The translations under genes and the position numbers were made by a program. A model generated the notes under the pieces. The model was not told where the DNA came from and ran no database searches. It saw only the letters and a list, made by a program, of their open reading frames with translations. From assembly GCF_032999765.1 (NCBI RefSeq), contig NZ_CP136051.1:5784501-5848500 (forward strand): a stretch of DNA of 64,000 nt, read 5' to 3'. Position 1 is the first letter of the stretch, and each line of letters opens with the position of its first letter. Source of the stretch: Imperialibacter roseus. GTDB taxonomy: Bacteria; Bacteroidota; Bacteroidia; Cytophagales; Cyclobacteriaceae. Of the stretch, positions 1 to 64,000 are shown in pieces.

Positions 1-202
1 TGAGAAGCGCCAGATAATTATTGTGAACAAAGGGGATGTTTCTGGAATCCTTTACCAGGTCTTTATAAAGATCGAGCGCCTTGTCAACATCGCCCTGCCC
101 CAAATATTCGTTCGCCAGGTCAATTTTAGCGTTGTCCTGCCCACGCAATAGAACTGGCGCAACCAGGATGAGAATTGCTACTATTATCAGTCGTTTACTC
201 AT
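1..202 (-). CDS. Exported tetratricopeptide-like protein (partial, cut by window edge)
   Basis: Only the first 67 codons are visible, reading leftward from the ATG at 202. The protein opens with a basic and then hydrophobic stretch (MSKRLIIVAILILVAP) ending near a Gln, which looks like a Sec signal peptide. Next comes a helical segment with the A/L/Y spacing of a tetratricopeptide repeat (YLGQGDVDKALDLYKDLV). TPR proteins of this kind are usually exported scaffolds in Bacteroidota, often with a C-terminal kinase, helix-turn-helix or OmpA domain. The rest of the gene lies outside the window, so the full role cannot be judged. The start codon directly abuts a perfect DnaA box, so its promoter must lie within the putative origin. 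Confidence 0.7.
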   Translation of the reverse strand, partial: MSKRLIIVAILILVAPVLLRGQDNAKIDLANEYLGQGDVDKALDLYKDLVKDSRNIPFVHNNYLALL

Positions 203-562
203 TTATCCACATTTTCTGTTTTGTAATATATATAACTAAATTTTTAAAAGATTAATTGAAGAGTATTATTAAGTCTGTGGATTTGTGGATAAGAAAATTA
301 GCATAAGTCGATTGTAGATCAAATTGGAGTTTCAAACAATATGTTAACATTGAAACGCAAGCGATAGTGCAAAGGAGGGAGATTGTTGATAGATGGGGAG
401 TTAGTGATGTGAGTATCTTTTTTGACTTAAGTTGTTGGTAAGAGGTAAGTGTAATGTGCACAAATCAGCTTAGCTGAAATTGTGTCGGATCGGTTCTGTT
501 AGATTGAATCGAGTTGTGGAGAACTTGGGCAGTTAAGCACAGGCTTAGCTAAGTTTTCCACT
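203..562. other. oriC: Putative chromosomal replication origin (oriC) with DnaA boxes
   Basis: A non-coding gap that carries several marks of a bacterial origin. Perfect DnaA boxes lie at 203-211 (TTATCCACA, + strand) and 284-292 (TGTGGATAA, facing the other way). They enclose a very AT-rich stretch (about 215-270) that could be the duplex-unwinding element. Near-matches are at 455-463 (TGTGCACAA, 8/9), 515-523 (TGTGGAGAA, 8/9), 276-284 (7/9) and 554-562 (7/9). Hand counts of the + strand give G 43 / C 48 for 1-200, G 68 / C 25 for 301-540, and about G 107 / C 51 over six sampled lines (360 bases) of the next gene. The skew therefore switches here. The two parS-like sites 5 kb away and the nearby mnmG fit an origin region. 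No dnaA gene is in the window. Confidence 0.72.
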
Positions 563-2303
563 AAAAGTTGATCTCAACATTTTCAAGTGTCCAGTTTTCT
601 CTAACGTTAAAGAATTCGGGATATATGTACACGCTTTCGGGTTCTATTCGCTTCAGGCTGTTTCCGGTAGACCACACGCCGTCGTTGTTATCATCAACTA
701 GGATCCTGAAGGTATAGTCTCCGGGTGGGATGTTTTTGAACTCGAAAGTAGACGTTCCTGGTTGTGAGGAAACTACTTTGTACTTGTTGGTGACTAGCTG
801 AAGTGTATAGTTTGTGTAGTCTGTTGAAATAGTTCCTCTCACTATCCCCCGCTCTTCGCTGTTTATGAATTTTAGTGGGATGTTTTCAGTGTAGGAAGTG
901 TCTCCGTCTACAGAAAAGAAGGTTCCCTTTGGAAGTTTGACTCTGGTATAGTTGTCTTCGACTTTGTCTAATAGTTTTTTGATTCTACTGTATCGTTTAA
1001 AGTCGAGCGAAGATGTGTCTGATTGCAAAGAGTCAGTTAATTGTTGGTATCGGAGTTTTTCATTGGCAACTATCTTTTTGTCGATTTGAGTGTTGATAGT
1101 AACTTTTGTTTTGTGGTTGTTCCAAATGATGGTGTCGATCTTGACTGGATGTTGAACAAGTGTATCTATGGAAACTCTCATGGAGTCGGCGATGTAGTTT
1201 TTTGCTACTGGTTTTGTAAACGATAATGTAAATGTCGTTTTCTCGAGTATTTGCTCGTCTTTGGTAGGGATGGTGGTAAATTTAAACGGTGGAATGCTTC
1301 GCTTGCTTGATGTGAATTTTAGGTAAGTGGTATCAATGGTTTGGTTGTAGGTGCTGTCTATGGAGGTGATTGCGATTTGCAGGCTATCCTTTTTCGGATT
1401 TGAGACAGGATAGAAAACAATACCTCTCCCATCTGGTGTTAGGTTCGCTTCAATTGTCCAATTGGGAAGCTTCAAAGAATCCAGGATTTGAACGCTAAAA
1501 TCTTTGAGGGGTTTGTTATAGCGGCTTTCGAAATATATGCCCGACGTGCGGGAGGTTAGTTGTGCCAGTGGGCGTACGTCGTTGCGTGTGATAGGTATGG
1601 TTAGAGAGTCGATGTTGTATGTAAGTGCTAAAGTGTCGGCGATGAATCCATGGGGCTCGTCGTTGGGCTCGCACAAATTGTTTTTGTTCTTGTCCTGGAA
1701 GGCGTAGAGTCTGTAGTTCCCGTTTTTAAGGTTTTCTATTGAGTAGGTACCATCTTCAGCAGTTTTTGTAAAATAGAGAGGGCGCTTGTTAAATATATCA
1801 GTCGTGTCGTTGGCTTGGTAGAGGGCTACTGTGGCTTCTTTGATTGGCTCGTGGGTGAGCAGGTCGATAATGCTACCTGCTATGGATAGAGAGTCGATGT
1901 AGGTAGTGGTACTAAATGCCAGTATGATGTTTTCAGCATCGTTGTTTTCCGTGATGTCGGAGATTGTACTATTGAAGTTCAAGGTATAGGTGGTGCTGTC
2001 AGCAAATGGATTTTCGAAGTCGAGGGTGATGCTGGTTTTTTTGATGACGACATCAAATTTGTTCTGATCATCTGGCGTAATTATCAGCTTGGTCTTGATT
2101 TGGTCTTCTTTAATGAATTCGTCAAACACCAATGTTATTTTTTGATCTTTGAAGTTAAGTGATTTGTTGATCGGGTAAGATTCAAGAAGCGTGGGGGGAA
2201 TTGTATCCTTTGCTCCGCCCGTTACAGGCTGTTGGCTTGCGCAGGACGTGTAAAGGATAAAGGCATAGCAGGCAAGAAAGGCGGAAAGAAGTATATTTTT
2301 CAT
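561..2303 (-). CDS. Ig-like domain surface lipoprotein (Big_5 type)
   Basis: A 580-residue lipoprotein of unknown exact role. The signal peptide ends in a lipobox-like YTSC with Cys21, so it is probably anchored to the outer membrane. Residues about 33-130 (from KDTIPPTLLESYP) resemble the bacterial Ig-like Big_5 fold common in Bacteroidota surface proteins. At about 140-210 is a carboxypeptidase-regulatory/CNA-B-like beta domain with the typical NLKNGNYRLYAF strand, followed by an acidic DKNKNN loop. A second such domain lies near the C terminus (NIPPGDYTFRILVDDNNDG). Its start overlaps the stop of the upstream methyltransferase (ATGA), so the two are probably translationally coupled. The G-rich + strand means the coding strand is unusually C-rich, consistent with lagging-strand mutation bias beside the origin. 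The family assignment is good; the function is unknown. Confidence 0.85.
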   Translation of the reverse strand: MKNILLSAFLACYAFILYTSCASQQPVTGGAKDTIPPTLLESYPINKSLNFKDQKITLVFDEFIKEDQIKTKLIITPDDQNKFDVVIKKTSITLDFENPFADSTTYTLNFNSTISDITENNDAENIILAFSTTTYIDSLSIAGSIIDLLTHEPIKEATVALYQANDTTDIFNKRPLYFTKTAEDGTYSIENLKNGNYRLYAFQDKNKNNLCEPNDEPHGFIADTLALTYNIDSLTIPITRNDVRPLAQLTSRTSGIYFESRYNKPLKDFSVQILDSLKLPNWTIEANLTPDGRGIVFYPVSNPKKDSLQIAITSIDSTYNQTIDTTYLKFTSSKRSIPPFKFTTIPTKDEQILEKTTFTLSFTKPVAKNYIADSMRVSIDTLVQHPVKIDTIIWNNHKTKVTINTQIDKKIVANEKLRYQQLTDSLQSDTSSLDFKRYSRIKKLLDKVEDNYTRVKLPKGTFFSVDGDTSYTENIPLKFINSEERGIVRGTISTDYTNYTLQLVTNKYKVVSSQPGTSTFEFKNIPPGDYTFRILVDDNNDGVWSTGNSLKRIEPESVYIYPEFFNVRENWTLENVEINF

Positions 2304-3181
2304 TTCTTTTGGAAAATGTATATCATACTGCTGTATTGTGAGGTTCTTGAACCGTAAATATTTGATTTACAACCATTTATAATGGATTTTAATATTTTGT
2401 TGCCGTTGTTGAGATGTGTTTCTGATAACAGACTAATATAAAATGAATCAAGATACAGCGGAGCTTTTTGTACGAAGGAAAGCCGGTTTGATTTCAATAA
2501 CATTTTGATGTTTTCATCGTCGAAATGAAAAAGGTGGCGTGGCACATCGTATGCGGCCCAATTCTCTTTATAATGTTGGGCATCCCAGCTCTTGGTGTTT
2601 GGAACAGCGATTACGACATGGCCGTCTTTATTCAACAGTTTCTTGAGTTGTTTTATTGTGGTGTTGAGGTCGTGCACATGTTCAAGCACGTGCCACAATG
2701 TAATGACGTCAAATTTGGCGGCTGACTCTTTAGCCTCACTTAATGTTTGGTAAACCAGCATCTCCTTACTTCTTGCTTTCGATAACCCAACATCAGAGGG
2801 CTCAATGCCTGTTACCTCGTACTTGTTCGATTGCATGTACTGCATAAACTGCCCAACACCACAGCCGTAGTCCATTAGTCTGCTGCCTGGTTTCGCTAGT
2901 CTTTTGACCAACCGAAACTTGTACCACAGTGTATAGCGCTGGGCGAGCGAATACAGTCTGCTCATCAAGCTGCCGTCGCTGTTATGCGACAGGTAGCTGC
3001 TTGAGTCATAGAACTGGGAAATAGTTTCTTTGCTGGGCCTTGGGTTGGTGATTAGCAGGCCACAGGATGAGCAAATAGAAATGGCAAAGCTTTGTTGAGA
3101 AACAAGATAATCTTTGCAGATCAGGCTGTTTCTTAGATCGGTGTTTGTGCAAATGGGGCACTCCTCTATTCGTTCGTACAT
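2300..3181 (-). CDS. SAM-dependent methyltransferase with N-terminal zinc ribbon
   Basis: A class I methyltransferase of about 293 residues. An N-terminal zinc-ribbon-like motif (Cys8/Cys11 and Cys37/Cys40 in CPIC and CSSCG) precedes a Rossmann core with SAM motif I at DYGCGVGQF and the post-II segment ITLWHVLEHVHD. This architecture is typical of UbiG-like methyltransferases that act on small molecules or glycan precursors; the substrate cannot be told. A TTG at 3187 is also in frame, but the ATG at 3181 has a GGGGAGG Shine-Dalgarno about nine bases upstream and is preferred. The gene begins a few bases after the mnmG stop and its stop overlaps the next start, so it sits inside the mnmG transcription unit. 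Confidence 0.85.
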   Translation of the reverse strand: MYERIEECPICTNTDLRNSLICKDYLVSQQSFAISICSSCGLLITNPRPSKETISQFYDSSSYLSHNSDGSLMSRLYSLAQRYTLWYKFRLVKRLAKPGSRLMDYGCGVGQFMQYMQSNKYEVTGIEPSDVGLSKARSKEMLVYQTLSEAKESAAKFDVITLWHVLEHVHDLNTTIKQLKKLLNKDGHVVIAVPNTKSWDAQHYKENWAAYDVPRHLFHFDDENIKMLLKSNRLSFVQKAPLYLDSFYISLLSETHLNNGNKILKSIINGCKSNIYGSRTSQYSSMIYIFQKK

Positions 3182-3187
3182 GTCCAA

Positions 3188-5053
3188 TTACCTCCCCATG
3201 TATACCATTAGTATTGAGATATCTGCTGGGTTAACGCCGCTTATTCTGGAGGCTTGCCCTAATGTGTGTGGTTTGATTTTGAGTAGTTTTTCTCGTGCCT
3301 CCGAAGATAGCGCTGTTATTTTATAGTAGTCAAAGAGCGGATCTATCCTGTGGTTTTCCAAAAGGTGAACTTTGTCGGCTAGCTCTTTCTCTTTCACGAT
3401 ATAGGTTTCGTATTTGATTTCTATCTCGCTCTGTTCAATAGCGTCTTTCATATAAGGCTGTAGTGCATCAGCGGTTTTAGGATGCAGTTTGAGCAGTTCG
3501 GCAAGATCGACTTGTGGCCGTTTCAAAAGTGTATAGGCGGATGTTTTCTCTCTAATGCCTGCGGTGCCTATGGCATCGAGTCCATCGTTGATTTCTTCGG
3601 GAGTATATTTGAGTTGTTTTAAAACGGTGTGTATTTGATTGCTTTGGTTGATTTTGTTTTTCGTTGCTGTTAGACGGTGGTCGGAGGCCAAACCAATGGC
3701 ATGGCCTTTCTCGGTTAGTCTTATGTCGGCGTTGTCTTGTCTCAGAAGTATGCGAAACTCAGCCCGGGAAGTAAACATCCTGTAAGGTTCTTCAGTGCCT
3801 TTGTTAATAAGGTCGTCAATCAGCACACCAATATATGCTTCAGATCTTGTCAGGATCAGTGGTTCTTTCTCGCTGTTTTTTAGGTGGGCGTTAATGCCTG
3901 CCATCAGTCCCTGCGATGCCGCCTCTTCATAGCCGGTAGTACCATTTATTTGACCAGCAAAGTACAGATGCTGAATGAGTTTGGTTTCTAAGGTGTGATT
4001 GAGTTGCGTGGGTGGGAAGTAGTCGTACTCGATCGCATAGCCTGGCCTGAACATCCTGGCATTCTCAAAGCCCGGTATTTTCCTTAGTGCTTTTATCTGG
4101 ACGTCTTCTGGTAGCGAGGTAGAAAAGCCATTGACATATACCTCCACGGTGTCCCATCCTTCGGGCTCAACAAATATCTGGTGCCGGTCTCGCTCCGAAA
4201 AGCGGTTGATCTTGTCTTCTATTGAAGGACAATAACGTGGGCCTATTCCTTTAATTCGCCCAGCAAACATTGGGGACTTTTCGAAACCAGTCTCCAGGAT
4301 AGTATGCACTTCAGGGTTTGTGTAGGTGATATAGCAGCTTGCTTGAGTTGCTAAGGGAGTGGTTTCTTCACTGTAGGAAAATTTGCCAGGCTCGGCATCT
4401 CCCTTTTGTTCCTCCATGGCGTCGTAGTTGAGGCTTCGTCCATCAACCCGCGGGGGTGTGCCAGTTTTCATTCTGCCTGACTCAAAGCCAAGACTTTGCA
4501 GCTGCTCAGTTATTCCTTTGGCAGCATGCTCACCGGTGCGGCCCCCGCCAAACTTCTTTTCTCCAATATGGATGACGCCATTAAGAAAGGTGCCGTTAGT
4601 GAGGACAACTGCGCTTGACTCGATCTCTATTCCTAAACTTGTCTTGACACCAACAGCTTTTCCGTCTTTGACGAGCAATCCTACTACCATTTCCTGCCAA
4701 AAATCCACGTTAGGGTTGCGCTCCAATGTAAGCCTCCATTCCTCCGCAAACCTCATTCTGTCGCTTTGAGCTCGTGGGCTCCACATGGCTGGGCCTTTCG
4801 ACTTGTTGAGCATCCTGAACTGGATCATGGTTTTGTCGGTGATAATCCCCGACATGCCACCCAGGGCATCTATCTCACGCACTATTTGTCCTTTGGCTAC
4901 GCCACCCATCGCAGGGTTACAAGACATCTGAGCGATAGTGCCCATGTTCATTGTTACAAGCAGTACTTTGGAGCCCATTGTGGCTGCGGCATGTGCAGCT
5001 TCACATCCGGCGTGGCCCGCTCCTACTACTATTATATCGTATTTAGGAAACAT
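3188..5053 (-). CDS. mnmG: tRNA uridine-5-carboxymethylaminomethyl synthesis enzyme MnmG (GidA)
   Basis: A full-length FAD enzyme (621 residues; the family is about 620-630). With MnmE it installs the cmnm5 group on the wobble uridine of certain tRNAs, acting in the cytoplasm. The FAD-binding GAGHAG motif is at residues 11-16. The family signatures GPRYCPSIEDKI and AGQINGTTGYEEAA are both intact, and the C-terminal helical MnmE/tRNA-binding region ends in SRISGVNPADISILMVYMGR. mnmG is a classic origin-proximal gene, and here it lies between a putative origin and two parS-like sites. One parS-like palindrome begins only nine bases upstream of the start codon and may influence expression when bound by ParB. 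The methyltransferase and Ig-like lipoprotein genes follow with almost no gap. Confidence 0.97.
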   Translation of the reverse strand: MFPKYDIIVVGAGHAGCEAAHAAATMGSKVLLVTMNMGTIAQMSCNPAMGGVAKGQIVREIDALGGMSGIITDKTMIQFRMLNKSKGPAMWSPRAQSDRMRFAEEWRLTLERNPNVDFWQEMVVGLLVKDGKAVGVKTSLGIEIESSAVVLTNGTFLNGVIHIGEKKFGGGRTGEHAAKGITEQLQSLGFESGRMKTGTPPRVDGRSLNYDAMEEQKGDAEPGKFSYSEETTPLATQASCYITYTNPEVHTILETGFEKSPMFAGRIKGIGPRYCPSIEDKINRFSERDRHQIFVEPEGWDTVEVYVNGFSTSLPEDVQIKALRKIPGFENARMFRPGYAIEYDYFPPTQLNHTLETKLIQHLYFAGQINGTTGYEEAASQGLMAGINAHLKNSEKEPLILTRSEAYIGVLIDDLINKGTEEPYRMFTSRAEFRILLRQDNADIRLTEKGHAIGLASDHRLTATKNKINQSNQIHTVLKQLKYTPEEINDGLDAIGTAGIREKTSAYTLLKRPQVDLAELLKLHPKTADALQPYMKDAIEQSEIEIKYETYIVKEKELADKVHLLENHRIDPLFDYYKITALSSEAREKLLKIKPHTLGQASRISGVNPADISILMVYMGR

Positions 5054-5062
5054 ATATTTTCA

Positions 5063-5078
5063 TGTTCCACGTGGAACG
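5063..5078. promoter_or_regulatory. parS: Putative parS site 1 (ParB/Spo0J binding)
   Basis: The sequence TGTTCCACGTGGAACG forms a 14-bp perfect palindrome (GTTCCACGTGGAAC). It matches the broadly conserved centromere-like parS consensus (TGTTNCACGTGNAACA) at all but the last base. It lies in the 83-bp gap between ybeY and mnmG, nine bases upstream of the mnmG start. ParB binding here would nucleate chromosome segregation near the origin. No parA or parB gene is in the window. Confidence 0.8.
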
Positions 5079-5120
5079 TCTAGTCATTATTAGTGTTAGC
5101 AACAGAGTTGGAAGAAATAA

Positions 5121-5136
5121 TGTTCCACGTGGAACA
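5121..5136. promoter_or_regulatory. parS: Putative parS site 2 (ParB/Spo0J binding)
   Basis: The sequence TGTTCCACGTGGAACA is a perfect 16-bp palindrome and a full match to the parS consensus. Its centre is 58 bp from that of the first site, and it ends exactly where the ybeY stop codon begins (5137). Two copies this close in a short gap are very unlikely by chance. Confidence 0.85.
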
Positions 5137-5562
5137 TCATAGATCCGGGAGCAAAGATAAACAAGCATCCTCTTTTTTTCTCATAAGCTCATTGTCGGCA
5201 CTTGTCTTGTCTTTGTAACCACACAAGTGAAGTATGCCATGGATCATGACTCGATGCAGTTCGGTGTCAAAAGGAAGATTTAGTTGGGTAGCGTTCTCCT
5301 TCACACGATCGACACTGATGAATATGTCACCTTCGATTAGTTCTTCCTGTTCCGAATTATCAAACGTAATGATGTCGGTAAGTGTGTCGTGATTGAGATA
5401 TTGCACGTTCATATTGTGCAGGTAGTCGTCGGAGCAGAATATATAGGAAATCTCTGATAGTGTGTGTTTCTCCAGGTGTATCACTTCTTTGATCCAACGA
5501 CGAACCTTATTAGGAGAGGAAAGCTTAAAAGAAACGTCTTCACTAAAGAAGGTGATTTTCAT
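5137..5562 (-). CDS. ybeY: rRNA maturation endoribonuclease YbeY
   Basis: A 141-residue UPF0054-family metal-dependent RNase involved in 16S rRNA 3' processing and ribosome quality control. The signature HGILHLCGY carries the first two metal-binding histidines near residues 108-112. The usual third ligand in GYDH is replaced (GYKDKT); I recall this form from other Bacteroidota, so it is probably lineage-typical rather than a defect. The gene begins one base after the stop of the HATPase gene, so the two are tightly coupled. It ends flush against a parS-like palindrome. Confidence 0.93.
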   Translation of the reverse strand: MKITFFSEDVSFKLSSPNKVRRWIKEVIHLEKHTLSEISYIFCSDDYLHNMNVQYLNHDTLTDIITFDNSEQEELIEGDIFISVDRVKENATQLNLPFDTELHRVMIHGILHLCGYKDKTSADNELMRKKEDACLSLLPDL

Positions 5563-5563
5563 T

Positions 5564-5965
5564 CTAGCCCAGGTAAAAGATCAGATCCACTTTCTTGCCG
5601 CCTTCATGGAACTTAACTTCGTCACACAGGTTCTTCATAAGAAAGATGCCTCTTCCACCGGGCTTCTCAAGGTTTTCAGGTGCAGTTGGATCGGGAAGGT
5701 GTTGGTAGTCGAACCCAGCGCCCTCGTCCTGAACGGTGAACTGAAGGTTCTCGTTGAGTAATGATAATTGAAGCAGTACGTTCTTGTGGGCGTCTTTTCC
5801 GTTGCCATGCAGTATAGCGTTGTTTACGGCTTCTGTCACAGCAATCATAATATTGCCATAGATATCATCTTCAAGACTGAATCGTTCTTTAGCGTTGTCG
5901 ATAAAACTCTCAACGATTCGAATATTCTCAGGAAGAGAAGGAATCTCGATTTTGATATTATCCAT
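5564..5965 (-). CDS. RsbW-like HATPase (anti-sigma/serine kinase type) regulator
   Basis: A 133-residue stand-alone GHKL ATPase domain of the HATPase_c_2 type. The N-box is EAVNNA (residues 45-50), the G1 box DEGAGF (80-85) and the G2-like box GGRGIFLM (103-110). This small form is characteristic of anti-sigma factor kinases such as RsbW and SpoIIAB, which bind or phosphorylate partner proteins. No sigma factor or anti-anti-sigma gene is adjacent. It lies 10 bases after the DUF4175 stop and one base before ybeY. The partner is unknown; the fold assignment is secure. Confidence 0.85.
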   Translation of the reverse strand: MDNIKIEIPSLPENIRIVESFIDNAKERFSLEDDIYGNIMIAVTEAVNNAILHGNGKDAHKNVLLQLSLLNENLQFTVQDEGAGFDYQHLPDPTAPENLEKPGGRGIFLMKNLCDEVKFHEGGKKVDLIFYLG

Positions 5966-5976
5966 TTTTAAGCGGG

Positions 5977-8900
5977 TTAATTGCTGCCAATACGTTTAAA
6001 GTACTCATTTACTTCTTTTTTGTAGTAAGGGTTCAATTTGGGAGGAACAGTTTTAAGCAACTCAATTTCCTTTTCTTTTAGCTGCTTATATTCTTCAAAA
6101 GCTGCTGGGATCTTTCTTTCAAAATCTCGTGCGGCCTCCCCTTCTCTTTCCTTACTGAGCTCTCTTTCTCTTTCAGAGTTCTCAGCTTCCAAAAGCCTTG
6201 TTACAATGTCTTCCTGCCTTTCCTGGCTAATGTTGGCTAGTCGCTTATTAACAAGATCTCTTTCGGTTTGTTCCATTTTTTTGATAGCATCTTGCAAGCC
6301 ACCCGGGCCACCCTCTTTGTCGCCGCCCATCTTCTGTTGCATTGCTTCGAGCTCTCGTCTAATCATTTCCTGCTCGGCAGCAAGTTTAGCCAATTCTTCC
6401 GATAGTTGTCTGCCTGTTTTTCCGCTTTTTTTGAGATCATTAATTTTCTTGCTCAGTTCGCTCTGAAGATCGCTTAGGCCCGGCATGTTTTTCTTTTGTC
6501 CTTTTTTCCCTTTTTGCGGTGAGCCCATTGCGTCAGCCATTTGCTGTTGCATCTGCTGAAGCACATCGTCGAGTAATAGAGCCAGGTTGTTCATCGATGT
6601 CATTGAGAACTGCTGCTTGCTGATCGCCAGCGATTTGTTCCGGTCTTTAAGCGCATCCAGGCTTTGATCCATGTATTCATTGAGTGCACCCACTTCTCTT
6701 GTTACAAACGAGGCAATTTGAAAAACCCTGTTAGCCAGCGCAAGGAGACTGTCTTTAACGATAATGGCATCGTCCTTTATCTTTAATTGCTCCTGAGATA
6801 ATTCGAGAAACCTCGGGTCACTTTGGTTTACCTCTTTGAAGTTGTTCATCAGATTTTCCTGGCTGAAAGAGAGCTTAACGAGGTTATCTACAATATCTCT
6901 GAGGTTATCGAGGTTTTCCTCAAGCATCTCCATCTCCATGTTGCTTTGCATTTGCTGCATCTTCTCACCCATCTGCTTCATTTGCTGAGCACTTTTCTTT
7001 TGATTGTCAGACGCCTTTTTCCTCTTCTGTTCTTCCAGGTTTGAAATAGACTCCTCCTGGTTCTTCTCCACTTCTTCTTTTTCTTCGCTGAAATCCGGCA
7101 TGCTTTCTGGGTTATCGAGCTCCTGGTTGAGCTCGTTTAACTCTTCCATGTCTTTTTGAAGCTCCTGAAACTCTTCTTTGATTTCTTCCTGCTCCTTAAT
7201 GAGATCTTCTTTTGAGTTCTCAGAGTTCTCAGTCTTCTCGCTTAGTTCCTCCTGCTTCTTGCTTGTTTCTTCCAAATCCTGAACTATTTCTTCAAGCTTG
7301 AAGTCAAATTTCATCTTGTTGAAAAGCTCCAGCGCCCGTTCTAGCTCTTTTTCAAGGTTTTCTTCCTTGTTTTCTATCTGGTTCATCATTTTCTGAACCT
7401 CACCAAGCTGTGACTTCTCCTCCAGCAGTTTTTTCAGCTCGTCATAGAGTTTTTTAGTTTCATCATCCAGCAGTTCGTCCATGAGCGACTGAAGCTTCTC
7501 CATTTGGTCTTTTAACTTGGGGCTGCTCTCTGAAAACCGTTCTCTACGCTCATTCAGGTCTTTGTTTTGGTTTTTTAGCTTTTCTATGTTTTCACTAAGC
7601 TCCTCTTTTTTGTCCAGCAAGTCCTGTATCAGCTTCTCATCCTGCCAGTCCATCTTTTTCTTGGTCTTCAGCCGATTCTCAATCTCCTTTATCTGATCCT
7701 GAATTTCTTTGGCCTGGTCAAGACTTTTATCAATCTGTTTTTCGGCACCCTGCGCCTCCTTCGCCAACGACTCCTTCAACTCTTTCCTTGTCGGAACCTT
7801 CATATAATACAGACCTGTCCGGGTCGATTTATGCCCGTTAACCTCGTCATTATCAGTCACCTCCACGTAGTAAGCAAGCGTTTCGCCTTCCTTGAGATTC
7901 ATGCTGTCGATGCGCCACTGGTAGTAAAAACCCTGCGACGATTGCTTTTTGTCGAGAGGAAGCGGAAGCGTGCTGAACAGGGACTCTTCCCTGGCATTCT
8001 GAGTTTGGTATTTAATGGCAAGCTTGGTAAGGCCATAATCGTCGCTCACTGATCCGCCCAGCACAATGAAGCTGAAAAGAGTGGTGTCCTGGAAGATTTC
8101 TGCGTGAATTTCCGGCGCCTTGTCTTTCACCACTTCGATCCGGTACCTGATCCTGTCTTTATTTTTGCTGAATTTGTTGGCCAGCAACACCTCATAGTAT
8201 TGAGGGTTAAAGAATGTTTTTTTGACGTCAAATAGTTGATTGTCAGATATTTGGGATGAAAATGGCTCGTCGTCCTTATCAAACTTCAGCCACAAACTGT
8301 CGGCTTCGGTTGTGCTGAACTGCCAGTTGATTTGGCTTCCTTCCGGCACTTCCACGTTGCCTATGTTTTCCAAAAGAACATCTTGTTTTCCGGTATAGGA
8401 TGGGAAGTCAAGAAACACGTTGAAGTTTTTGAGCAGGGGCCGATTGTGTAGTGTAATCTGATATTCTGCACTTGAGTATCCTGCCGCTTCGAACTTGAAA
8501 TTGGTCTTCACCAACATTTTCGGAAAGGTAAACTCAAAGAGGCCTTCGGCGTTTTCATTTAGCTTGATGCGGCGGCCGTTACTTTCCAGGTACACATTTT
8601 CCGGGATGTTATCGCCTTCAATGCTCATCTTCAATTGAAAATCCTCATTACGAAAACCATCAAGGGACTCATTCAAAAGATTGAAGGTAAACGGCGGCGG
8701 CGGGGTGAAGGTCTTGTTATATTGTATGATTCGGGCGGCACTTTCCGTAAACAGCTGGGGAACAAGCAGAAGCAATATAAGTGTGATGCCGGCGGGAATG
8801 GCTAGATACCTTAAAAAGCTAAGGTTCGCATTTATTTTTATTGCATTGACGAACTTTATTGTTGAGAGCTCATGGCTCTTTTGATCTATACTGGCTATAA

Positions 8901-9276
8901 GGAGGCTTTCATCCTGGTTGCTAATTTTTTGAAGCTGAAGCACATTCAGAAGTTTGTCTTTTACTTCAGGAAAGAACTGCCCTATTTGACGGGCTGCCTC
9001 GGCGTCATCAAGGTTTTTTCCTCCTGAATAGATCTCCCACAGAGGCTTTATAATCCGGATCAGGAGTATGCCAGAGGTGAGAATGACAAAAGAAAACAAC
9101 AAAAAACCCCTGATCCACGTGCCGAAGCGAAAATTGAACTCTAATACGGTAAACGTCAAGAAAAGGCAAAGGACCACAAGAAGGAAGTAGAGAACACCTT
9201 TAACCAACTTGTCGGTATAGTATTTCTTTTTGTAATCATGAAGTTGCCTCTTGATGGCGTCGATTCCTGTATTCAT
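5977..9276 (-). CDS. DUF4175 family membrane protein with long coiled coil
   Basis: A protein of about 1099 residues of the Bacteroidota DUF4175 family, with no assigned function. Two close hydrophobic segments lie near the N terminus and a third at about 165-185, followed by beta-rich domains. From about residue 510 onward there is a long Glu/Lys/Gln-rich coiled-coil region (repeated LEEK/QEEL patterns, then a Gln/Met-rich stretch around QQMQQQMADAM) and a charged C-terminal tail. A TTG at 9306 and an ATG at 9300 are also in frame. The ATG at 9276 is preferred because GGAGG stands five bases upstream of it and the protein then opens MNTGIDAIKRQLHDYKK. It heads the series with the HATPase gene, ybeY and mnmG. 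The layout suggests an envelope-spanning structural or sensing role, which is inference. Confidence 0.85.
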   Translation of the reverse strand: MNTGIDAIKRQLHDYKKKYYTDKLVKGVLYFLLVVLCLFLTFTVLEFNFRFGTWIRGFLLFSFVILTSGILLIRIIKPLWEIYSGGKNLDDAEAARQIGQFFPEVKDKLLNVLQLQKISNQDESLLIASIDQKSHELSTIKFVNAIKINANLSFLRYLAIPAGITLILLLLVPQLFTESAARIIQYNKTFTPPPPFTFNLLNESLDGFRNEDFQLKMSIEGDNIPENVYLESNGRRIKLNENAEGLFEFTFPKMLVKTNFKFEAAGYSSAEYQITLHNRPLLKNFNVFLDFPSYTGKQDVLLENIGNVEVPEGSQINWQFSTTEADSLWLKFDKDDEPFSSQISDNQLFDVKKTFFNPQYYEVLLANKFSKNKDRIRYRIEVVKDKAPEIHAEIFQDTTLFSFIVLGGSVSDDYGLTKLAIKYQTQNAREESLFSTLPLPLDKKQSSQGFYYQWRIDSMNLKEGETLAYYVEVTDNDEVNGHKSTRTGLYYMKVPTRKELKESLAKEAQGAEKQIDKSLDQAKEIQDQIKEIENRLKTKKKMDWQDEKLIQDLLDKKEELSENIEKLKNQNKDLNERRERFSESSPKLKDQMEKLQSLMDELLDDETKKLYDELKKLLEEKSQLGEVQKMMNQIENKEENLEKELERALELFNKMKFDFKLEEIVQDLEETSKKQEELSEKTENSENSKEDLIKEQEEIKEEFQELQKDMEELNELNQELDNPESMPDFSEEKEEVEKNQEESISNLEEQKRKKASDNQKKSAQQMKQMGEKMQQMQSNMEMEMLEENLDNLRDIVDNLVKLSFSQENLMNNFKEVNQSDPRFLELSQEQLKIKDDAIIVKDSLLALANRVFQIASFVTREVGALNEYMDQSLDALKDRNKSLAISKQQFSMTSMNNLALLLDDVLQQMQQQMADAMGSPQKGKKGQKKNMPGLSDLQSELSKKINDLKKSGKTGRQLSEELAKLAAEQEMIRRELEAMQQKMGGDKEGGPGGLQDAIKKMEQTERDLVNKRLANISQERQEDIVTRLLEAENSERERELSKEREGEAARDFERKIPAAFEEYKQLKEKEIELLKTVPPKLNPYYKKEVNEYFKRIGSN

Positions 9277-9386
9277 TTTGGCCTCCTTCTTTTCATCCAT
9301 TTGCAATTCGCAAAGGGTATGATACTAGTTATAACGAATATCGTGAAAAGAATGTAGTTAAAAACGGAAAATTGTTTGAATAGACT

Positions 9387-9406
9387 TGCTTTCGCTGTCG
9401 AAAGCA
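9387..9406 (-). terminator. Hairpin downstream of exonuclease III gene
   Basis: An 8-bp perfect stem (TGCTTTCG / CGAAAGCA) with a 4-base loop lies 13 bases past the exonuclease III stop on the minus strand. There is no clear T-run on the 3' side, so it is a possible rather than a certain rho-independent terminator. Confidence 0.4.
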
Positions 9407-9418
9407 GCCAAAAAACCG

Positions 9419-10183
9419 TTATTTAATGCTAAGTCCAACGGGGCAATGGTCAGAATGAACCACTTGTGGGAGAATTTCAGCGTGTATCAAGTCTGCTGCC
9501 ATCTCCTGAGTGGCGAGGTGGTAATCAATCCGCCACCCCTTGTTGTTTGCTCTGGCATTGGCCCTGAACGTCCACCAGCTATACTGGTGAGGCGCTGTGT
9601 TGAATTGGCGGAAGGAATCCACAAAGCCGGTATCTATGAATTCGCTAAGCCACTCACGTTCCTCCGGCAAAAAGCCAGAACTATTTTTGTTGGACACGGG
9701 GTCGTGGATATCGATCGGCTTGTGGCAAATATTATAGTCGCCGGAAATAATGAGTTTGGGATGGTCGGCCATTACTTTTTTTATGTAGTCAGTAAACTCA
9801 CCCAACCATTGCATTTTGTAGTCCTGTCGTTCGTCTCCTGAAGAACCTGAGGGAACGTAAACGCTCATAACGGAGTAGTGCTGGAAGTCGGCCCGAATAA
9901 CCCGGCCTTCGTAGTCCGACTGATCGATGCCGGACCCGTACTCCACATGTTTGGGTTTAGTTTTTGATAGAATGGCAACACCACTATAGCCTTTTTTCAC
10001 TGCGGGAAACCAGTAGCAGTGGTAGCCGAGGTCTTCGAACAACGAAACGGGAATTTGCTCTTTGTGGGCCTTAAGTTCCTGAAAACAAACGATTTGCGGA
10101 TCTTTCTCCTTTAGCCACTGCGTTATACCCTTGGAAACAGCCGACCGAATTCCGTTTACATTATATGATATTATTCCAGTCAT
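9419..10183 (-). CDS. xth: Exodeoxyribonuclease III
   Basis: A 254-residue AP endonuclease / 3'-5' exonuclease of the EEP superfamily, which cleaves at abasic sites in base-excision repair. All core motifs are present: NGIRSA near the start, the metal-binding QELK (Glu36), YVPSG, the catalytic GDYNICH, the DNA-contacting WWTFRANARANNKGWRIDY, and the C-terminal HSDHCPV with the catalytic Asp-His. Length matches the XthA/ExoA family. Its ATG overlaps the stop of the upstream small gene (TAATG), so the two are translationally coupled. Confidence 0.96.
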   Translation of the reverse strand: MTGIISYNVNGIRSAVSKGITQWLKEKDPQIVCFQELKAHKEQIPVSLFEDLGYHCYWFPAVKKGYSGVAILSKTKPKHVEYGSGIDQSDYEGRVIRADFQHYSVMSVYVPSGSSGDERQDYKMQWLGEFTDYIKKVMADHPKLIISGDYNICHKPIDIHDPVSNKNSSGFLPEEREWLSEFIDTGFVDSFRQFNTAPHQYSWWTFRANARANNKGWRIDYHLATQEMAADLIHAEILPQVVHSDHCPVGLSIK

Positions 10184-10536
10184 TATAATATACTTTCTTT
10201 TTCAAAATACTCTATTACATGTATTTTTAGCAGCTTTTCTTGCTCACCCGTGTCAAAATGAGGTAATTTTTTCATCATCTTCCAGTGAGGCCAGCCGTCC
10301 TCGTCTATGCCCTCCAGGGCGTAGAAGCCAGAGAAACTGAGTATTTTGCAAATGGCAATGTGCATTAAGTCCTGCTTTTGTTCTTTGGTGAATGTCCTTC
10401 GCCCCTTGCCCAGTTCTTGTACTCCGATAAGAAAAAGTACGGAGTTGAGATCGGCCGGTTTTTTACCGATCATATTTTCTAGTTTGCCAAGTAGCGCCTG
10501 CCACTCCCTCTCAAGATCCAGGTCTTTTTTAAACAT
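10183..10536 (-). CDS. Conserved small protein of unknown function
   Basis: A 117-residue soluble protein with no motif I can name. It is mostly helical, opens MFKKDLDLEREWQALLGKLE, and ends in a charged segment (HVIEYFEKESIL). There is no signal peptide and no membrane segment. It is sandwiched in a tight run: it overlaps the upstream AhpD-like gene by eight bases and shares its stop with the start of the exonuclease III gene. This coupling suggests a real, co-expressed protein, possibly linked to oxidative DNA damage; that link is inference from position only. Confidence 0.75.
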   Translation of the reverse strand: MFKKDLDLEREWQALLGKLENMIGKKPADLNSVLFLIGVQELGKGRRTFTKEQKQDLMHIAICKILSFSGFYALEGIDEDGWPHWKMMKKLPHFDTGEQEKLLKIHVIEYFEKESIL

Positions 10537-10882
10537 TTTGTGGTGTTAGTTTTAATTCGTCCCAAAATTCAACTGCCCTTCTCAGGTGGGGAATTACTAT
10601 CGTTCCCCCAATAAGTGTGGCAATGCCAAACACCTCGTCCATCTCCTTGTCGGAGCAGCCGAGCTCATAACATTTGCCCAAATGATAGCGTACACAGTCA
10701 TCGCACCTGAGCACCATGGAGCAGGCCAGCCCCAGCATTTCTTTGTTTTTCACATCAATGGCCCCCTCACTGAAGGCATTGGTGTCGAGGTTAAATATTC
10801 TTTTAACAAGCTTGTTGTCAGAAGAAAGGATACGCTCATTCATCTTTTCTCTGTAGTTATTGAATTCGTCTACTTTGCTCAT
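10529..10882 (-). CDS. AhpD-like carboxymuconolactone decarboxylase family protein
   Basis: A 117-residue all-alpha protein with the AhpD-type redox motif C-D-D-C-V-R-Y-H (Cys60, Cys63, His67). Proteins with this CxxCxxxH motif are peroxidase- or disulfide-reductase-like and often act in oxidative-stress defence. The start at 10882 (MSKVDEFNNYREKMNERI) is chosen; an upstream ATG at 10918 would add 12 residues that look unrelated to the family. It is the first gene of a three-gene unit with a small unknown protein and exonuclease III, which fits a theme of peroxide protection plus repair of oxidised DNA. Confidence 0.85.
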   Translation of the reverse strand: MSKVDEFNNYREKMNERILSSDNKLVKRIFNLDTNAFSEGAIDVKNKEMLGLACSMVLRCDDCVRYHLGKCYELGCSDKEMDEVFGIATLIGGTIVIPHLRRAVEFWDELKLTPQNV

Positions 10883-10989
10883 ACGGTCTGTCTGCGTTAT
10901 TAAAGGAGTCACTCTCATGCTCCGGCCTGTTTTTGAAATAGGGGAATACAGTTTGTGGTTGCGTCCGCGATTTTTTCTATATTTTACCT

Positions 10990-11691
10990 ATGGCAAATAT
11001 CGCAAATGAACTTTGGAATGATTTTGTTTCTTTGATATTTCCTGAAAACTGTATCTCATGCGGTGAGTTATTGGTTCGGGGTGAGGATCATTTGTGCACA
11101 GCTTGCCGTTATCAGCTGCCCATTGTAGATGAAGCTATCCGGGATTCTCTTCTGACAAACAAGTTTGTGTACGAACCAAAAATTAGCTTCGTCGATGCTT
11201 TTTTAACTTTCAAGAAATCGGGCATTACTCAGAAGCTTCTTCATCAGCTAAAATATAAAGGGAATCGTGAGTTGGGTGTTATGCTTGGTGCCTGGTATGG
11301 TAACCAGCTTACAGAGAAGCCAGGGTTTTCGGCTTTTGATATAATTGTTCCAGTTCCTTTGCACAAAAGAAAGCTGAGGATCAGAGGCTACAATCAAAGC
11401 ATGGCAATTGCAGAAGGACTTTCTGTCGCTACGCAAAAACCAGTTGATGCCGAGCTACTTGTCCGGTCTAAATTCACCAGCACGCAAACCAAGAAGCAAA
11501 AGGTGGATCGCTGGCAGAATGTGGAAAACATTTTTGGTGTTACCAGCCCGGAGAGCGTAAAAGGGAAAAAAGTGCTGCTTGTTGACGATGTGCTTACCAC
11601 CGGATCAACACTTTCATCCTGTGCTTCAGCGCTGATAAGCGCCGGGGCTGAAGGGATAGGAATTTGTGCGTTGGCGGTCTCTCACAAATAA
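10990..11691 (+). CDS. comF: ComF family phosphoribosyltransferase-like protein
   Basis: A 233-residue protein with an N-terminal four-cysteine zinc motif (Cys21, Cys24, Cys36, Cys39) and a C-terminal type I phosphoribosyltransferase domain carrying the PRPP loop VLLVDDVLTTGST (about 195-207). ComF proteins are needed for natural DNA uptake in competent bacteria, where they are thought to work with a helicase at the inner membrane. Here the gene stands alone and divergent from the AhpD-like gene, with a strong terminator right behind it. Whether the host is naturally competent cannot be seen from this window. Confidence 0.9.
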   Translation: MANIANELWNDFVSLIFPENCISCGELLVRGEDHLCTACRYQLPIVDEAIRDSLLTNKFVYEPKISFVDAFLTFKKSGITQKLLHQLKYKGNRELGVMLGAWYGNQLTEKPGFSAFDIIVPVPLHKRKLRIRGYNQSMAIAEGLSVATQKPVDAELLVRSKFTSTQTKKQKVDRWQNVENIFGVTSPESVKGKKVLLVDDVLTTGSTLSSCASALISAGAEGIGICALAVSHK

Positions 11692-11693
11692 AA

Positions 11694-11721
11694 AAAGCTC
11701 CGAATCTCGGAGCTTTCTTAT
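11694..11721 (+). terminator. Bidirectional rho-independent terminator
   Basis: A perfect 10-bp stem (AAAGCTCCGA / TCGGAGCTTT) with a 3-base loop, preceded by a run of A and followed by T-rich sequence. It sits between the convergent comF and gldJ genes and could serve both. Confidence 0.85.
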
Positions 11722-11741
11722 ATAGATAATTTTGTCTTCTC

Positions 11742-12944
11742 TTAGTAGTTGGTACCGGCACGGATCATCGCACAACGGAAACCGATTGTTGAAGTTGAAG
11801 AATCTTCTTCAAGGTATCTTCTGGTTCCTGGCGACATCCAGTAAGCTACGTCAGCCCATGAACCTCCTTTGTAAACTCTCACTCTGTCAGAAACAAGTGA
11901 GTTGAAGTTCTGAGTGTCATAACCTTTTTCGTCATCAAGGTAACCGTCACGACGAACAGGGTTCAGGTCATCAAAGTCCTGGAACGAAAGCGGGCGGTAA
12001 ACGTCCCATACCCATTCGTTAACATTACCTGACATGTTATAAAGACCAAATTCGTTTGGAGGATAATCGTAGATATAAGTTGTGATCATGGCACCGTCGT
12101 TCAGCTTACCGGCTATACCGGCGTAGTCACCACGGCCTCTTTTGAAGTTGGCAAGGAAGTAACCCATTTTCTTTCCATAAGGATTACGCAATGAGTGACC
12201 ATCCCAGGGATACAGCCTGCGGTGAGTTTGGTTTTCGTCCAGCCACTGAACACCAATAAGTGCCTGAGCTGCATATTCCCACTCGGCCTCGGTTGGGAGA
12301 CGGTAGTTAGGTAGCACAACACCACTTTCCAAAGGAATTCTTTCACTTCCTGACTCTGCAAGTGTTACGTCCTCAAGACCGGCATCTTGTGCAAGCTTAA
12401 GGTTAACCACCGTGGTTCTCCAGTTGCAATAGTCATTGGCTTGCTTCCAGTTAACACCTACAACAGGATAGTACCTGAAACCAGGGTAACGAAGGTAGTG
12501 ATCTACATAAGGATCATTGTAAGCAAGGTCTCTGGCCCAAACAGTTGTGTCAGGCAGCGAAGACTCATAAAATTCTCTTGAAGAGTCAAGGCGAATGTAG
12601 TAGAGATACTCCAACCAGTGAATGTTGGCGATTTCAGTTTCGTCCATGTAAAATGAAGCAACTGTTACGGCTCTCTCAACATTGTCGTGTCTGTTCATCA
12701 AATCTTCCTCAAAAGACCCAAGAACCGTACGACCTCCTTCTATAAAAACTAGATTAGGACCCTCAGGCTGACCGGCATAGTCGCTAACCTGAAAACCACC
12801 CTCCTCGTTGTACTCCATTCCTGTCGCTGAGCTCAGGCTGCCTGGACTACTACTTGTTGGCGTGCTGGAACCGCACCCGCCTAGAAAAGCGGAGAACCCA
12901 ACAGCCAAAGCAGAGGTACATAAGATGTTAACAAAATTTTTCAT
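11742..12944 (-). CDS. gldJ: Gliding motility lipoprotein GldJ (formylglycine-enzyme-like fold)
   Basis: A 400-residue lipoprotein with lipobox LGGC (Cys24) and a sulfatase-modifying-factor (FGE/SUMF1) type domain: FIEGGRTVLGSFEEDLMN, VTVASFYMDETEIANIHWLEYLYY, YPVVGVNWKQANDYCNWR, RLPTEAEWEYAAQ, YNMSGNVNEWVWDVY and GFRCAMIRAG. Conserved GldJ segments such as LPDTTVWARDLAYNDPYVDHYLRYP separate it from GldK. GldJ stabilises the gliding/type IX secretion machinery and is an outer-membrane lipoprotein. A longer reading from 12992 adds 16 residues before the signal peptide and is not favoured. A good promoter match lies about 68-98 bases upstream of the ATG. Confidence 0.9.
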   Translation of the reverse strand: MKNFVNILCTSALAVGFSAFLGGCGSSTPTSSSPGSLSSATGMEYNEEGGFQVSDYAGQPEGPNLVFIEGGRTVLGSFEEDLMNRHDNVERAVTVASFYMDETEIANIHWLEYLYYIRLDSSREFYESSLPDTTVWARDLAYNDPYVDHYLRYPGFRYYPVVGVNWKQANDYCNWRTTVVNLKLAQDAGLEDVTLAESGSERIPLESGVVLPNYRLPTEAEWEYAAQALIGVQWLDENQTHRRLYPWDGHSLRNPYGKKMGYFLANFKRGRGDYAGIAGKLNDGAMITTYIYDYPPNEFGLYNMSGNVNEWVWDVYRPLSFQDFDDLNPVRRDGYLDDEKGYDTQNFNSLVSDRVRVYKGGSWADVAYWMSPGTRRYLEEDSSTSTIGFRCAMIRAGTNY

Positions 12945-13011
12945 AACCTGTTTATTTGAACTTAAAAAGCTAATGTAGCCTAGATCGGGCATATTTAATA
13001 ACGATCGACTA

Positions 13012-13042
13012 CAAATTTCAATTATAATAAGTTTTTTTCAAA
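13012..13042 (-). promoter_or_regulatory. Promoter of gldJ (Bacteroidota type)
   Basis: On the minus strand, TTTG at 13042-13039 is followed after exactly 19 bases by GAAATTTG at 13019-13012. That is one base away from the Bacteroidota -33/-7 consensus TTTG-N19-TAnnTTTG. Transcription would start near 13006, giving a leader of about 60 bases before the gldJ ATG at 12944. Confidence 0.5.
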
Positions 13043-13094
13043 AAAAGAGAGGACAATATAGGGATTTATCTAAATAATGTCTCTAACAGACGTT

Positions 13095-16000
13095 TTATTG
13101 TGCTACTGCAGCCTCATTTTCCTGCAGCATTTTTTTAAGATAACCGATTGCATGGTCTACTGACTTGACCTGCTCAAGGTTCAGAATGAGTCGGCCTTTG
13201 TGCTCCCTCATCCGGCTGATTTTCGGATTCTTTTGTACATATTCCAATACTTTGCCAAAGGTAGGTGACTTGAAATAGGCTTCATTTTCACCAGAAACAA
13301 AATAGCATTTCAGCACCTCAACCTTCAGTATAAGCTTTTCAATACCTGCTTTTTTGGCCAGCCAGCGAAGTCGTACGGTTTTTATAAGCTCTTCCACCTC
13401 TTCGGGAATCGGCCCGAAACGGTCTTTAACATCAGCGCTGAATTTCGCCAACTCTTCCTCCGCCTCAATGCTGTCGAGGTGGGAGTACAAGCTTAGCCGC
13501 TCCGAAATATTGTTGACGTAGGACTCCGGAATAAGAATTTCGAGGTCAGTTTCTATCACGCAATCGGTGGCTACAGCCTCAACGGCTTTTTTGATGTCTT
13601 CAGCAAATAGGTCGCTGTAGTCCTCAATTTTGAGCTCCTGAATGGTTTCGTCGAGGATCTTGTGATACATTTCAAAACCAAGGTCAGAGATAAAGCCGCT
13701 TTGCTCGCCACCCAGCAGGTCTCCAGCTCCACGGATATCCAGGTCTCTCATGGCTACTTTGAAGCCGTCGCCCAATTCGGAAAATTCTTCAAGCGTGACC
13801 AGCCTCTTACGGGCTTCAGCTGTCAGGCCCGACGATGCGCCAGAAAGCAGCAGGCAGAAGGCTTTTTTGTTCGATCGGCCTACCCGCCCTCTCATTTGGT
13901 GCAGGTCAGAAAGGCCAAACATGTGTGCCCGGTTGATGATGATGGTATTGGCATTGGGGATATCAAGGCCACTTTCAATGATATTAGTTGACACCAGCAC
14001 GTCGAACTCACCCTCGATAAACCGCATCATTACTTTTTCCAGCTTAGGCCCATCCATTTGCCCATGAGCAATGCCTATTCGTGCGTCTGGCACCAGCCTC
14101 AAAACGATACTGGCTATCTGGTCAATGTCGCTGACCCTGTTGTGCACAAAGAATACCTGGCCGCCTCGTCTCAGCTCGAAGCTGATGGCGTCTCTGATTA
14201 CACTTTCGTTGAATTCGTGCAGCTCGGTGGTAACGGGTTGTCTGTTAGGTGGTGGTGTGGCAATAATGCTTAAGTCCCGTGCCCCCATCATGGAGAAATG
14301 AAGCGTTCTCGGTATCGGGGTTGCAGTCAAAGTGAGGCTGTCTACATTCACCTTCGATTCCTTGAGCTTTTCCTTAATTTTCACCCCAAACTTCTGCTCT
14401 TCATCAATAACCAGTAGTCCCAGGTCTTTGAACTCTACATCTTTGTTCACAATGCGATGGGTGCCTATGAGAATGTCAATTTTACCCTCCTTCACTCTTT
14501 GAAGAATGTCTTTTATCTCCTTCGTGGTGCGGAACCGGTTGATGTATTCTATGTCTAGTGGAAAATTGGCAAGCCTTTCTTTGAACGTGCGGTAGTGCTG
14601 CATGGCCAGAATGGTGGTTGGCACCAGCACCGCCACTTGCTTTCCGTTGCTCGCCGTTTTAAAAGCTGCACGAATGGCTACCTCAGTTTTGCCAAAACCA
14701 ACATCGCCGCATACCAGTCTGTCCATCGGGTGAGGCTGCTCCATGTCTTTTTTTACGTCGGCAGTAGCCAGCGCCTGGTCAGGTGTGTCTTGATAAATGA
14801 AGGATGACTCAAGTTCGGCCTGAAGAAAGTTGTCGGGTGGGAAAGCATAACCGGGCGTCGCCTTTCTCTTGGCGTAAAGGCTGATCAGGTCTTTGGCAAT
14901 GTCTTTTACCCGCTTCTTTACTTTCTTTTTCTTGATGTCCCAATCCTGAGTGCCGAGCTTGTTGATCGGCGGCGGTTGCCCTTCCTTGCCGGCATACCGG
15001 GAAATTTTATGCAGAGAATGCACACTTACGTACAGCAGGTCATTGTCCCGATACACAATCCGAAGCGCTTCCTGTTTCTTTCCGCCTACATCCACGGTAT
15101 CCAGTCCGGCAAATCGGCCTACCCCGTAGTCGATATGCACTACGTAGTCTCCAGGCTGCAGCGACTTGAGTTCTTTGATTGTGAGGGCCTTTGACTTGCT
15201 ATGCTTTTCCCTGGTTTTGTATTTGTGAAAGCGATCAAAAAGCTGGTGATCCGTGTAGCAAAGCAATTTTATCTGCTTGTCGACAAAGCCTTCCCGAAGC
15301 CCTGCCAAAAAACCTTCGAACCGCATAGTGGGATCCAGTTCCTGAAAAATTGTGTCCAGGCGCTCGATTTGTTTTTCCGACTCGGCGGCGATGAACAGGT
15401 TATATCCCTGCAATTGGCGTTGGTTGAGGTTCTCCACCATCATTTCGAAGTTCTTGTGAAATGGTGGTTGGGGCTCCGCTTCATATTGGAAGGTCGTAGC
15501 ATTTTCCAGATAGAACCGGCTGCCAAACTCAATCATCGGGAAAGAGAAAATGTGTGACTTGATGGTCGCAGCATTTTCGAACAGGTCGGCGGGCTCCAGC
15601 ACGATTTTCGTGTTGCCGCTTTCCTTCATCAGCACGTCAAAGCTTGCAGAAGCCTTGGTGAAGTAACTGTCGAGCTGATCGTAGAGTAGTTGCAGATCCT
15701 TTATCCAGAAACGGGTTTCTTTTGGTACAAACTCCAGAAACGACTGCCTTTTTTCCTGCAAAAGCCTGGTTTGCACATTGGGAATGATGCTGATGGAGTT
15801 TACGGCGTCCTGCGATAGTTGGGTATTTGGGTCGAAAGTCCTGATGCTTTCTATTTCGTCCCCAAAAAGCTCCATGCGATAGGGCAGCTCTCCAGCATAG
15901 GAATATATATCGATAATACCACCTCTTACTGCGTACTGACCCGCTTCATACACAAAGTCGGTTCGCTCAAAGTCGTAGGTCATGAGCAGTTCGGCGATGA

Positions 16001-16469
16001 ACTCCACATCGACCTTATCGCCCACCTTGGCATTAAACGTATTTTCTGTCAGTGCCCGCCTATTGATCACCTTTTCTGTCAGTGCTTCCGGATAGGTAAC
16101 TATTATTTCACCCTTGCCACTTCTGTGGTTGAGTTTGTTCAATACGTCGGCCCGCAGAAGGATGTTGGCATTTTCGGTCTCGTCAAACTGGTAAGGTCGC
16201 TTATAGGAAGTGGGGAAAAACAAGACTTCCCTTTCACCAAACAAGTTCTGCATGTCGTTGAAAAAGTAAGCAGCTTCCTCTTTTTCATGCATAACAAACA
16301 CATGGCATTGCCTGTCCATAGAAAAAACAGCTGCAGGCACAACGGCATCGAGACTTCCAACGAGCCCCTTCACCTGAAATGCTCCCCCACCTTTGGCCTT
16401 GAAGCTCTCGGCCAGGGTTTTCACAAAACTATCTTGCTTATAAATTGATAGGAAGTCGGAAACTTTCAA
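13095..16469 (-). CDS. mfd: Transcription-repair coupling factor Mfd
   Basis: A 1124-residue SF2 translocase that removes stalled RNA polymerase and recruits UvrA. In order: the N-terminal UvrB-homology region; the RNA-polymerase-interacting domain (LQPGDYVVHIDYGVGRFAGLDTV, about 430-455); RecG-like helicase motifs (VCGDVGFGKTEVAIRAAF as motif I, VIDEEQKFGV as motif II, TATPIPRTLHFSMMGARDLS); the TRG region; and a C-terminal TRCF domain. The initiator is TTG at 16469. The only ATG just upstream is out of frame, and the next in-frame Met is about 50 residues in. Length and motif order are normal for the family. A TACTTTTG box on the minus strand at 16492-16499 may be its -7 element. Confidence 0.96.
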   Translation of the reverse strand: MKVSDFLSIYKQDSFVKTLAESFKAKGGGAFQVKGLVGSLDAVVPAAVFSMDRQCHVFVMHEKEEAAYFFNDMQNLFGEREVLFFPTSYKRPYQFDETENANILLRADVLNKLNHRSGKGEIIVTYPEALTEKVINRRALTENTFNAKVGDKVDVEFIAELLMTYDFERTDFVYEAGQYAVRGGIIDIYSYAGELPYRMELFGDEIESIRTFDPNTQLSQDAVNSISIIPNVQTRLLQEKRQSFLEFVPKETRFWIKDLQLLYDQLDSYFTKASASFDVLMKESGNTKIVLEPADLFENAATIKSHIFSFPMIEFGSRFYLENATTFQYEAEPQPPFHKNFEMMVENLNQRQLQGYNLFIAAESEKQIERLDTIFQELDPTMRFEGFLAGLREGFVDKQIKLLCYTDHQLFDRFHKYKTREKHSKSKALTIKELKSLQPGDYVVHIDYGVGRFAGLDTVDVGGKKQEALRIVYRDNDLLYVSVHSLHKISRYAGKEGQPPPINKLGTQDWDIKKKKVKKRVKDIAKDLISLYAKRKATPGYAFPPDNFLQAELESSFIYQDTPDQALATADVKKDMEQPHPMDRLVCGDVGFGKTEVAIRAAFKTASNGKQVAVLVPTTILAMQHYRTFKERLANFPLDIEYINRFRTTKEIKDILQRVKEGKIDILIGTHRIVNKDVEFKDLGLLVIDEEQKFGVKIKEKLKESKVNVDSLTLTATPIPRTLHFSMMGARDLSIIATPPPNRQPVTTELHEFNESVIRDAISFELRRGGQVFFVHNRVSDIDQIASIVLRLVPDARIGIAHGQMDGPKLEKVMMRFIEGEFDVLVSTNIIESGLDIPNANTIIINRAHMFGLSDLHQMRGRVGRSNKKAFCLLLSGASSGLTAEARKRLVTLEEFSELGDGFKVAMRDLDIRGAGDLLGGEQSGFISDLGFEMYHKILDETIQELKIEDYSDLFAEDIKKAVEAVATDCVIETDLEILIPESYVNNISERLSLYSHLDSIEAEEELAKFSADVKDRFGPIPEEVEELIKTVRLRWLAKKAGIEKLILKVEVLKCYFVSGENEAYFKSPTFGKVLEYVQKNPKISRMREHKGRLILNLEQVKSVDHAIGYLKKMLQENEAAVAQ

Positions 16470-16491
16470 CTTAAGAACATTTTTTGGTGGG

Positions 16492-16499
16492 CAAAAGTA
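16492..16499 (-). promoter_or_regulatory. Possible -7 element upstream of mfd
   Basis: TACTTTTG on the minus strand matches the Bacteroidota -7 consensus TAnnTTTG exactly and would start transcription about 15 bases before the mfd start. No matching -33 element stands at the right distance, so support is modest. Confidence 0.3.
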
Positions 16500-16620
16500 C
16501 GGATATTATGGTGATGGAGCGTTATATAACGAATAACAGAAAATCATTTTATGATTATTCATAGCAAATTGTTGAACCAAGGCTCAAACAAAATGTTTAA
16601 TTACAAATTACGGCGCTAGC

Positions 16621-17253
16621 ATGGCAAATTCCTATAAGAAAACAAAAGCACCGACCAGTTCATTCCCGCTCAACGAGCTGGAGAAAATGCACCCCTACAA
16701 AATGCTGTTGCTGATAGGTATTTTCGGCAGTATTTTGATATTCTTTTTTCTGCTAATGGTGTATACAGCCTCGGGAACCTTGGTTGATAAATCAGCCAAA
16801 ATAGAGTTTCCGAAAGCTTTTATAATTAGCACACTCATTTTACTTGGATCCAGCTTCACCATTAGCCGGGCCGTGGAATATTTTGAAAAAGAGAAAACCA
16901 AAGAGCTAAGGAAGTCGCTGCTGTTCACTCTTGCGCTTGCCTTTGCTTTTTCGTTCTCGCAGTTTTTTGGGTGGAATGAGCTGATGAATCAGGAAGCCAG
17001 CAATGCCGTGAGAGGAGCCATTGTCTATTTATATGCCCTTTCTGGCCTTCACATCTTGCACATGAGCGCAGGCATCATTTATCTGGCGTATTGCTACATC
17101 CTGCTGATCAGGAAATCAAGCAACCCGGTTCACTCGCTGGTGTATTTCACTAACTCGTTTCGAAAGCTTCAACTCAACTTGTTGGTAACCTACTGGCATT
17201 TCATGGATGGTCTTTGGATGTTTCTTTTCCTGTTTTTCTTGTTTTTTCTTTGA
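16621..17253 (+). CDS. Cytochrome c oxidase subunit III-like protein (stand-alone)
   Basis: A 210-residue membrane protein with about five hydrophobic helices. It matches the heme-copper oxidase subunit III family: the C-terminal segment LVTYWHFMDGLWMFLFLFFLFFL carries the conserved YWHFMDxLW signature, and GLHILHMSAGIIYLAY is the preceding helix. Subunit III stabilises proton pumping in the oxidase of the inner membrane. It is alone here, without subunits I or II, and is followed by its own terminator. It may be a second copy or a detached member of the main operon, which lies outside the window. Confidence 0.88.
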   Translation: MANSYKKTKAPTSSFPLNELEKMHPYKMLLLIGIFGSILIFFFLLMVYTASGTLVDKSAKIEFPKAFIISTLILLGSSFTISRAVEYFEKEKTKELRKSLLFTLALAFAFSFSQFFGWNELMNQEASNAVRGAIVYLYALSGLHILHMSAGIIYLAYCYILLIRKSSNPVHSLVYFTNSFRKLQLNLLVTYWHFMDGLWMFLFLFFLFFL

Positions 17254-17405
17254 AAGAGTGTTTTTGGCACAAATGTTGAAACGATGAAACGGACATATCT
17301 GTGGCCGGTGGCTGAGCCATTGCGAGAACTAAATACGCAGATATTTGTTAATAATACTGAATCACAATTCCATAGTGGTTTCATAGATAGGTTAGGTTGG
17401 TGATT

Positions 17406-17440
17406 GGGCATGTACCTTTAGGGCATGCCCTTTCTTTTTT
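17406..17440 (+). terminator. Rho-independent terminator
   Basis: A stem of GGGCATG (17406-17412) and CATGCCC (17424-17430) with an 11-base loop, followed by TTTCTTTTTT. It lies about 150 bases past the oxidase subunit gene on the same strand and before the nuclease gene. The 262-base gap holding it shows no other convincing gene. Confidence 0.75.
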
Positions 17441-17515
17441 AACAGTAATTTTTTCCAGCCCCTGACATCCTATAGGTGCTTGTTTCTATTTTTGTGAAGT
17501 TTAACAACCGATACC

Positions 17516-18307
17516 ATGAAAAGAATAATGCTTCCTCTCACTGTTCTCCTGATGCTCACCTTTTCTGCTCAGGCAGTCAATACGACATCGAATGTGCTGT
17601 GGGGTCAAACAGGCCACAGGGTGGTGGGTCTGGTGGCGGAGCGTCATCTCACCAAAAAAGCAAAAGCCAACATCGGGAAGATACTTGGAGGAGAGAGCCT
17701 GGCCATAGTGAGCAACTATATGGATTTTATTAAATCCGATCCAACTTATAAGCACATGGACCCCTGGCATTACTGCACGATTCCCGATGGTCAAGCCTAT
17801 GAGCAGGCTGGCACTCCGTCAGAGGGCGACGTGATAGCCACTATAGAAAGACTTAAGTCCGAGTTGAAAAGCAAGCAATTTACAGATAGAGACGAGGCTT
17901 TTGCCATAAAGATGCTGGCGCATCTGGTGGGCGATATTCACCAGCCACTGCACGTGGGCAATGGAAACGACCGGGGCGGCAACGATGTGAAGCTGAAGTA
18001 CTTTTGGGAAAGCTCCAATTTGCACAGGGTGTGGGACAGCGACATGATTGATGGTCAGCAGCTAAGCTATACTGAGTTTGCCGACTGGGTAGATACCGAA
18101 GACAAGGCAACGGTGGCTGCGTGGCAAAAAAATGTAACGACAGACTGGGCCTACGAATCGATGGGCCTGAGAGAGCAGGTTTATAACTTGCCCGAGGACT
18201 TGTCGCTTTCTTATCGATACAACTTTGATAATATTGATGCAGTAAAATTGAGGCTGGTGCAGGCGGGCGTGCGATTAGCGGGCCTGCTGAATGAGATTTA
18301 TGGGTAA
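17516..18307 (+). CDS. Exported S1/P1-type zinc nuclease
   Basis: A 263-residue secreted nuclease that degrades single-stranded nucleic acids. A signal peptide of about 20 residues is followed by mature sequence that includes WGQTGHR, whose Trp and His are zinc ligands in the family when the Trp becomes the mature N terminus. Further metal-binding segments are MDFIKSDPTYKHMDPWHY, LVGDIHQPLHVGNGNDRGGND and SNLHRVWDSDMI. All expected Asp/His ligands are visible. It probably works in the periplasm or outside the cell to scavenge phosphate or nucleosides. It stands just before a small cytoplasmic gene on the same strand. Confidence 0.92.
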   Translation: MKRIMLPLTVLLMLTFSAQAVNTTSNVLWGQTGHRVVGLVAERHLTKKAKANIGKILGGESLAIVSNYMDFIKSDPTYKHMDPWHYCTIPDGQAYEQAGTPSEGDVIATIERLKSELKSKQFTDRDEAFAIKMLAHLVGDIHQPLHVGNGNDRGGNDVKLKYFWESSNLHRVWDSDMIDGQQLSYTEFADWVDTEDKATVAAWQKNVTTDWAYESMGLREQVYNLPEDLSLSYRYNFDNIDAVKLRLVQAGVRLAGLLNEIYG

Positions 18308-18325
18308 TTGGTTGTACCTTAATGT

Positions 18326-18793
18326 ATGGATAAAAAGAAGCTGATAGCCGTCTTCAAAAAACTGGAAGGCAAGCTCAACGAGAAGGAGTTCGATTTGGAA
18401 GCATGGAAGGCCTCTGCCGTTTCCTTGTTTTCGAGAACATTTGGGGCCAGTGATCCAAAGATCAAGCAAATCCACGACCTCAAAATTGACTACAGCAGCT
18501 GGGCACTCCGGGACGCACCTTCCACCTATCATCCGTTAGAGTCATGCAAGAACCTCGGGAGAGAGGTAGTGCTTTCAGCTATCGATGAAATAGAGCTATT
18601 TGGCTTGCCCGAGCAAAAAGACCTCCGTAAGGTGATGGGTGAAGTCTACTCGGAAGCAGAGGTAAAGCAAATAGTTTCGCTGGCTGGTGTGGAGAAAAAA
18701 GAGGCAGAGTTGAAAAAGCTGCTGGAAAAGGCAGGGAGTGAAAAAAACGTGGCTTTGATAATGAAGCTGTTGAGTGAGGAAGCTTTTGACTAG
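18326..18793 (+). CDS. Conserved protein of unknown function
   Basis: A 155-residue soluble, charged, mostly helical protein. It opens MDKKKLIAVFKKLEGKLNEK and has a central segment SSWALRDAPSTYHPLESCKN. There is no signal peptide and no recognised domain. It lies 18 bases after the nuclease gene, possibly in one transcript, and its stop overlaps the stop of the convergent ITPase-like gene by four bases. Codon use looks normal, so I take it as a real gene. Confidence 0.75.
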   Translation: MDKKKLIAVFKKLEGKLNEKEFDLEAWKASAVSLFSRTFGASDPKIKQIHDLKIDYSSWALRDAPSTYHPLESCKNLGREVVLSAIDEIELFGLPEQKDLRKVMGEVYSEAEVKQIVSLAGVEKKEAELKKLLEKAGSEKNVALIMKLLSEEAFD

Positions 18794-19323
18794 CGGAAAA
18801 GCTCGTTGTTGATAAACGGCACCAGAGCCAAAGTCATGGCGTGAGCATAATACTGCGTTCTGTCGATTTGCCCATGGGTAAGCAAGCCCACTGCTCCATC
18901 TTTTTGCTTCGAATTGCTTCTGCCAAAAACCTGGTCGTCGGCCACCCCGAGTTCTACGCCTTGCCGAACAAGCTGCGCTACCTTGCCTGGCAGTAAAAAA
19001 GTGGCTGTTCGTGCCCTCGAAGAATGGTCAGGTGAAAGAATGACCATCCAGGCAAACGCCTCCATGAGGCCATTAGTATCTGAAATACCGCCTTCTATGC
19101 CCACCCAATATTGTCCGTCGGGGCGGCCGGTCTTTGCATTCGTAGCTCTGTTAAATGCTCCCCGATAGGTTTCTTCATCTGTCATGGGTTGGTCAGTAAC
19201 ATTTGAGGCCGCATCTACTCCCTCAAAGCTAAAAACCTCTCCGGGGAATACTTTTTCGAAGGCGTTTTTTACGCACTGCACTTTCACCGGGTTTCGGCTA
19301 CCGATAATCACTGTTTTCTCCAT
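18790..19323 (-). CDS. yjjX: Inosine/xanthosine triphosphatase (YjjX/NTPase family)
   Basis: A 177-residue house-cleaning nucleotidase that hydrolyses non-canonical ITP and XTP. The N terminus MEKTVIIGSRNPVKVQCVKN holds the family's substrate-binding motif. The central EGVDAASNVTDQPMTDEETYRGAFNRA and the core YWVGIEGGISD are characteristic, as is the C-terminal QKDGAVGLLTHGQIDRTQYY. An in-frame ATG at 19341 would add six residues; the one at 19323 fits the family better. Confidence 0.93.
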   Translation of the reverse strand: MEKTVIIGSRNPVKVQCVKNAFEKVFPGEVFSFEGVDAASNVTDQPMTDEETYRGAFNRATNAKTGRPDGQYWVGIEGGISDTNGLMEAFAWMVILSPDHSSRARTATFLLPGKVAQLVRQGVELGVADDQVFGRSNSKQKDGAVGLLTHGQIDRTQYYAHAMTLALVPFINNELFR

Positions 19324-19419
19324 GGTGGTAATTATACTCATTATTGTCGGCTCCTAATCTTTCCTTTTTACCAAACGGATTGCAATATTGGACGAAAAAC
19401 TTACTAAGCCCAATCTCAG

Positions 19420-20703
19420 ATGTTGCTCCAAAAATACTTCAAAGTCGTTTTTTATTTGTTGGCAGTCCTTTGCCTCAACGCACGTATTTCGCATGCTCAG
19501 TCTTTGCTGCTCAAGCCAGACCGGGTTTTTGACGGTGAAAAAATGTTGGCGACCGGAACGGTAGTGCTTTTGGAAGACGGCAAGGTGGCCTATGTAGGGC
19601 CGGAAAGTGGCGCAAAAGTAGGAAAGAACACAAAAACCATGACACTACCAGGCCAAACCTTGCTTCCGGGTTTGATAGAGGGACATTCCCATGTTTTGTT
19701 GCATCCATACAATGAAGTTTCCTGGAACGACCAGGTGCTGAAAGAATCAACAGCCGAAAGGGTAGCCCGAGGTACGGTGCACCTTCGAAAATCGCTGGAG
19801 GCGGGCATCACCACCATGCGGGATTTGGGCAGTGAAGGGGCTGGCTATGCCGATGTTGGCTTGAGAACGGCATTGGAAAAAGACGTTATTCAGGGACCAA
19901 CTTTATTGGTGGCTGGCCCGGCGATTGTAGCCACGGGTAGTTATGGCCCCAAAGGCTTTCACGATGGAGTAGCTGTGCCGCTTGGCGCAGAAACTGCCGA
20001 TGGCCACGACGATTTGATAAAGGTGGTGCGGGATCAGATTGGCAAGGGCGCTGATCTGATCAAAGTGTACGCCGACTACAGATGGGGATTGAACAAGACA
20101 GCTGCCCCTACTTTTACCCTAGGCGAGTTGAAGCTGATAGTAGAAGTGGCCGAAAGCAGCGACAGACAAGTAGTAGCACACGCATCCACCAAAGAAGGCA
20201 TGAGGAGAGCGATTCTGGCGGGTGTAAAAACGATAGAGCACGGGGATGACCTTGACGAGGAAATTGCGAAGCTGATGAAGGAACATGGCGTGGCTCTTTG
20301 CCCTACTTTGGGGGCCGTTGAGGCCATTGCCTCCTACGGTGGCTGGAAGAAAGGAACGGATGCAGATACCGACAGAATCGAGAAAAAGAAGGCTTCAATG
20401 ACTTTGGCGCTTACATCAGGTATCGATATACTTTTTGGTGGTGATGTGGGTGTTTTCTCACATGGCAACAATGTGTATGAGCTTGAGCTGATGAACGAAT
20501 ATGGTATGAGCGCCCTGGCCTGCCTGCAGTCAGCTACTTCGGTAAATGCCAGGGTGTTTGGCATAAGCGATAAGGTCGGAAAAATAGAAAACGGCCTTGT
20601 GGCAGACCTTGTTGCTGTCGAAGGTGATCCGTCTAAAAACATCAGAGACCTGAGGAAAGTGAAGCTTGTGGTTCAGGCCGGGAAAGTAGTGGTGGAAAAA
20701 TAG
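19420..20703 (+). CDS. Exported amidohydrolase (imidazolonepropionase-like / Xaa-Pro dipeptidase-like)
   Basis: A 427-residue metal-dependent hydrolase of the amidohydrolase superfamily with a signal peptide of about 27 residues (MLLQKYFKVVFYLLAVLC...). The metal-binding GHSH follows the usual LLPGLIEGH. TTMRDLG, a Lys in ADLIKVYAD, His in QVVAHASTKEG and TIEHGDD, and the Asp in FGGDVGV complete the active site. The C-terminal NGLVADLVAVEGDP closes the beta-sandwich. Proteins of this subfamily act on imidopeptides, proline dipeptides or organophosphates; the true substrate is not predictable. It stands alone. Confidence 0.88.
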   Translation: MLLQKYFKVVFYLLAVLCLNARISHAQSLLLKPDRVFDGEKMLATGTVVLLEDGKVAYVGPESGAKVGKNTKTMTLPGQTLLPGLIEGHSHVLLHPYNEVSWNDQVLKESTAERVARGTVHLRKSLEAGITTMRDLGSEGAGYADVGLRTALEKDVIQGPTLLVAGPAIVATGSYGPKGFHDGVAVPLGAETADGHDDLIKVVRDQIGKGADLIKVYADYRWGLNKTAAPTFTLGELKLIVEVAESSDRQVVAHASTKEGMRRAILAGVKTIEHGDDLDEEIAKLMKEHGVALCPTLGAVEAIASYGGWKKGTDADTDRIEKKKASMTLALTSGIDILFGGDVGVFSHGNNVYELELMNEYGMSALACLQSATSVNARVFGISDKVGKIENGLVADLVAVEGDPSKNIRDLRKVKLVVQAGKVVVEK

Positions 20704-20731
20704 GCGCTGCGCTCCAATATCGTTTAGAACA

Positions 20732-20757
20732 GAGTACTCATGGCGGGTACTCCTTTA
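20732..20757 (+). terminator. Weak terminator-like hairpin
   Basis: A 6-bp inverted repeat (GAGTAC / GTACTC) with a 9-base loop is followed by CTTTATT. It lies about 30 bases after the amidohydrolase stop, between convergent genes. The stem is short, so this is tentative. Confidence 0.3.
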
Positions 20758-20837
20758 TTCCCTAGACCGGTTCCACAGAAGAGCAGTGAATTTTCATTGG
20801 ATTAAATAGTGCATAGCGACAACTTTGCTTAACGATT

Positions 20838-22115
20838 CTATCGTTTGAAAATACGAATTCCCAGCCAAATAAGTGGCAAAAGTGCCAGCAGGGAAATCGT
20901 TACAAAGTAAGGACTATCGAAGCTGCCCTGGTAGCCGATAGCCATAAAAATTGCCCTGGCCACTTGATGAATGCCGAGGAACAGCGTAACACCAACGATG
21001 AGCAGCCCTGCGAAGTTGGAAAAAGGGCCGTTGATATGGCTGACCATGAGCCTGGTATTGTTAAGCACCAGCAGGAGCCCTGTAGCTGCCACCGGAAGTA
21101 ATACGCCGTTGATGGCCTGAGCCAGCAGGATAACGGGTACGGGGCGTAAGCCGAGCAGGCCAAACACCAGGCCAACGATCAGTATGGCGCCCCACACGAG
21201 TCTATAGTATGTTCCGGTGCCCTCCCAGTTTTTTTCTCCCTTCCCCCAAATGCTTTGTGCGGTAATAGTGGAGGCCAGCGGTGCCGTGATAGTGCTGGTG
21301 AAACCAGCGGCGAACAGACCAAGGGCAAACAGATATTTGCCCGGAAGACCGACTGCTTTTTCTAAGACTGATGCCATTTCTTCGAAGGAAAAGGGAAGAG
21401 ACGACAGCGTGCCGGAGAGCAGCACCGCCATGGAGACAATGCCACCCAGCCCAATGGCAATGATGAGGCCCAATCTCATTTCGCCCAATTGCTGGCCCTT
21501 GCCCAGACCAGAGCCTAGAAACAGGTTGTACGGCACAATAGTGGTACCTACCAGGCCAATGACCAGCAAAATATCGTCGGCGGGAATTTGTGGAATAAAA
21601 AGGCCTTTGGTGATGGCTAGCAGAGATTCGTTAATGAAAAAGGAAGTATACAGAAAGGCCACGCCCATTACTGCTACCAGCATGCCCACCGACCTGGCTA
21701 TGGAACCCGCAGAGCCTCCCCACAAAAGAACGGCGGCAATACCGGTAATGGCCAATGTAAAAACCCACGGTGGCAGAGAAAACAACAGGCCCGCTCCCGA
21801 AATGGCTCCGACAATATTTCCGGCTTCGTAGGCAGCACACCCGAAAATCACGGCTCCTCCCAGCAACCACTTCATCCAGGGTTGGTTACCAAAGGTGAGT
21901 TCGACCGCTTCCCCTATGGTGAGTCCTGACGCAATGGTGATGCGGGCGGCTCCTTCCTGCAGTACCATGCAGGCCAGGGTAGAAAAGAGCAAAGCCCAGA
22001 GTAAAGACACCCCATGAGAGGCACCAGCTAACGATGCCGTGGTAATGGTTCCCGGGCCGATGAAGGCGGCAGAGATGACCGACCAGAAGAGAATGTTAAG
22101 GAGCTTCTTTTTCAA
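20838..22115 (-). CDS. Divergent Nramp-family transporter
   Basis: A 425-residue membrane protein with about 11 hydrophobic helices that resembles Nramp (MntH/SLC11) transporters over its length. The two metal-coordinating motifs are altered. The helix 1 DPGN is GPGT (residues 20-23), losing both the Asp and the Asn. The helix 6 MPH is VPY (194-196), losing the Met that selects transition metals. It therefore may not carry Mn2+ or Fe2+ in the usual way; relatives lacking these residues have been linked to other cations, but the substrate here is open. The initiator is TTG at 22115; an in-frame stop lies a few codons upstream and the next Met is at residue 50. Confidence 0.82.
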   Translation of the reverse strand: MKKKLLNILFWSVISAAFIGPGTITTASLAGASHGVSLLWALLFSTLACMVLQEGAARITIASGLTIGEAVELTFGNQPWMKWLLGGAVIFGCAAYEAGNIVGAISGAGLLFSLPPWVFTLAITGIAAVLLWGGSAGSIARSVGMLVAVMGVAFLYTSFFINESLLAITKGLFIPQIPADDILLVIGLVGTTIVPYNLFLGSGLGKGQQLGEMRLGLIIAIGLGGIVSMAVLLSGTLSSLPFSFEEMASVLEKAVGLPGKYLFALGLFAAGFTSTITAPLASTITAQSIWGKGEKNWEGTGTYYRLVWGAILIVGLVFGLLGLRPVPVILLAQAINGVLLPVAATGLLLVLNNTRLMVSHINGPFSNFAGLLIVGVTLFLGIHQVARAIFMAIGYQGSFDSPYFVTISLLALLPLIWLGIRIFKR

Positions 22116-22196
22116 AAGAAAGGTATGAATAGGTCAGCCCTAATATATAGCATACCGATCTATTTATAAATCTGATTGATGAGATGCGGGAACTTC

Positions 22197-22907
22197 TTAC
22201 TTTTTAAACGAACTCAACTCCACATAGCTATTCAGCTGACCTTTTTCATCGTACGACTCACTTTTCACCATTCCCGCACCCTCGCTTAGGTACTCAACGC
22301 TGGACGAGTTCATCGTTCTTTTCATGCCCATGATAGACACGGTAGACTCCGAGTCGTAGGTCATTTTAAAGCAATCGTAGGTGCCGGCGGCTGTGGTTAT
22401 TTTCTCTTTGCCTACCACTTTCCGGTTCTTGATCGACACGTTGGTATTGGTGGCCATTGCTTTCATGGCGGGGTTGTCAGAGACAATCTTCACCACAAAA
22501 TTCAGGTCTTTCAGCGACTGGCCCGCCTTCAGGTCTGACGGAATGGTCAGCTGGTCACCCTCAAATACAATCTGAACATCTTCCATGCCCTCCATTCCCT
22601 GCGGCATAAAGTTCCTCATGTCCATTTTGAAGACGCCGTCTTCACAAATCATCTCGATTTCGCTGTTGCTCAGCTCTTTCTTTTTGTCGTACATGGTTAC
22701 CCGGGCCTTGATGGTTTGGTTGTTGCCCGAGCCGGTCACCGATAAAATCTCTGTCTTGTCCTGAGAGACTTCTTTCCCTTTTTTGTTGAAATAAGTTCGT
22801 TCTATCACCGCCCCCTCATTATAGTTGAAATAGGGATTGCACTGGCTAAATGCCTGATGAGAAAAAATAAGAAGGCCGACTGCGAAAAATGATTTGAGTA
22901 GTTGCAT
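22197..22907 (-). CDS. Exported protein of unknown function (DUF3108-like)
   Basis: A 236-residue protein with a clear signal peptide (MQLLKSFFAVGLLIFSHQ, cleaved after AFSQ). The beta-rich mature part has repeated strand pairs, a TAAGTYDCFKMTYDSES hairpin and a Met-rich stretch (FMPQGMEGMED). It recalls the DUF3108-type exported proteins of Bacteroidota, whose function is unknown. A longer reading from 22967 would put 20 non-signal residues in front of the signal peptide and is rejected. It stands 79 bases from the oxoprolinase gene stop, on the same strand. Confidence 0.75.
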   Translation of the reverse strand: MQLLKSFFAVGLLIFSHQAFSQCNPYFNYNEGAVIERTYFNKKGKEVSQDKTEILSVTGSGNNQTIKARVTMYDKKKELSNSEIEMICEDGVFKMDMRNFMPQGMEGMEDVQIVFEGDQLTIPSDLKAGQSLKDLNFVVKIVSDNPAMKAMATNTNVSIKNRKVVGKEKITTAAGTYDCFKMTYDSESTVSIMGMKRTMNSSSVEYLSEGAGMVKSESYDEKGQLNSYVELSSFKK

Positions 22908-22991
22908 GGGAAAAGTATGTTTTGCATTATTTTCCATAAAAATAGTACAAAAACAATAGACTGTCAATGGAGCTCAACAAGCATCCGTTGG

Positions 22992-25900
22992 CTACGGGCC
23001 CCACCCACCTCCGCCCGGCGTTTCAATGACAATGGCATCGCCTGCTTGTAAATCCATTTCGTCAACGCCTTTCAACCCAATGACTTCTCCGGTTGACTTT
23101 TCGACATATTGCTTTCCGCTTGCGCCAGAGTTTCCTCCCTTCATACCATAAGGGGCTTCTACTCTGTGCTGAGTGAGGATGGTGAGTTCCACGGCCTCTG
23201 TGAAACGAAGTTTTCTCACAATACCGTCGCCGCCTTTCCATTTGCCATGCCCGCCTGAACCTTTTCTAATAGAAAATTCTTCCACCTGCACCGGATACCT
23301 CCATTCCATGATCTCCGGATCGGTAATGCGGGTATTCGTCATGTGGTGGTGAATGGCGTCGGCGCCGTTGAAACCTGGCCCGGCCCCGGTGCCGCCACAG
23401 ATGGTTTCGTAGTAGCCGAAGCTTTTGTTGCCAAATAGCAGATTGTTCATCGTCCCCTGGCTGCAGGCGGAAAGCTTCAACGTTTTGATCAGAGTGTCCA
23501 CCAGCCGCTGACTTACTTCGGTATTGCCGCCAACGACCGCCGGACACTGGGAAGAATCAGCCGGAAAAGGAGGGTTGAGCAAGCCTTCGGGAAGAATAAT
23601 TTCCACTTGTTTCATAATGCCCTCATTGAGTGGAATGTCCTCAGAGATCAGCAGCCTGAGCACATAGATGACAGCACTTCGCACAATGGCAGGTGTGGCA
23701 TTCAGGTTGCCGGGATGCACCTTTGAGGAACCAGTGAAGTCAACCGTCAGCTTGTCGTTTGCCTGTTGTAATTTTACTTTTAATGGGCTCTCATCGTCTA
23801 GTTTTTCAGCGGCTTCAAACTCGTTGCCCGGAAGCCTTTGCAATTGGCTCCAAAGCTTTTCGTTGGAGTAGTCTTTGAGCCGCTGCATATAATGCAGCAC
23901 TTTTTTAGCCCCTTCTTTTCGGCAAAGCGAAAGCAACGCATTTTGGCCGGCTTTAATTGACGACAGCGCCGCATTCAGATCGGCCATGTTCTCTGCCACG
24001 GCCCTGGTGGGGTAGCTGTGCGCCGTAAGCACCTTTTCGATGTCTGACCACCTTGCCTCTCCGTGTTGGATCAATAGCATGGGGCTGATGACGACTCCCT
24101 CTTCGGCCAAATTTTTAGCGTCGGGCGGCATAGAACTGGGCCGTTTACCTCCCAGTTCCGCATGATGAGCCCGGTTGGCCACATAGCCCAACAACTTTGT
24201 TCCTTCAAACACTGGGGCAATGAGTGTGATGTCGGGCAGGTGTGAGCCACCGAAACCGGGATGATTGGTTACTGCCACATCGCCTGGCGACAAAGGAAGG
24301 ACTTCCAGCACCTTGCGAACGCAGAGCCCGAGCCCCCCGAGGTGAACGGGAATGTGAGGAGCATTGACCACCAGTTCGCCATTTGAGTCGAGCAGTGCGC
24401 AGGAGAAATCGAGGCGCTCTTTGATGTTCACTGAAAAGGCTGTTCGCATGAGCAATGCACCCATTTCTTCAGCAATGCCCCGAAATCTGTTGGTAAACAG
24501 CTCAAGTGCTACAGTTTCATGCAACTCGTTGAGGCTAGAAGAGGAGGCTTGTGTCAAATCTAAAATGGCATTGAGCTCGTCCCCTATGCTGACTTGCCAG
24601 CCCGGGGCAACCCATGTGGTGGAAGTATTTGAAGCCAGGATGGCAGGGCCTTCAATTTTTGCCCCCGGCAACAACAACTCCCAGTCGTAGAGCTGTGCTG
24701 TCAATTGCTTGCCCTGATGCGTTATTTCTTTGGTTTTTTGCGATGATGCAGCATAGGCTTTGACTTGCCGGGCAACTCCGTTTGCACTTATTTTTAGTGC
24801 AGAAACTTTCACCTTTATCGACTCCACCTCAATGGCCCGGTTCTCAACCCAGTGACCAAATAGCTCTTCGTACTTGCTTTTGAAGGCAGGGTATAGACCG
24901 TCGTATTTTTCAGATTCAATTTCTATCACAGCATCTTGCCCTGAAAAGCGCAGATAGGCTGCCACAAATGTGATTTGGGTCGATTGAATTCCTTCGTTTC
25001 TGAGCATCAAAGTAGCTTCGTCCGCCGCCTTGGCAACGATCATTTCGAAATGATGCTTCAGGTCATCGAGAGGTTTCAGCACTTGTTGCGTGACCATTCG
25101 CTCCTCAACGGCCTTGCCAATACCGTAGGCACTCAGCAGTCCGGCATCGAAAGGCACAATGATTTTTTTCATGCCCAGCAATTCAGCAATGGCACAGGCA
25201 TGCTGCCCACCGGCGCCACCAAAAGCAAGAAGCGCATGTTCGGCAGGGTCGTATCCTTTTCTCGTTGAGATGTTTCTGATCGCCTCTGCCATCCGCTCAT
25301 TGGCAATTTGCAGATAGCCTTCCAGCAAGCTATTGGCTTCCGCTTGCTCTTCGGTTTGGTCTCTTATAGCACTTAGCTGCTCTTCCAGCCGTTTGGCTGA
25401 CGCTCTTTTTTGCAAAGGAATGCCAAACTTTTCCTCATCCACTCTCCCCAGTAATAGATTAACATCCGTTATGGTCAATGGTCCGCCTGCACCATAGCAG
25501 GCCGGCCCGGGTTGTGCACCGGCGCTTTCCGGCCCCACCCGTAGCTTGTGACCATCAAAAGAGCAAATGGAGCCGCCTCCCGCAGCCACAGTTTCCACAG
25601 CCACCGAAGGAGAGGCGATTTTTGCCTGGCCCACTTCACACTCGAAACGGTAGTCGGGTTTGCCGGAGTACCGGCTTACATCGGTGCTTGTGCCACCCAT
25701 GTCAAGGGTGAGAATATGCTCCTGCCCGCAAAGTCGGGCAATTTCGGCTGCCCCCACCACCCCCCCGGCCGGGCCGCTAAGCAAGCTGTCTTTTGCGTGA
25801 AAATCGTTGGCACTGACAAGCCCGCCGGCACTGGTCATCACTTTTAGTGAACTGTCCGTTGAAAGCTTGTTGGAAACGCCTGTCAGATAGGAGGTGAGAA

Positions 25901-26759
25901 TAGGATTCAGGTAGGCGTCGGCGACAGCTGTTTCGGCCCTGGGGAGCAATTTGATGGCAGGAAAAAGCTGAGAGGAAATGGAGACGTATGTTAGTCCGGC
26001 TTTTTTACACAGGTCGAGCGCCACCAATTCATGTGCTTGGTTTTTGAACGAATTGAGAAAGGAAACAGCGACCGATTGAATCCCCTGCTCTTTTATTTTT
26101 TCAATGATTCGCTCTACCTCGCCTGAATTTAAGGCAAGTAACACATTTCCCTGCGCATCTACTCTTTCATCTATCTCAAAAACAGTTGAATAAAGCGGCT
26201 CAGGTTTTTCGATTTTCAAGGCAAAGATATCGGGCCGCTGTTGTGTACCGATACGAATCAGGTCTTGGAGCCCTTTTGTTACCAGCCAGGCAGTTTTTGC
26301 TCCCTTTTTTTCCAGCAGGGCGTTTGTTCCCCGGGTAGTGCCCAGCCGCATATCCATAGGTGGGAGTGCGTGGTCTAATGCTGTTTCGGTGATTAATCGG
26401 GCGGCCAGCACGGGGGCTTCTTCACCTCCATCCAGCTCGAAGTCGCAGGGAAGGGTAAGGTCGGCAGGAATGGAATTCGTCAGAGTAAATATGGAGTTGA
26501 TGGGGTCAAAACCGGTAATAGCGTTGTGGGGCAGGTCCTTGCCCAGAAACCTTACTTTATAGCCTTTTAGGATGTCTTTGTCGACAGCGAACGAAGCATC
26601 TGCACGAAAAGCATTTTTAGCCACCTGCTCAACGGCTTTTCCCCTCAGCTTGCTGCTGCTGAGCACTTTCACTCTTTTTATCTCACCATTGGGTGTTTCT
26701 GCCAGGCAATCGGTAAAGGTGCCGCCTGTATCGACCCAAATCTTCCACTTCTTGTTCAT
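22992..26759 (-). CDS. ATP-dependent 5-oxoprolinase (fused hydantoinase A/B)
   Basis: A 1255-residue fusion of HyuA- and HyuB-type domains, the layout and length of eukaryotic-type 5-oxoprolinase, which opens 5-oxo-L-proline to glutamate using ATP. The A half (about 1-700) has the actin-like phosphate motifs WVDTGGTFTD near the start and LDMGGTSTDVSRYSG, then FGGAGGQHACAIAELLG. The B half (about 750-1255) has FRGIAEEMGALLMRTAFSVN, NHPGFGGSHLPD, RAHHAELGG and IRKGSGGHGKWKGGDG, ending TPGGGGWGP. A hydantoin-cleaving role is the alternative. The ATG at 26759 is used; one at 26780 would add seven residues. A promoter match lies just upstream. Confidence 0.9.
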   Translation of the reverse strand: MNKKWKIWVDTGGTFTDCLAETPNGEIKRVKVLSSSKLRGKAVEQVAKNAFRADASFAVDKDILKGYKVRFLGKDLPHNAITGFDPINSIFTLTNSIPADLTLPCDFELDGGEEAPVLAARLITETALDHALPPMDMRLGTTRGTNALLEKKGAKTAWLVTKGLQDLIRIGTQQRPDIFALKIEKPEPLYSTVFEIDERVDAQGNVLLALNSGEVERIIEKIKEQGIQSVAVSFLNSFKNQAHELVALDLCKKAGLTYVSISSQLFPAIKLLPRAETAVADAYLNPILTSYLTGVSNKLSTDSSLKVMTSAGGLVSANDFHAKDSLLSGPAGGVVGAAEIARLCGQEHILTLDMGGTSTDVSRYSGKPDYRFECEVGQAKIASPSVAVETVAAGGGSICSFDGHKLRVGPESAGAQPGPACYGAGGPLTITDVNLLLGRVDEEKFGIPLQKRASAKRLEEQLSAIRDQTEEQAEANSLLEGYLQIANERMAEAIRNISTRKGYDPAEHALLAFGGAGGQHACAIAELLGMKKIIVPFDAGLLSAYGIGKAVEERMVTQQVLKPLDDLKHHFEMIVAKAADEATLMLRNEGIQSTQITFVAAYLRFSGQDAVIEIESEKYDGLYPAFKSKYEELFGHWVENRAIEVESIKVKVSALKISANGVARQVKAYAASSQKTKEITHQGKQLTAQLYDWELLLPGAKIEGPAILASNTSTTWVAPGWQVSIGDELNAILDLTQASSSSLNELHETVALELFTNRFRGIAEEMGALLMRTAFSVNIKERLDFSCALLDSNGELVVNAPHIPVHLGGLGLCVRKVLEVLPLSPGDVAVTNHPGFGGSHLPDITLIAPVFEGTKLLGYVANRAHHAELGGKRPSSMPPDAKNLAEEGVVISPMLLIQHGEARWSDIEKVLTAHSYPTRAVAENMADLNAALSSIKAGQNALLSLCRKEGAKKVLHYMQRLKDYSNEKLWSQLQRLPGNEFEAAEKLDDESPLKVKLQQANDKLTVDFTGSSKVHPGNLNATPAIVRSAVIYVLRLLISEDIPLNEGIMKQVEIILPEGLLNPPFPADSSQCPAVVGGNTEVSQRLVDTLIKTLKLSACSQGTMNNLLFGNKSFGYYETICGGTGAGPGFNGADAIHHHMTNTRITDPEIMEWRYPVQVEEFSIRKGSGGHGKWKGGDGIVRKLRFTEAVELTILTQHRVEAPYGMKGGNSGASGKQYVEKSTGEVIGLKGVDEMDLQAGDAIVIETPGGGGWGP

Positions 26760-26777
26760 GGCTATTTTCTTGCGACG

Positions 26778-26807
26778 CAAACTAAGTAACGGAACCTATT
26801 TCTCAAA
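26778..26807 (-). promoter_or_regulatory. Promoter of the 5-oxoprolinase gene
   Basis: On the minus strand, TTTG (26807-26804) precedes TTAGTTTG (26785-26778) with an 18-base spacer, close to the Bacteroidota consensus TTTG-N19-TAnnTTTG with one mismatch in the -7 box. Transcription would begin around 26772, near the start codon at 26759. Confidence 0.4.
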
Positions 26808-26866
26808 TTCATCATTGATTGGAGGAGTTGTTTTAGTATTGTGACTTTGAAAGCAATAACAATAAT

Positions 26867-27628
26867 ATGTGCCTGATCACCTTTGCCTGGAAGCATCATC
26901 CCAACTATCAGCTGATTCTGGTGGCCAACAGGGACGAATTTTACGAACGCCCAACAGCTCCACTTGGCTACTGGCACGATTATCCGGACGTACTTGGCGG
27001 TCGTGACCTGAAAGAAGGCGGCACCTGGATGGGCATGCACCGATCGGGTCGACTGACGGCCATCACCAACCACCGTGACCTGGCTAATATCAAGGTGTCG
27101 CCCCCATCAAGGGGAAATCTCACAAAGGACTTTCTTACTGGCAGCCAATCGTCACCGTCGTTTTATGGGGGTGTAAAAGGGCGGCTTGATCTTTTCAACG
27201 GATTCAACTTGCTGACTCTTGAAAATAATGAGCTATACTATTTCAATAATATTCAGAAGGAACTACTACAGGTAAAGCCTGGTATATATGGGCTTTCCAA
27301 TGCTTTCCTCGATACACCGTGGCCAAAAGTGCAAAAGGCAAAGCGCTACTTTGAAGCCACTTTGAAAAAGGATCATCCCAGCGCTACCGAAATGATCGAG
27401 TGGATGGGCGATGGCGAGCTGGCACCGGATGAGCAGTTACCCGCTACCGGGGTTTCAGCTGACTGGGAAAAACAGCTGTCGGCTATGTGCATTAAGACTG
27501 AAAACTATGGCACCTGCTGCACCACAGTCATCACTATTGATCATGGTGGCGGGGTTGAGTACACAGAAAAGACTTATGCCGTGGGAAACAGAAAACCGGG
27601 TACTGTTAGAGTGCAGTTTCCTAAGTAG
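26867..27628 (+). CDS. NRDE family protein (TANGO2 homologue)
   Basis: A 253-residue protein with the family hallmarks: Cys2 at the start of MCLITFAW, which resembles an N-terminal-nucleophile hydrolase start, and NRDEF at residues 21-25. Further family segments are LGGRDLKEGGTWMG, LTAITNHRD and GIYGLSNAFLDTPWPKV. TANGO2 proteins have been linked to heme or lipid handling in eukaryotes; the bacterial role is not settled. It is divergent from the 5-oxoprolinase gene across about 107 bases. Confidence 0.9.
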   Translation: MCLITFAWKHHPNYQLILVANRDEFYERPTAPLGYWHDYPDVLGGRDLKEGGTWMGMHRSGRLTAITNHRDLANIKVSPPSRGNLTKDFLTGSQSSPSFYGGVKGRLDLFNGFNLLTLENNELYYFNNIQKELLQVKPGIYGLSNAFLDTPWPKVQKAKRYFEATLKKDHPSATEMIEWMGDGELAPDEQLPATGVSADWEKQLSAMCIKTENYGTCCTTVITIDHGGGVEYTEKTYAVGNRKPGTVRVQFPK

Positions 27629-27634
27629 TATTAT

Positions 27635-27665
27635 TTTGAAAACGCTTTAAATGTTAGCAATTTTG
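27635..27665 (+). promoter_or_regulatory. Promoter of the ALDH7-type gene
   Basis: TTTG at 27635-27638, then exactly 19 bases, then CAATTTTG at 27658-27665. This is the Bacteroidota promoter consensus with one mismatch. Predicted transcription start is near 27671, about 25 bases before the ATG. Confidence 0.5.
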
Positions 27666-27695
27666 CGGCTCCATTAACCCCCTAATAATTATAGA

Positions 27696-29252
27696 ATGGT
27701 CACAATTGAAGATACTTACGGAATTGCCGAAGCGATTGAAAAGCTCGGTATTGAAAATAAAAATGCCGGATCCTCAACTGGCAAAAATTGGATTGCCTCT
27801 GGTGGAGAGGTGATAGAAAGCTTTTCTCCGGCGGACGGAATGTTGATTGCCTCTGTAGAATCTGCGACGGCAGCTACATATGAGCAGGTGATAAAAAAGG
27901 CAGAGGAGGCTTTCAAGAGCTGGAGACTTGTGCCGGCACCTCAGCGTGGAGAAATCATACGGCAAATCGGTGACGAGCTTAGGAAGAATAAAGAGCATCT
28001 TGGCAAACTGGTTTCCTACGAAATGGGTAAGTCCTTGCAAGAGGGTTATGGTGAAGTGCAGGAAATGATCGACATCTGCGATTTTGCTGTGGGCCTTTCT
28101 CGTCAGCTGTATGGCTTGAGTATGCATTCCGAAAGACCCGGCCACCGCATGTATGAGCAGTGGCACCCCATGGGCATTGTGGGTATCATTTCTGCTTTTA
28201 ACTTTCCTGTCGCCGTTTGGAGCTGGAACACTATGCTGGCCTGGGTATGCGGCGATGTTTGTGTTTGGAAACCCTCAGAGAAAACACCGATCACGGCGGT
28301 AGCCTGCCAGAAGATAGCTGCGAAAGTGTTCGAAAGAAATAATTTGCCAGAAGGCATCAGCGGCCTCGTTATCGGCGACTATAAAATTGGGGAGCTTCTC
28401 TCCAACGACACCAGAGTGCCATTGGTTTCTGCCACCGGCTCTACCCGCATGGGCAAGAAGGTGAGTGAAGCTGTAGGCAAAAGACTGGGCAGGTCTCTGC
28501 TGGAGCTTGGCGGTAATAATGCCATCATTGTTTCGCAGCATGCTAATTTGGACGTGGCAATTATCGCAGCCGTGTTTGGTGCTGTGGGCACCGCAGGGCA
28601 AAGGTGCACCACTACCAGAAGGCTTATTGTGCACGACAGTATTTTTGATGAAATGAAGGCTCGGTTGACTAAAGCGTACTCTCAATTGAAAATAGGGAAT
28701 CCGCTGAGTGAGAAAAACCATGTTGGCCCGCTTATAGATAAACTGGCAGTTGAAAATTACCTCAACGCCATTAAGGAAGTAGAAAAAGAAGGAGGCAAAA
28801 CTATCGTTGCTGGTGGTGTGCTTTCGGGCGCCGGTTATGAATCGGGATGTTATGTGAAGCCCGCCATTTTTGAGGTAGAGAATACTTTCAAGATTGTTCA
28901 GCACGAAACCTTCGCTCCAATTTTGTATTTGATAAAGTACTCTGGTGATGTAGCTGATGCCATCGCTCTTCAAAATGGAGTACCTCAGGGCCTTTCTTCT
29001 GCAATTCTCACAGATAATCTGCTGGAAGCAGAGCAGTTTTTGTCACAGGCGGGAAGTGATTGTGGCATTGCTAATGTTAACATTGGAACCTCTGGAGCTG
29101 AAATTGGGGGAGCCTTTGGTGGGGAGAAAGAAACAGGTGGTGGCAGGGAGTCGGGCTCCGACGCATGGAAAGCATATATGCGCCGTCAGACCAATACAAT
29201 CAACTACAGCGCAAAGTTACCTTTGGCTCAGGGGATAAAATTTGATCTTTAG
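27696..29252 (+). CDS. amaB: Aldehyde dehydrogenase, ALDH7 type (alpha-aminoadipic semialdehyde dehydrogenase)
   Basis: A 518-residue NAD-dependent aldehyde dehydrogenase. The catalytic Glu is in LELGGNNAI (about residue 270) and the catalytic Cys in GQRCTTTRR (about residue 304). The family features FNFPVAVWSWN, CGDVCVWKPSEKTP, GSTRMGKKV and the C-terminal GGAFGGEKETGGGRESGSDAWKAYMRR point to the antiquitin (ALDH7) branch, which oxidises alpha-aminoadipic semialdehyde / piperideine-6-carboxylate in lysine breakdown. No other lysine-catabolic gene is adjacent, so the physiological substrate is inferred from family only. A Bacteroidota promoter match precedes it. Confidence 0.9.
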   Translation: MVTIEDTYGIAEAIEKLGIENKNAGSSTGKNWIASGGEVIESFSPADGMLIASVESATAATYEQVIKKAEEAFKSWRLVPAPQRGEIIRQIGDELRKNKEHLGKLVSYEMGKSLQEGYGEVQEMIDICDFAVGLSRQLYGLSMHSERPGHRMYEQWHPMGIVGIISAFNFPVAVWSWNTMLAWVCGDVCVWKPSEKTPITAVACQKIAAKVFERNNLPEGISGLVIGDYKIGELLSNDTRVPLVSATGSTRMGKKVSEAVGKRLGRSLLELGGNNAIIVSQHANLDVAIIAAVFGAVGTAGQRCTTTRRLIVHDSIFDEMKARLTKAYSQLKIGNPLSEKNHVGPLIDKLAVENYLNAIKEVEKEGGKTIVAGGVLSGAGYESGCYVKPAIFEVENTFKIVQHETFAPILYLIKYSGDVADAIALQNGVPQGLSSAILTDNLLEAEQFLSQAGSDCGIANVNIGTSGAEIGGAFGGEKETGGGRESGSDAWKAYMRRQTNTINYSAKLPLAQGIKFDL

Positions 29253-29282
29253 CAGTGTATTTTACCAAAAAATTAGTAACAT

Positions 29283-29321
29283 TTGGTGTCGTAGCCCTTT
29301 TACCCCAGGCTATGACACCAA
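29283..29321 (+). promoter_or_regulatory. Long hairpin in the leader of the response regulator gene
   Basis: A 14-bp stem (TTGGTGTCGTAGCC / GGCTATGACACCAA) with one G-T wobble and an 11-base loop ends 13 bases before the response regulator ATG. There is no T-run after it, so it is not a typical terminator. It could still end the ALDH transcript or act as a 5' leader structure. Confidence 0.55.
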
Positions 29322-29334
29322 CTAACAACTTAAT

Positions 29335-29754
29335 ATGGCAGTGACTGTAGCCCCCAGATTTAAAGCTGTGATGCTTATTGACGACAATGAGATCGATAAT
29401 TTGATCAATCAAAAGATGATTGAGGCATCAACCTTATCTGAAAATATTTATGTGCATACCGGTGCCAAGAGCGCCATTGAGTTTTTAAGAAATATAGAAA
29501 AGCTTGGTGCGGCAGGACATTCCATTCTCCCTCAAATCATTTTTCTCGACATCGATATGCCACTGATGGACGGGTTCCAATTTTTGGATGAGTTTGAAAA
29601 GTTCAGAGTGGAAACCAAGAATATTTGCAATATTGTCATGCTTACTTCGTCAATTAATCCTCAGGACGTCAACAAATCGAAGAAGTATAACTACGTAAAA
29701 AAATACATCAATAAACCCCTAACACAGGATACGCTCGAGAAGATAAAGTTCTAA
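29335..29754 (+). CDS. Single-domain CheY-like response regulator
   Basis: A 139-residue receiver domain with no output domain. The acidic pocket is Asp16-Asp17 (LIDDNEIDNL), the phospho-acceptor Asp72 (FLDIDMPLMDG), the switch Thr104 (VMLTSS) and Lys127 (INKPL). IDDNEIDNLINQKMI is typical of a Bacteroidota-expanded group that relays phosphate from hybrid kinases by protein contacts. No kinase is adjacent. Its stop overlaps the stop of the convergent gene by four bases. A strong hairpin precedes its start. Confidence 0.93.
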   Translation: MAVTVAPRFKAVMLIDDNEIDNLINQKMIEASTLSENIYVHTGAKSAIEFLRNIEKLGAAGHSILPQIIFLDIDMPLMDGFQFLDEFEKFRVETKNICNIVMLTSSINPQDVNKSKKYNYVKKYINKPLTQDTLEKIKF

Positions 29755-31208
29755 ACCACCGACACAGAGCTGAGATCGTTTATGAATTTTTCATCCATTC
29801 GAATTAGCGTGGTTGGTGCATAAACTGAAATATTGGAGGAATTGAACTTCCTGACCAACACCGAAATTTTATCTGCCTTCTGTTTTTTTGCTTCGCTGGT
29901 AGCGACTTTCAGAATCTTGTTGAAGATAACGACGTGGTCAATGTTTTCCTTGCCCATCAGCCTCACCTGTCTTTGAACACTATTCATCAGCTGGCTGAAT
30001 AAATCATAGTCGCCCATCATACAATATTGCAGGGCCAGCACCGATTTGATTTCAAGCTGGGCAAGCGGGTATTTTTTAAGGCTTACCTCGTTAAGGAAGT
30101 TGTTGATCCATTTAGCCGCCTCGTCATAGTTGCCGGCATAATAGCAACTCAGCGCCCGGTAAGTGACATAGGTAATATAGGCGGGTACGTTGAGAGGATT
30201 TGGTTCATATTCTGAAAACTGAAGCTGGTTCTCTTCTTCCAATGTGTCCTCTATTTTCAGACGGATGCTTCTTCGCAGCTTTGTGATAAGCAGCTGGGAA
30301 GAAAAAGTGAACGTGGGATAGTTCATCAGAAGCGTTGCCACTGCATCGTTCACTTCATCGAAAAACTCTTCTGATTTTTTATAAAGCTGATAGTGGGTAT
30401 AATACTCCAGCTTTAGGTAGTCAAACAAAAGCGATAAGTGGTGGTAGATAGAATCAAGGGTATATACTGAGAAGTAGCTTTCTACTTTTTTGAGAACGTC
30501 CTCAATGGCCTCTTCATCCTGGTTAAGTTCACTTTCTTTGTCGTCCACAAAAAGTCTGTGAAAGATATTTACCGCCGACTTGTACACATATAGCCTGTGC
30601 GAATCATGAAGAGCACTGACATTGGTAAGCTCCCTGAGCAGGTAACTAAGTCCCAGCTTTGATGTCTCATCCCCCGTCAGGTAGTAGTCGCCATAATTTT
30701 TAAAATAGTCTGCCAGAATATCTTCAGCCTTGTCGGTGGCAAGCATAAAGGCCACGTGTTTGTTATAGAGCTGAGAGTAGCTAAACTGCTCTGGCGAGTG
30801 CATGTGCAAGCGCTTGAGATATTTGTAAACTACCGTTAGCTCTGACGACAAATCATAGTCTATTAGCTCTTTCTCCAGTTTTTTTAGTGTGGCAAGGGCA
30901 ATGGCTCGTTTCTTGGTGAACACAACGTCGTTCACGTTGGCTACCTTTTTAAGAATATCAGTACGGGGGTTTTCCATTTGCTCCACCAGATACTCTTCAA
31001 TTTTCTGGTTGAGCCGTGACCGCAGCGTATAGTACGCATTGGGGTTGACACCCAACTCCTCCATGATCTTGTTGTCGCCAAGGCTTCGTTCTCTAATGCC
31101 CTTGAGCAACGAGGCCGATTTTTCGGCCGCACTTTCATTGAGGCTGTTATAAATAGCCTGATAGTCTTTATCGGAGAGTTGTTTGATAATGTTCTTGAGC
31201 TTTGCCAT
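29751..31208 (-). CDS. Helical repeat protein of unknown function
   Basis: A 485-residue cytoplasmic, almost entirely helical protein. Residues about 1-75 look like a compact DNA-binding-like unit (EELGVNPNAYYTLRSRLNQKIEEYLV). The remainder has paired helices with TPR-like spacing (ALSCYYAGNYDEAAKWINNFLNE, ALQYCMMGDYDLFSQLMNSVQ). There is no membrane segment or enzyme motif. I recognise it as a type conserved in Cytophagales but cannot name a function; a regulator built from a helix-turn-helix-like head and a TPR solenoid is a guess. It stands alone on its strand, tail-to-tail with the response regulator. Confidence 0.8.
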   Translation of the reverse strand: MAKLKNIIKQLSDKDYQAIYNSLNESAAEKSASLLKGIRERSLGDNKIMEELGVNPNAYYTLRSRLNQKIEEYLVEQMENPRTDILKKVANVNDVVFTKKRAIALATLKKLEKELIDYDLSSELTVVYKYLKRLHMHSPEQFSYSQLYNKHVAFMLATDKAEDILADYFKNYGDYYLTGDETSKLGLSYLLRELTNVSALHDSHRLYVYKSAVNIFHRLFVDDKESELNQDEEAIEDVLKKVESYFSVYTLDSIYHHLSLLFDYLKLEYYTHYQLYKKSEEFFDEVNDAVATLLMNYPTFTFSSQLLITKLRRSIRLKIEDTLEEENQLQFSEYEPNPLNVPAYITYVTYRALSCYYAGNYDEAAKWINNFLNEVSLKKYPLAQLEIKSVLALQYCMMGDYDLFSQLMNSVQRQVRLMGKENIDHVVIFNKILKVATSEAKKQKADKISVLVRKFNSSNISVYAPTTLIRMDEKFINDLSSVSVV

Positions 31209-31383
31209 CTATTACGTGTTTCTGGAAATTAAAATACCCATTTTTCAATTGTTTAGCTATAAGCTTCAATTTTATTAGCAGTGTAGTCGCTAAAAACTAC
31301 TAAATGAAGTGAATTCTTGTTCCAAAAAATGAACTGAAGTAATAGCTGGCGTAATTGTGAACACAATTAGAAAGGAAGATGGA

Positions 31384-31413
31384 CAAAAAAAGGAAGACTT
31401 GTGCCTTCCTTTT
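31384..31413 (-). terminator. Rho-independent terminator of tRNA-Ala
   Basis: On the minus strand, AAAAGGAAG and CTTCCTTTT form a 9-bp stem with an 8-base loop, followed by a T-run. It lies about 17 bases past the tRNA 3' end. Confidence 0.8.
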
Positions 31414-31429
31414 GAGTTAAATATCGAAG

Positions 31430-31503
<74 letters not shown>

Positions 31504-31599
31504 ATTAAAACACCAAAGAAGAATCGTCGAACCGCAACGAGCTAGCTCACATTGAAGTCTTGAATTGGGGACTGCAAAAATAGGAAAGAAATTGTATTC

Positions 31600-32073
31600 T
31601 CAAAAAGGTCGGCGGGCTTGCACTATCCTTTTCCAATAATAGTCGGATTTTAGGTTCGTTTCCATCACGCCAAGTTTTGTTGAGGCATGAATAAAGCGGA
31701 TGTCGGTTTTGCCCCTGACGTCAGTCACCATACCAACGTGGGTGATTTTTCTTTTCCTTTTGCCCATGGCAAAGAATATGAGATCGCCCTCTTCCAGGTC
31801 ATTCAGCGAAACTTTTCGGCCCATTTTGCTTTGTGCATTGGATGTTCTGGGCACCTGGATGCTTGCCGACTCGAACGAACGGAGAATTAGCCCTGAGCAG
31901 TCGATGCCGCTCCGGGTGGTGCCACCGTATTTATAAGGCGTTCCAGTGTATGACCTGGCAGATTGAATAATGACGTCGACCTTTTTTGCCCTGGATTTTT
32001 TGGAGCCGGCACAGCCCGAGAGAATAAGAATGGAAAAAATGAAAAGAACAAAAGAGGGTCTTAACTTGGACAT
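31600..32073 (-). CDS. NlpC/P60 family cell-wall hydrolase, lipoprotein
   Basis: A 157-residue lipoprotein with lipobox LSGC (Cys21) and a single NlpC/P60 (C40) peptidase domain. The catalytic Cys59 is in GIDCSGL, His112 in KITHVGMV, and the third polar residue His129 in FIHAS. Enzymes of this type cut peptide crosslinks or stem peptides of peptidoglycan at the outer membrane. Length is typical of the minimal Spr/NlpC form. It is divergent from asnB. Confidence 0.93.
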   Translation of the reverse strand: MSKLRPSFVLFIFSILILSGCAGSKKSRAKKVDVIIQSARSYTGTPYKYGGTTRSGIDCSGLILRSFESASIQVPRTSNAQSKMGRKVSLNDLEEGDLIFFAMGKRKRKITHVGMVTDVRGKTDIRFIHASTKLGVMETNLKSDYYWKRIVQARRPF

Positions 32074-32146
32074 ATTTATCTGACGAATTTTCAGAACCGT
32101 TGAATTACTTTAAAATTACACAAACATTTGAAAAGAGGCTCAAATA

Positions 32147-34048
32147 ATGTGCGGGATAACAGGAATTAAGGCATTTAATGAGGTTGGGCGGATCAACATG
32201 ATTCACCTGGCTGCCGCAACTGAATCGCTCGCCAAAAGAGGGCCAGACAATCAGGGACTCTTTTACGACCATTTTGTCGGGCTGGGGCACCGTCGTTTGA
32301 GTATTATCGATGTTTCTGAAAGCGCCCACCAGCCGATGTCGGATGCCTCCGGCCGATATCAAATCGTATTTAACGGCGAGATATTTAACTACATGCAGTT
32401 GAGGAAGGGCCTGCAGGAAAAGGGAGTGTCGTTCCAAACAGAAAGTGACACCGAAGTGCTTCTTCAGTTGTATATATTATTTGGCAAAAAGGCGCTGAAT
32501 CATCTCAACGGATTCTTTGCTTTCGCCATATTTGACGCAGCTGACGGTTCGCTATTTATCGCCAGAGACCGCCTGGGGATCAAGCCGCTTTATTACTACT
32601 ACGACGAGGACAAGCTGATTTTTGCCTCAGAAATGAAGGCCATTATGCGCTATGGTATTCAGAAAGAGCTGTCATTCGAATCGTTGCTTACTTACCTGCA
32701 GCTCAATTATATTCCTGCTCCGTTGACGATCCTCAAGGGTGTCCATAAGTTGCCTCCGGGCCACCTGATTGTGAGCAAAAAGAATGAGGTAACGGTTGAA
32801 CAGTGGTACAAGGTTCCATTCGATGCAAGCAGCGCTGTTGGGCGTCAAAGCTATTCCGACAAGCAAAAGGAATTGAGAGAGCTTCTCACCAGTGCGGTAA
32901 AACATAGGCTGGTTGCGGACGTTCCCCTCGGCACATTTCTTAGCGGAGGTACCGACTCTTCAATCGTAGCGGGTATTGCCTCGAAGCTGCACCCGGGTAT
33001 TCATTCATTTTCAATTGGTTACAGAGATGATCCTTTTTTTGATGAAACCGAGTATGCTGAATTGGTTGCTCGTCATTTCAATACACAGCACCATGTTTTC
33101 AAGTTGTCGAACGATGACTTACTGAATCATCTGGAGGGGATGATTAGCAATATTGATGAACCGTTTGCGGATTCGTCAGCGCTGCCGGTGTACATACTAA
33201 GTGAGGAAACCAGAAAGCACGTAACCGTGGCTCTTTCCGGCGATGGAGCAGACGAGCTCTTTGGGGGCTACAACAAGCACCTGGCCTGGCAAAAAAGCGT
33301 TGAGCCGAGTTTTTCGAATGCGCTGGCAAAGGGCCTGCTCCCACTCTGGAAAAGCCTCCCTGCATCAAGATCGTCAGCTTTTGGAAATAAGGTAAGGCAA
33401 CTAAGTAAGTATGGAGAAGGGCTTAAGCTTTCTGCTGAAGACCGTTATTGGCGGTGGGCCAGCTATATGGCGGAAGGCCGGGCGCTGGACTACCTGAGCC
33501 CATCGGCAAAGGAAGAACTTGTTATGGAGACTTACCTTGGAAACAAGGGAGGTTGGTTGCTTCCGCTGCACGGATCCTCTTCACTAAACAGCTTTCTTTT
33601 GGCGGACACACAGCTGGTGTTGCCCGACGACATGCTGACCAAAGTAGACAGGATGTCGATGGCGAATGCGCTGGAGGTAAGAGTGCCATTTTTGGACCAC
33701 AGAGTTGTAGAGTTTGCTTTTGGGCTACCCGAAAGCTTTAAGATTCACAATGGAACCAGGAAAAGAATTTTGCAGGATGCTTTTAAAGGCTTTCTGCCTC
33801 AAAAGCTCTATAATCGACCCAAAAAAGGCTTTGAGGTTCCGCTGCTAAAGTGGATGCAAAACGATATGAAGAGCACGCTGGACGGTGTTGTTTTTAATGA
33901 CGACAAGTTAAACGAGCAGGGAATTTTCAGCGCTCAGCAGTTGGCTTTGCTCAGGCAACAACTGCACAGCAACAACCCTGGCGATGCGCATGCTACCACG
34001 TGGGCCCTGTATGTTTTTCAGAAATGGTGGGAGAATTACTTCAAGTAA
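32147..34048 (+). CDS. asnB: Glutamine-hydrolysing asparagine synthase
   Basis: A 633-residue class II amidotransferase that makes asparagine from aspartate, glutamine and ATP. The N-terminal glutaminase begins MCGITG (nucleophile Cys2) with HRRLSIID and NGEIFNY. The synthetase half has the PP-loop SGGTDSS at about 266-272, the pyrophosphate/substrate region ALSGDGADELFGGY, and VRVPFLDHRVVEFAF. At 633 residues it is the exosortase/capsule-type long form as well as a plausible housekeeping enzyme; with no glycan cluster around it, the housekeeping role is more likely. It converges with the NTase-like gene at a gap of seven bases. Confidence 0.95.
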   Translation: MCGITGIKAFNEVGRINMIHLAAATESLAKRGPDNQGLFYDHFVGLGHRRLSIIDVSESAHQPMSDASGRYQIVFNGEIFNYMQLRKGLQEKGVSFQTESDTEVLLQLYILFGKKALNHLNGFFAFAIFDAADGSLFIARDRLGIKPLYYYYDEDKLIFASEMKAIMRYGIQKELSFESLLTYLQLNYIPAPLTILKGVHKLPPGHLIVSKKNEVTVEQWYKVPFDASSAVGRQSYSDKQKELRELLTSAVKHRLVADVPLGTFLSGGTDSSIVAGIASKLHPGIHSFSIGYRDDPFFDETEYAELVARHFNTQHHVFKLSNDDLLNHLEGMISNIDEPFADSSALPVYILSEETRKHVTVALSGDGADELFGGYNKHLAWQKSVEPSFSNALAKGLLPLWKSLPASRSSAFGNKVRQLSKYGEGLKLSAEDRYWRWASYMAEGRALDYLSPSAKEELVMETYLGNKGGWLLPLHGSSSLNSFLLADTQLVLPDDMLTKVDRMSMANALEVRVPFLDHRVVEFAFGLPESFKIHNGTRKRILQDAFKGFLPQKLYNRPKKGFEVPLLKWMQNDMKSTLDGVVFNDDKLNEQGIFSAQQLALLRQQLHSNNPGDAHATTWALYVFQKWWENYFK

Positions 34049-34055
34049 GAGAGAA

Positions 34056-34943
34056 TCAGGCATCAGTGCCTGCCTGCCAGAAAGCGGGATCTTTTCCCAC
34101 TTTACGAATAGCCTCCAAAAAGAATTTTGCATCCTCAACATTCCACGATTGTGGTGAGTCGCCCCAAAGAGACCTGAAGCCGTCGATGGTGATATAGTTC
34201 CTCCACGCATTTTTCTTCCAGAAGTCGAGCAAGTTGGCGATGGAAGAAATGTAATCTTTGGTGAACATTCCCGTAGGAGCATTGCAAATAAAGCTTTCGA
34301 GGAAATAGGAAGGCGTCCTGTTCTCGTCCATATGCCCCATCTGCACCAGCCGGTCTCTGATATTTTTGAAAACCCTCACGGTAGCAAGAAACTGGCCCTG
34401 GGAGCCACTTTCTTTTACTGCCTCATAGGAGTTGTGCTGCTTTGGAAAATTGATGATGAGTTCCTTCCCTTTTTTAGGGTAGAATGCCACGCCCAGTTTT
34501 TCCACTTCATCTCTTCCATGCTTGATAAACAGTTTGTATTTGAAGCACACGAGCACATTCACAGGGAGGCGATTAGGAGAGCCAATGATATGAATGGCGT
34601 TATCTCCATCCTGTACCGACCCTTCGCCAAAAGCATTTTGCATGCTTTCAAGGATGTTTTCTCTGAAGCTTTTGTAGGTGAGGCCTTTTCCCTCAAATGG
34701 GTCTTCATTGCTTTTGCTGGAACCTGTTACCGAGGTCAGTTCAATCGCTACGTCAACCGGCGTATTGTACAGAATATTGGTGCCATTGAGGTGAGAGCCA
34801 TGCAGGTAGTAGGCTACTCTGACAGATTTTGGGAATCTTTTATAGCCAGCCAGGGCGTTCTTAACTACTGCAATTGTTTCATCAAGTTTTTCTGCCTTTA
34901 TGCGGCTGGACCATTTTTCTAAAAGATCCTTTTGAGACGCCAT
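34056..34943 (-). CDS. CD-NTase/OAS-like nucleotidyltransferase-fold protein with degenerate active site
   Basis: A 295-residue soluble protein. The segment HGSHLNGTNILYNTPVDVAI (residues 48-67) aligns with the GSxxxGTxIxxxSDVD active-site loop of CD-NTases. The first catalytic Asp is replaced by Pro62, with Asp64 kept. The strand holding the third acidic residue reads LPVNVLVCF, with Asn129 in that place. The C-terminal half keeps the helical pattern of the family: NFPKQHNSYEAVKESG, FLATVRVFKNIRDRLV and SYFLESFICNAPTGMF. I read it as the fold with the catalytic site lost, so a nucleotide-binding or scaffold role is more likely than cyclic-nucleotide synthesis. No CBASS effector or accessory gene is adjacent. 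The fold is inferred from motif spacing only. Confidence 0.65.
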   Translation of the reverse strand: MASQKDLLEKWSSRIKAEKLDETIAVVKNALAGYKRFPKSVRVAYYLHGSHLNGTNILYNTPVDVAIELTSVTGSSKSNEDPFEGKGLTYKSFRENILESMQNAFGEGSVQDGDNAIHIIGSPNRLPVNVLVCFKYKLFIKHGRDEVEKLGVAFYPKKGKELIINFPKQHNSYEAVKESGSQGQFLATVRVFKNIRDRLVQMGHMDENRTPSYFLESFICNAPTGMFTKDYISSIANLLDFWKKNAWRNYITIDGFRSLWGDSPQSWNVEDAKFFLEAIRKVGKDPAFWQAGTDA

Positions 34944-35093
34944 AATCTTTACTGCGATTAGTATTTCAACAATATGTTACCCTTCAATGAAGGCACTATA
35001 AAAAATATGCTTGACATTAACAGGCTAACAAGATTACACAATTTTTAGCTTTTTTCGGCAACTGCTCCTTGTTTTCAATTGACCTGCCAAATG

Positions 35094-35120
35094 AAAAAAG
35101 GGAGCGATTAACTCCCTTTT
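35094..35120 (-). terminator. Rho-independent terminator of gcvP
   Basis: On the minus strand, AAAAGGGAG and CTCCCTTTT form a 9-bp stem with a 7-base loop followed by a T-run, beginning seven bases past the gcvP stop codon. Confidence 0.85.
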
Positions 35121-35127
35121 CTGTTCC

Positions 35128-38028
35128 TTAGGCTTCTGCCAGTGTTTCCGAAAACTCTGAAATTGGAATGCAGCTGCAGAAAAGGTTTCTATCGCCATAG
35201 GCGTTGTCAATCCTGCTCACGCTTGGCCAGAATTTACTGTTTTTCACATATTCAAGAGGGAACACCGCCTTTTCCCTGCTATAAGGCAGCTGCCATACTT
35301 CGGCCAGTGCTACTTTCTGGGTGTGTGGCGCATTTTTCAGCACGTTGATCTCACGGTCTGCCAGACCTTTTTCTACTTCCCTCACTTCTTCCCTAATGCT
35401 GAGCATTGCATTGCAGAACCTGTCCAGTTCAATAATTGACTCACTCTCTGTTGGTTCAATCATCATGGTGCCGGGCACCGGGAACGACATGGTAGGCGCA
35501 TGGAAGCCGTAATCCATCAGCCTTTTTGCGAGGTCTTCCACTTCCACTCCAAACTGCTTAAACTCTCTGCAATCCACAATCATTTCGTGAGCGCACCGGC
35601 CATTTTTTCCGGTGTAAAGAATTTTGTAATCGCCCTTCAATCGCTCCTTGATATAGTTGGCGTTAAGAATCGCCATTTTCGTCGCATTCGTCAGTCCTTC
35701 ACTTCCCATCATAGCTATGTAAGCGTACGATATAGTGAGGATGCTGGCGCTGCCGTAGGGAGCAGATGAAATAGACGTAATCGCTTTGTCTCCGCCTGCC
35801 TTTACCACCGGGTTGCCGGGAAGGAAGGGAGCCAGGTGAGCCCCAACGCCAATCGGGCCCATGCCGGGGCCGCCGCCGCCGTGAGGGATACAGAATGTTT
35901 TGTGGAGGTTGAGATGGCAAACGTCGGCGCCAATGCGTGCCGGACTCGTCAGCCCAACCTGAGCATTCATGTTAGCGCCGTCCATGTACACCTGTCCACC
36001 ATTTTGATGGATAATGTCGCAGATATCTATGATTTCTTCTTCAAACACACCGTGAGTGGATGGATAGGTCACCATCAGCGCCGACAGATTGTCTTTGTGT
36101 TTTTCAGCTTTGGTTTGGAGGTCATTCAGGTCGATATTTCCTTTTTCATCGCAAGCTACGATCACCACCTGCATACCTGCCATTACTGCACTGGCTGGGT
36201 TGGTGCCATGTGCTGACGAAGGAATAAGCGCCACGTTGCGGTGGTTGTCGCCTCTGTTCTGATGATAAGCCCTTATTACCATTAAACCGGCATACTCCCC
36301 CTGTGCGCCAGAATTTGGCTGCAAAGAAACTGCCGCAAAGCCAGTGATCTCTTTTAACCAGTCCGAAAGCTCGTTTACCAACTGCTGATAGCCTTTTACC
36401 TGACTCGCCGGAGCAAATGGATGAATGTTTCCAAATTCGGCCCACGTTACCGGAATCATTTCCGATGTGGCATTGAGCTTCATCGTGCACGAGCCAAGGG
36501 AAATCATTGAATGCACCAGAGAAAGATCCTTGTTTTCAAGCCATTTCATGTAGCGAAGCAGCTCGTGCTCCGTGTGGTGCACATTGAAAATCTGGTGGGT
36601 AAGATAGTCGCTTTTGCGTTCCAAAGCCGAAGAGAAGCTCACATCCACATTGCTCGACTGGCCCTCAAGATCAAATCCGGAAGTTGATTTGCCTGCTATT
36701 TCACTAAAGATGGAGAAAACGACTTTCAGGTCTTCCAACTGAGTAGTTTCGTCCAGCGAGATGCCAACATGATCAGAGGAGAAGTACCTAAGGTTTACCC
36801 CCTTGGATTCGGCAAGGGCCTTGATCGCTTCTTTTTTACCTGCCGCCTCTACTTTAAGGGTGTCAAAAAACTCAGCATTCATCTGCTTGAAACCAAGGTG
36901 AGCCAGACCAGCATTGAGCAGTCTTGCCAAGCCATTGACTCTTGCAGCGATTTCCTTCAGGCCATGCGGGCCATGATATACGGCGTACATGCCAGCCATA
37001 ACGGCCAATAGTACCTGCGCTGTGCAAATATTGGAAGTGGCTTTTTCTCTCCTGATGTGCTGCTCTCTTGTTTGCAGCGCCATGCGGTAGGCTTTGTTGC
37101 CTTCCTTGTCTACCGACACGCCAATGATTCTGCCAGGTATCTGCCTTTTGTATTCATCTTTCGTAGCAAAAAAAGCCGCATGCGGCCCGCCGTAGCCCAT
37201 TGGTACGCCAAAGCGCTGGCTGCTCCCGATAACCACATCGGCGCCCATTTCTCCCGGGGATGTCAGAAGCGTGAGGCTCAGGAGGTCTGCGGCTACCGCA
37301 ATCATCAAATCGTTTTCCTTCGCTGCGGCGATAAAAGATGTCAGGTCTTTCACCTCGCCATTAGCATCCGGATACTGAAGCAAGGCCCCGTAGAATGAAG
37401 TGTCGGTAACATCGAACGAAGAAAACGGAGCAACTACCAACTCAATGTTCAATGGTTGGGCCCTTGTAACGAGCAAGTCGATCGTTTGTGGGAAGGTATT
37501 TTCATCGATAAAGAATTTATGCGCATCTTTTCTCGATTTTTTCCTTAGCTCATGCAGCATGGTCATGGCTTCGGCCGCTGCGGTACCTTCGTCGAGTAAG
37601 GAGGCGTTGGCGATCTCCATGCCTGTCAAATCAGATACCACAGTTTGGAAGTTGATAAGTGCTTCCAAACGTCCCTGGGCGATCTCTGCCTGATAAGGAG
37701 TGTAGGCTGTGTACCACCCTGGGTTTTCCAATATATTTCTCTGAATAACGGCAGGCACCACGCAATTATAATACCCCATGCCGATATAGCTCTTGAATAC
37801 CTTGTTGCCAGCAGCCAGTTGCTTGAATTCGTTCAGGAACTGATACTCATTTCTTGGTGCCGGAAGTTGCAGCGGCCGCTCCAGTCGAATCTTTTTTGGA
37901 ACCGTCTGGTCTATTAATTCATCAATAGACGACACTCCAACAGTTTGAAGCATTGTGGCCAGCTCTTGATCATCTTTGCCGTGATGGCGACTCTCAAAAC
38001 TAACCCTTTGGTTAACGTTGATCTTCAT
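35128..38028 (-). CDS. gcvP: Glycine dehydrogenase (decarboxylating), P protein of the glycine cleavage system
   Basis: A 966-residue single-chain P protein that decarboxylates glycine and passes the aminomethyl group to the lipoyl H protein. Both homologous halves are present. The N-terminal half includes [48 protein letters not shown], and [19 protein letters not shown]. The C-terminal half carries the pyridoxal-phosphate Lys710 in NLHKTF followed by [16 protein letters not shown]. Length is typical of the fused form. The gene stands alone without gcvT or gcvH. A -7-like box TACCTTTG lies upstream at 38078-38085, and a terminator follows. Confidence 0.97.
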
Positions 38029-38077
38029 TAAGTTACCCTCTGAAAATGTGTAGTGATATGAACCTTATTTCTGACTG

Positions 38078-38085
38078 CAAAGGTA
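38078..38085 (-). promoter_or_regulatory. Possible -7 element of gcvP
   Basis: TACCTTTG on the minus strand is an exact TAnnTTTG match about 50 bases upstream of the gcvP start. No good -33 element stands 19 bases further up. No glycine-riboswitch fold was recognisable in the short leader. Confidence 0.35.
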
Positions 38086-38192
38086 TAATTTAATGTGAAG
38101 ATATTTTGTTCCGGTTTTCAAATAAAATGTGGAATTGGTATGGAAGGTTTACCCGAAAAGAATAAAATTGCCCCGGGTAACCCAAAGCAATC

Positions 38193-39680
38193 ATGATTCA
38201 AAAATTTTCATTATTTGTGCTCGCCCTGGTAATTAGCTTAGCTGCATTTGCCCAGGATAAAAAGGCGATAAAAATCTCGAAGACCATCACCAAAGAAGAC
38301 CTCTATGCCCGGCTCGAAGTGTTAACTTCCGATAGCCTGGAGGGTAGGGAAACAGCCACCGAAGGTCAGCGAATGGCGGCGGCTTTTATTGCGGCACAGT
38401 TTAAGCAATATGGTTTGGAGCCCATCGTGTTTGAGGCTCAGTCGATGTCTTATTTTCAGCGTTTCCCGCTGCAAAAATCTCAATGGACCGATGTTTATGT
38501 AAAAGCAGGTGCGACAAAGCTGGAGAACGGAACCGACCTGTTGTATTTTGGTGCTGCCAGCACTTCCAACGAAGTGACCGCCGAGGTGGTTTTTATTGGT
38601 GATTTGGCACAAGCCTCAGGCATTGTCAAAAATGGGGCTTTCAAGAATAAAATTGTTGCTGTGAGAAGCCAGGACAGCAGGTCGTGGACATCCATAAGGA
38701 GGCAGTTTGCTGAAGCCGACGTCAGGGGCCTCCTGGTATTTGGCGGCGAATCGGATGGTCAATTTAAAACTGTAGTCGGTCGATACAAGAACTATATTAC
38801 AGCCTCACGTCTAAGCCTTAGTAGTGAGGGAGATAGCAGCAACGAAGGCCCTTTTGTTTTCATTGTTTCGCCCGATGCTGCAAAGGGTGTCTTTGGCCGG
38901 TCTATTGAAGAGCTGATGGCGAGTGCTTCGGGCGCAGAGCAACCGATGGCTAGTATCAGCTTTAAGGCAGAAAGAACCACCGAGGAGGTAATAACTGAGA
39001 ATGTGCTTGGGTTTCTGGAAGGGACTGACAAGAAAGACGAGGTGCTGGTAGTGACGGCCCACTACGACCACCTTGGCAAAAGAGACGATGTTATTTACCA
39101 TGGTGCAGACGACGACGGATCGGGCACGAGTGCAGTGTTGGAAATAGCCCAGGCTTTTAGCGAAGCGAAAAGGAAAGGCAACGGGCCCAGGAGAAGTATA
39201 CTGTTCATGACCGTGACAGGTGAGGAAAAAGGCCTTCTCGGGTCGGAGTACTACACGGATCATCCGGTGCTGCCGCTGAGTAAAACCGTTGCCAATTTGA
39301 ATATTGACATGATAGGCAGGGTAGATGACGCTCATTTGGACAATGAGAATTATATCTATGTGATTGGTTCGGACAAGTTGTCGCAGGATCTTCATCAGCT
39401 TTCGGAGAAGGTAAATAAAGACTACACCAACCTTGCGCTGGACTATACTTATAATGACGAGAACGACCCAAACCGGTTCTATTATCGCTCTGACCACTAC
39501 AACTTCGCAAAGAACAACGTGCCGATTATTTTCTATTTTAATGGTGTGCATGCCGATTACCACCGCCCCACCGACACGATCGAGAAAATTGCGTTCGACA
39601 AGATGACCGCTATCACAAAGCTGGTTTTCTTTACGGCCTGGGAAGTGGCTAACAGGGAAGAGCGGATTAAACTAGACTAG
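38193..39680 (+). CDS. Exported M28-family zinc aminopeptidase
   Basis: A 495-residue secreted peptidase. The signal peptide runs to about residue 20 (cleavage after AAFAQ). A PA-type insert precedes the di-zinc M28 domain. Metal and catalytic residues are visible in TAHYDHLG, GADDDGSGTSAVLEIA, MTVTGEEKGLLGSEYY (the general-base Glu pair), LNIDMIGRVD and the final His in GVHADYHRPTDTIEKI. Such enzymes trim N-terminal residues from peptides in the periplasm or outside the cell. There is no C-terminal type IX sorting domain. It stands alone, followed by a very strong terminator. Confidence 0.92.
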   Translation: MIQKFSLFVLALVISLAAFAQDKKAIKISKTITKEDLYARLEVLTSDSLEGRETATEGQRMAAAFIAAQFKQYGLEPIVFEAQSMSYFQRFPLQKSQWTDVYVKAGATKLENGTDLLYFGAASTSNEVTAEVVFIGDLAQASGIVKNGAFKNKIVAVRSQDSRSWTSIRRQFAEADVRGLLVFGGESDGQFKTVVGRYKNYITASRLSLSSEGDSSNEGPFVFIVSPDAAKGVFGRSIEELMASASGAEQPMASISFKAERTTEEVITENVLGFLEGTDKKDEVLVVTAHYDHLGKRDDVIYHGADDDGSGTSAVLEIAQAFSEAKRKGNGPRRSILFMTVTGEEKGLLGSEYYTDHPVLPLSKTVANLNIDMIGRVDDAHLDNENYIYVIGSDKLSQDLHQLSEKVNKDYTNLALDYTYNDENDPNRFYYRSDHYNFAKNNVPIIFYFNGVHADYHRPTDTIEKIAFDKMTAITKLVFFTAWEVANREERIKLD

Positions 39681-39713
39681 CGGAGTCACAAGCAAACGGT
39701 GCGAAAAGAATGC

Positions 39714-39748
39714 AAAAGGCCCTTGAACTGAAGTTCAAGGGCCTTTTT
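39714..39748 (+). terminator. Strong bidirectional terminator
   Basis: A perfect 15-bp stem (AAAAGGCCCTTGAAC / GTTCAAGGGCCTTTT) with loop TGAA and T-runs on both strands. It sits between the convergent peptidase and helicase genes. The rest of the 249-base gap holds nothing I can name. Confidence 0.92.
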
Positions 39749-39929
39749 AGTGTGGGCTAGAAACAACTTGAGGGATCGGCAAAGCCACATCCCCCAAGAT
39801 CTTTTCAACCAGCTATGGAAAGAAAGACTTATCCATCTTTCTGTATCAAATGTATGCTTTTCACTTCAAACAAAAATTTCGATTAGATGAACTACCTAAA
39901 TTCTTCGATGAATTCTGCCGATATGCAGA

Positions 39930-41255
39930 TCAACGTTTTTTCCTTTTGTTCTTTTTGGGAACGGGCTTCTTAAATTGGCCTTTCGGATGCTTCTTGTCAT
40001 GGAAGGCACCTTTGAAATCCGGGTCATCTTTTCTCTTCTGATGATCCACTTCCCTGGCCATGTCCTGCTGTTCTTCAAACGGGGTCTCCTCAATGATCAA
40101 ATCTTTCGGCAAACGGTGTACGGGAATTTGTTTTCGGATAAGCTCCTCTATTTTCCGAAGGTGATATTCCTCGGCAGGGTTAACAAAAGTCCAGGCTGAG
40201 CCTGCTTTGTAAATTCGCCCTGTTCGTCCTATCCTGTGCACATAGTCTTCATACAACACTGGCACATCAAAATTGATAACATGGCTTACCATGCTCACGT
40301 CGAGGCCTCTTGAGCTCACATCCGTAGCTACCAGGATTTTGCTGTCGCCAGCTTTAAAGGCTTCAAAAGCATTGATTCTGGCATTTTGGTCTTTATTGCC
40401 ATGGATCACCTTTACAGATGGATTGATTTTCCGGTGTATAAATTTATAAAGGTTGTTGGCAGTGTCTTTTGTTTTGGTGAATATGATGACTTTGTCGATG
40501 GCTTCTGTTTGATGCAGAAACCAGTTGAGCATGTGGATCTTCGTCTTGAAGTTAGGGATGAGGTACACCCGCTGTTCAATGGTTTCGAGCGTACTCGACT
40601 GAGGGGCCACTTCAACTGTTTGAGGAAACTCCAGAAACTCCTCTGAGAGCTTCACTACTTTTTCGGGCATGGTGGCAGAAAACAACATGTTTTGCCTCTT
40701 GACCGGTATAACCTCAAGGATCTTCCTTATCTGCGGCATAAAACCCATGTCCATCATTCGGTCTGCTTCATCCAGCACGAGCGTTTTAATTTGGCGTGGA
40801 TGGATAGCCTCTGCGTGATAAAGCTCGGTGAACCGACCGGGGGTGGCCACGATCAAGTCCACACCTTTTTTCAAATCTTCAATCTGAAGCTTTGGCCCTT
40901 TTCCCCCGTAGAGGCCCACTACCCGTAGGTCGGTGTAGGTGGCCAGCTTTCGGGCATTCTCCTCGATTTGCATCACAAGCTCCCGGGTGGGTGCCAGAAT
41001 GAGCGCTCTCGGGTCGTTGCCTTGGGCATACTTGATTTTCAATAGAATGGGGATCAGGTAGGCCGCTGTTTTGCCGGTGCCGGTTTGCGCTATGCCGAAG
41101 AGGTCGTGGCCTGCGTTCGCCACAGGAATAGCCTTGGCCTGAATAGGAGTGGGCGATTTATAACCCAAATCGGCTATAGCATTCAGGAGCTGCTTATTCA
41201 GCTTGAACGACTCGAAGCCGGCCGACTCCTCCATAAAATTTTTGTTATCTATCAT
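39930..41255 (-). CDS. DEAD-box RNA helicase (RhlE-like)
   Basis: A 441-residue ATP-dependent RNA helicase. In order: the Q-motif region FNL-type (ESFKLNKQLLNAIADLGYKSPTPIQ), motif I AQTGTGKT, Ia PTRELV, II VLDEADRMMDMGF, III FSATMP, IV IIFTKT, V VATDVSSRGLDV and VI HRIGRTGR. A Lys/Arg-rich tail (KKHPKGQFKKPVPKKNKRKKR is the end) is typical of RhlE-type proteins acting in ribosome assembly or mRNA decay. An alternative start at 41234 (MEESAGFESF) is possible. It diverges from the dihydroorotase gene over 58 bases. Confidence 0.94.
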   Translation of the reverse strand: MIDNKNFMEESAGFESFKLNKQLLNAIADLGYKSPTPIQAKAIPVANAGHDLFGIAQTGTGKTAAYLIPILLKIKYAQGNDPRALILAPTRELVMQIEENARKLATYTDLRVVGLYGGKGPKLQIEDLKKGVDLIVATPGRFTELYHAEAIHPRQIKTLVLDEADRMMDMGFMPQIRKILEVIPVKRQNMLFSATMPEKVVKLSEEFLEFPQTVEVAPQSSTLETIEQRVYLIPNFKTKIHMLNWFLHQTEAIDKVIIFTKTKDTANNLYKFIHRKINPSVKVIHGNKDQNARINAFEAFKAGDSKILVATDVSSRGLDVSMVSHVINFDVPVLYEDYVHRIGRTGRIYKAGSAWTFVNPAEEYHLRKIEELIRKQIPVHRLPKDLIIEETPFEEQQDMAREVDHQKRKDDPDFKGAFHDKKHPKGQFKKPVPKKNKRKKR

Positions 41256-41285
41256 GCCAGAGCCCCCTGTTTGGGTATATAAATG

Positions 41286-41293
41286 TAAATTTG
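41286..41293 (+). promoter_or_regulatory. Possible -7 element of pyrC
   Basis: TAAATTTG matches the Bacteroidota -7 consensus TAnnTTTG exactly, 20 bases upstream of the dihydroorotase ATG. A TTTG occurs at 41270-41273 but only 12 bases away, so the -33 element is unclear. Confidence 0.35.
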
Positions 41294-41313
41294 CATATCA
41301 AATAGTCCATCCT

Positions 41314-42651
41314 ATGAAGACGAAGCTGATTGTAAATGCAAATATAGTGAACGAAGGCAACGTACGTGCCGCAGATGTGTTGGTGAAGGGCCAGTATTTC
41401 GAAAAGATAGGTTCGCACTTGACTGATGACGCTGACGAGGTGATAGATGCCGACGGCAAATACCTGTTGCCTGGGGTAATCGATGACCAGGTGCATTTTC
41501 GTGAGCCGGGCCTCACACATAAGGCTACCATTTATACAGAGGCCAGGGCGGCTGTGGCCGGGGGAGTCACATCATTTATGGAAATGCCCAACACAGTGCC
41601 CAACGCATTAACTCAGCAGCTGCTGGAGGACAAATATGAAATTGCCCGGCAAACATCTCTTGCCAACTACTCTTTTTTCATGGGAGCCAGCAACGACAAC
41701 CTGGAGGAGGTATTGAAAACGAATCACAGGAATGTGTGTGGCATCAAGGTGTTTATGGGTTCTTCCACTGGTAATATGTTGGTAGACAATGCGCAGGTGC
41801 TGGAAGGGCTTTTTAGCAAGGTAGACATGCTCATAGCAACTCATTGCGAAGACGAAGCCACTATCAGAGCTAACACCGAAATATTCAGGAATAAGTATGG
41901 TGAAGATGTGCCGATAGAATGCCACCCTCTCATTCGAAGTGAAGAAGCTTGCTATCTCTCTTCATCCTTGGCAGTGGGGTTGGCAAAGAAGCACGGCACC
42001 AAGCTACACATTCTGCATATCTCCACAGGAAAGGAAACGGCGCTGTTCGACAATTCAATTCCTCTGGCAAAAAAAAGGATAACGGCTGAGGCGTGCATCC
42101 ACCACCTTTGGTTTTCGGATGAAGACTATGCGAGTAAAGGGACACTTATTAAGTGGAACCCGGCCGTGAAAAAAGCAAGCGACAGGGAGCAGATATGGAA
42201 AGCTTTGTTGGAAGACAGAATCGATGTGGTGGCTACTGATCATGCGCCCCACACCTGGGAAGAGAAACAAAATAGCTATTTCAAGGCGCCTTCCGGGGGG
42301 CCGTTGATTCAACATTCGCTCGTGGCGATGCTTGAAAAGCACCGGGAGGGTAAAATAAGCATGGAGCGGCTGGTGGAAAAAATGTGCCACAACCCAGCTA
42401 TTTTGTTTCAAATTGAAAAACGGGGCTTTATCAGAGAGGGTTATTTTGCTGATTTGGTGATTGCCGACACAAGCTCCACCTGGATGGTGGAGAAGTCAAA
42501 TATCCTGGCGAAATGTGGGTGGTCGCCTTTTGAAGGGCAAATCTTTCATTCAAAAATTGACACTGTCCTTGTTTCGGGGCACAGGGCATACCACAAAGGC
42601 CAATTGGATGAAACTAAAAAAGGTGAAAGATTATTATTTACAAGGGACTAA
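41314..42651 (+). CDS. pyrC: Dihydroorotase (class I)
   Basis: A 445-residue zinc amidohydrolase that closes carbamoyl-aspartate to dihydroorotate in pyrimidine synthesis. Metal-binding and catalytic segments are DDQVHFREPG, the GGVTSFMEMPNTVPN loop, IATHCEDEA, LHILHISTGKE and VVATDHAPHTWEEK, ending in FADLVIADTSSTW. Allantoinase is the main alternative, but the FREPG and MPNT motifs and the length favour dihydroorotase. The ATG at 41314 is used; a longer reading from 41203 would overlap the divergent helicase gene and adds unrelated residues. tRNA-His follows. Confidence 0.93.
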   Translation: MKTKLIVNANIVNEGNVRAADVLVKGQYFEKIGSHLTDDADEVIDADGKYLLPGVIDDQVHFREPGLTHKATIYTEARAAVAGGVTSFMEMPNTVPNALTQQLLEDKYEIARQTSLANYSFFMGASNDNLEEVLKTNHRNVCGIKVFMGSSTGNMLVDNAQVLEGLFSKVDMLIATHCEDEATIRANTEIFRNKYGEDVPIECHPLIRSEEACYLSSSLAVGLAKKHGTKLHILHISTGKETALFDNSIPLAKKRITAEACIHHLWFSDEDYASKGTLIKWNPAVKKASDREQIWKALLEDRIDVVATDHAPHTWEEKQNSYFKAPSGGPLIQHSLVAMLEKHREGKISMERLVEKMCHNPAILFQIEKRGFIREGYFADLVIADTSSTWMVEKSNILAKCGWSPFEGQIFHSKIDTVLVSGHRAYHKGQLDETKKGERLLFTRD

Positions 42652-42704
42652 GTGCTTTGCAAAATTGATGAATGCCATTAACTTTGCAGTCCCAAAATTA
42701 CATG

Positions 42705-42778
42705 GTGGTTGTAGCTCAGCTGGTTAGAGCGCCTGATTGTGGTTCAGGAGGTCGCCGGTTCGAACCCGGTCTTCCACC
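42705..42778 (+). tRNA. tRNA-His (anticodon GTG)
   Basis: A 74-base cloverleaf with anticodon loop TTGTGGT (anticodon GTG), anticodon stem CCTGA/TCAGG, D arm GCTCAGCTGGTTAGAGC, T loop TTCGAAC, and the His-specific C73 opposite a genomic G at 42704 (G-1). CCA is not encoded. The acceptor stem GTGGTTG / CTTCCAC has two adjacent T-T mismatches (positions 5-68 and 6-67), which is unusual. A terminator follows. Confidence 0.93.
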
Positions 42779-42793
42779 CTTGTGAAATGAAGA

Positions 42794-42817
42794 AGCCCTT
42801 AGTGAGGGCTTTTTTTA
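42794..42817 (+). terminator. Rho-independent terminator of tRNA-His
   Basis: AGCCCT and AGGGCT form a 6-bp stem with a 5-base loop, followed by seven further T. It starts 16 bases past the tRNA. Confidence 0.85.
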
Positions 42818-42903
42818 TGCCCCATTTTTTCCCAACGAGTTAAGTATCATTTTTCCTTTCCAGTTTCAATGATTTAATTGACATGACCTTAACCCGTTGT
42901 GCG

Positions 42904-44658
42904 ATGAAAGCATTGATCTTTTCTTTTCTCCTCAGTTTTTTGGCAACCCCACTGGTGGCTCAGCCGCAAGCATGGAACATTCAACGGGAAGTGGTAAAAA
43001 TTCCCATGAGGGACGGCGTCAACCTGGAGGCTATTCTGTACAAGCCAGCAGGAGAAGGTAGGTTTCCCGCTATTGTGTACAGGACGCCCTATGGCAAAGA
43101 TGAGTATGATGGTTACGCCATGTTTCCCCTTGCTGCAGCAAAAGAAGGGTTTGCCGTTTTTCTGGTTGACGTCAGAGGTCGCTTCGGGAGCGAGGGAGAA
43201 TTCAAAGCGTATCATCAGGAGCGGCCCGACGGCTACGACTTAATAGAATGGGTGGGTAAGCAGCCCTATGTAAACGGAAGAGTGGGAACCTATGGGGGCT
43301 CCTATCCAGGCATTGTTCAGTGGCTGGCCCTGTCCGAAGCGCCGGAGGCGCTCAAAGCTGCAGCACCCGACATGACACCGATCAATAGTCACTATTTTTA
43401 TTACTTCGGTGGTGCTTTTTCAATGCCATGGCTCGATTGGTTTATGCCTCTGATTGTGCCTGACTTACGAAAAAGAGCCAACGACCCTTCTGGGCCCTGG
43501 CTCGACAGTGATGCCTACCAGCAATGGGCAAAAGACAGGGATCAGTGGTACAAATACCGGCCTCTGGCTGACATGCCGTTGCTTAAGAAATATGCGCCTT
43601 ATTACTACGATTGGCTCTCGCACCCTGACAAATCGGACTGGTGGGATTTTGCTTCAGTTGAAAAGGACTTTGAGAAAATGCAGGCACCTGCTATGCTACT
43701 AAGTGGCTGGTATGATGCAGCTTATGGGCCTTTGGGAGCTATTCAGGCCTTTCAGGAAATGAAAACGAAAGCTGCTACATCGGTGGCGAGAGAAAACACC
43801 AAACTCATTCTTGGCCCTTGGAATCACACGTCTGTAACTGTAAGAAAATCGCATTTTGGTGAGGTCGACTTTGGGCCATCAGCGGGGTTTGACTTTGATA
43901 GGGTGTTGATTGACTGGTTCACCCTTCATTTAAAAGAAGAGGAGGCACCCATGCCCGACCCTGTCAGTGTTTTTGTGATGGGCGCTAATAAATGGAAAAC
44001 GTTTAGCGACTGGCCCGTACCCAATATCGAAAGCACCACGTTTTATTTGGTCGCCGGTGCCGACAACAAAAGTGGGGAACTTGTAATGCAGCCGTCAAAA
44101 AAGGCGAAAACCATGTCTTACACCTTTGATCCAAATAATCCAGTGTATGATAAAAGTTTCGAAAAAAGCTATCCCTACGACCAAAGAGAAATTGAGAGCA
44201 GGGAGGATGTATTGGTGTTTACTTCCGAAGTTTTGACGAAGGATATCGAAGTGATTGGTCTGGTGGAAGCAGCTTTGGCTGTAAGTTCTTCAGCAAAGGA
44301 CACAGATTTTCACGTAGTGCTATGCGATGTTTACCCTGATGGAACGTCCATTAACCTGAGTGGATTGGATGCTGGCTATTTAAGGATGCGCTACCGGGAA
44401 GGGCTTGAGAAGCAGGTGTTGATGAAGCCGGAGAAGGTTTATTCGATATCCATCGATAATATGGCTACGGCTAATTTGTTTAAAGCCGGGCATCGTATCA
44501 GAATGTACATTACCAGCAGCAGCTTTCCGCATTACGACCCGAACCCGAACACGGGAACTAATATTGCCACAGAAGCAAACCTGATTCCGGCTGTCAATAA
44601 AGTCCATGTGGGTGGTAAGAATGCCTCGAAATTGATCCTGCCGACTGTGAAAAAGTAG
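42904..44658 (+). CDS. CocE/NonD family serine hydrolase (X-Pro dipeptidyl-peptidase-like), exported
   Basis: A 584-residue alpha/beta hydrolase with a signal peptide (MKALIFSFLLSFLATPLVAQ). The nucleophile Ser133 lies in GTYGGSYPG, preceded by LVDVRGRFGSEG. A catalytic Asp and His are expected in the later part (SGWYDAAYGP and LGPWNHTSV). The C-terminal jelly-roll domain, with the VIGLVEAALAVSSSAKDTDFHV segment, is typical of X-Pro dipeptidyl-peptidases and glutaryl acylases. It probably cleaves dipeptides or acyl esters outside the cytoplasm. The ATG at 42904 is preferred over 42883, which adds seven residues before the signal peptide. Confidence 0.9.
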   Translation: MKALIFSFLLSFLATPLVAQPQAWNIQREVVKIPMRDGVNLEAILYKPAGEGRFPAIVYRTPYGKDEYDGYAMFPLAAAKEGFAVFLVDVRGRFGSEGEFKAYHQERPDGYDLIEWVGKQPYVNGRVGTYGGSYPGIVQWLALSEAPEALKAAAPDMTPINSHYFYYFGGAFSMPWLDWFMPLIVPDLRKRANDPSGPWLDSDAYQQWAKDRDQWYKYRPLADMPLLKKYAPYYYDWLSHPDKSDWWDFASVEKDFEKMQAPAMLLSGWYDAAYGPLGAIQAFQEMKTKAATSVARENTKLILGPWNHTSVTVRKSHFGEVDFGPSAGFDFDRVLIDWFTLHLKEEEAPMPDPVSVFVMGANKWKTFSDWPVPNIESTTFYLVAGADNKSGELVMQPSKKAKTMSYTFDPNNPVYDKSFEKSYPYDQREIESREDVLVFTSEVLTKDIEVIGLVEAALAVSSSAKDTDFHVVLCDVYPDGTSINLSGLDAGYLRMRYREGLEKQVLMKPEKVYSISIDNMATANLFKAGHRIRMYITSSSFPHYDPNPNTGTNIATEANLIPAVNKVHVGGKNASKLILPTVKK

Positions 44659-44669
44659 TGACTACGCTT

Positions 44670-45362
44670 TTATTTTACTCTAAGCTGAAAACCGACGCTA
44701 TGGTGGTTTTCAATTTGAACATTCGGATCGTGCCTGAGATACTTTCTGAGACGTGACACAAACACGTCAAGGCTTCTTCCGGCAAAATAGTCGTCGTCGC
44801 CCCAGAGCTGCAAAAGAATGTCATCTCTTTTCACAAGCTGATTTTTGCGACACACCAGCATGAAAAGCAAGTCATTTTCTCTTCTTGTCAGCTTGGTTTC
44901 GCCATCTTTGAAATGCAAGCGGAGCGTGTCGGTGTTGAGCGTATACTCGCCAATGGCCAGCTGCTGAGAAGTTGGTTTTTCTTCTGTAGGCGTGGTTCTT
45001 TTAACAAACACCGCTACACGAAAAAGCAACTCCTCCATACTAAATGGCTTCGTGATGTAGTCGTCTGCTCCAATTGAAAAACCCTTCAGCTTGTCTTCCT
45101 GAAGCGAGCGGGCTGTGATGAAAAGGATCGGAACAGATGAATTAGTTGCCCGGATGCTTTTTGCCAATGTAAACCCATCTACTTTTGGCAACATAATGTC
45201 CAGAAGGCACAGGTCGAAGGTGTTGGTTTTAAAAAATTGTTGAGCATCCAGTCCGTTTGTAGCATGAACCACCTCGTAGCCACCCTGCTCCAGGTTATCC
45301 TTTAGCACGAAGCCCAGGCTTGGGTCATCCTCCACCAGTAACAGTTTTGGCCTATTTTTCAT
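44670..45362 (-). CDS. OmpR-family response regulator
   Basis: A 230-residue two-domain regulator. The receiver has the acidic pair in VEDDPSLG (residues 10-17), phospho-acceptor Asp55 (LLDIMLPKVDG), ITARS and the Lys of YITKPF. The winged-helix output has LTRRENDLLFMLV and GRSLDVFVSRLRKYLRHDP. It should bind direct repeats in DNA as a dimer. It overlaps the kinase gene by 11 bases, so the two form one unit. Three phased ATTAACA repeats upstream of the kinase gene are a plausible target. Confidence 0.95.
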   Translation of the reverse strand: MKNRPKLLLVEDDPSLGFVLKDNLEQGGYEVVHATNGLDAQQFFKTNTFDLCLLDIMLPKVDGFTLAKSIRATNSSVPILFITARSLQEDKLKGFSIGADDYITKPFSMEELLFRVAVFVKRTTPTEEKPTSQQLAIGEYTLNTDTLRLHFKDGETKLTRRENDLLFMLVCRKNQLVKRDDILLQLWGDDDYFAGRSLDVFVSRLRKYLRHDPNVQIENHHSVGFQLRVK

Positions 45363-46620
45363 GAACTACTGGGATTTTGATTCGAAAAGTTGTTCCCCTT
45401 CCGGGTGTTGAACTTACCGTAATGTCACCGTTATGGGCTTTGACGATTTGCTTTACATAAAACAAGCCCAATCCAAAACCTGAAACATCCTGCACATCCC
45501 CGGACGGCACCCGGTAAAATTTCTTGAAAACGTGTTTCAGCGATTGAGCAGGAATGCCCCTGCCCTCGTCCTTAAATGTAAGGAGCACCTCGTGGCCAGT
45601 GTCGGTAACGTCCAGGCTGATGACGGGGGCACCCTCCGAATACTTGATGGAGTTGTCGAGCAAATTGCCCAGCACATTTTGAAAGTGGAGGGTGTCAGTT
45701 TTTATTTTGCTGCCATTGCAATGGCATTCCAACTGCCATTTCCCGCCAGCAGCCAGCACTTTTTCCCGGGCAGTCTGGTCAAACTCCTCTAGCAGGTCGG
45801 CCACTGACTGTAGCTGCATGTGTAATTGCAGTTTATTTTTTTCTACCAGCGCTATCTGTAACACCTCTTCCACATGGCTTTGCAATCTGTCGGCCTCTTT
45901 TTCGATCAAAGAAGCATATTTGTGAAGTCGTTCTTTCGAGTCCTTTTCATTGGCCGACCGGATTACTTCTGCCGACAGCTTAATGGTCGACAAGGGAGTC
46001 TTGAACTCATGTGTCATGTTGTTGATAAAATCCCTCTGAATTTCTGAGAGTCTTTTTTGCCTTGTCATCACCACCATGGCGTAGGCAAAGAACCCTATCA
46101 CAAGCAGTAGCCCTCCCGAGGAGTACACCAGAAAGTCCATTCTGCCCAGGAGGTATCCTTGCCTTGAGGGGAACAGCACCCCGAAATAATACTGGTCTTC
46201 TTTTAGCGACGGGAAGCTCGCCTTGACCAACTTCCCTTTGTTTTCTGAAACCTGATTTCCATAGACCATGAGTTGGGACTGGCAATCATATATACCGTAC
46301 TCAAAATCGGTGAAAATATTCCGCTTGTTCAATTCGGCGGTCAGGAAGTATTCCAGGGTTTGGGGCTGTAATACCTGCGAAGTTCGTACGATATAATAAT
46401 TAGCAGATATCTGCTCAATGGGATTATAGGCAGGCACATCCAAGCCATCGGTTTGGCACAGCGACTCCACAACATTGCGTAGTGCGAGATGCAGGTTATG
46501 GTCGAAAGTTCTGGACTCAGCAATGTAGGCCTGCCTGATCCAAAGAAACTGGATCAGCAGAACCCCGGCTACTGACAGTGCTCCGAGTGAGGTGATAAGC
46601 CTGATTGAACGAGTCCTCAT
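45352..46620 (-). CDS. Membrane sensor histidine kinase
   Basis: A 422-residue kinase. Two membrane helices (about 7-29 and 166-186) frame a periplasmic sensor of about 135 residues with a few Cys. The phospho-acceptor is His204 in NNMTHEFKTPLS, followed by the N-box (LGNLLDNSIKYSE) and G boxes (DEGRGIP, GFGLGLFYVKQIV). The ligand is unknown. It is first in the operon with the OmpR-type regulator. A TAATTTTG box on the minus strand at 46625-46632 lies directly before the start codon, so transcription may be almost leaderless from there. Confidence 0.95.
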   Translation of the reverse strand: MRTRSIRLITSLGALSVAGVLLIQFLWIRQAYIAESRTFDHNLHLALRNVVESLCQTDGLDVPAYNPIEQISANYYIVRTSQVLQPQTLEYFLTAELNKRNIFTDFEYGIYDCQSQLMVYGNQVSENKGKLVKASFPSLKEDQYYFGVLFPSRQGYLLGRMDFLVYSSGGLLLVIGFFAYAMVVMTRQKRLSEIQRDFINNMTHEFKTPLSTIKLSAEVIRSANEKDSKERLHKYASLIEKEADRLQSHVEEVLQIALVEKNKLQLHMQLQSVADLLEEFDQTAREKVLAAGGKWQLECHCNGSKIKTDTLHFQNVLGNLLDNSIKYSEGAPVISLDVTDTGHEVLLTFKDEGRGIPAQSLKHVFKKFYRVPSGDVQDVSGFGLGLFYVKQIVKAHNGDITVSSTPGRGTTFRIKIPVVHEK

Positions 46621-46658
46621 GATTCAAAATTAAACAATCCATTGATGAACAGTGTGCC

Positions 46659-46697
46659 ATTAACATTTCATTAACACTTGTTATGCTTTCATTAACA
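46659..46697. promoter_or_regulatory. Phased ATTAACA direct repeats (putative OmpR-type operator)
   Basis: ATTAACA occurs at 46659-46665, 46670-46676 and 46691-46697, with steps of 11 and 21 bases, about one and two helical turns. The last two extend to TTTCATTAACA. TTAACA-N5-TTAACA is the layout recognised by some OmpR/PhoB-family regulators, such as the PhoP box of Bacillus. It lies between the kinase gene and the divergent DUF1573 gene, so it could control either. Confidence 0.6.
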
Positions 46698-46762
46698 GCC
46701 TTTTAAAGTTTCCGTACGGACATTTGAATCGTTATTTATTTTTTCACTAAAACACATTAATT

Positions 46763-47143
46763 ATGAAAAAGAACATTGTTGCACTAGCTGGGCTCTTCGT
46801 CGCCTTTATCGCTCTTTCAAGCTTTCATCCTGCCGCCGAGTCATTGTCATTCAAGGCAATGACTTACGACTTTGGTAAGATTGTAAAGGGTGCGCCCGCA
46901 AGCCACAACTTTGAATTTACGAACCCATCCAGCGAGTCAATTACTATCACTAAAGTGACAGCATCTTGTGGCTGCACTGTAACGGACTACACGAAAGGTA
47001 GTATTGGCGAGGGAAGTGAAGGGTTTGTGAAAGCTACTTATAATGCTGCAAAGGCAGGGGCTTTTAGCAAGACTGTGAGCGTTTATCACAGTGGCTCCGA
47101 AGCTCCTATTGTGCTGACCATTAAAGGAGAAGTAGTAGAATAG
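46763..47143 (+). CDS. Exported DUF1573 family protein
   Basis: A 126-residue exported protein. A signal peptide of about 21 residues precedes one Ig/ASH-like beta domain with the DUF1573 hallmarks YDFGKIVKG, HNFEFTNPSSESITI and the conserved Cys pair in ASCGCTVTDYT. The family is widespread in Bacteroidota; its role is not known, and the two close Cys suggest redox or metal chemistry. It is divergent from the histidine kinase gene and may be under the regulator's control through the repeats at 46659-46697. Confidence 0.92.
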   Translation: MKKNIVALAGLFVAFIALSSFHPAAESLSFKAMTYDFGKIVKGAPASHNFEFTNPSSESITITKVTASCGCTVTDYTKGSIGEGSEGFVKATYNAAKAGAFSKTVSVYHSGSEAPIVLTIKGEVVE

Positions 47144-47220
47144 TAATATAAGGGTGTTGGGGCTGATTTATGTTTCAGCCCTATACCCTTCCCATTTTTT
47201 AACCTTACCTGGGAAAGAAG

Positions 47221-47391
47221 ATGTTGAGCAAGAAGACCATGAAGTACTTTACCAACCCCAAAGAACTACCCGCAGGAATTCGCAATGCACTGACTATTGC
47301 GGCCGTAGCAGTGGGTGTGGCAGTAGGCATTGCTGCCATTTTCGAGAAGCCCATCATCAAGGCAGCGACTGACTTTTTTAGCACTTGCTAA
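47221..47391 (+). CDS. 56-residue single-pass membrane peptide
   Basis: A short open frame starting ATG at 47221 after AAGAAG, encoding a Lys-rich N terminus (MLSKKTMKYFTNPKELP), a hydrophobic Ala/Val/Ile/Gly helix at about residues 23-41, and a short tail (FEKPIIKAATDFFSTC). The positive-then-hydrophobic layout and neighbouring gene orientation support a real small protein. I cannot assign a function. It lies 77 bases past the DUF1573 gene and about 95 bases before tRNA-Val. Confidence 0.6.
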   Translation: MLSKKTMKYFTNPKELPAGIRNALTIAAVAVGVAVGIAAIFEKPIIKAATDFFSTC

Positions 47392-47486
47392 GCTTACCTC
47401 CCCATTTAAGCCTTTGTTTATTTCGAATTGTTTCTCAAACTTTGCTGGCTAGCAAGTCGCACGTTGCTGCTTCGATGGTGCATTTC

Positions 47487-47564
47487 GGGAAGTTAGCTCA
47501 GTTGGTTTAGAGCACCGCCTTGACAGGGCGGGGGTCGCAGGTTCGAGTCCTGTACTTCCCACCA
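47487..47564 (+). tRNA. tRNA-Val (anticodon GAC), CCA encoded
   Basis: Acceptor GGGAAGT pairs with ACTTCCC, the anticodon stem is CCGCC/GGCGG around loop TTGACAG (anticodon GAC), the D arm is GCTCAGTTGGTTTAGAGC and the T loop is TTCGAGT. Unlike the other two tRNAs here, the 3' CCA is encoded in the genome. A short GCCGG/CCGGC hairpin follows at 47570-47586. Confidence 0.95.
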
Positions 47565-47634
47565 ATGCAGCCGGTAACAACCCGGCCTTCCTGAATACAT
47601 GGTTTCTACCCCGCCCCTCTAAACAAGGCTTTTG

Positions 47635-48555
47635 ATGTCAATTAGAATTGCTTTTTACACCCTTTGCTCTATTGTTTTGGTAGCCTGCCATGGCAGAAGG
47701 GATAAGAATGACTATGCTGAGGAAAAGGCGAGAGCACCCTTCGAGGCGGCTACTTCAATGGGAATCATAAAAGAAAGTAGCCTCGATGAAATTTCAGGGA
47801 TAGTGGCTAGTCAGAGATACCCCGGCTTTTATTGGGTGCACAACGATAGTGGCGGCAGTCCTTCCGTTTACCTGATCGACAGCCTTGCTCAGCTCAAAGC
47901 TGAAATAAGACTGGAGGGAGTGATCAACCGTGACTGGGAGGATATCGCCATTGGTCCAGGGCAGGACGGGGCCTATTTGCTTTACGTAGGTGAAATAGGG
48001 GACAATAGAGCTGTTTATGGCAATTACTCCATCTATTCGTTTCCCGAACCAGAATTGAATCTGGTGGGAGAGATTCAATTTCTCAGCATCAGCGACTTTT
48101 CAACGTATCAATTTCAATACCCTGATGGCGCACGGGATGCTGAAACCTTGCTGGTCGACCCCACCAACCGTGACATCATCATTATATCTAAAAGAGGGGA
48201 CAATGTTATTGTCTATCACTGGCCTTTTGCGGAGCAGACGCCAGAACCCTATGTACTGCACAAGGCGGGTGGCATCCCGTTTTGGATGATAGTCTCTGGA
48301 GACATATCACCAGATGGGCAGGAGCTTTTACTTAAAAATTACGAGTCGATATTTTACTGGAAGAAAGAGCCAGGCGTTCCCTGGCTGGAGGCGATCAAGA
48401 CGAATCCGCACCGGCTTCCTTACCAACCGGAACCGCAAGGGGAGGCCGTTGCGTTTGCAGCAAACGGCCAGGGCTATGTTACCCTAAGTGAGGGAAAAAA
48501 CTTTAACGGCCCGCAACACATCTACTTCTACCGCAGGAAACAGCTGATTAAGTAG
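47635..48555 (+). CDS. Lipoprotein of unknown function, beta-propeller-like
   Basis: A 306-residue lipoprotein with lipobox LVAC (Cys18). The body has repeated segments that look like propeller blades: EISGIVASQRYPGFYWVHNDSGG, NRDWEDIAIGPG, YLLYVGEIGDN and ARDAETLLVDPTNRDIIIISKRG. The D/E-rich loops recall esterase-like or calcium-binding propeller proteins. No catalytic triad is evident. An in-frame TTG at 47632 is ignored in favour of the ATG. It stands alone between tRNA-Val and the stress-protein gene. Confidence 0.8.
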   Translation: MSIRIAFYTLCSIVLVACHGRRDKNDYAEEKARAPFEAATSMGIIKESSLDEISGIVASQRYPGFYWVHNDSGGSPSVYLIDSLAQLKAEIRLEGVINRDWEDIAIGPGQDGAYLLYVGEIGDNRAVYGNYSIYSFPEPELNLVGEIQFLSISDFSTYQFQYPDGARDAETLLVDPTNRDIIIISKRGDNVIVYHWPFAEQTPEPYVLHKAGGIPFWMIVSGDISPDGQELLLKNYESIFYWKKEPGVPWLEAIKTNPHRLPYQPEPQGEAVAFAANGQGYVTLSEGKNFNGPQHIYFYRRKQLIK

Positions 48556-48669
48556 TATGTAGTTCAATTCTGACTAAAATCAGGTTTTCTGAATATTGAG
48601 GTCATGTCAGGCGGAATGGAGAAGCTTTAAGTTTACTTTTAATTAGCAACCTTGTAATCCGACAAAGAC

Positions 48670-49500
48670 ATGAACATCAAAAACATACTTGTACCGACAG
48701 ACTTCTCTCCGTGTTCGAAGAACGCTGTTAGAATTGCGGTAGACCTTAGCAAGAAGCTGGGTGCTAAAATCCACCTTATTAACGCCATTCATGTGCCAAC
48801 GCCGCATATGGACATTGGTGGCCAGGCCATGATTGAGCCGATGCTTGAAGAGTATGAAGAGGAGGTTGACAAGAAATTCGACGCTTTGGATGAGGAAATT
48901 CCAGGGTTGAAGGATGTTAAGCACGATCATAGAGCCTATGTATCTTTCACCATTGACGCTATTTATACGGCAATGGAAACCAAGAAAATAGATATGATTG
49001 TGATGGGCACAAAAGGAAGTCATGATACACTTGAGAAGCTGCTCGGCGGGGTAAGCAGTGAAGTGATTAGAATTGCCGACGTGCCCGTGCTGGTAGTTCC
49101 CGAAGCTATAAAAAAATTCAACCCGAAGAAGATAGTATTTGCTGCTGACTTCAATAAGATAGAGTCAATAGGAAGGCTAAGTCCGCTGAAGGATATTGCC
49201 GAGCTTTTCGAAGCTGAAATCACAATCGTCAATGTTACTGAGGATGACAAATTTCCATTTAGCCGCCTGGTGGAGAGCTTCAAAGTCGACAAATTTCTTA
49301 AGAATATTAAGCACTCTTTCGAGACTACAAAGAATGATGATGTAAGAGCCGGGCTTTTTGAATTTGCCGAAAAAAACTCAGCTGACATGATTGTCATGAT
49401 GCCTAGAAAGCATTCCCTTTTTGAGAAGATTTTCAAAAGCAGCGTTACGAAAAAGGTGGCTATGGGTGTCAAGGTGCCTTTGCTCACCTTTCACGAATAA
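48670..49500 (+). CDS. Universal stress protein with two USP domains
   Basis: A 276-residue tandem UspA-type protein. The first domain opens ILVPTDFSPCSKNAVRIAVDL and has the ATP-binding signature MGTKGSHDTLEKLLGGVSSEVI, followed by ADVPVLVVP. The second domain (from about residue 155) is more degenerate, with IVMMPRKHSLFEKIFKSS as the equivalent segment. Such proteins bind ATP and help survival during stress; direct targets are unknown. It stands alone with its own terminator. Confidence 0.92.
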   Translation: MNIKNILVPTDFSPCSKNAVRIAVDLSKKLGAKIHLINAIHVPTPHMDIGGQAMIEPMLEEYEEEVDKKFDALDEEIPGLKDVKHDHRAYVSFTIDAIYTAMETKKIDMIVMGTKGSHDTLEKLLGGVSSEVIRIADVPVLVVPEAIKKFNPKKIVFAADFNKIESIGRLSPLKDIAELFEAEITIVNVTEDDKFPFSRLVESFKVDKFLKNIKHSFETTKNDDVRAGLFEFAEKNSADMIVMMPRKHSLFEKIFKSSVTKKVAMGVKVPLLTFHE

Positions 49501-49529
49501 CGCAATATAGAAGGCTATTTGGCATGAAG

Positions 49530-49558
49530 ACCCTGGGTACAAGCACTCAGGGTTTTTT
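49530..49558 (+). terminator. Rho-independent terminator of the stress-protein gene
   Basis: ACCCTGGGT and ACTCAGGGT form a 9-bp stem (one wobble) with a 6-base loop and a T-run, 29 bases past the stop. It overlaps the end of the convergent transporter gene by two bases. Confidence 0.85.
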
Positions 49559-50750
49559 ATTGGCCTTTAAATACAAAACCCAGCGCAAAGCCAATAAGAA
49601 TTATAATGGGGCGGGGCATTTTGCTGAACTGAAGTACCAGAAAAGTAATGATGATCACCAGAATGTTGAGGAGGTTTTGCTCAAGAGGCTGGTAGAGCAA
49701 AAAAGCTGCCGCCACTACCATGCCCGCACTGGCGGCGTTGATCCCCTCTAGCGAAGCTTTCACAGGCCGGTACTTTTTAAGCTGGTCCCAAAACCTGGAT
49801 ACGAAGAAGATCAGGAACGTGCCTGGGAGAAACACACCAATGGAGGCAATAACCGCACCCATTATTTCACCGCTTGTCCCCCATTCCCGCAACGTCAGCG
49901 CACCAATAAAGGCACTGAAGGAAAAGGTAGGGCCGGGAATGGCTTGCACCAGGGCGTAGCCGGAAAGAAACTCCTCGGAACTTAGGTATCTCTTAAACTC
50001 AACAAATTCTGTGTAAAGAAAAGGGACAAGCACCTGACCGCCGCCAAAGATGAGGCTTCCGTTCCGGTAAAAGTTCTCAAATAGCCTTATAGGCAGCGTA
50101 ATGGCCTGGTATTTTGTGGCTGCGCCAAGTAGGGCTGCAAATATCAGCACCCCTCCCCAAAGGAAAAAGTTGGCCCATACGATGTTTATCTTTTGACGCT
50201 CTTCTTTTTCGTGCCTTTTGTATTTGGTGGAGGAAATCACCCCACCTGCAAGCAGAAGTACAGGGAACAAATAGGGGGAGCTGATAAAATAGGAGATTAC
50301 CGCCGACCCAATCGCTAAAAAGATGCTCGTCCGGCTTTTTACCACCTTGCCCCAGATAAGCACAGCAGAATAAGCAACGAAGGCAATCGCCATGGGCTGG
50401 ATGAATCGGGTAAAATGGAGGCTGAGCTCTTTCACCTGCAGGCTGTTGATCAGGATGGCGGCCGCTGTCATAACAGTCACGGCCGGCAAAATCCAAACCA
50501 GCAACGTCAGATAGGCCAAAGGCGGCCCTCCTCTTTTGAAGCCTATGGCGGTGATTGTTTGGGTGGAGGTGGGGCCCGGTAGCAGGTTGCACAGCGCATG
50601 CAGCTCAATCAACTCCTCTTCTGTTAGATATGCCCTGAGCTTCACCATCCTGTCGAGAATAATGGCAAAGTGTGCTTGTGCTCCACCAAACGAGGTTATG
50701 GCGAGAATGAAAACGTCTTTGAGAAAGATGAAATTGCGAATATTGCGCAT
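49557..50750 (-). CDS. chrA: Chromate transporter family protein (two fused CHR domains)
   Basis: A 397-residue membrane protein with about 11 hydrophobic helices. Both halves carry the CHR signature: SFGGAQAHFAIILDRMV with NLLPGPTSTQTITAIGF in the first, and FGGGQVLVPFLYTEFV with QAIPGPTFSFSAFIGAL in the second. Long-form ChrA exports chromate or takes part in sulfate-like anion transport. Chromate resistance is only a family-based suggestion; no chrB-like regulator is nearby. It begins seven bases after the dioxygenase gene on the same strand, so they are probably co-transcribed. Confidence 0.9.
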   Translation of the reverse strand: MRNIRNFIFLKDVFILAITSFGGAQAHFAIILDRMVKLRAYLTEEELIELHALCNLLPGPTSTQTITAIGFKRGGPPLAYLTLLVWILPAVTVMTAAAILINSLQVKELSLHFTRFIQPMAIAFVAYSAVLIWGKVVKSRTSIFLAIGSAVISYFISSPYLFPVLLLAGGVISSTKYKRHEKEERQKINIVWANFFLWGGVLIFAALLGAATKYQAITLPIRLFENFYRNGSLIFGGGQVLVPFLYTEFVEFKRYLSSEEFLSGYALVQAIPGPTFSFSAFIGALTLREWGTSGEIMGAVIASIGVFLPGTFLIFFVSRFWDQLKKYRPVKASLEGINAASAGMVVAAAFLLYQPLEQNLLNILVIIITFLVLQFSKMPRPIIILIGFALGFVFKGQ

Positions 50751-50757
50751 GGCAATA

Positions 50758-51729
50758 CTATTTCTTGAGGCCTATTTCAGCCAGCCTCTGGTGGAGGAAT
50801 GCTCCGGCTGTCATGTCATCGTATTTTTTAGGATGTTCGCTGTCAACACAGCTTTCCAGGCAGGTGAGATCCATGTCGGACCGGGGATGCATAAAAAACG
50901 GAATCGAATACCTTGAGGTATGCATGAGCTCTCTGGGAGGGTTTACTACCCTGTGGATAGTGCTTTTGAGCTTGTCGTTGGTCAACCGGGCAAGCATGTC
51001 ACCTACGTTTACTACCAACTGCTCAGGTAGTGCCGTAATTGGGATCCACTTTCCGTCACGCCTTAACACCTGGAGGCCATCGGCGCTGGCTCCCATCAGC
51101 AACGTGATAAGGTTGATGTCGCCATGTTCGGCGGCCCTTACTGCATCGGCGGGAATGGCATCCGGATTCTCAATAGGAAAATAATGGATGGGCCTTAGAA
51201 TACTGTTCCCATTTTTCACCTTTGATTCAAAATAGTCTTCATCGAGCTCAAGATACAGTGCAATGGCCCTGAGCATCGCCCTTCCTGCGTTCTCAATAGT
51301 TCTGTAAGCCGTCAAGGCGATTCCTTCGAATTCAGGAATTTCTTCAGGCCAAATATTATCTGGATACTCTTCTTTAATAGGGTCGTTGTCGGTTACTTCC
51401 TGGCCGATATGATAAAATTCTTTTAAATCACCGGTCGACCGTCCTTTCGCATGCTCTTTTCCCTTGGAAATATACCCCCTTTGACCGGCCAGCTCCGGCT
51501 TTTCATATTTTTGTTTTACTGTGTCAGGTTCGTCAAAAAACTTCTTAATGATGCTGTAGAGCTTTTGCTGTAATTCATCTGTCAAGCCGTGATTTTTGAT
51601 AGAAACAAAGCCTATGTTGTTGTATGCTTCCCCGAGTTTCTCAACAAATTTTTTCTTTTTTTCAGCGTCTCCGGAAGTGAAATCAGCCAAATCGAGAGAG
51701 GGAACTGCATCAAATAGAACCTGGGCCAT
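50758..51729 (-). CDS. 2-oxoglutarate/Fe(II) dioxygenase, isopenicillin-N-synthase family
   Basis: A 323-residue non-heme iron oxygenase. The N-terminal DIOX_N region includes VSIKNHGL. The iron ligands are His and Asp in AEHGDINLITLL and the distal His in KSTIHRVVN. The 2-oxoglutarate-binding Arg-x-Ser is in SRYSIPFF. The substrate cannot be read from sequence; bacterial relatives act on amino acids, small metabolites or ethylene-type chemistry. It is first in a two-gene unit with the chromate-type transporter. Confidence 0.9.
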   Translation of the reverse strand: MAQVLFDAVPSLDLADFTSGDAEKKKKFVEKLGEAYNNIGFVSIKNHGLTDELQQKLYSIIKKFFDEPDTVKQKYEKPELAGQRGYISKGKEHAKGRSTGDLKEFYHIGQEVTDNDPIKEEYPDNIWPEEIPEFEGIALTAYRTIENAGRAMLRAIALYLELDEDYFESKVKNGNSILRPIHYFPIENPDAIPADAVRAAEHGDINLITLLMGASADGLQVLRRDGKWIPITALPEQLVVNVGDMLARLTNDKLKSTIHRVVNPPRELMHTSRYSIPFFMHPRSDMDLTCLESCVDSEHPKKYDDMTAGAFLHQRLAEIGLKK

Positions 51730-51762
51730 AGTTGCTTGTATTTTGTATAATGATAGTGAAAA

Positions 51763-51823
51763 ACGAAAAAAAAAGCCACCATACTAACTTCCAAGTCACG
51801 TAGACTAAGTATGGTGGCTTTTT
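51763..51823 (-). terminator. Rho-independent terminator of the DUF4399 gene
   Basis: AAAAAGCCACCATACT (51770-51785) and its complement (51808-51823) form a 16-bp stem with a 22-base loop. A long T-run follows on the minus strand. Confidence 0.85.
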
Positions 51824-51839
51824 AGCTATTTTTTTGAAA

Positions 51840-52298
51840 TTACTTCACGGTAATCTTAATGCTGGTGGCCATTTCAGGGCCATACGATGTGTGAACACCG
51901 TCAGCGAATTGTAGCGATATAGTGTAGTCGCCCGGAGCAAGTTCAAGCTGCGTGTCAGTCTGGCCTTTGCCAAAGTGAATGGTTGAATCACTGGCAGGAA
52001 TTACCTCGCCTTTTGGCCAAAACTCCTGATTGATAAGTATATGATGATGGCCAAAACCTTCTTTAACCTGTCCTGCCGGTTCAATCTGCATGCCTTCCAC
52101 ACCCATTTCCACAAATACTGGGTTGCTTACCGTAGCTCCGTCGGCAGGAGATTTGAAAAACACCCGGGGCTTAACTGCTTTGGCAACAGTTTCTGTTGCT
52201 TCCGGAGTGCTGGCTGTTTCTTCTGTGTTTTCCGTTTTTGGACTAGAGCATGCATATACACCAAATGCTACCATAGCTCCTAAAAGAATTTTTCTCAT
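51840..52298 (-). CDS. DUF4399 domain lipoprotein
   Basis: A 152-residue lipoprotein. The lipobox VYAC (Cys17) is followed by a Thr/Glu/Ala-rich linker and one DUF4399 beta-sandwich domain with its characteristic FFKSPADGATV, GFGHHHILINQE, FGKGQTDTQLELAPGDYTISLQF and HTSYGP segments. The paired His may bind a metal, as proposed for this family; the function is unknown. An in-frame ATG at 52307 would add three residues. It is followed by a strong terminator and stands alone. Confidence 0.9.
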   Translation of the reverse strand: MRKILLGAMVAFGVYACSSPKTENTEETASTPEATETVAKAVKPRVFFKSPADGATVSNPVFVEMGVEGMQIEPAGQVKEGFGHHHILINQEFWPKGEVIPASDSTIHFGKGQTDTQLELAPGDYTISLQFADGVHTSYGPEMATSIKITVK

Positions 52299-52386
52299 AA
52301 TTGACAATTTTTGTTGATTCGTGTAAAATTATAACTCTTACTACGAAATAACCATCATAGCAGCAAATAGATTCGTGAGGAGACGC

Positions 52387-53079
52387 TTAATGAAGAATTT
52401 GTCGTAGGACCTCCACCGACTTGAGTGAGCCCAGGGTACCAAGGTGGTGATCGTAGAAGCTGATGACATTTTTCAGAGCCTCTCTTTTAACCTCCAGGGT
52501 GGTTTTCATTTCGTGAGCGTAGGGAGCGTTGTACAAAAACTCAATAAACTCCAACACCTCTTTCGAGAGCAGATCACTTTTCGTCAGGTGATACACCTGC
52601 TGGTACAGGTCTTCGGAGTTGACCAGGTCGAAGCCCAGGTATTGCGTAAACTTGACAAGAAACTGTAAATGAAAGCTTTCAAAATTGGCAGTCAGCGTAT
52701 CGAACGCTTGGAGGGATTTTGCTACGAAATCAAACTGACCGGCATGGTCATGCTCATTTTCTCTCACGATCTTGCTCAGGACCTCACCTAAAAAGATACC
52801 GATAGTTGTTTTTCGTATTTCAAAGGGAATATGTTGATACGGATAAAAACACTTTATTTCTGAAATACGATTGAGTTGCGCTCCGTCTTTATGATAGATG
52901 ACCAAATCCAATAACGTGAGTGGCTGGTATAGCGCCATCTTTCCTTTTGATTTGGCCGACCTTACACCATTGACGATGTAGGACTGCAAACCAAAATCCT
53001 CAGTGTAAATGCGGGAGATAATGGATGTGTCCCGGTATTTGATGTAGTTGATAGCGATGCCCCGGGTTTTCTGTAGCAT
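52387..53079 (-). CDS. recO: DNA repair protein RecO
   Basis: A 230-residue RecO, which loads RecA on gapped DNA with RecR. The N-terminal OB-fold opens MLQKTRGIAINYIKYRDTSIIS and has IYTEDFGLQSYIVNGVR, followed by the helical C-terminal domain. The four-Cys zinc motif found in some RecO proteins is absent, as in many Bacteroidota. It starts four bases after the porZ stop, so it is the last gene of the ferredoxin-tdk-porZ-recO run. Confidence 0.92.
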   Translation of the reverse strand: MLQKTRGIAINYIKYRDTSIISRIYTEDFGLQSYIVNGVRSAKSKGKMALYQPLTLLDLVIYHKDGAQLNRISEIKCFYPYQHIPFEIRKTTIGIFLGEVLSKIVRENEHDHAGQFDFVAKSLQAFDTLTANFESFHLQFLVKFTQYLGFDLVNSEDLYQQVYHLTKSDLLSKEVLEFIEFLYNAPYAHEMKTTLEVKREALKNVISFYDHHLGTLGSLKSVEVLRQILH

Positions 53080-53083
53080 GGCT

Positions 53084-55309
53084 CTAGTTGATTACAGCAA
53101 TTTTGCCAACTACCGACTGACTGCCATCTCTGGTGGCAGCAAACACAATGTAAATGCCCGAAGCAACCCTGGCTCCGTTGTAGTCGGCCAGGTTCCAGGT
53201 TGCTGTTCCGCCTGTGCTGACCATTTCTCTGACCAGGCGACCTGCTTGGTTGGTGATTTTCACTACAGTATCGTAAGTAAGACCCTCGATAGCCACCACG
53301 CCATTGAAGCCAGGCCTCACAGGGTTTGGGAAGATTTTTGCCTTTTGCATGACCCTGCTTGGAGCTGTCGCCGTTGTTCTGTACGACACCAGGCCGCCAG
53401 AAGTAAGCACGAATAGTTCACCAGAGCTGCTGTTGATTGCCAGGCGCTGCACATTGTTGCTGGCCAATGGGCTGCTTTCTCTCGTAAAAGAGGTCAGCGT
53501 TCCTGCGCCATACTCGTCGAGAAGGAACAAGCCTTTGTCCGTTCCAATCCATTTTCTGTTCGCTCCATCTACTTCTATCGCCTGAATGGGTTCTTCGTTC
53601 AACACAAAGGCATTCTCCGCCACCGGGTAGGAGATCAAAAGGTCGACTGCGTCGAACACCTCGTAGGTGTTGGCCACGATGGTTAACCCCCTAGCCGTTG
53701 CCAGCCAGGTATAGTCGTCTCTGTCAAAGGCGAGGTCGGACACTGTCGAGGAGGGGAGGCCTGATCCCGTGTTGATGATTCGGTATTCTTTCGAGTCGGT
53801 GTTGAAAACTATTACACCGCTATTTGAGGAATGTGGCAAAATGCCCCAGAAATCGCCGTAGCTGTTTTGCTGAAGAGAAACGGCTGGCGGTGCTGTATTC
53901 GGGATAAAACTAAGAGGCTCCCAGCTTCCGTCGGCAAGCATCATCATGTACTTGTTGCTGGCCTGATTGGAGCAGATAATCAGGTTGTTATTTTGATCTA
54001 CGGCCATGGCTGTAACTGGCACAAAGCCGTTGTTCGTCTGAATGAGGCTTCCTGGTGTTTGGTGGTTGATGAGCTTGCCAGAGCTGTTTTGAATAATTCC
54101 TTTTCCGTAGGCCAGGACATAAAAATCGACGGAGCCCCCTGCCGAAGCAACTGAAGAAGCATCCTTAAAAAGAGAAAGGCTACCCGGCTGAATGGGCTCC
54201 CAGCCCTGCTTTGTGAAAGCCGACACAGAAGCGTTTCGGTTAAAAGGAATGAGCCCATTGTACTCGAAGCCGCCGCCCAGACTAAAAACTGTATTGCCGA
54301 TCGCCGAAACATCGGCAATGGTACTTTCGAACGGGCCATTCAACAAATAGTAGGCGATTCCCTCTGCCGTAGACTGGCCCAAACCATTTTTTTCATCTGC
54401 AAACCAGATGGTTTCGCCGTCGACAAAGGCGTCTGCCACCACTGAGCTGTTTCCAAGGGTAAAGGTAGAGGTTTGTCCGTTTACAGATCGTTTGGATAAT
54501 TGATTTCCTTTCCCGTACAGCAACTCTCCATTTTGCAGCGTGAGAAACTCGGGTTTAGTAGTAAACGTGATTTCCTCCCAGCCATTTCCTTCATTCACCC
54601 AAAGCCGCCCTTGCTTGCTTGCTGCGTAGGAAATTTCCTCGGAAACTTCAATGAAATCGATTTGGCCCACCCCCTCAAGCGATCGCTTCCAATTGCGGAA
54701 GTCAAGCAGGTTAGCATTGGTTCGGTGGCCTGAAATAATGCCGGCTGTGGTGGCAAGCACAATGCTGTCTCCTTTAATGCCTCCGTCCAGAATGCCTACG
54801 GTTGTTCCGTTTCTTCCCAGCTCCCGATAGTCATTCACAACTTGAAATGAGTGCAAGTCAATTTCCAGCATGCCAAAGCTGGTAGTGGCGAAAAAGGTGC
54901 TTTCTCCGGCGAAGATACTGTTAATGACTTTACTGGAAGTAACGTTGGCACGCAGCAGGTCGTTGACATTGATCGTCTCAGACCCTCTGAGGATATCGAT
55001 ATTGCCGTTGGAATAGCCAATGAGAAGAGAGGCGCTTGACTCATGAGCCGCCAGCGCTGTGATACCCACATCACTTAAACCATTGGCTTTGGTGATTTTT
55101 CTAATGGCCGTACTTCCAGGGTCGACTTCTATCAAACTGTGAAAAGCGTTGCAGTAGATTTGTTCCTTTAACTTGACTACTCCATATCCCTGGTTATAAT
55201 TAAAGTGGGTTCGCCACTGCCCTACCGGGATGTCGTTTTGCGCTTGAACGACGATAGCCAGCAGGAGAAGTACAAACGAGATGAGCGGACTTTTTCTATT
55301 TTTTATCAT
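53084..55309 (-). CDS. porZ: PorZ-like type IX secretion protein with C-terminal sorting domain
   Basis: A 741-residue secreted protein. A signal peptide (about 1-23, ending VVQAQN) precedes two seven-bladed beta-propellers with two-component-regulator-type repeats (GLSDVGITALAAHESSASLL, LIGYSNGNIDIL, GLPSSTVSDLAFDRDDYTWL, WIGTDKGLFLLD). A type A sorting domain ends it (KIFPNPVRPGFNG ... LADYNGARVASGIYIVF). In Porphyromonas, PorZ is part of the attachment complex that fixes cargo to lipopolysaccharide. The ATG at 55309 is used; the longer reading from 55366 places the signal peptide too far in. Its start overlaps tdk by 14 bases. Confidence 0.85.
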   Translation of the reverse strand: MIKNRKSPLISFVLLLLAIVVQAQNDIPVGQWRTHFNYNQGYGVVKLKEQIYCNAFHSLIEVDPGSTAIRKITKANGLSDVGITALAAHESSASLLIGYSNGNIDILRGSETINVNDLLRANVTSSKVINSIFAGESTFFATTSFGMLEIDLHSFQVVNDYRELGRNGTTVGILDGGIKGDSIVLATTAGIISGHRTNANLLDFRNWKRSLEGVGQIDFIEVSEEISYAASKQGRLWVNEGNGWEEITFTTKPEFLTLQNGELLYGKGNQLSKRSVNGQTSTFTLGNSSVVADAFVDGETIWFADEKNGLGQSTAEGIAYYLLNGPFESTIADVSAIGNTVFSLGGGFEYNGLIPFNRNASVSAFTKQGWEPIQPGSLSLFKDASSVASAGGSVDFYVLAYGKGIIQNSSGKLINHQTPGSLIQTNNGFVPVTAMAVDQNNNLIICSNQASNKYMMMLADGSWEPLSFIPNTAPPAVSLQQNSYGDFWGILPHSSNSGVIVFNTDSKEYRIINTGSGLPSSTVSDLAFDRDDYTWLATARGLTIVANTYEVFDAVDLLISYPVAENAFVLNEEPIQAIEVDGANRKWIGTDKGLFLLDEYGAGTLTSFTRESSPLASNNVQRLAINSSSGELFVLTSGGLVSYRTTATAPSRVMQKAKIFPNPVRPGFNGVVAIEGLTYDTVVKITNQAGRLVREMVSTGGTATWNLADYNGARVASGIYIVFAATRDGSQSVVGKIAVIN

Positions 55310-55895
55310 TACCCATGGCCTCCCAAAAGCATTTGCGGCACCTGGCTTCATAGGCTTCTTTTTCACCGAGCATTATTTTTTCTTTTCCGAGCGAAGTACG
55401 ATAAGAATAAGAAGCAACGTCGCCACAGTTCATGCATATTGCATGGATTTTTGTCACAAATTCAGCAACAGCCATTAGTTGCGGCATGGAGCCAAATGGC
55501 TTGCCCATAAAATCCATGTCCAGTCCTGCCAGTATCACCCGCTTACCCTTATTTGCCAGCGCTATACTCACATTAACGATTTCGCTGTCAAAAAATTGAG
55601 CTTCGTCGATGCCTACCACCTGGCTCTCACCGGCCAGCAGAACCACATCGTCAGCAAACTGAACAGGGGTTGATCGGATGCTTCGGTCGTTGTGCGATAC
55701 CACATTTTTATCATGGTATCTTTTTTCGATAGCTGGCTTAAATATTTCGACTTTTTGCCCTGCAATTACGGCTCGGTTCAGCCGCCGGATAAGCTCTTCT
55801 GTTTTGCCCGAAAACATGGAACCGCAGATTACTTCAATCCAGCCCGACCTGCGGCTTTCCCTTCCAGACCCTTCCAAATGTGGCTCTATTAGCAT
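55296..55895 (-). CDS. tdk: Thymidine kinase
   Basis: A 199-residue type II thymidine kinase, which phosphorylates thymidine in nucleotide salvage. The P-loop is GSMFSGKT (residues 25-32), the acidic motif is in VVGIDEAQFFD, and four zinc-binding Cys occur in the CMNCG and CRKC pairs of the lasso region. Length is normal. It lies six bases after the ferredoxin gene and overlaps the start of porZ, so the four genes are likely one transcript. Confidence 0.96.
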   Translation of the reverse strand: MLIEPHLEGSGRESRRSGWIEVICGSMFSGKTEELIRRLNRAVIAGQKVEIFKPAIEKRYHDKNVVSHNDRSIRSTPVQFADDVVLLAGESQVVGIDEAQFFDSEIVNVSIALANKGKRVILAGLDMDFMGKPFGSMPQLMAVAEFVTKIHAICMNCGDVASYSYRTSLGKEKIMLGEKEAYEARCRKCFWEAMGNDKK

Positions 55896-55901
55896 TTTTT
55901 G

Positions 55902-56225
55902 TTATCCTGAGTAGTCAATATGCGGGAATTTATTTTCATCCGCCACACTTATTTCAATATCGTTCGACACCAGGCACTGGCAGGCCAGGCGCTCATTGCT
56001 TTCGAGCCTGCCCATTTCCACATACCTCTTTTCCGCTTCGGTCAACCCGCCAAGCTGGGCCAGTCCTTCATGGACGATGGCCTTACAGGTTGTGCATCGG
56101 CCTTTGCCGCCGCAGGCGTGCATCCAGTCAATGTAGTTTTCCTGTAAAATAGAAAGGAGGGTTCGGCCACTATTTTCGCTGAATAGGCGTTTGTTATTCA
56201 GGTTTTGTATAACGATCTTGGGCAT
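55902..56225 (-). CDS. 2Fe-2S ferredoxin
   Basis: A 107-residue adrenodoxin/plant-type ferredoxin with cluster ligands Cys38, Cys44, Cys47 and Cys82 (CGGKGRCTTC ... ACQC). It carries single electrons in the cytoplasm; its partners are unknown. The ATG at 56225 (MPKIVIQNLN) is preferred; an in-frame start at 56279 would run into the divergent gene. It is first in the run with tdk, porZ and recO. Only 30 bases separate it from the divergent acidic-protein gene, so the two promoters must overlap. Confidence 0.92.
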   Translation of the reverse strand: MPKIVIQNLNNKRLFSENSGRTLLSILQENYIDWMHACGGKGRCTTCKAIVHEGLAQLGGLTEAEKRYVEMGRLESNERLACQCLVSNDIEISVADENKFPHIDYSG

Positions 56226-56230
56226 AAAAC

Positions 56231-56238
56231 TAGCTTTG
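56231..56238 (+). promoter_or_regulatory. Possible -7 element of the acidic-protein gene
   Basis: TAGCTTTG matches the Bacteroidota -7 consensus TAnnTTTG exactly, 17 bases upstream of the ATG at 56256 and six bases from the divergent ferredoxin start codon. The -33 element is not at ideal spacing. Confidence 0.35.
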
Positions 56239-56255
56239 CAAAAGAAACAAAATAT

Positions 56256-57548
56256 ATGCGGGAGAGCAAACTGAATCATGAGGCTATAGAAGTGTTTGCT
56301 GAATTGTTTACAAAGAGAGCTTGTGATTCTTTCTTTGAAGGCACCGACACTATTTCGGGAAAGGAAATAGTGGATTTAACTCCTGTAAAGCAGGTGAATT
56401 ACTTTGTGCTGAAAATTCTTTTTCGCAAGTGGCAAAAAGAGACGCTGCGCCTGCAGAGCCCCTATTTCAATTACAAAAATGAGGATGTTCGAAAGGCCCT
56501 TCTATCTTTTATGAATGCGCTTTCCCAGCAGATAAAAGTTAATAGGGTGAACTTTGAGCCGTTGCTACAGCAAGCTACCAGAGAAGCAATTTTACTGATA
56601 GTTTCTCCCTACGATTTCTTCAGAGAGGAGCTGACCGGGCACGAAAGCGGCAAGCTCAATGACAAGTACCTGAAAAACAGTTCAAAATACATCAAGGTCA
56701 ATCAGGAAATTTTCGAAAGCTATGTAACACTTTTTGAGGAAAAAGCGGAGGGTGAGCTGTCGCATGACGCCGCCGTCGCTTTGCTAGATGAGCTTTTTGC
56801 TGCCGGAAACCTCTCCATAGAAAACCCCCAGGAATACGAGGAGAGGTTTAGCGAAGTAGCGCAGGTTGATTTCTCAACGCTTGTGGAGGAGGAGGACTTT
56901 CCAGAGCAAGATGAGGATGATGATACCGACGATGATTTTGATGAAAACATTGAAGACGATGAGGACGAGGGAGAAGGCTCAGAAGACGAGGAGGATGACA
57001 GCTCTACAATTGTTGAAGACAGGAGTTTGGCAGAGGCTGCTGACGGGGACGATGAGCTGATACGGTTTGTTGATGATGACGAGGAAGAGGAGAAACCCGC
57101 TTACGATGCTCTGGAAGAGGTGCAGGAAAGTCAGCCCGAGGAGGTCACGAATAAGGGATCTTTCGAGTTTTTGGGAGATGAAGAAAGTGACGATGACGCC
57201 GAGCCGGATGCTGCGCCGTTAAATAAACAGTTCTCGTCTGAAAAAACACCGCTCCATGAGCAGCTAAAAGCCGAGCAGAGACCTTCCTTGGCTGAAGTGC
57301 ATCAGAGCCAAAAAATTGACAGCATTGCAGGAAGCATCACCGTTAATCAACGCTACATGTTTGTTAACGAATTGTTTGATGGCGACAGCGACGTTTTTCT
57401 GGCTGCAATGAAGAAAGTGGAGGGCTGCGACAGTTTCGACGATGCTGTTGAACTCCTTATCCAAACCTATTCCAAAAAGCTGGAGTGGGACATGAATGCT
57501 CCTGAGGTGAAGGAGCTCCTTAAAATCGTTTTCAAAAAGTTTCGTTAA
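56256..57548 (+). CDS. Acidic cytoplasmic protein of unknown function
   Basis: A 430-residue protein in three parts. Residues about 1-205 are a helical domain (LNHEAIEVFAELFTKRACDSFF, LKILFRKWQKETLRL). Residues about 205-335 are an extremely Asp/Glu-rich, disordered-looking linker. The C-terminal 75 residues are again helical (ITVNQRYMFVNELFDGDSDVFLAAMKKVEGCDSFDDAVELLIQTY). The C-terminal pattern recalls a domain seen in other Bacteroidota proteins of unknown role. No enzyme motif, signal peptide or membrane segment is visible. It stands divergent from the ferredoxin gene and convergent with rodA. A scaffold role is a guess. Confidence 0.82.
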   Translation: MRESKLNHEAIEVFAELFTKRACDSFFEGTDTISGKEIVDLTPVKQVNYFVLKILFRKWQKETLRLQSPYFNYKNEDVRKALLSFMNALSQQIKVNRVNFEPLLQQATREAILLIVSPYDFFREELTGHESGKLNDKYLKNSSKYIKVNQEIFESYVTLFEEKAEGELSHDAAVALLDELFAAGNLSIENPQEYEERFSEVAQVDFSTLVEEEDFPEQDEDDDTDDDFDENIEDDEDEGEGSEDEEDDSSTIVEDRSLAEAADGDDELIRFVDDDEEEEKPAYDALEEVQESQPEEVTNKGSFEFLGDEESDDDAEPDAAPLNKQFSSEKTPLHEQLKAEQRPSLAEVHQSQKIDSIAGSITVNQRYMFVNELFDGDSDVFLAAMKKVEGCDSFDDAVELLIQTYSKKLEWDMNAPEVKELLKIVFKKFR

Positions 57549-57557
57549 CAGTCTGTT

Positions 57558-58835
57558 TTAGGACCTCGTGAAGATCTGCATGCGGTGCGCATCCAGCTTC
57601 AAAAAGATAAACAGCAAGATGGTAAAGGCCCACAATGAGGAGCCACCGTAGCTGAAAAAGGGCAGTGGGATGCCAATCACAGGAAACAGGCCAATGGTCA
57701 TGGCAATGTTAAAGGCAAAGTGAAAGAACAAAATAGAAGCTACCCCATAACCATATACCCGGGCAAATTTGGATTTCTGACGCTCGGCCAGCTGGGTAAT
57801 TCGCAAAAGAAGCGCTAGAAAAGCGGCGATCAGAATGAGTCCACCAAACCAGCCGTGCTCTTCCCCAACAGTGCAAAAAATGTTGTCCGTACTCTGATCT
57901 GGCACAAAGTCAAACTTGGTCTGTGTGCCTTGCAGGTAGCCCTTGCCGAACAGGCCACCCGAGCCGATGGCGATCTTGGACTGAGTCACCTGCCAGCCAG
58001 CGCCGAGTGGATCAGCATTGGGGTCGATGAGCTGCATTACCCGCTTTTGCTGGTGGGGCTTCAGCACTTTGTTCATAATAAAATCGACACTTTGAACAAA
58101 GCCAAACATGAAAACAGTCGACACGATGACGACACCAATTTTTTTGATATTTCTACCCGACAGTGCTGCCGCCAACAAGCCAAGTGTTAGGAGTCCGATG
58201 ATGAGCACCAACTTGTTCACCAGCAGTGTGAGAATGAACAGGAGCACAAAGGCAAAGCCTATCATGAAGAAGACAGGGCTTAACCCTTCTCGGTAAAGCA
58301 CAATGATAAAGCAGGCAAACACCATGGCGGTTCCGGTGTCGCCCTGCAACAAAATCAGAGCGGCTGGCACAGCAATAATGCCCAGGCTCATTAGCTGCGT
58401 GCTAATTTTCTCGAACTTGATGGTTGGCTGACTGAGAAACTTTGCCAGTGCCAGCGCAGTCGCAAATTTTGCAAACTCCGACGGCTGGATGCCAAAATTC
58501 CCGATACCGAACCATGATTTTGAGCCTTTTACCTCGGATCCAAAAATAAGCACACTGACAAGCATCAACACAATGACGCCCAGTACTATGAAGGCGAATG
58601 AGTCATAGAACCTGAAATCAACAATACTAATGACAAGTATAATAAGGATGCTGGTGCTGATCCAAATAAGTTGTCGGCCTGAGTTAATGCTGAAATCAAA
58701 GATGCTAGCACCTAGTTCGTCGTCGTAAACGGCTGCATATATGTTCAACCACCCCAGAAGTACAAGGAGGAAATACAGAGAGACCGCCAGCCAGTCAAAC
58801 TGGTTAGAGGTTAAACTTAGCCTTCTCGTCCGCAT
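57558..58835 (-). CDS. rodA: Rod-shape peptidoglycan polymerase RodA
   Basis: A 425-residue SEDS-family glycosyltransferase with about ten membrane helices. It polymerises lipid II in the lateral wall together with PBP2. Family motifs include the early KGSKSWFGIG segment, QGDTGTAMVF, and the C-terminal GIPLPFFSYGGSSLW. It is last in the mre/mrd cluster, and its start overlaps the end of the PBP2 gene by 32 bases, so the polymerase and transpeptidase are made from one coupled message. Confidence 0.95.
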   Translation of the reverse strand: MRTRRLSLTSNQFDWLAVSLYFLLVLLGWLNIYAAVYDDELGASIFDFSINSGRQLIWISTSILIILVISIVDFRFYDSFAFIVLGVIVLMLVSVLIFGSEVKGSKSWFGIGNFGIQPSEFAKFATALALAKFLSQPTIKFEKISTQLMSLGIIAVPAALILLQGDTGTAMVFACFIIVLYREGLSPVFFMIGFAFVLLFILTLLVNKLVLIIGLLTLGLLAAALSGRNIKKIGVVIVSTVFMFGFVQSVDFIMNKVLKPHQQKRVMQLIDPNADPLGAGWQVTQSKIAIGSGGLFGKGYLQGTQTKFDFVPDQSTDNIFCTVGEEHGWFGGLILIAAFLALLLRITQLAERQKSKFARVYGYGVASILFFHFAFNIAMTIGLFPVIGIPLPFFSYGGSSLWAFTILLFIFLKLDAHRMQIFTRS

Positions 58836-60636
58836 CTAGAAAATCTCCTTTTAGTACGTAGGGTTCCATTCTCAATTTTGCCTTTTCTCCCTTGAGGTAT
58901 TTTTCGATAATAAGGCCGGAAATAGCTGCCGCCGCTCTTGCGCCCTGGCCTGCATTTTCTACATAAACCGATACCGCAATTCGTGGGTTATCCATTGGAG
59001 CAAAAGCAATGAAGGCCGAGTGATCGGGGCTATTGGCATTTTGCACTGTGCCGGTTTTGCCGCAGACTACAATGTCATCAAGTTTTGCTCTGTATTGGCC
59101 CGTACCATGTTCTACCACATTGTGCATGGCTTCAACAGCAATGTCAAAATACTCCGGGTTGATGCCGGTGTGGTGCTGCACTTCGTATTCCGGCCTTGGC
59201 TTGCCTGTGTCGCTTATTGCTTTTACTAGGTGGGGGGTGTAGTAGTAACCACGATTGGCCACAGTGGCTGTAAAATTTGCCATTTGCAGTGGAACGACCA
59301 GGTTCTCGCCCTCGCCTATCGCAATGGAATAAATGTTAGAGTACTTCCATGGTTGATTATTGTAAGCCCTGTCGTAGTAGGCCACGTTGGGTACCATGCC
59401 ACCTTTTTCATTAGGCAAATCTATTCCCAGAGTGCTGCCAAAACCAAAGTTGGCTACCCTGCCCCGCCATTTTTCAAGACCTATTCGGGTATCTTCATAA
59501 GTATCCCTGGACACATCCTGATTCACCACTCTTTTCAACACCTGATGAAAATAAGGATTACAGGACATGGTAATGGCGCCCAGCAAATTCTCGGATGGGC
59601 CATGATAATGGCACCCAATCACGCTCTGGTTACAGGCAATTACCGTATTGGGAGTAATTACTCCTTCCTGCAAGCCAATCATGGCCTGCATGATCTTAAA
59701 AACCGAACCAGGTCGGTACATGGCCATCAGAGGCCGGTTAAAAAGAGGAACCAGGCTGTCTTGGGAAAGCTTTGTAAAATTAGCTCCAAAATCCCTGCCA
59801 CTTAGTACTGCCGGATCGTACGATGGACCAGACACAAAAACCAGGATTTCCCCGGTCGCTGGCTCAATGGCCACAATACTTCCCACTTTTCCGGCTAGAA
59901 GCTTTTCCGCATATTGCTGAAGCTCAATGTCTAACGTTGTTGTGATGTTTTCGCCGGGGATACTTAATGTGTCATACAACCCGTTCTTGAAGCTGCCCTT
60001 GTCAACCCCACGAACGTTAACAAGTTTGTATTTCACCCCTCTTTTGCCTCGTAACTCTCTTTCATACGATAGCTCAAGGCCACTAATGCCGATGTGGTCA
60101 CCCTGGCTATAGTAACCAGTGCGATCTGCGTCCAGTTGCCTCTTGCTTATCTCACCAGTATAACCCAGAGCGTTGGCGGCACTTTTTGTAGTGTAGCCCC
60201 GCACTGTTCTGGCCGACACGTAAAATCCGGGAAAGTCGATGAGGTAATCCTGTGTTTTTGCAAATTCTTCCGGCGACAGAAGGTTCACAATTTTTGACGC
60301 TTTGATCGGGCTGTATTTTCTCGCTGCATTAAGGCGGTCTATCAAATCAGCTTTAGATATGTTGAACAGGCGGCAGAACTTTGCGGTATCCAGGTTTTCG
60401 ATTTCCTTGGGCACACCCAAAATATCGTACACCGGGCTGTTGTACACCAGCAGTTTGCCATTGCGGTCATACACTTCACCTCTGTAGGGGTACTCAATTA
60501 CCTTCTGAATGATATTACTATCGGCGGCGCTTTTGTAGCTGGTGTCTACAATTTGAATAATGAAAAGCCTGACTAGCAGTATAACGCTCACCAGCACCAT
60601 TCCAGTTTGAATATATAGTTTTCTGCTGTCGTTCAT
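58804..60636 (-). CDS. mrdA: Penicillin-binding protein 2
   Basis: A 610-residue class B transpeptidase that cross-links lateral-wall peptidoglycan in the rod complex. One N-terminal membrane helix (about 10-30) precedes the dimerisation domain (EYPYRGEVYDRNGKLL) and the transpeptidase domain. Active-site Ser311 is in SVFK, with the SxN-type SCN and KTG in VCGKTGTVQN. Its start overlaps the mreD stop (ATGA), and its end overlaps rodA. Confidence 0.95.
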   Translation of the reverse strand: MNDSRKLYIQTGMVLVSVILLVRLFIIQIVDTSYKSAADSNIIQKVIEYPYRGEVYDRNGKLLVYNSPVYDILGVPKEIENLDTAKFCRLFNISKADLIDRLNAARKYSPIKASKIVNLLSPEEFAKTQDYLIDFPGFYVSARTVRGYTTKSAANALGYTGEISKRQLDADRTGYYSQGDHIGISGLELSYERELRGKRGVKYKLVNVRGVDKGSFKNGLYDTLSIPGENITTTLDIELQQYAEKLLAGKVGSIVAIEPATGEILVFVSGPSYDPAVLSGRDFGANFTKLSQDSLVPLFNRPLMAMYRPGSVFKIMQAMIGLQEGVITPNTVIACNQSVIGCHYHGPSENLLGAITMSCNPYFHQVLKRVVNQDVSRDTYEDTRIGLEKWRGRVANFGFGSTLGIDLPNEKGGMVPNVAYYDRAYNNQPWKYSNIYSIAIGEGENLVVPLQMANFTATVANRGYYYTPHLVKAISDTGKPRPEYEVQHHTGINPEYFDIAVEAMHNVVEHGTGQYRAKLDDIVVCGKTGTVQNANSPDHSAFIAFAPMDNPRIAVSVYVENAGQGARAAAAISGLIIEKYLKGEKAKLRMEPYVLKGDFLDADEKAKFNL

Positions 60637-61157
60637 AGCCGACTACCTTTTTGAGGCATTCTTATATATAGTATGATCAAGCTCACCACAAGTGTGAATA
60701 TTGAACTCATAGTGGCTTTACCTAAAGTTACCCAAAACATTCCCAGATTTCCTGCTTCGATAAAGAAAAGCGCCACATGATGGATAAAGATCAGGGGAAT
60801 AAGGTAGGATAGCACCCATCCCCAACCCAGTTCGGCGGCCGATATCTGCGTTCCGGCGTCATATCCTCCGCCCGGAGTCAGTATTCTGATGAGTCCTGGC
60901 CGAAGGTACATTATTAACACAGCACTGGCCGCATGAATTCCAGGCGTGTCATAAAAAGTGTCAATTGAGATTCCGTACAGAAAACCAGTAGCCATTAAAG
61001 CGATGGCAGATACCTCAAGTGGTATAAGGAGTAAGGGTAGGATATAGATGAAGCAAGATGAATAGTTGCCCAAAACCAGGTTCTTGAGTACAGTTACCTG
61101 AAGCAATCCAAGAAAGATAAATGAAGCGGCCAGACTTATGTAATTGCTTCTATTCAT
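60633..61157 (-). CDS. mreD: Rod-shape protein MreD
   Basis: A 174-residue inner-membrane protein with about five hydrophobic helices, matched to MreD by size, topology and position between mreC and PBP2. It opens MNRSNYISLAASFIFLGLLQ. MreD sequences vary, so synteny carries much of the weight. It overlaps mreC by eight bases and PBP2 by four. Confidence 0.9.
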   Translation of the reverse strand: MNRSNYISLAASFIFLGLLQVTVLKNLVLGNYSSCFIYILPLLLIPLEVSAIALMATGFLYGISIDTFYDTPGIHAASAVLIMYLRPGLIRILTPGGGYDAGTQISAAELGWGWVLSYLIPLIFIHHVALFFIEAGNLGMFWVTLGKATMSSIFTLVVSLIILYIRMPQKGSRL

Positions 61158-61992
61158 AATCTGGAATAGTTACTTGTTCGAGTGAGTCTTTTTCTTCTGC
61201 CAACAGGTTTTTCACCACATACACGTACCTGAGACTGTAAAAGTCGGTAGCTAGCTTCACCTTAACGGTGTAAAAAGTGGCGTCATCAGAAATAGTAAAT
61301 TCTGAGATAGTGCCGGCCTGATAGCCTTCCGGGAAAATGGTATTGAACCCGGAAGTAACAATGGTGTCGCCCACCTGGAGGCTTACGTGTCGGGGAACGT
61401 ATTGCAGATCAGCGTAAAGGGCGTCTCCTGACGTCCAGCGCAAAGTGCCATACACCTGATTTCTTTTGACAGCTGTAGATATCAAAAACTCGGTATGCAA
61501 CAGCGAAATCACTGATGAAAAATGCTTCGAAGAATATTTTACTTTGCCTACAATTCCCTGTGGGCCTACCACTCCCATGCCAGGTAGTATTCCGTCATCC
61601 GAGCCTTTGTTGATGGTCAGGTAGTTGTTGACCCTTCTGGTGGAATTATTGATGACTTTGGCCGCTATCATTTCATACACATGATTGACTGAGTCTATTG
61701 ACACAGAGTCAATCCTGATTGGGTCTATTCCTTTAGGGGTTTGATTCAGCAGGATTTCGTGCAATTGACGGTTTTCCTCGGCCAGTTGGGCGTTTACCTT
61801 ACCCAGAGAGAAGTAATCCGATATGTTGGATGAAATGTTCAGCACATTGGCAGCCAGCCGGTTGGACGAGTTGAAAAACTTCGCCCCCAGATAACTTCTG
61901 TCGTTTAAGACCAGCCAAAAACTTATTACCTCTAAAAACAGAAAGGTTAGAAAAGCCCTATTTCGGTAGAGAAATTGGAATAATGAATACAT
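61150..61992 (-). CDS. mreC: Rod-shape protein MreC
   Basis: A 280-residue periplasmic protein anchored by one N-terminal helix (about 12-30). A coiled coil (about 65-90) and two beta domains follow, with the family segments NYLTINKGSDDGILPGMGVVG, GIVGKVKYSSKHFSSV and GDTIVTSGFNTIFPEGYQAGTI. MreC links the MreB filament to PBP2 and activates it. It begins seven bases after the mreB stop. Confidence 0.94.
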   Translation of the reverse strand: MYSLFQFLYRNRAFLTFLFLEVISFWLVLNDRSYLGAKFFNSSNRLAANVLNISSNISDYFSLGKVNAQLAEENRQLHEILLNQTPKGIDPIRIDSVSIDSVNHVYEMIAAKVINNSTRRVNNYLTINKGSDDGILPGMGVVGPQGIVGKVKYSSKHFSSVISLLHTEFLISTAVKRNQVYGTLRWTSGDALYADLQYVPRHVSLQVGDTIVTSGFNTIFPEGYQAGTISEFTISDDATFYTVKVKLATDFYSLRYVYVVKNLLAEEKDSLEQVTIPDYE

Positions 61993-61999
61993 TCAATGG

Positions 62000-63028
62000 T
62001 TAGGTCATCAAAACCGCTTTGTATGCATTAAGATTTTTCAAGGCAAGGCCGGTTCCTCTCACAACAGCTCTTAATGGATCATCTGCAATGTGAATAGGAA
62101 GTTTGGTTTTCATGGCCAGGCGCTTGTCGAGACCTCTCAGCAAAGCACCGCCACCCGTCAGGTGAATACCATTGTCGTAAATGTCAGCAGAAAGCTCCGG
62201 CGGAGAAATCTCCAATGCTTTAAGCACTGCTTCTTCAATTTTGGATACGGACTTGTCGATGGCGAAAGCGATTTCAGAGTAAGAGATCTTGATCACTTTT
62301 GGAATGCCCGTCATGAGGTCACGGCCTCTGATTTCAAAGTCTTCCGGTCCTTCGTCAAGCTCTGTCAATGCAGAACCGACTTCTATCTTTACTCTTTCTG
62401 CCGTACGCTCACCAATCAGCAGGTTGTGCTGACGGCGCATGTAGTCGAGGATGTCTTTGTTGAAGGTGTCGCCGGCAACCCGGATCGACTGGTCGCACAC
62501 AATGCCCGAAAGTGCTATAACGGCAATCTCGGTGGTACCACCCCCGATATCAACAATCATTGAACCAACAGGCCGTTCAATATCAATGCCGATACCGATG
62601 GCCGCAGCTATTGGCTCAGGGATCATGTACACCTCTTTGGCGCCTGCGTGCTCGGCGGAGTCACGCACAGCTCTTTTTTCAACTTCAGTAATGCCCGAAG
62701 GAATACAGATGACCATCCTGTGGGAGCTTGGGAAAAACGACTTGCCGCCCTGATGGATCATTTTGATCATGCCCCTGATCATGTGCTCAGCAGCATGGAA
62801 GTCGGCGATCACACCGTCTTTTAGCGGACGGATAGTCTTGATGTTTTCGTGAGTTTTTTCATGCATTTGCATGGCTTCACGACCTATCGCTAATACCTTG
62901 TTGGTGTTTTTGTCAATGGCAATAATCGAGGGCTCGTCAACTACAATTTTGTCCTTATGAATAATAAGGGTGTTGGCCGTGCCCAAGTCTATGGCTATAT
63001 CGCTGGAGAAAAAATCTAAGAATCCCAT
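62000..63028 (-). CDS. mreB: Actin-like rod-shape protein MreB
   Basis: A 342-residue bacterial actin that forms membrane-bound filaments guiding lateral wall synthesis. The nucleotide-binding motifs are DLGTANTLI (phosphate 1), VDIGGGTTEIAVI (phosphate 2) and LTGGGALLRGLDKRL (adenosine). The N-terminal MGFLDFFSSD is the amphipathic membrane anchor. It heads the shape cluster; the 86-base gap before it separates it from purH, a common arrangement in this phylum. Confidence 0.97.
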   Translation of the reverse strand: MGFLDFFSSDIAIDLGTANTLIIHKDKIVVDEPSIIAIDKNTNKVLAIGREAMQMHEKTHENIKTIRPLKDGVIADFHAAEHMIRGMIKMIHQGGKSFFPSSHRMVICIPSGITEVEKRAVRDSAEHAGAKEVYMIPEPIAAAIGIGIDIERPVGSMIVDIGGGTTEIAVIALSGIVCDQSIRVAGDTFNKDILDYMRRQHNLLIGERTAERVKIEVGSALTELDEGPEDFEIRGRDLMTGIPKVIKISYSEIAFAIDKSVSKIEEAVLKALEISPPELSADIYDNGIHLTGGGALLRGLDKRLAMKTKLPIHIADDPLRAVVRGTGLALKNLNAYKAVLMT

Positions 63029-63114
63029 TGTTTATTTTAATTCGCTCAATTACGCTGAAAACGTGTCGAAAATACAAATTTGAGACTAATAATCTCGTTG
63101 TGTTTTAATATTAA

Positions 63115-64000
63115 TCAATGTTTGAAATGGCGATACCCGGTAAACACCATAGACAGACCATGTTGGTCGCAATAATCGATCGACGCCTGGTCTTTGATAG
63201 AACCACCTGGCTGAATAACCGACACAATGCCTGCCTTGTCCGCAATCTCTACACAGTCGGGAAAAGGAAAAAAAGCATCAGACGCCATAACTGCACCCTT
63301 TAGGTCAAAGCCAAAACTTTTGGCCTTTTCAATGGCCTGATTAAGTGAGTCAACTCTGGATGTTTGTCCAACACCACTCGCCAATAGTTGGTTGCCTTTG
63401 GCGAGCACAATAGTATTGGATTTGGTGTGCTTGGCAAGCTTGCTGGCAAACAGCAACGCATCTATTTGCTCACCGGTGGGCTCGGCCTTTGTCACCACCT
63501 TAAGATCCTTTTTGCCATCGGTATGCAGGTCACGATCCTGCACAAGCACGCCATTCAAAATGGTTTTCGCCTGCTTGGTTGTGTCGATGCCAGCCTTTTG
63601 CTTCATGATGATTCTGTTCTTCTTTGATTTAAGCAGCTCTAATGCAGCCTCATCAAAGGCGGGAGCAATCAGCACCTCAAAAAACAGCTTGTTTAGTTCC
63701 TCTGCCGTTTCCAGGTCAATTTTTTTATTGGTTGCCAGCACGCCGCCAAAGGCAGAAACAGTGTCGGCTTCAAATGCTTTCAGATAGGCCTCTTTCACAG
63801 TCGAAGCGACAGCCACGCCACAAGCATTGGTATGCTTGATGATAATAAAGGCCGTCTCTTTCGGGAATTCTTCCACAAGGGAAACAGCTGCATCAATGTC
63901 CACGAGGTTGTTGTATGAAAGCTCTTTGCCGTTGAGCTGATCAAACATTTTGGCCATGTCGCCATAGAAAACGCCCTTTTGGTGAGGGTTTTCGCCATAT
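63115..64000 (-). CDS. purH: Bifunctional AICAR transformylase / IMP cyclohydrolase PurH (partial)
   Basis: The last 295 codons of PurH, open through the right edge of the window; the frame continues upstream of the Met at 63957 as YGENPHQKGVFYGD, so that Met is not the start. This is the C-terminal AICAR-transformylase part, with KHTNACGVA, FGGVLATNKKIDLE, LLFASKLAKHTKSNTIVLAK and DAFFPFPD, and the final SIKDQASIDYCDQHGLSMVFTGYRHFKH. It performs the last two steps of IMP synthesis. The N-terminal cyclohydrolase domain lies outside the window. Confidence 0.95.
   Translation of the reverse strand, partial: YGENPHQKGVFYGDMAKMFDQLNGKELSYNNLVDIDAAVSLVEEFPKETAFIIIKHTNACGVAVASTVKEAYLKAFEADTVSAFGGVLATNKKIDLETAEELNKLFFEVLIAPAFDEAALELLKSKKNRIIMKQKAGIDTTKQAKTILNGVLVQDRDLHTDGKKDLKVVTKAEPTGEQIDALLFASKLAKHTKSNTIVLAKGNQLLASGVGQTSRVDSLNQAIEKAKSFGFDLKGAVMASDAFFPFPDCVEIADKAGIVSVIQPGGSIKDQASIDYCDQHGLSMVFTGYRHFKH

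Follow-up and report, generated by a model that had tools for sequence, protein, structure and literature searches.

A syntenic, DnaA-box-rich spacer as the probable chromosome replication origin of Imperialibacter

Genes and features of the locus

The analyzed window, i.e., the whole 64-kb stretch of DNA under study, covers positions 5,784,501–5,848,500 of C1, the single contig of the 6,747,663-bp (6.75-Mb) genome of Imperialibacter, a member of the order Cytophagales. Close to its left end lies a 358-bp spacer (203–560, no strand), which is proposed here as oriC on the basis of an inward-facing pair of DnaA boxes, synteny, and a switch in GC skew. The spacer is flanked on the left by the start of a TPR protein gene (1–202, − strand), whose 605-aa open frame runs past the left edge of the window and matches the Pfam TPR family over its first 300 residues. 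The right flank is a gene for an Ig-like (Big_5) protein (561–2303, − strand), which adjoins the TPR gene in relatives as well. The mnmG (gidA) gene, recognized by its Pfam GIDA match, is located at 3188–5053 (− strand), 2.6 kb from the spacer. Together with genes for a methyltransferase, YbeY, an ATPase, a 1109-aa protein, and others, the Ig-like and mnmG genes form a long minus-strand run at 561–10918. Since the likely genes of this run all lie on the minus strand, they would be transcribed toward the proposed origin and head-on to its rightward fork.

An earlier note, made from the sequence of this DNA, had remarked that no dnaA gene lies beside the site, and this was borne out: the sole PF00308 match in the genome (E ≤ 0.001) was located at C1:391, which on a circular contig would be 963 kb from the site. 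The dnaA gene is remote from the corresponding spacer in relatives too, by 0.90 Mb in G036 and 0.86 Mb in G030. Three and four extra weak PF00308 matches with equal or near-equal scores were detected in G013 and G030, respectively, in frames of 243–290 aa; these possibly represent helper ATPases of insertion elements.

DnaA boxes and the AT-rich stretch of the spacer

The spacer carries two perfect copies of the DnaA box TTATCCACA facing each other, at 203–211 (+) and 284–292 (−), exactly as had been described, and no further perfect copy occurs in the 64-kb window. The left box touches the start codon of the TPR gene, and most of the 29 scored spacers (see below) lack a box at this position. 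The right box is the second half of an overlapping tandem, sharing one base with the weak DnaA box AAATCCACA at 276–284 (−), which has two mismatches. At least two 8/9 matches had been claimed further to the right. For TTATCCACA itself there is one true match of this kind, TTCTCCACA at 515–523 (−), and the claim holds only with the looser consensus TTWTNCACA, for which four right-hand boxes were found within one mismatch (455–463, 515–523, 533–541, and 554–562). The first of these, the weak DnaA-like box TTGTGCACA (455–463, −), fits the loose consensus only.

The motif itself is not enriched, given 48 perfect boxes genome-wide (26 + 22) versus 29 + 35 for a reversed-pattern control, and seven occurrences of the looser TTWTNCACA in the window versus 6.93 expected. 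A perfect inward pair within 100 bp occurs a single time in the genome, at the spacer, and random placement of 48 sites yields such a pair in 0.8% of simulations. Three boxes were counted in the spacer, compared with 0.14 in shuffled sequences, i.e., the DnaA-box cluster by which an oriC is commonly recognized is present.

The intergenic spacers of 60 bp or more between 5.6045 and 6.0885 Mb number 153; two of them, the site and a spacer at 5.717 Mb, are alone in holding two or more boxes with up to one mismatch or in exceeding the score of one box. A denser box cluster elsewhere had been named as a finding that would count against the site; the spacer at 5,717,003 ties with it on box score, and none of the 153 spacers ranks above it. 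Skew is negative on both sides of the 5,717,003 spacer, and the tandem pattern described below is unmatched there. Further clusters of boxes, at 6.023 and 6.033 Mb, sit within coding sequence. As a separate observation, the intergenic spacer at C1:5717160–5717250 (L079:12660–12750), 67 kb from the proposed origin, holds two perfect boxes as direct repeats at a spacing of 21 bp, plus a degenerate box in the opposite orientation.

The AT-rich stretch reported between the two perfect boxes was confirmed, with 82% AT at 212–283. Only 29 of the 483,929 windows of 72 bp in a 484-kb region are equally AT-rich, and 15 of these begin within 194–213. The segment at 212–275 (no strand), part of a 72-bp stretch that few others in the 484 kb equal in AT content, is a likely DNA unwinding element. 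An AT-rich element adjoining DnaA boxes is a further feature expected of an oriC; here it is present in terms of AT content, and unwinding is predicted from it.

Synteny and a conserved core in related genomes

A match to the TPR protein was found in 51 of the 59 genomes searched, own genome included (E ≤ 0.001), although some of these matches are weak (G002, G021, and G049). At the level of the class, the TPR gene was detected in 85 of 99 genomes, and in G001, which belongs to the same genus, the protein is identical over 300 residues. Twenty-one of the 51 genomes have no cut locus; 30 loci were cut, and 29 of them could be oriented by the adjoining Ig-like gene, while L131 (G012), a short piece without this gene, was left out. 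In all 29 scored loci, our own included, the DnaA boxes of the TPR/Ig spacer exceeded those of all 200 shuffles. G013, G030, and G036 each have the mnmG ortholog close to this spacer.

Alignment of the spacers revealed a shared core, consisting of a TATTA-rich block, usually a few bases, and then TGTGGATANGTGGATAA, which comprises two tandem boxes with a one-base overlap. TGTGGATANGTGGATAA, initially derived by aligning four loci that are all among the 29, was found within four mismatches in 26 of the 29 spacers, with a mean of 2.2 mismatches versus 5.9 in shuffles; on the other strand, it shows 2 to 6 mismatches. In Imperialibacter, a DnaA-trio-like array of five NAN triplets, GAA-GAG-TAT-TAT-TAA, is located at 258–272 (+), 3 bp from the tandem boxes. 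Its run of five compares with a shuffled mean of 2.8 and, taken alone, exceeds chance by a modest margin. Three or more NAN triplets are present in 23 of the 29 spacers, and shuffled sequences average about 2 to 4.7, so the triplet count by itself says little and the aligned block is the stronger sign.

The pattern of tandem plus TATTA block, TATTANNNTGTGGATNNGTGGATAA, allowed up to three mismatches, has one match in the own genome, at the site; a reversed control also matches once, which makes this uniqueness weak evidence. An exact, stricter tandem pattern likewise has one own-genome match, and its control has none. The strict pattern recovers 10 of the 29 source spacers and was detected in two of the 99 genomes of the class, namely our own and G152, both of the same family. 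Because it misses 19 of its own 29 source spacers, its absence elsewhere says little. Generalization of the tandem motif to the class was nevertheless rejected on the basis of these two genomes, and the motif is supported within the order only. The match in G152 is exact (G152:C2:219513–219537); this genome has no TPR match, and the origin there may have other neighbors.

Judged by the alignments, the conserved feature is the tandem at 276–292 with its upstream triplet array, and not the inverted pair. The inward pair was considered as a conserved architecture and discarded: among the 20 of 59 genomes that have such a pair (own included), only four have it at the TPR/Ig spacer, i.e., G000, G001, G024, and G036, with G024 carrying another one at the ClC locus.

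GC skew in Imperialibacter and its relatives

A jump in base composition on the plus strand had also been put forward. The counts of 43 G and 48 C at 1–200 were reproduced, and at 301–540 we obtained 69 G and 25 C instead of 68 and 25. A jump of such size is seen at 0.1% of positions in the 484 kb and at 0.3% in the window. Across the 29 scored spacers, GC skew ranges from −0.15 to +0.60 with a median of 0.09, so the jump is mostly local to the spacer and not a property of the replichore. The use of this change as origin evidence was therefore abandoned, two stretches of about 200 bp being no test of replichore skew.

Skew of the own genome was computed from a sample of 1,403,000 of its 6,747,663 bases (20.8%), with a gene-level model on 993 open frames. 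Negative values prevail between about 2.6 and 5.78 Mb, and positive ones from about 6.05 Mb via the record start to about 2.5 Mb, with exceptions in each arm. At the site, the sign changes from mostly minus, which holds for about 3 Mb on the left, to plus; at about 2.5–2.6 Mb it changes from plus to mostly minus, this return being placed at about 2.52 Mb. Skew is positive at 5.785–5.865 Mb and negative again at about 5.865–6.045 Mb. The latter block (C1: about 5865000–6045000), which starts 80 kb to the right of the site, may be a rearrangement or an acquired segment. The same leading or lagging placement was shared by 13 of 16 reciprocal ortholog pairs in the block, by 9 of 11 and 11 of 13 in the flanks of the site, by the single pair at 6.045–6.0885 Mb (1/1), and by 3 of 11, 7 of 16, and 11 of 18 elsewhere (86 pairs altogether); these counts are no usable guide to an inversion of the block and, if anything, speak against a simple recent one. 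T-A skew in the own-genome sample gave no support for the site and was uninformative. An Rfam search for SSU rRNA as a direction marker returned nothing in the own genome, and this search was positive in only 9 of 14 control genomes.

The cumulative-skew minimum had been expected at the spacer. The outcome is mixed: the raw minimum, calculated over a 364-kb stretch, was found at 5,945,207, and the gene-level model has its optimum at about 6.05 Mb and a sharp secondary one at 5.78 Mb. In relatives, gene-level 4-fold skew placed the spacer as the best of all scanned origins in the single-contig genomes G036 (gain 32.3) and G013 (gain 24.2), where gains are log-likelihood units over no switch and where addition of the spacer to the test grid and deliberate sampling of its flanks favor the spacer at fine scale. 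The skew signal of G030 is weak, with the spacer 3.1 log units from the best position.

These data have to be weighed against a reading in which the origin is near 6.04–6.05 Mb, 5.785–5.865 Mb is a flipped-skew segment, and the TPR/Ig spacer is a DnaA-binding regulatory site. With a single switch, the gene-level optimum indeed falls at 6,050,001, and the site (grid point 5,780,001) fits 11.4 log units worse; the optimum lies there rather than at the site because the block at about 5.865–6.045 Mb is reversed. Since origins at 5.785 Mb and at about 6.045 Mb imply the same four skew segments, skew alone cannot choose between them. The boxes and the relatives, however, argue for the spacer: the multi-box spacers among the 153 are the site and the one at 5.717 Mb, the clusters at 6.023 and 6.033 Mb are coding, and in both G036 and G013 it is the syntenic TPR/Ig spacer that fits best. 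We therefore regard an origin at 6.04–6.05 Mb as improbable.

The proposed origin and its predicted mode of opening

A role other than replication initiation could be imagined for the spacer. At loci such as datA and DARS, DnaA boxes outside the origin decrease or increase the DnaA-ATP level. The spacer might serve DnaA titration or regulation in the manner of datA, or be a TPR gene promoter under DnaA control. Such a role would suit the contact of the box at 203–211 with the TPR start codon, and secondary DnaA elements do occur in this group. It fits poorly with the switch of skew at the spacer in G036 and G013 (and, with the caveat of the reversed block, in the own genome), with the triplet array and AT-rich stretch that adjoin the tandem boxes, and with the relatives, which carry a multi-box cluster across the spacer and not one operator; we consider it very unlikely. 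An origin at dnaA (C1:391), i.e., at the record start, where records conventionally begin, was rejected as extremely improbable: neither the first 2.4 kb of the contig, which contain dnaA, nor its last 1.5 kb hold a DnaA box with up to one mismatch, there is no skew switch at dnaA, and the fit falls 47 log units short of the best.

The spacer at 203–560 is thus very probably the start site of chromosome copying. The candidate origin that the earlier note had placed at 203–562 is supported by the box-rich syntenic spacer (29 of 29 loci), by skew in G036 and G013, and by the sign switch in the own genome. Boxes, AT-richness, conservation, synteny, and skew were all computed, in the own and in related genomes. 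DnaA binding, unwinding, helicase loading, and the origin activity of the spacer are proposed by us, with binding, melting, and loading modeled on systems studied elsewhere. DnaA, supplied by a gene 963 kb away, would bind the tandem at 276–292 together with the flanking and scattered boxes, and a DnaA filament would extend from the tandem onto the plus-strand triplets at 258–272. The AT-rich stretch at about 212–275, beside the TPR start, would then melt, the helicase would be loaded, and two opposite forks would leave the site and meet near 2.5 Mb. We have high confidence in this joint explanation, in which the spacer is oriC, DnaA opens it through the tandem boxes and triplets, and the two forks meet near 2.5 Mb.

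Among the papers listed in a literature search, judged by title and start of abstract and with DoriC outside its scope, none appeared to deal with this locus or with the origin of an Imperialibacter. With this spacer, a specific locus can be tested as origin in a group whose records may open at dnaA even though replication probably starts elsewhere. Its position bears on growth estimates from read depth, on replicating plasmids, and on the interpretation of strand bias. Plasmids that replicate from an oriC are already employed in Cytophaga hutchinsonii (PMC5288383, PMC7906972).

A second DnaA element with three boxes

A second, rigidly spaced DnaA element was identified outside the window: measured from start to start, an opposed box follows the first box after 78 bp, and a third box follows the opposed one after 20 bp. 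The own-genome copy lies at C1:5,528,017–5,528,123 (L229), 257 kb from the proposed origin. The 16 pair-bearing genomes without a pair at the TPR/Ig spacer all fit this element. Altogether, it was present in 20 of the 26 loci tested, 15 of them with exactly 78/20 and five with 76–77/20–21 spacing; besides L229, the loci that have it are L089–L092, L095–L103, L105–L107, L226, L231, and L232. None was found in 2.49 Mb of sampled background. As 19 of the 26 loci had been picked for their inward pair, the evidence from these 19 that does not depend on the selection is limited to the third box and the narrow spacing. The element is missing from six loci: four of origin type and the ClC loci of G030 and G013.

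Fourteen of the 20 loci have the element next to a ClC channel gene (four of these were found via ClC), and TlpA and redoxin genes lie on its other side in eight loci. In G019, G031, and G034, it is located beside mazG/GH3. The center of the element is loosely kept; alignment of 15 loci gave CTGATTATCAG as its majority consensus. The distance between element and origin spans 17 to 580 kb in the eight genomes with both on one contig; measured to the TPR gene, it is about 188 kb in G036, 147 kb in G014, 184 kb in G045, 261 kb in G001, 580 kb in G040, 550 kb in G017, and 17 kb in G007.

In kind, the three-box element resembles datA or DARS and is a possible site of that type. We tentatively suggest that this family of Cytophagales possesses a two-site DnaA system, in which the TPR/Ig origin with its unusual overlapping tandem and trio-like array is combined with a three-box, datA/DARS-like element that controls the firing frequency; this is possible, though the odds are somewhat against it. 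The three-box element may be a more novel observation than the origin.

Comparison with known systems

The origin itself is a well-supported yet ordinary find; according to PMC4755523, which cites DoriC, origins far from dnaA are common in Bacteroidetes. The oriC of Prevotella intermedia chromosome I described there is similar in that DnaA boxes cluster where GC skew shifts, a long way from dnaA. It differs in locus and organism, and the sections of PMC4755523 available to us contain no analysis of tandem boxes or trios.

The closest mechanistic parallel to the core of the spacer is the basal unwinding system (BUS) of Bacillus subtilis, predicted at the origins of 1755 of 2070 species (PMC8287927). 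The search rules given in that work are a DnaA box with up to two mismatches, a second tandem box with up to four, a spacer of up to 16 bp, and at least three NAN triplets (PMC8287927). The site has the same build of a box with a weaker tandem box, a short spacer, and at least three triplets, i.e., the perfect box at 284–292, the box at 276–284 with two mismatches, and five triplets 3 bp from the tandem. Unlike in BUS, the 9-mers of the spacer overlap by one base (8-bp register), and its triplets, read 3′ to 5′ as AAT, TAT, TAT, GAG, and AAG, are not mainly GAT; unwinding here is a prediction from sequence. The strand and side of the triplets match those of the B. subtilis BUS. The overlapping tandem box and the adjacent triplets are therefore a clear substrate for asking whether the BUS mechanism holds in Bacteroidota.

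The proximity of mnmG/gidA also speaks for the spacer, this gene being a familiar neighbor of oriC, as in E. coli and Yersinia, according to Ori-Finder 2022 (PMC10225481). The gidA-side oriC of these bacteria resembles the spacer in the nearby mnmG, the DnaA boxes, and the AT-rich stretch (PMC10225481). In contrast to E. coli and Yersinia, mnmG is 2.6 kb off in Imperialibacter with two genes between, and the immediate flanks of the spacer are the TPR and Ig-like genes.
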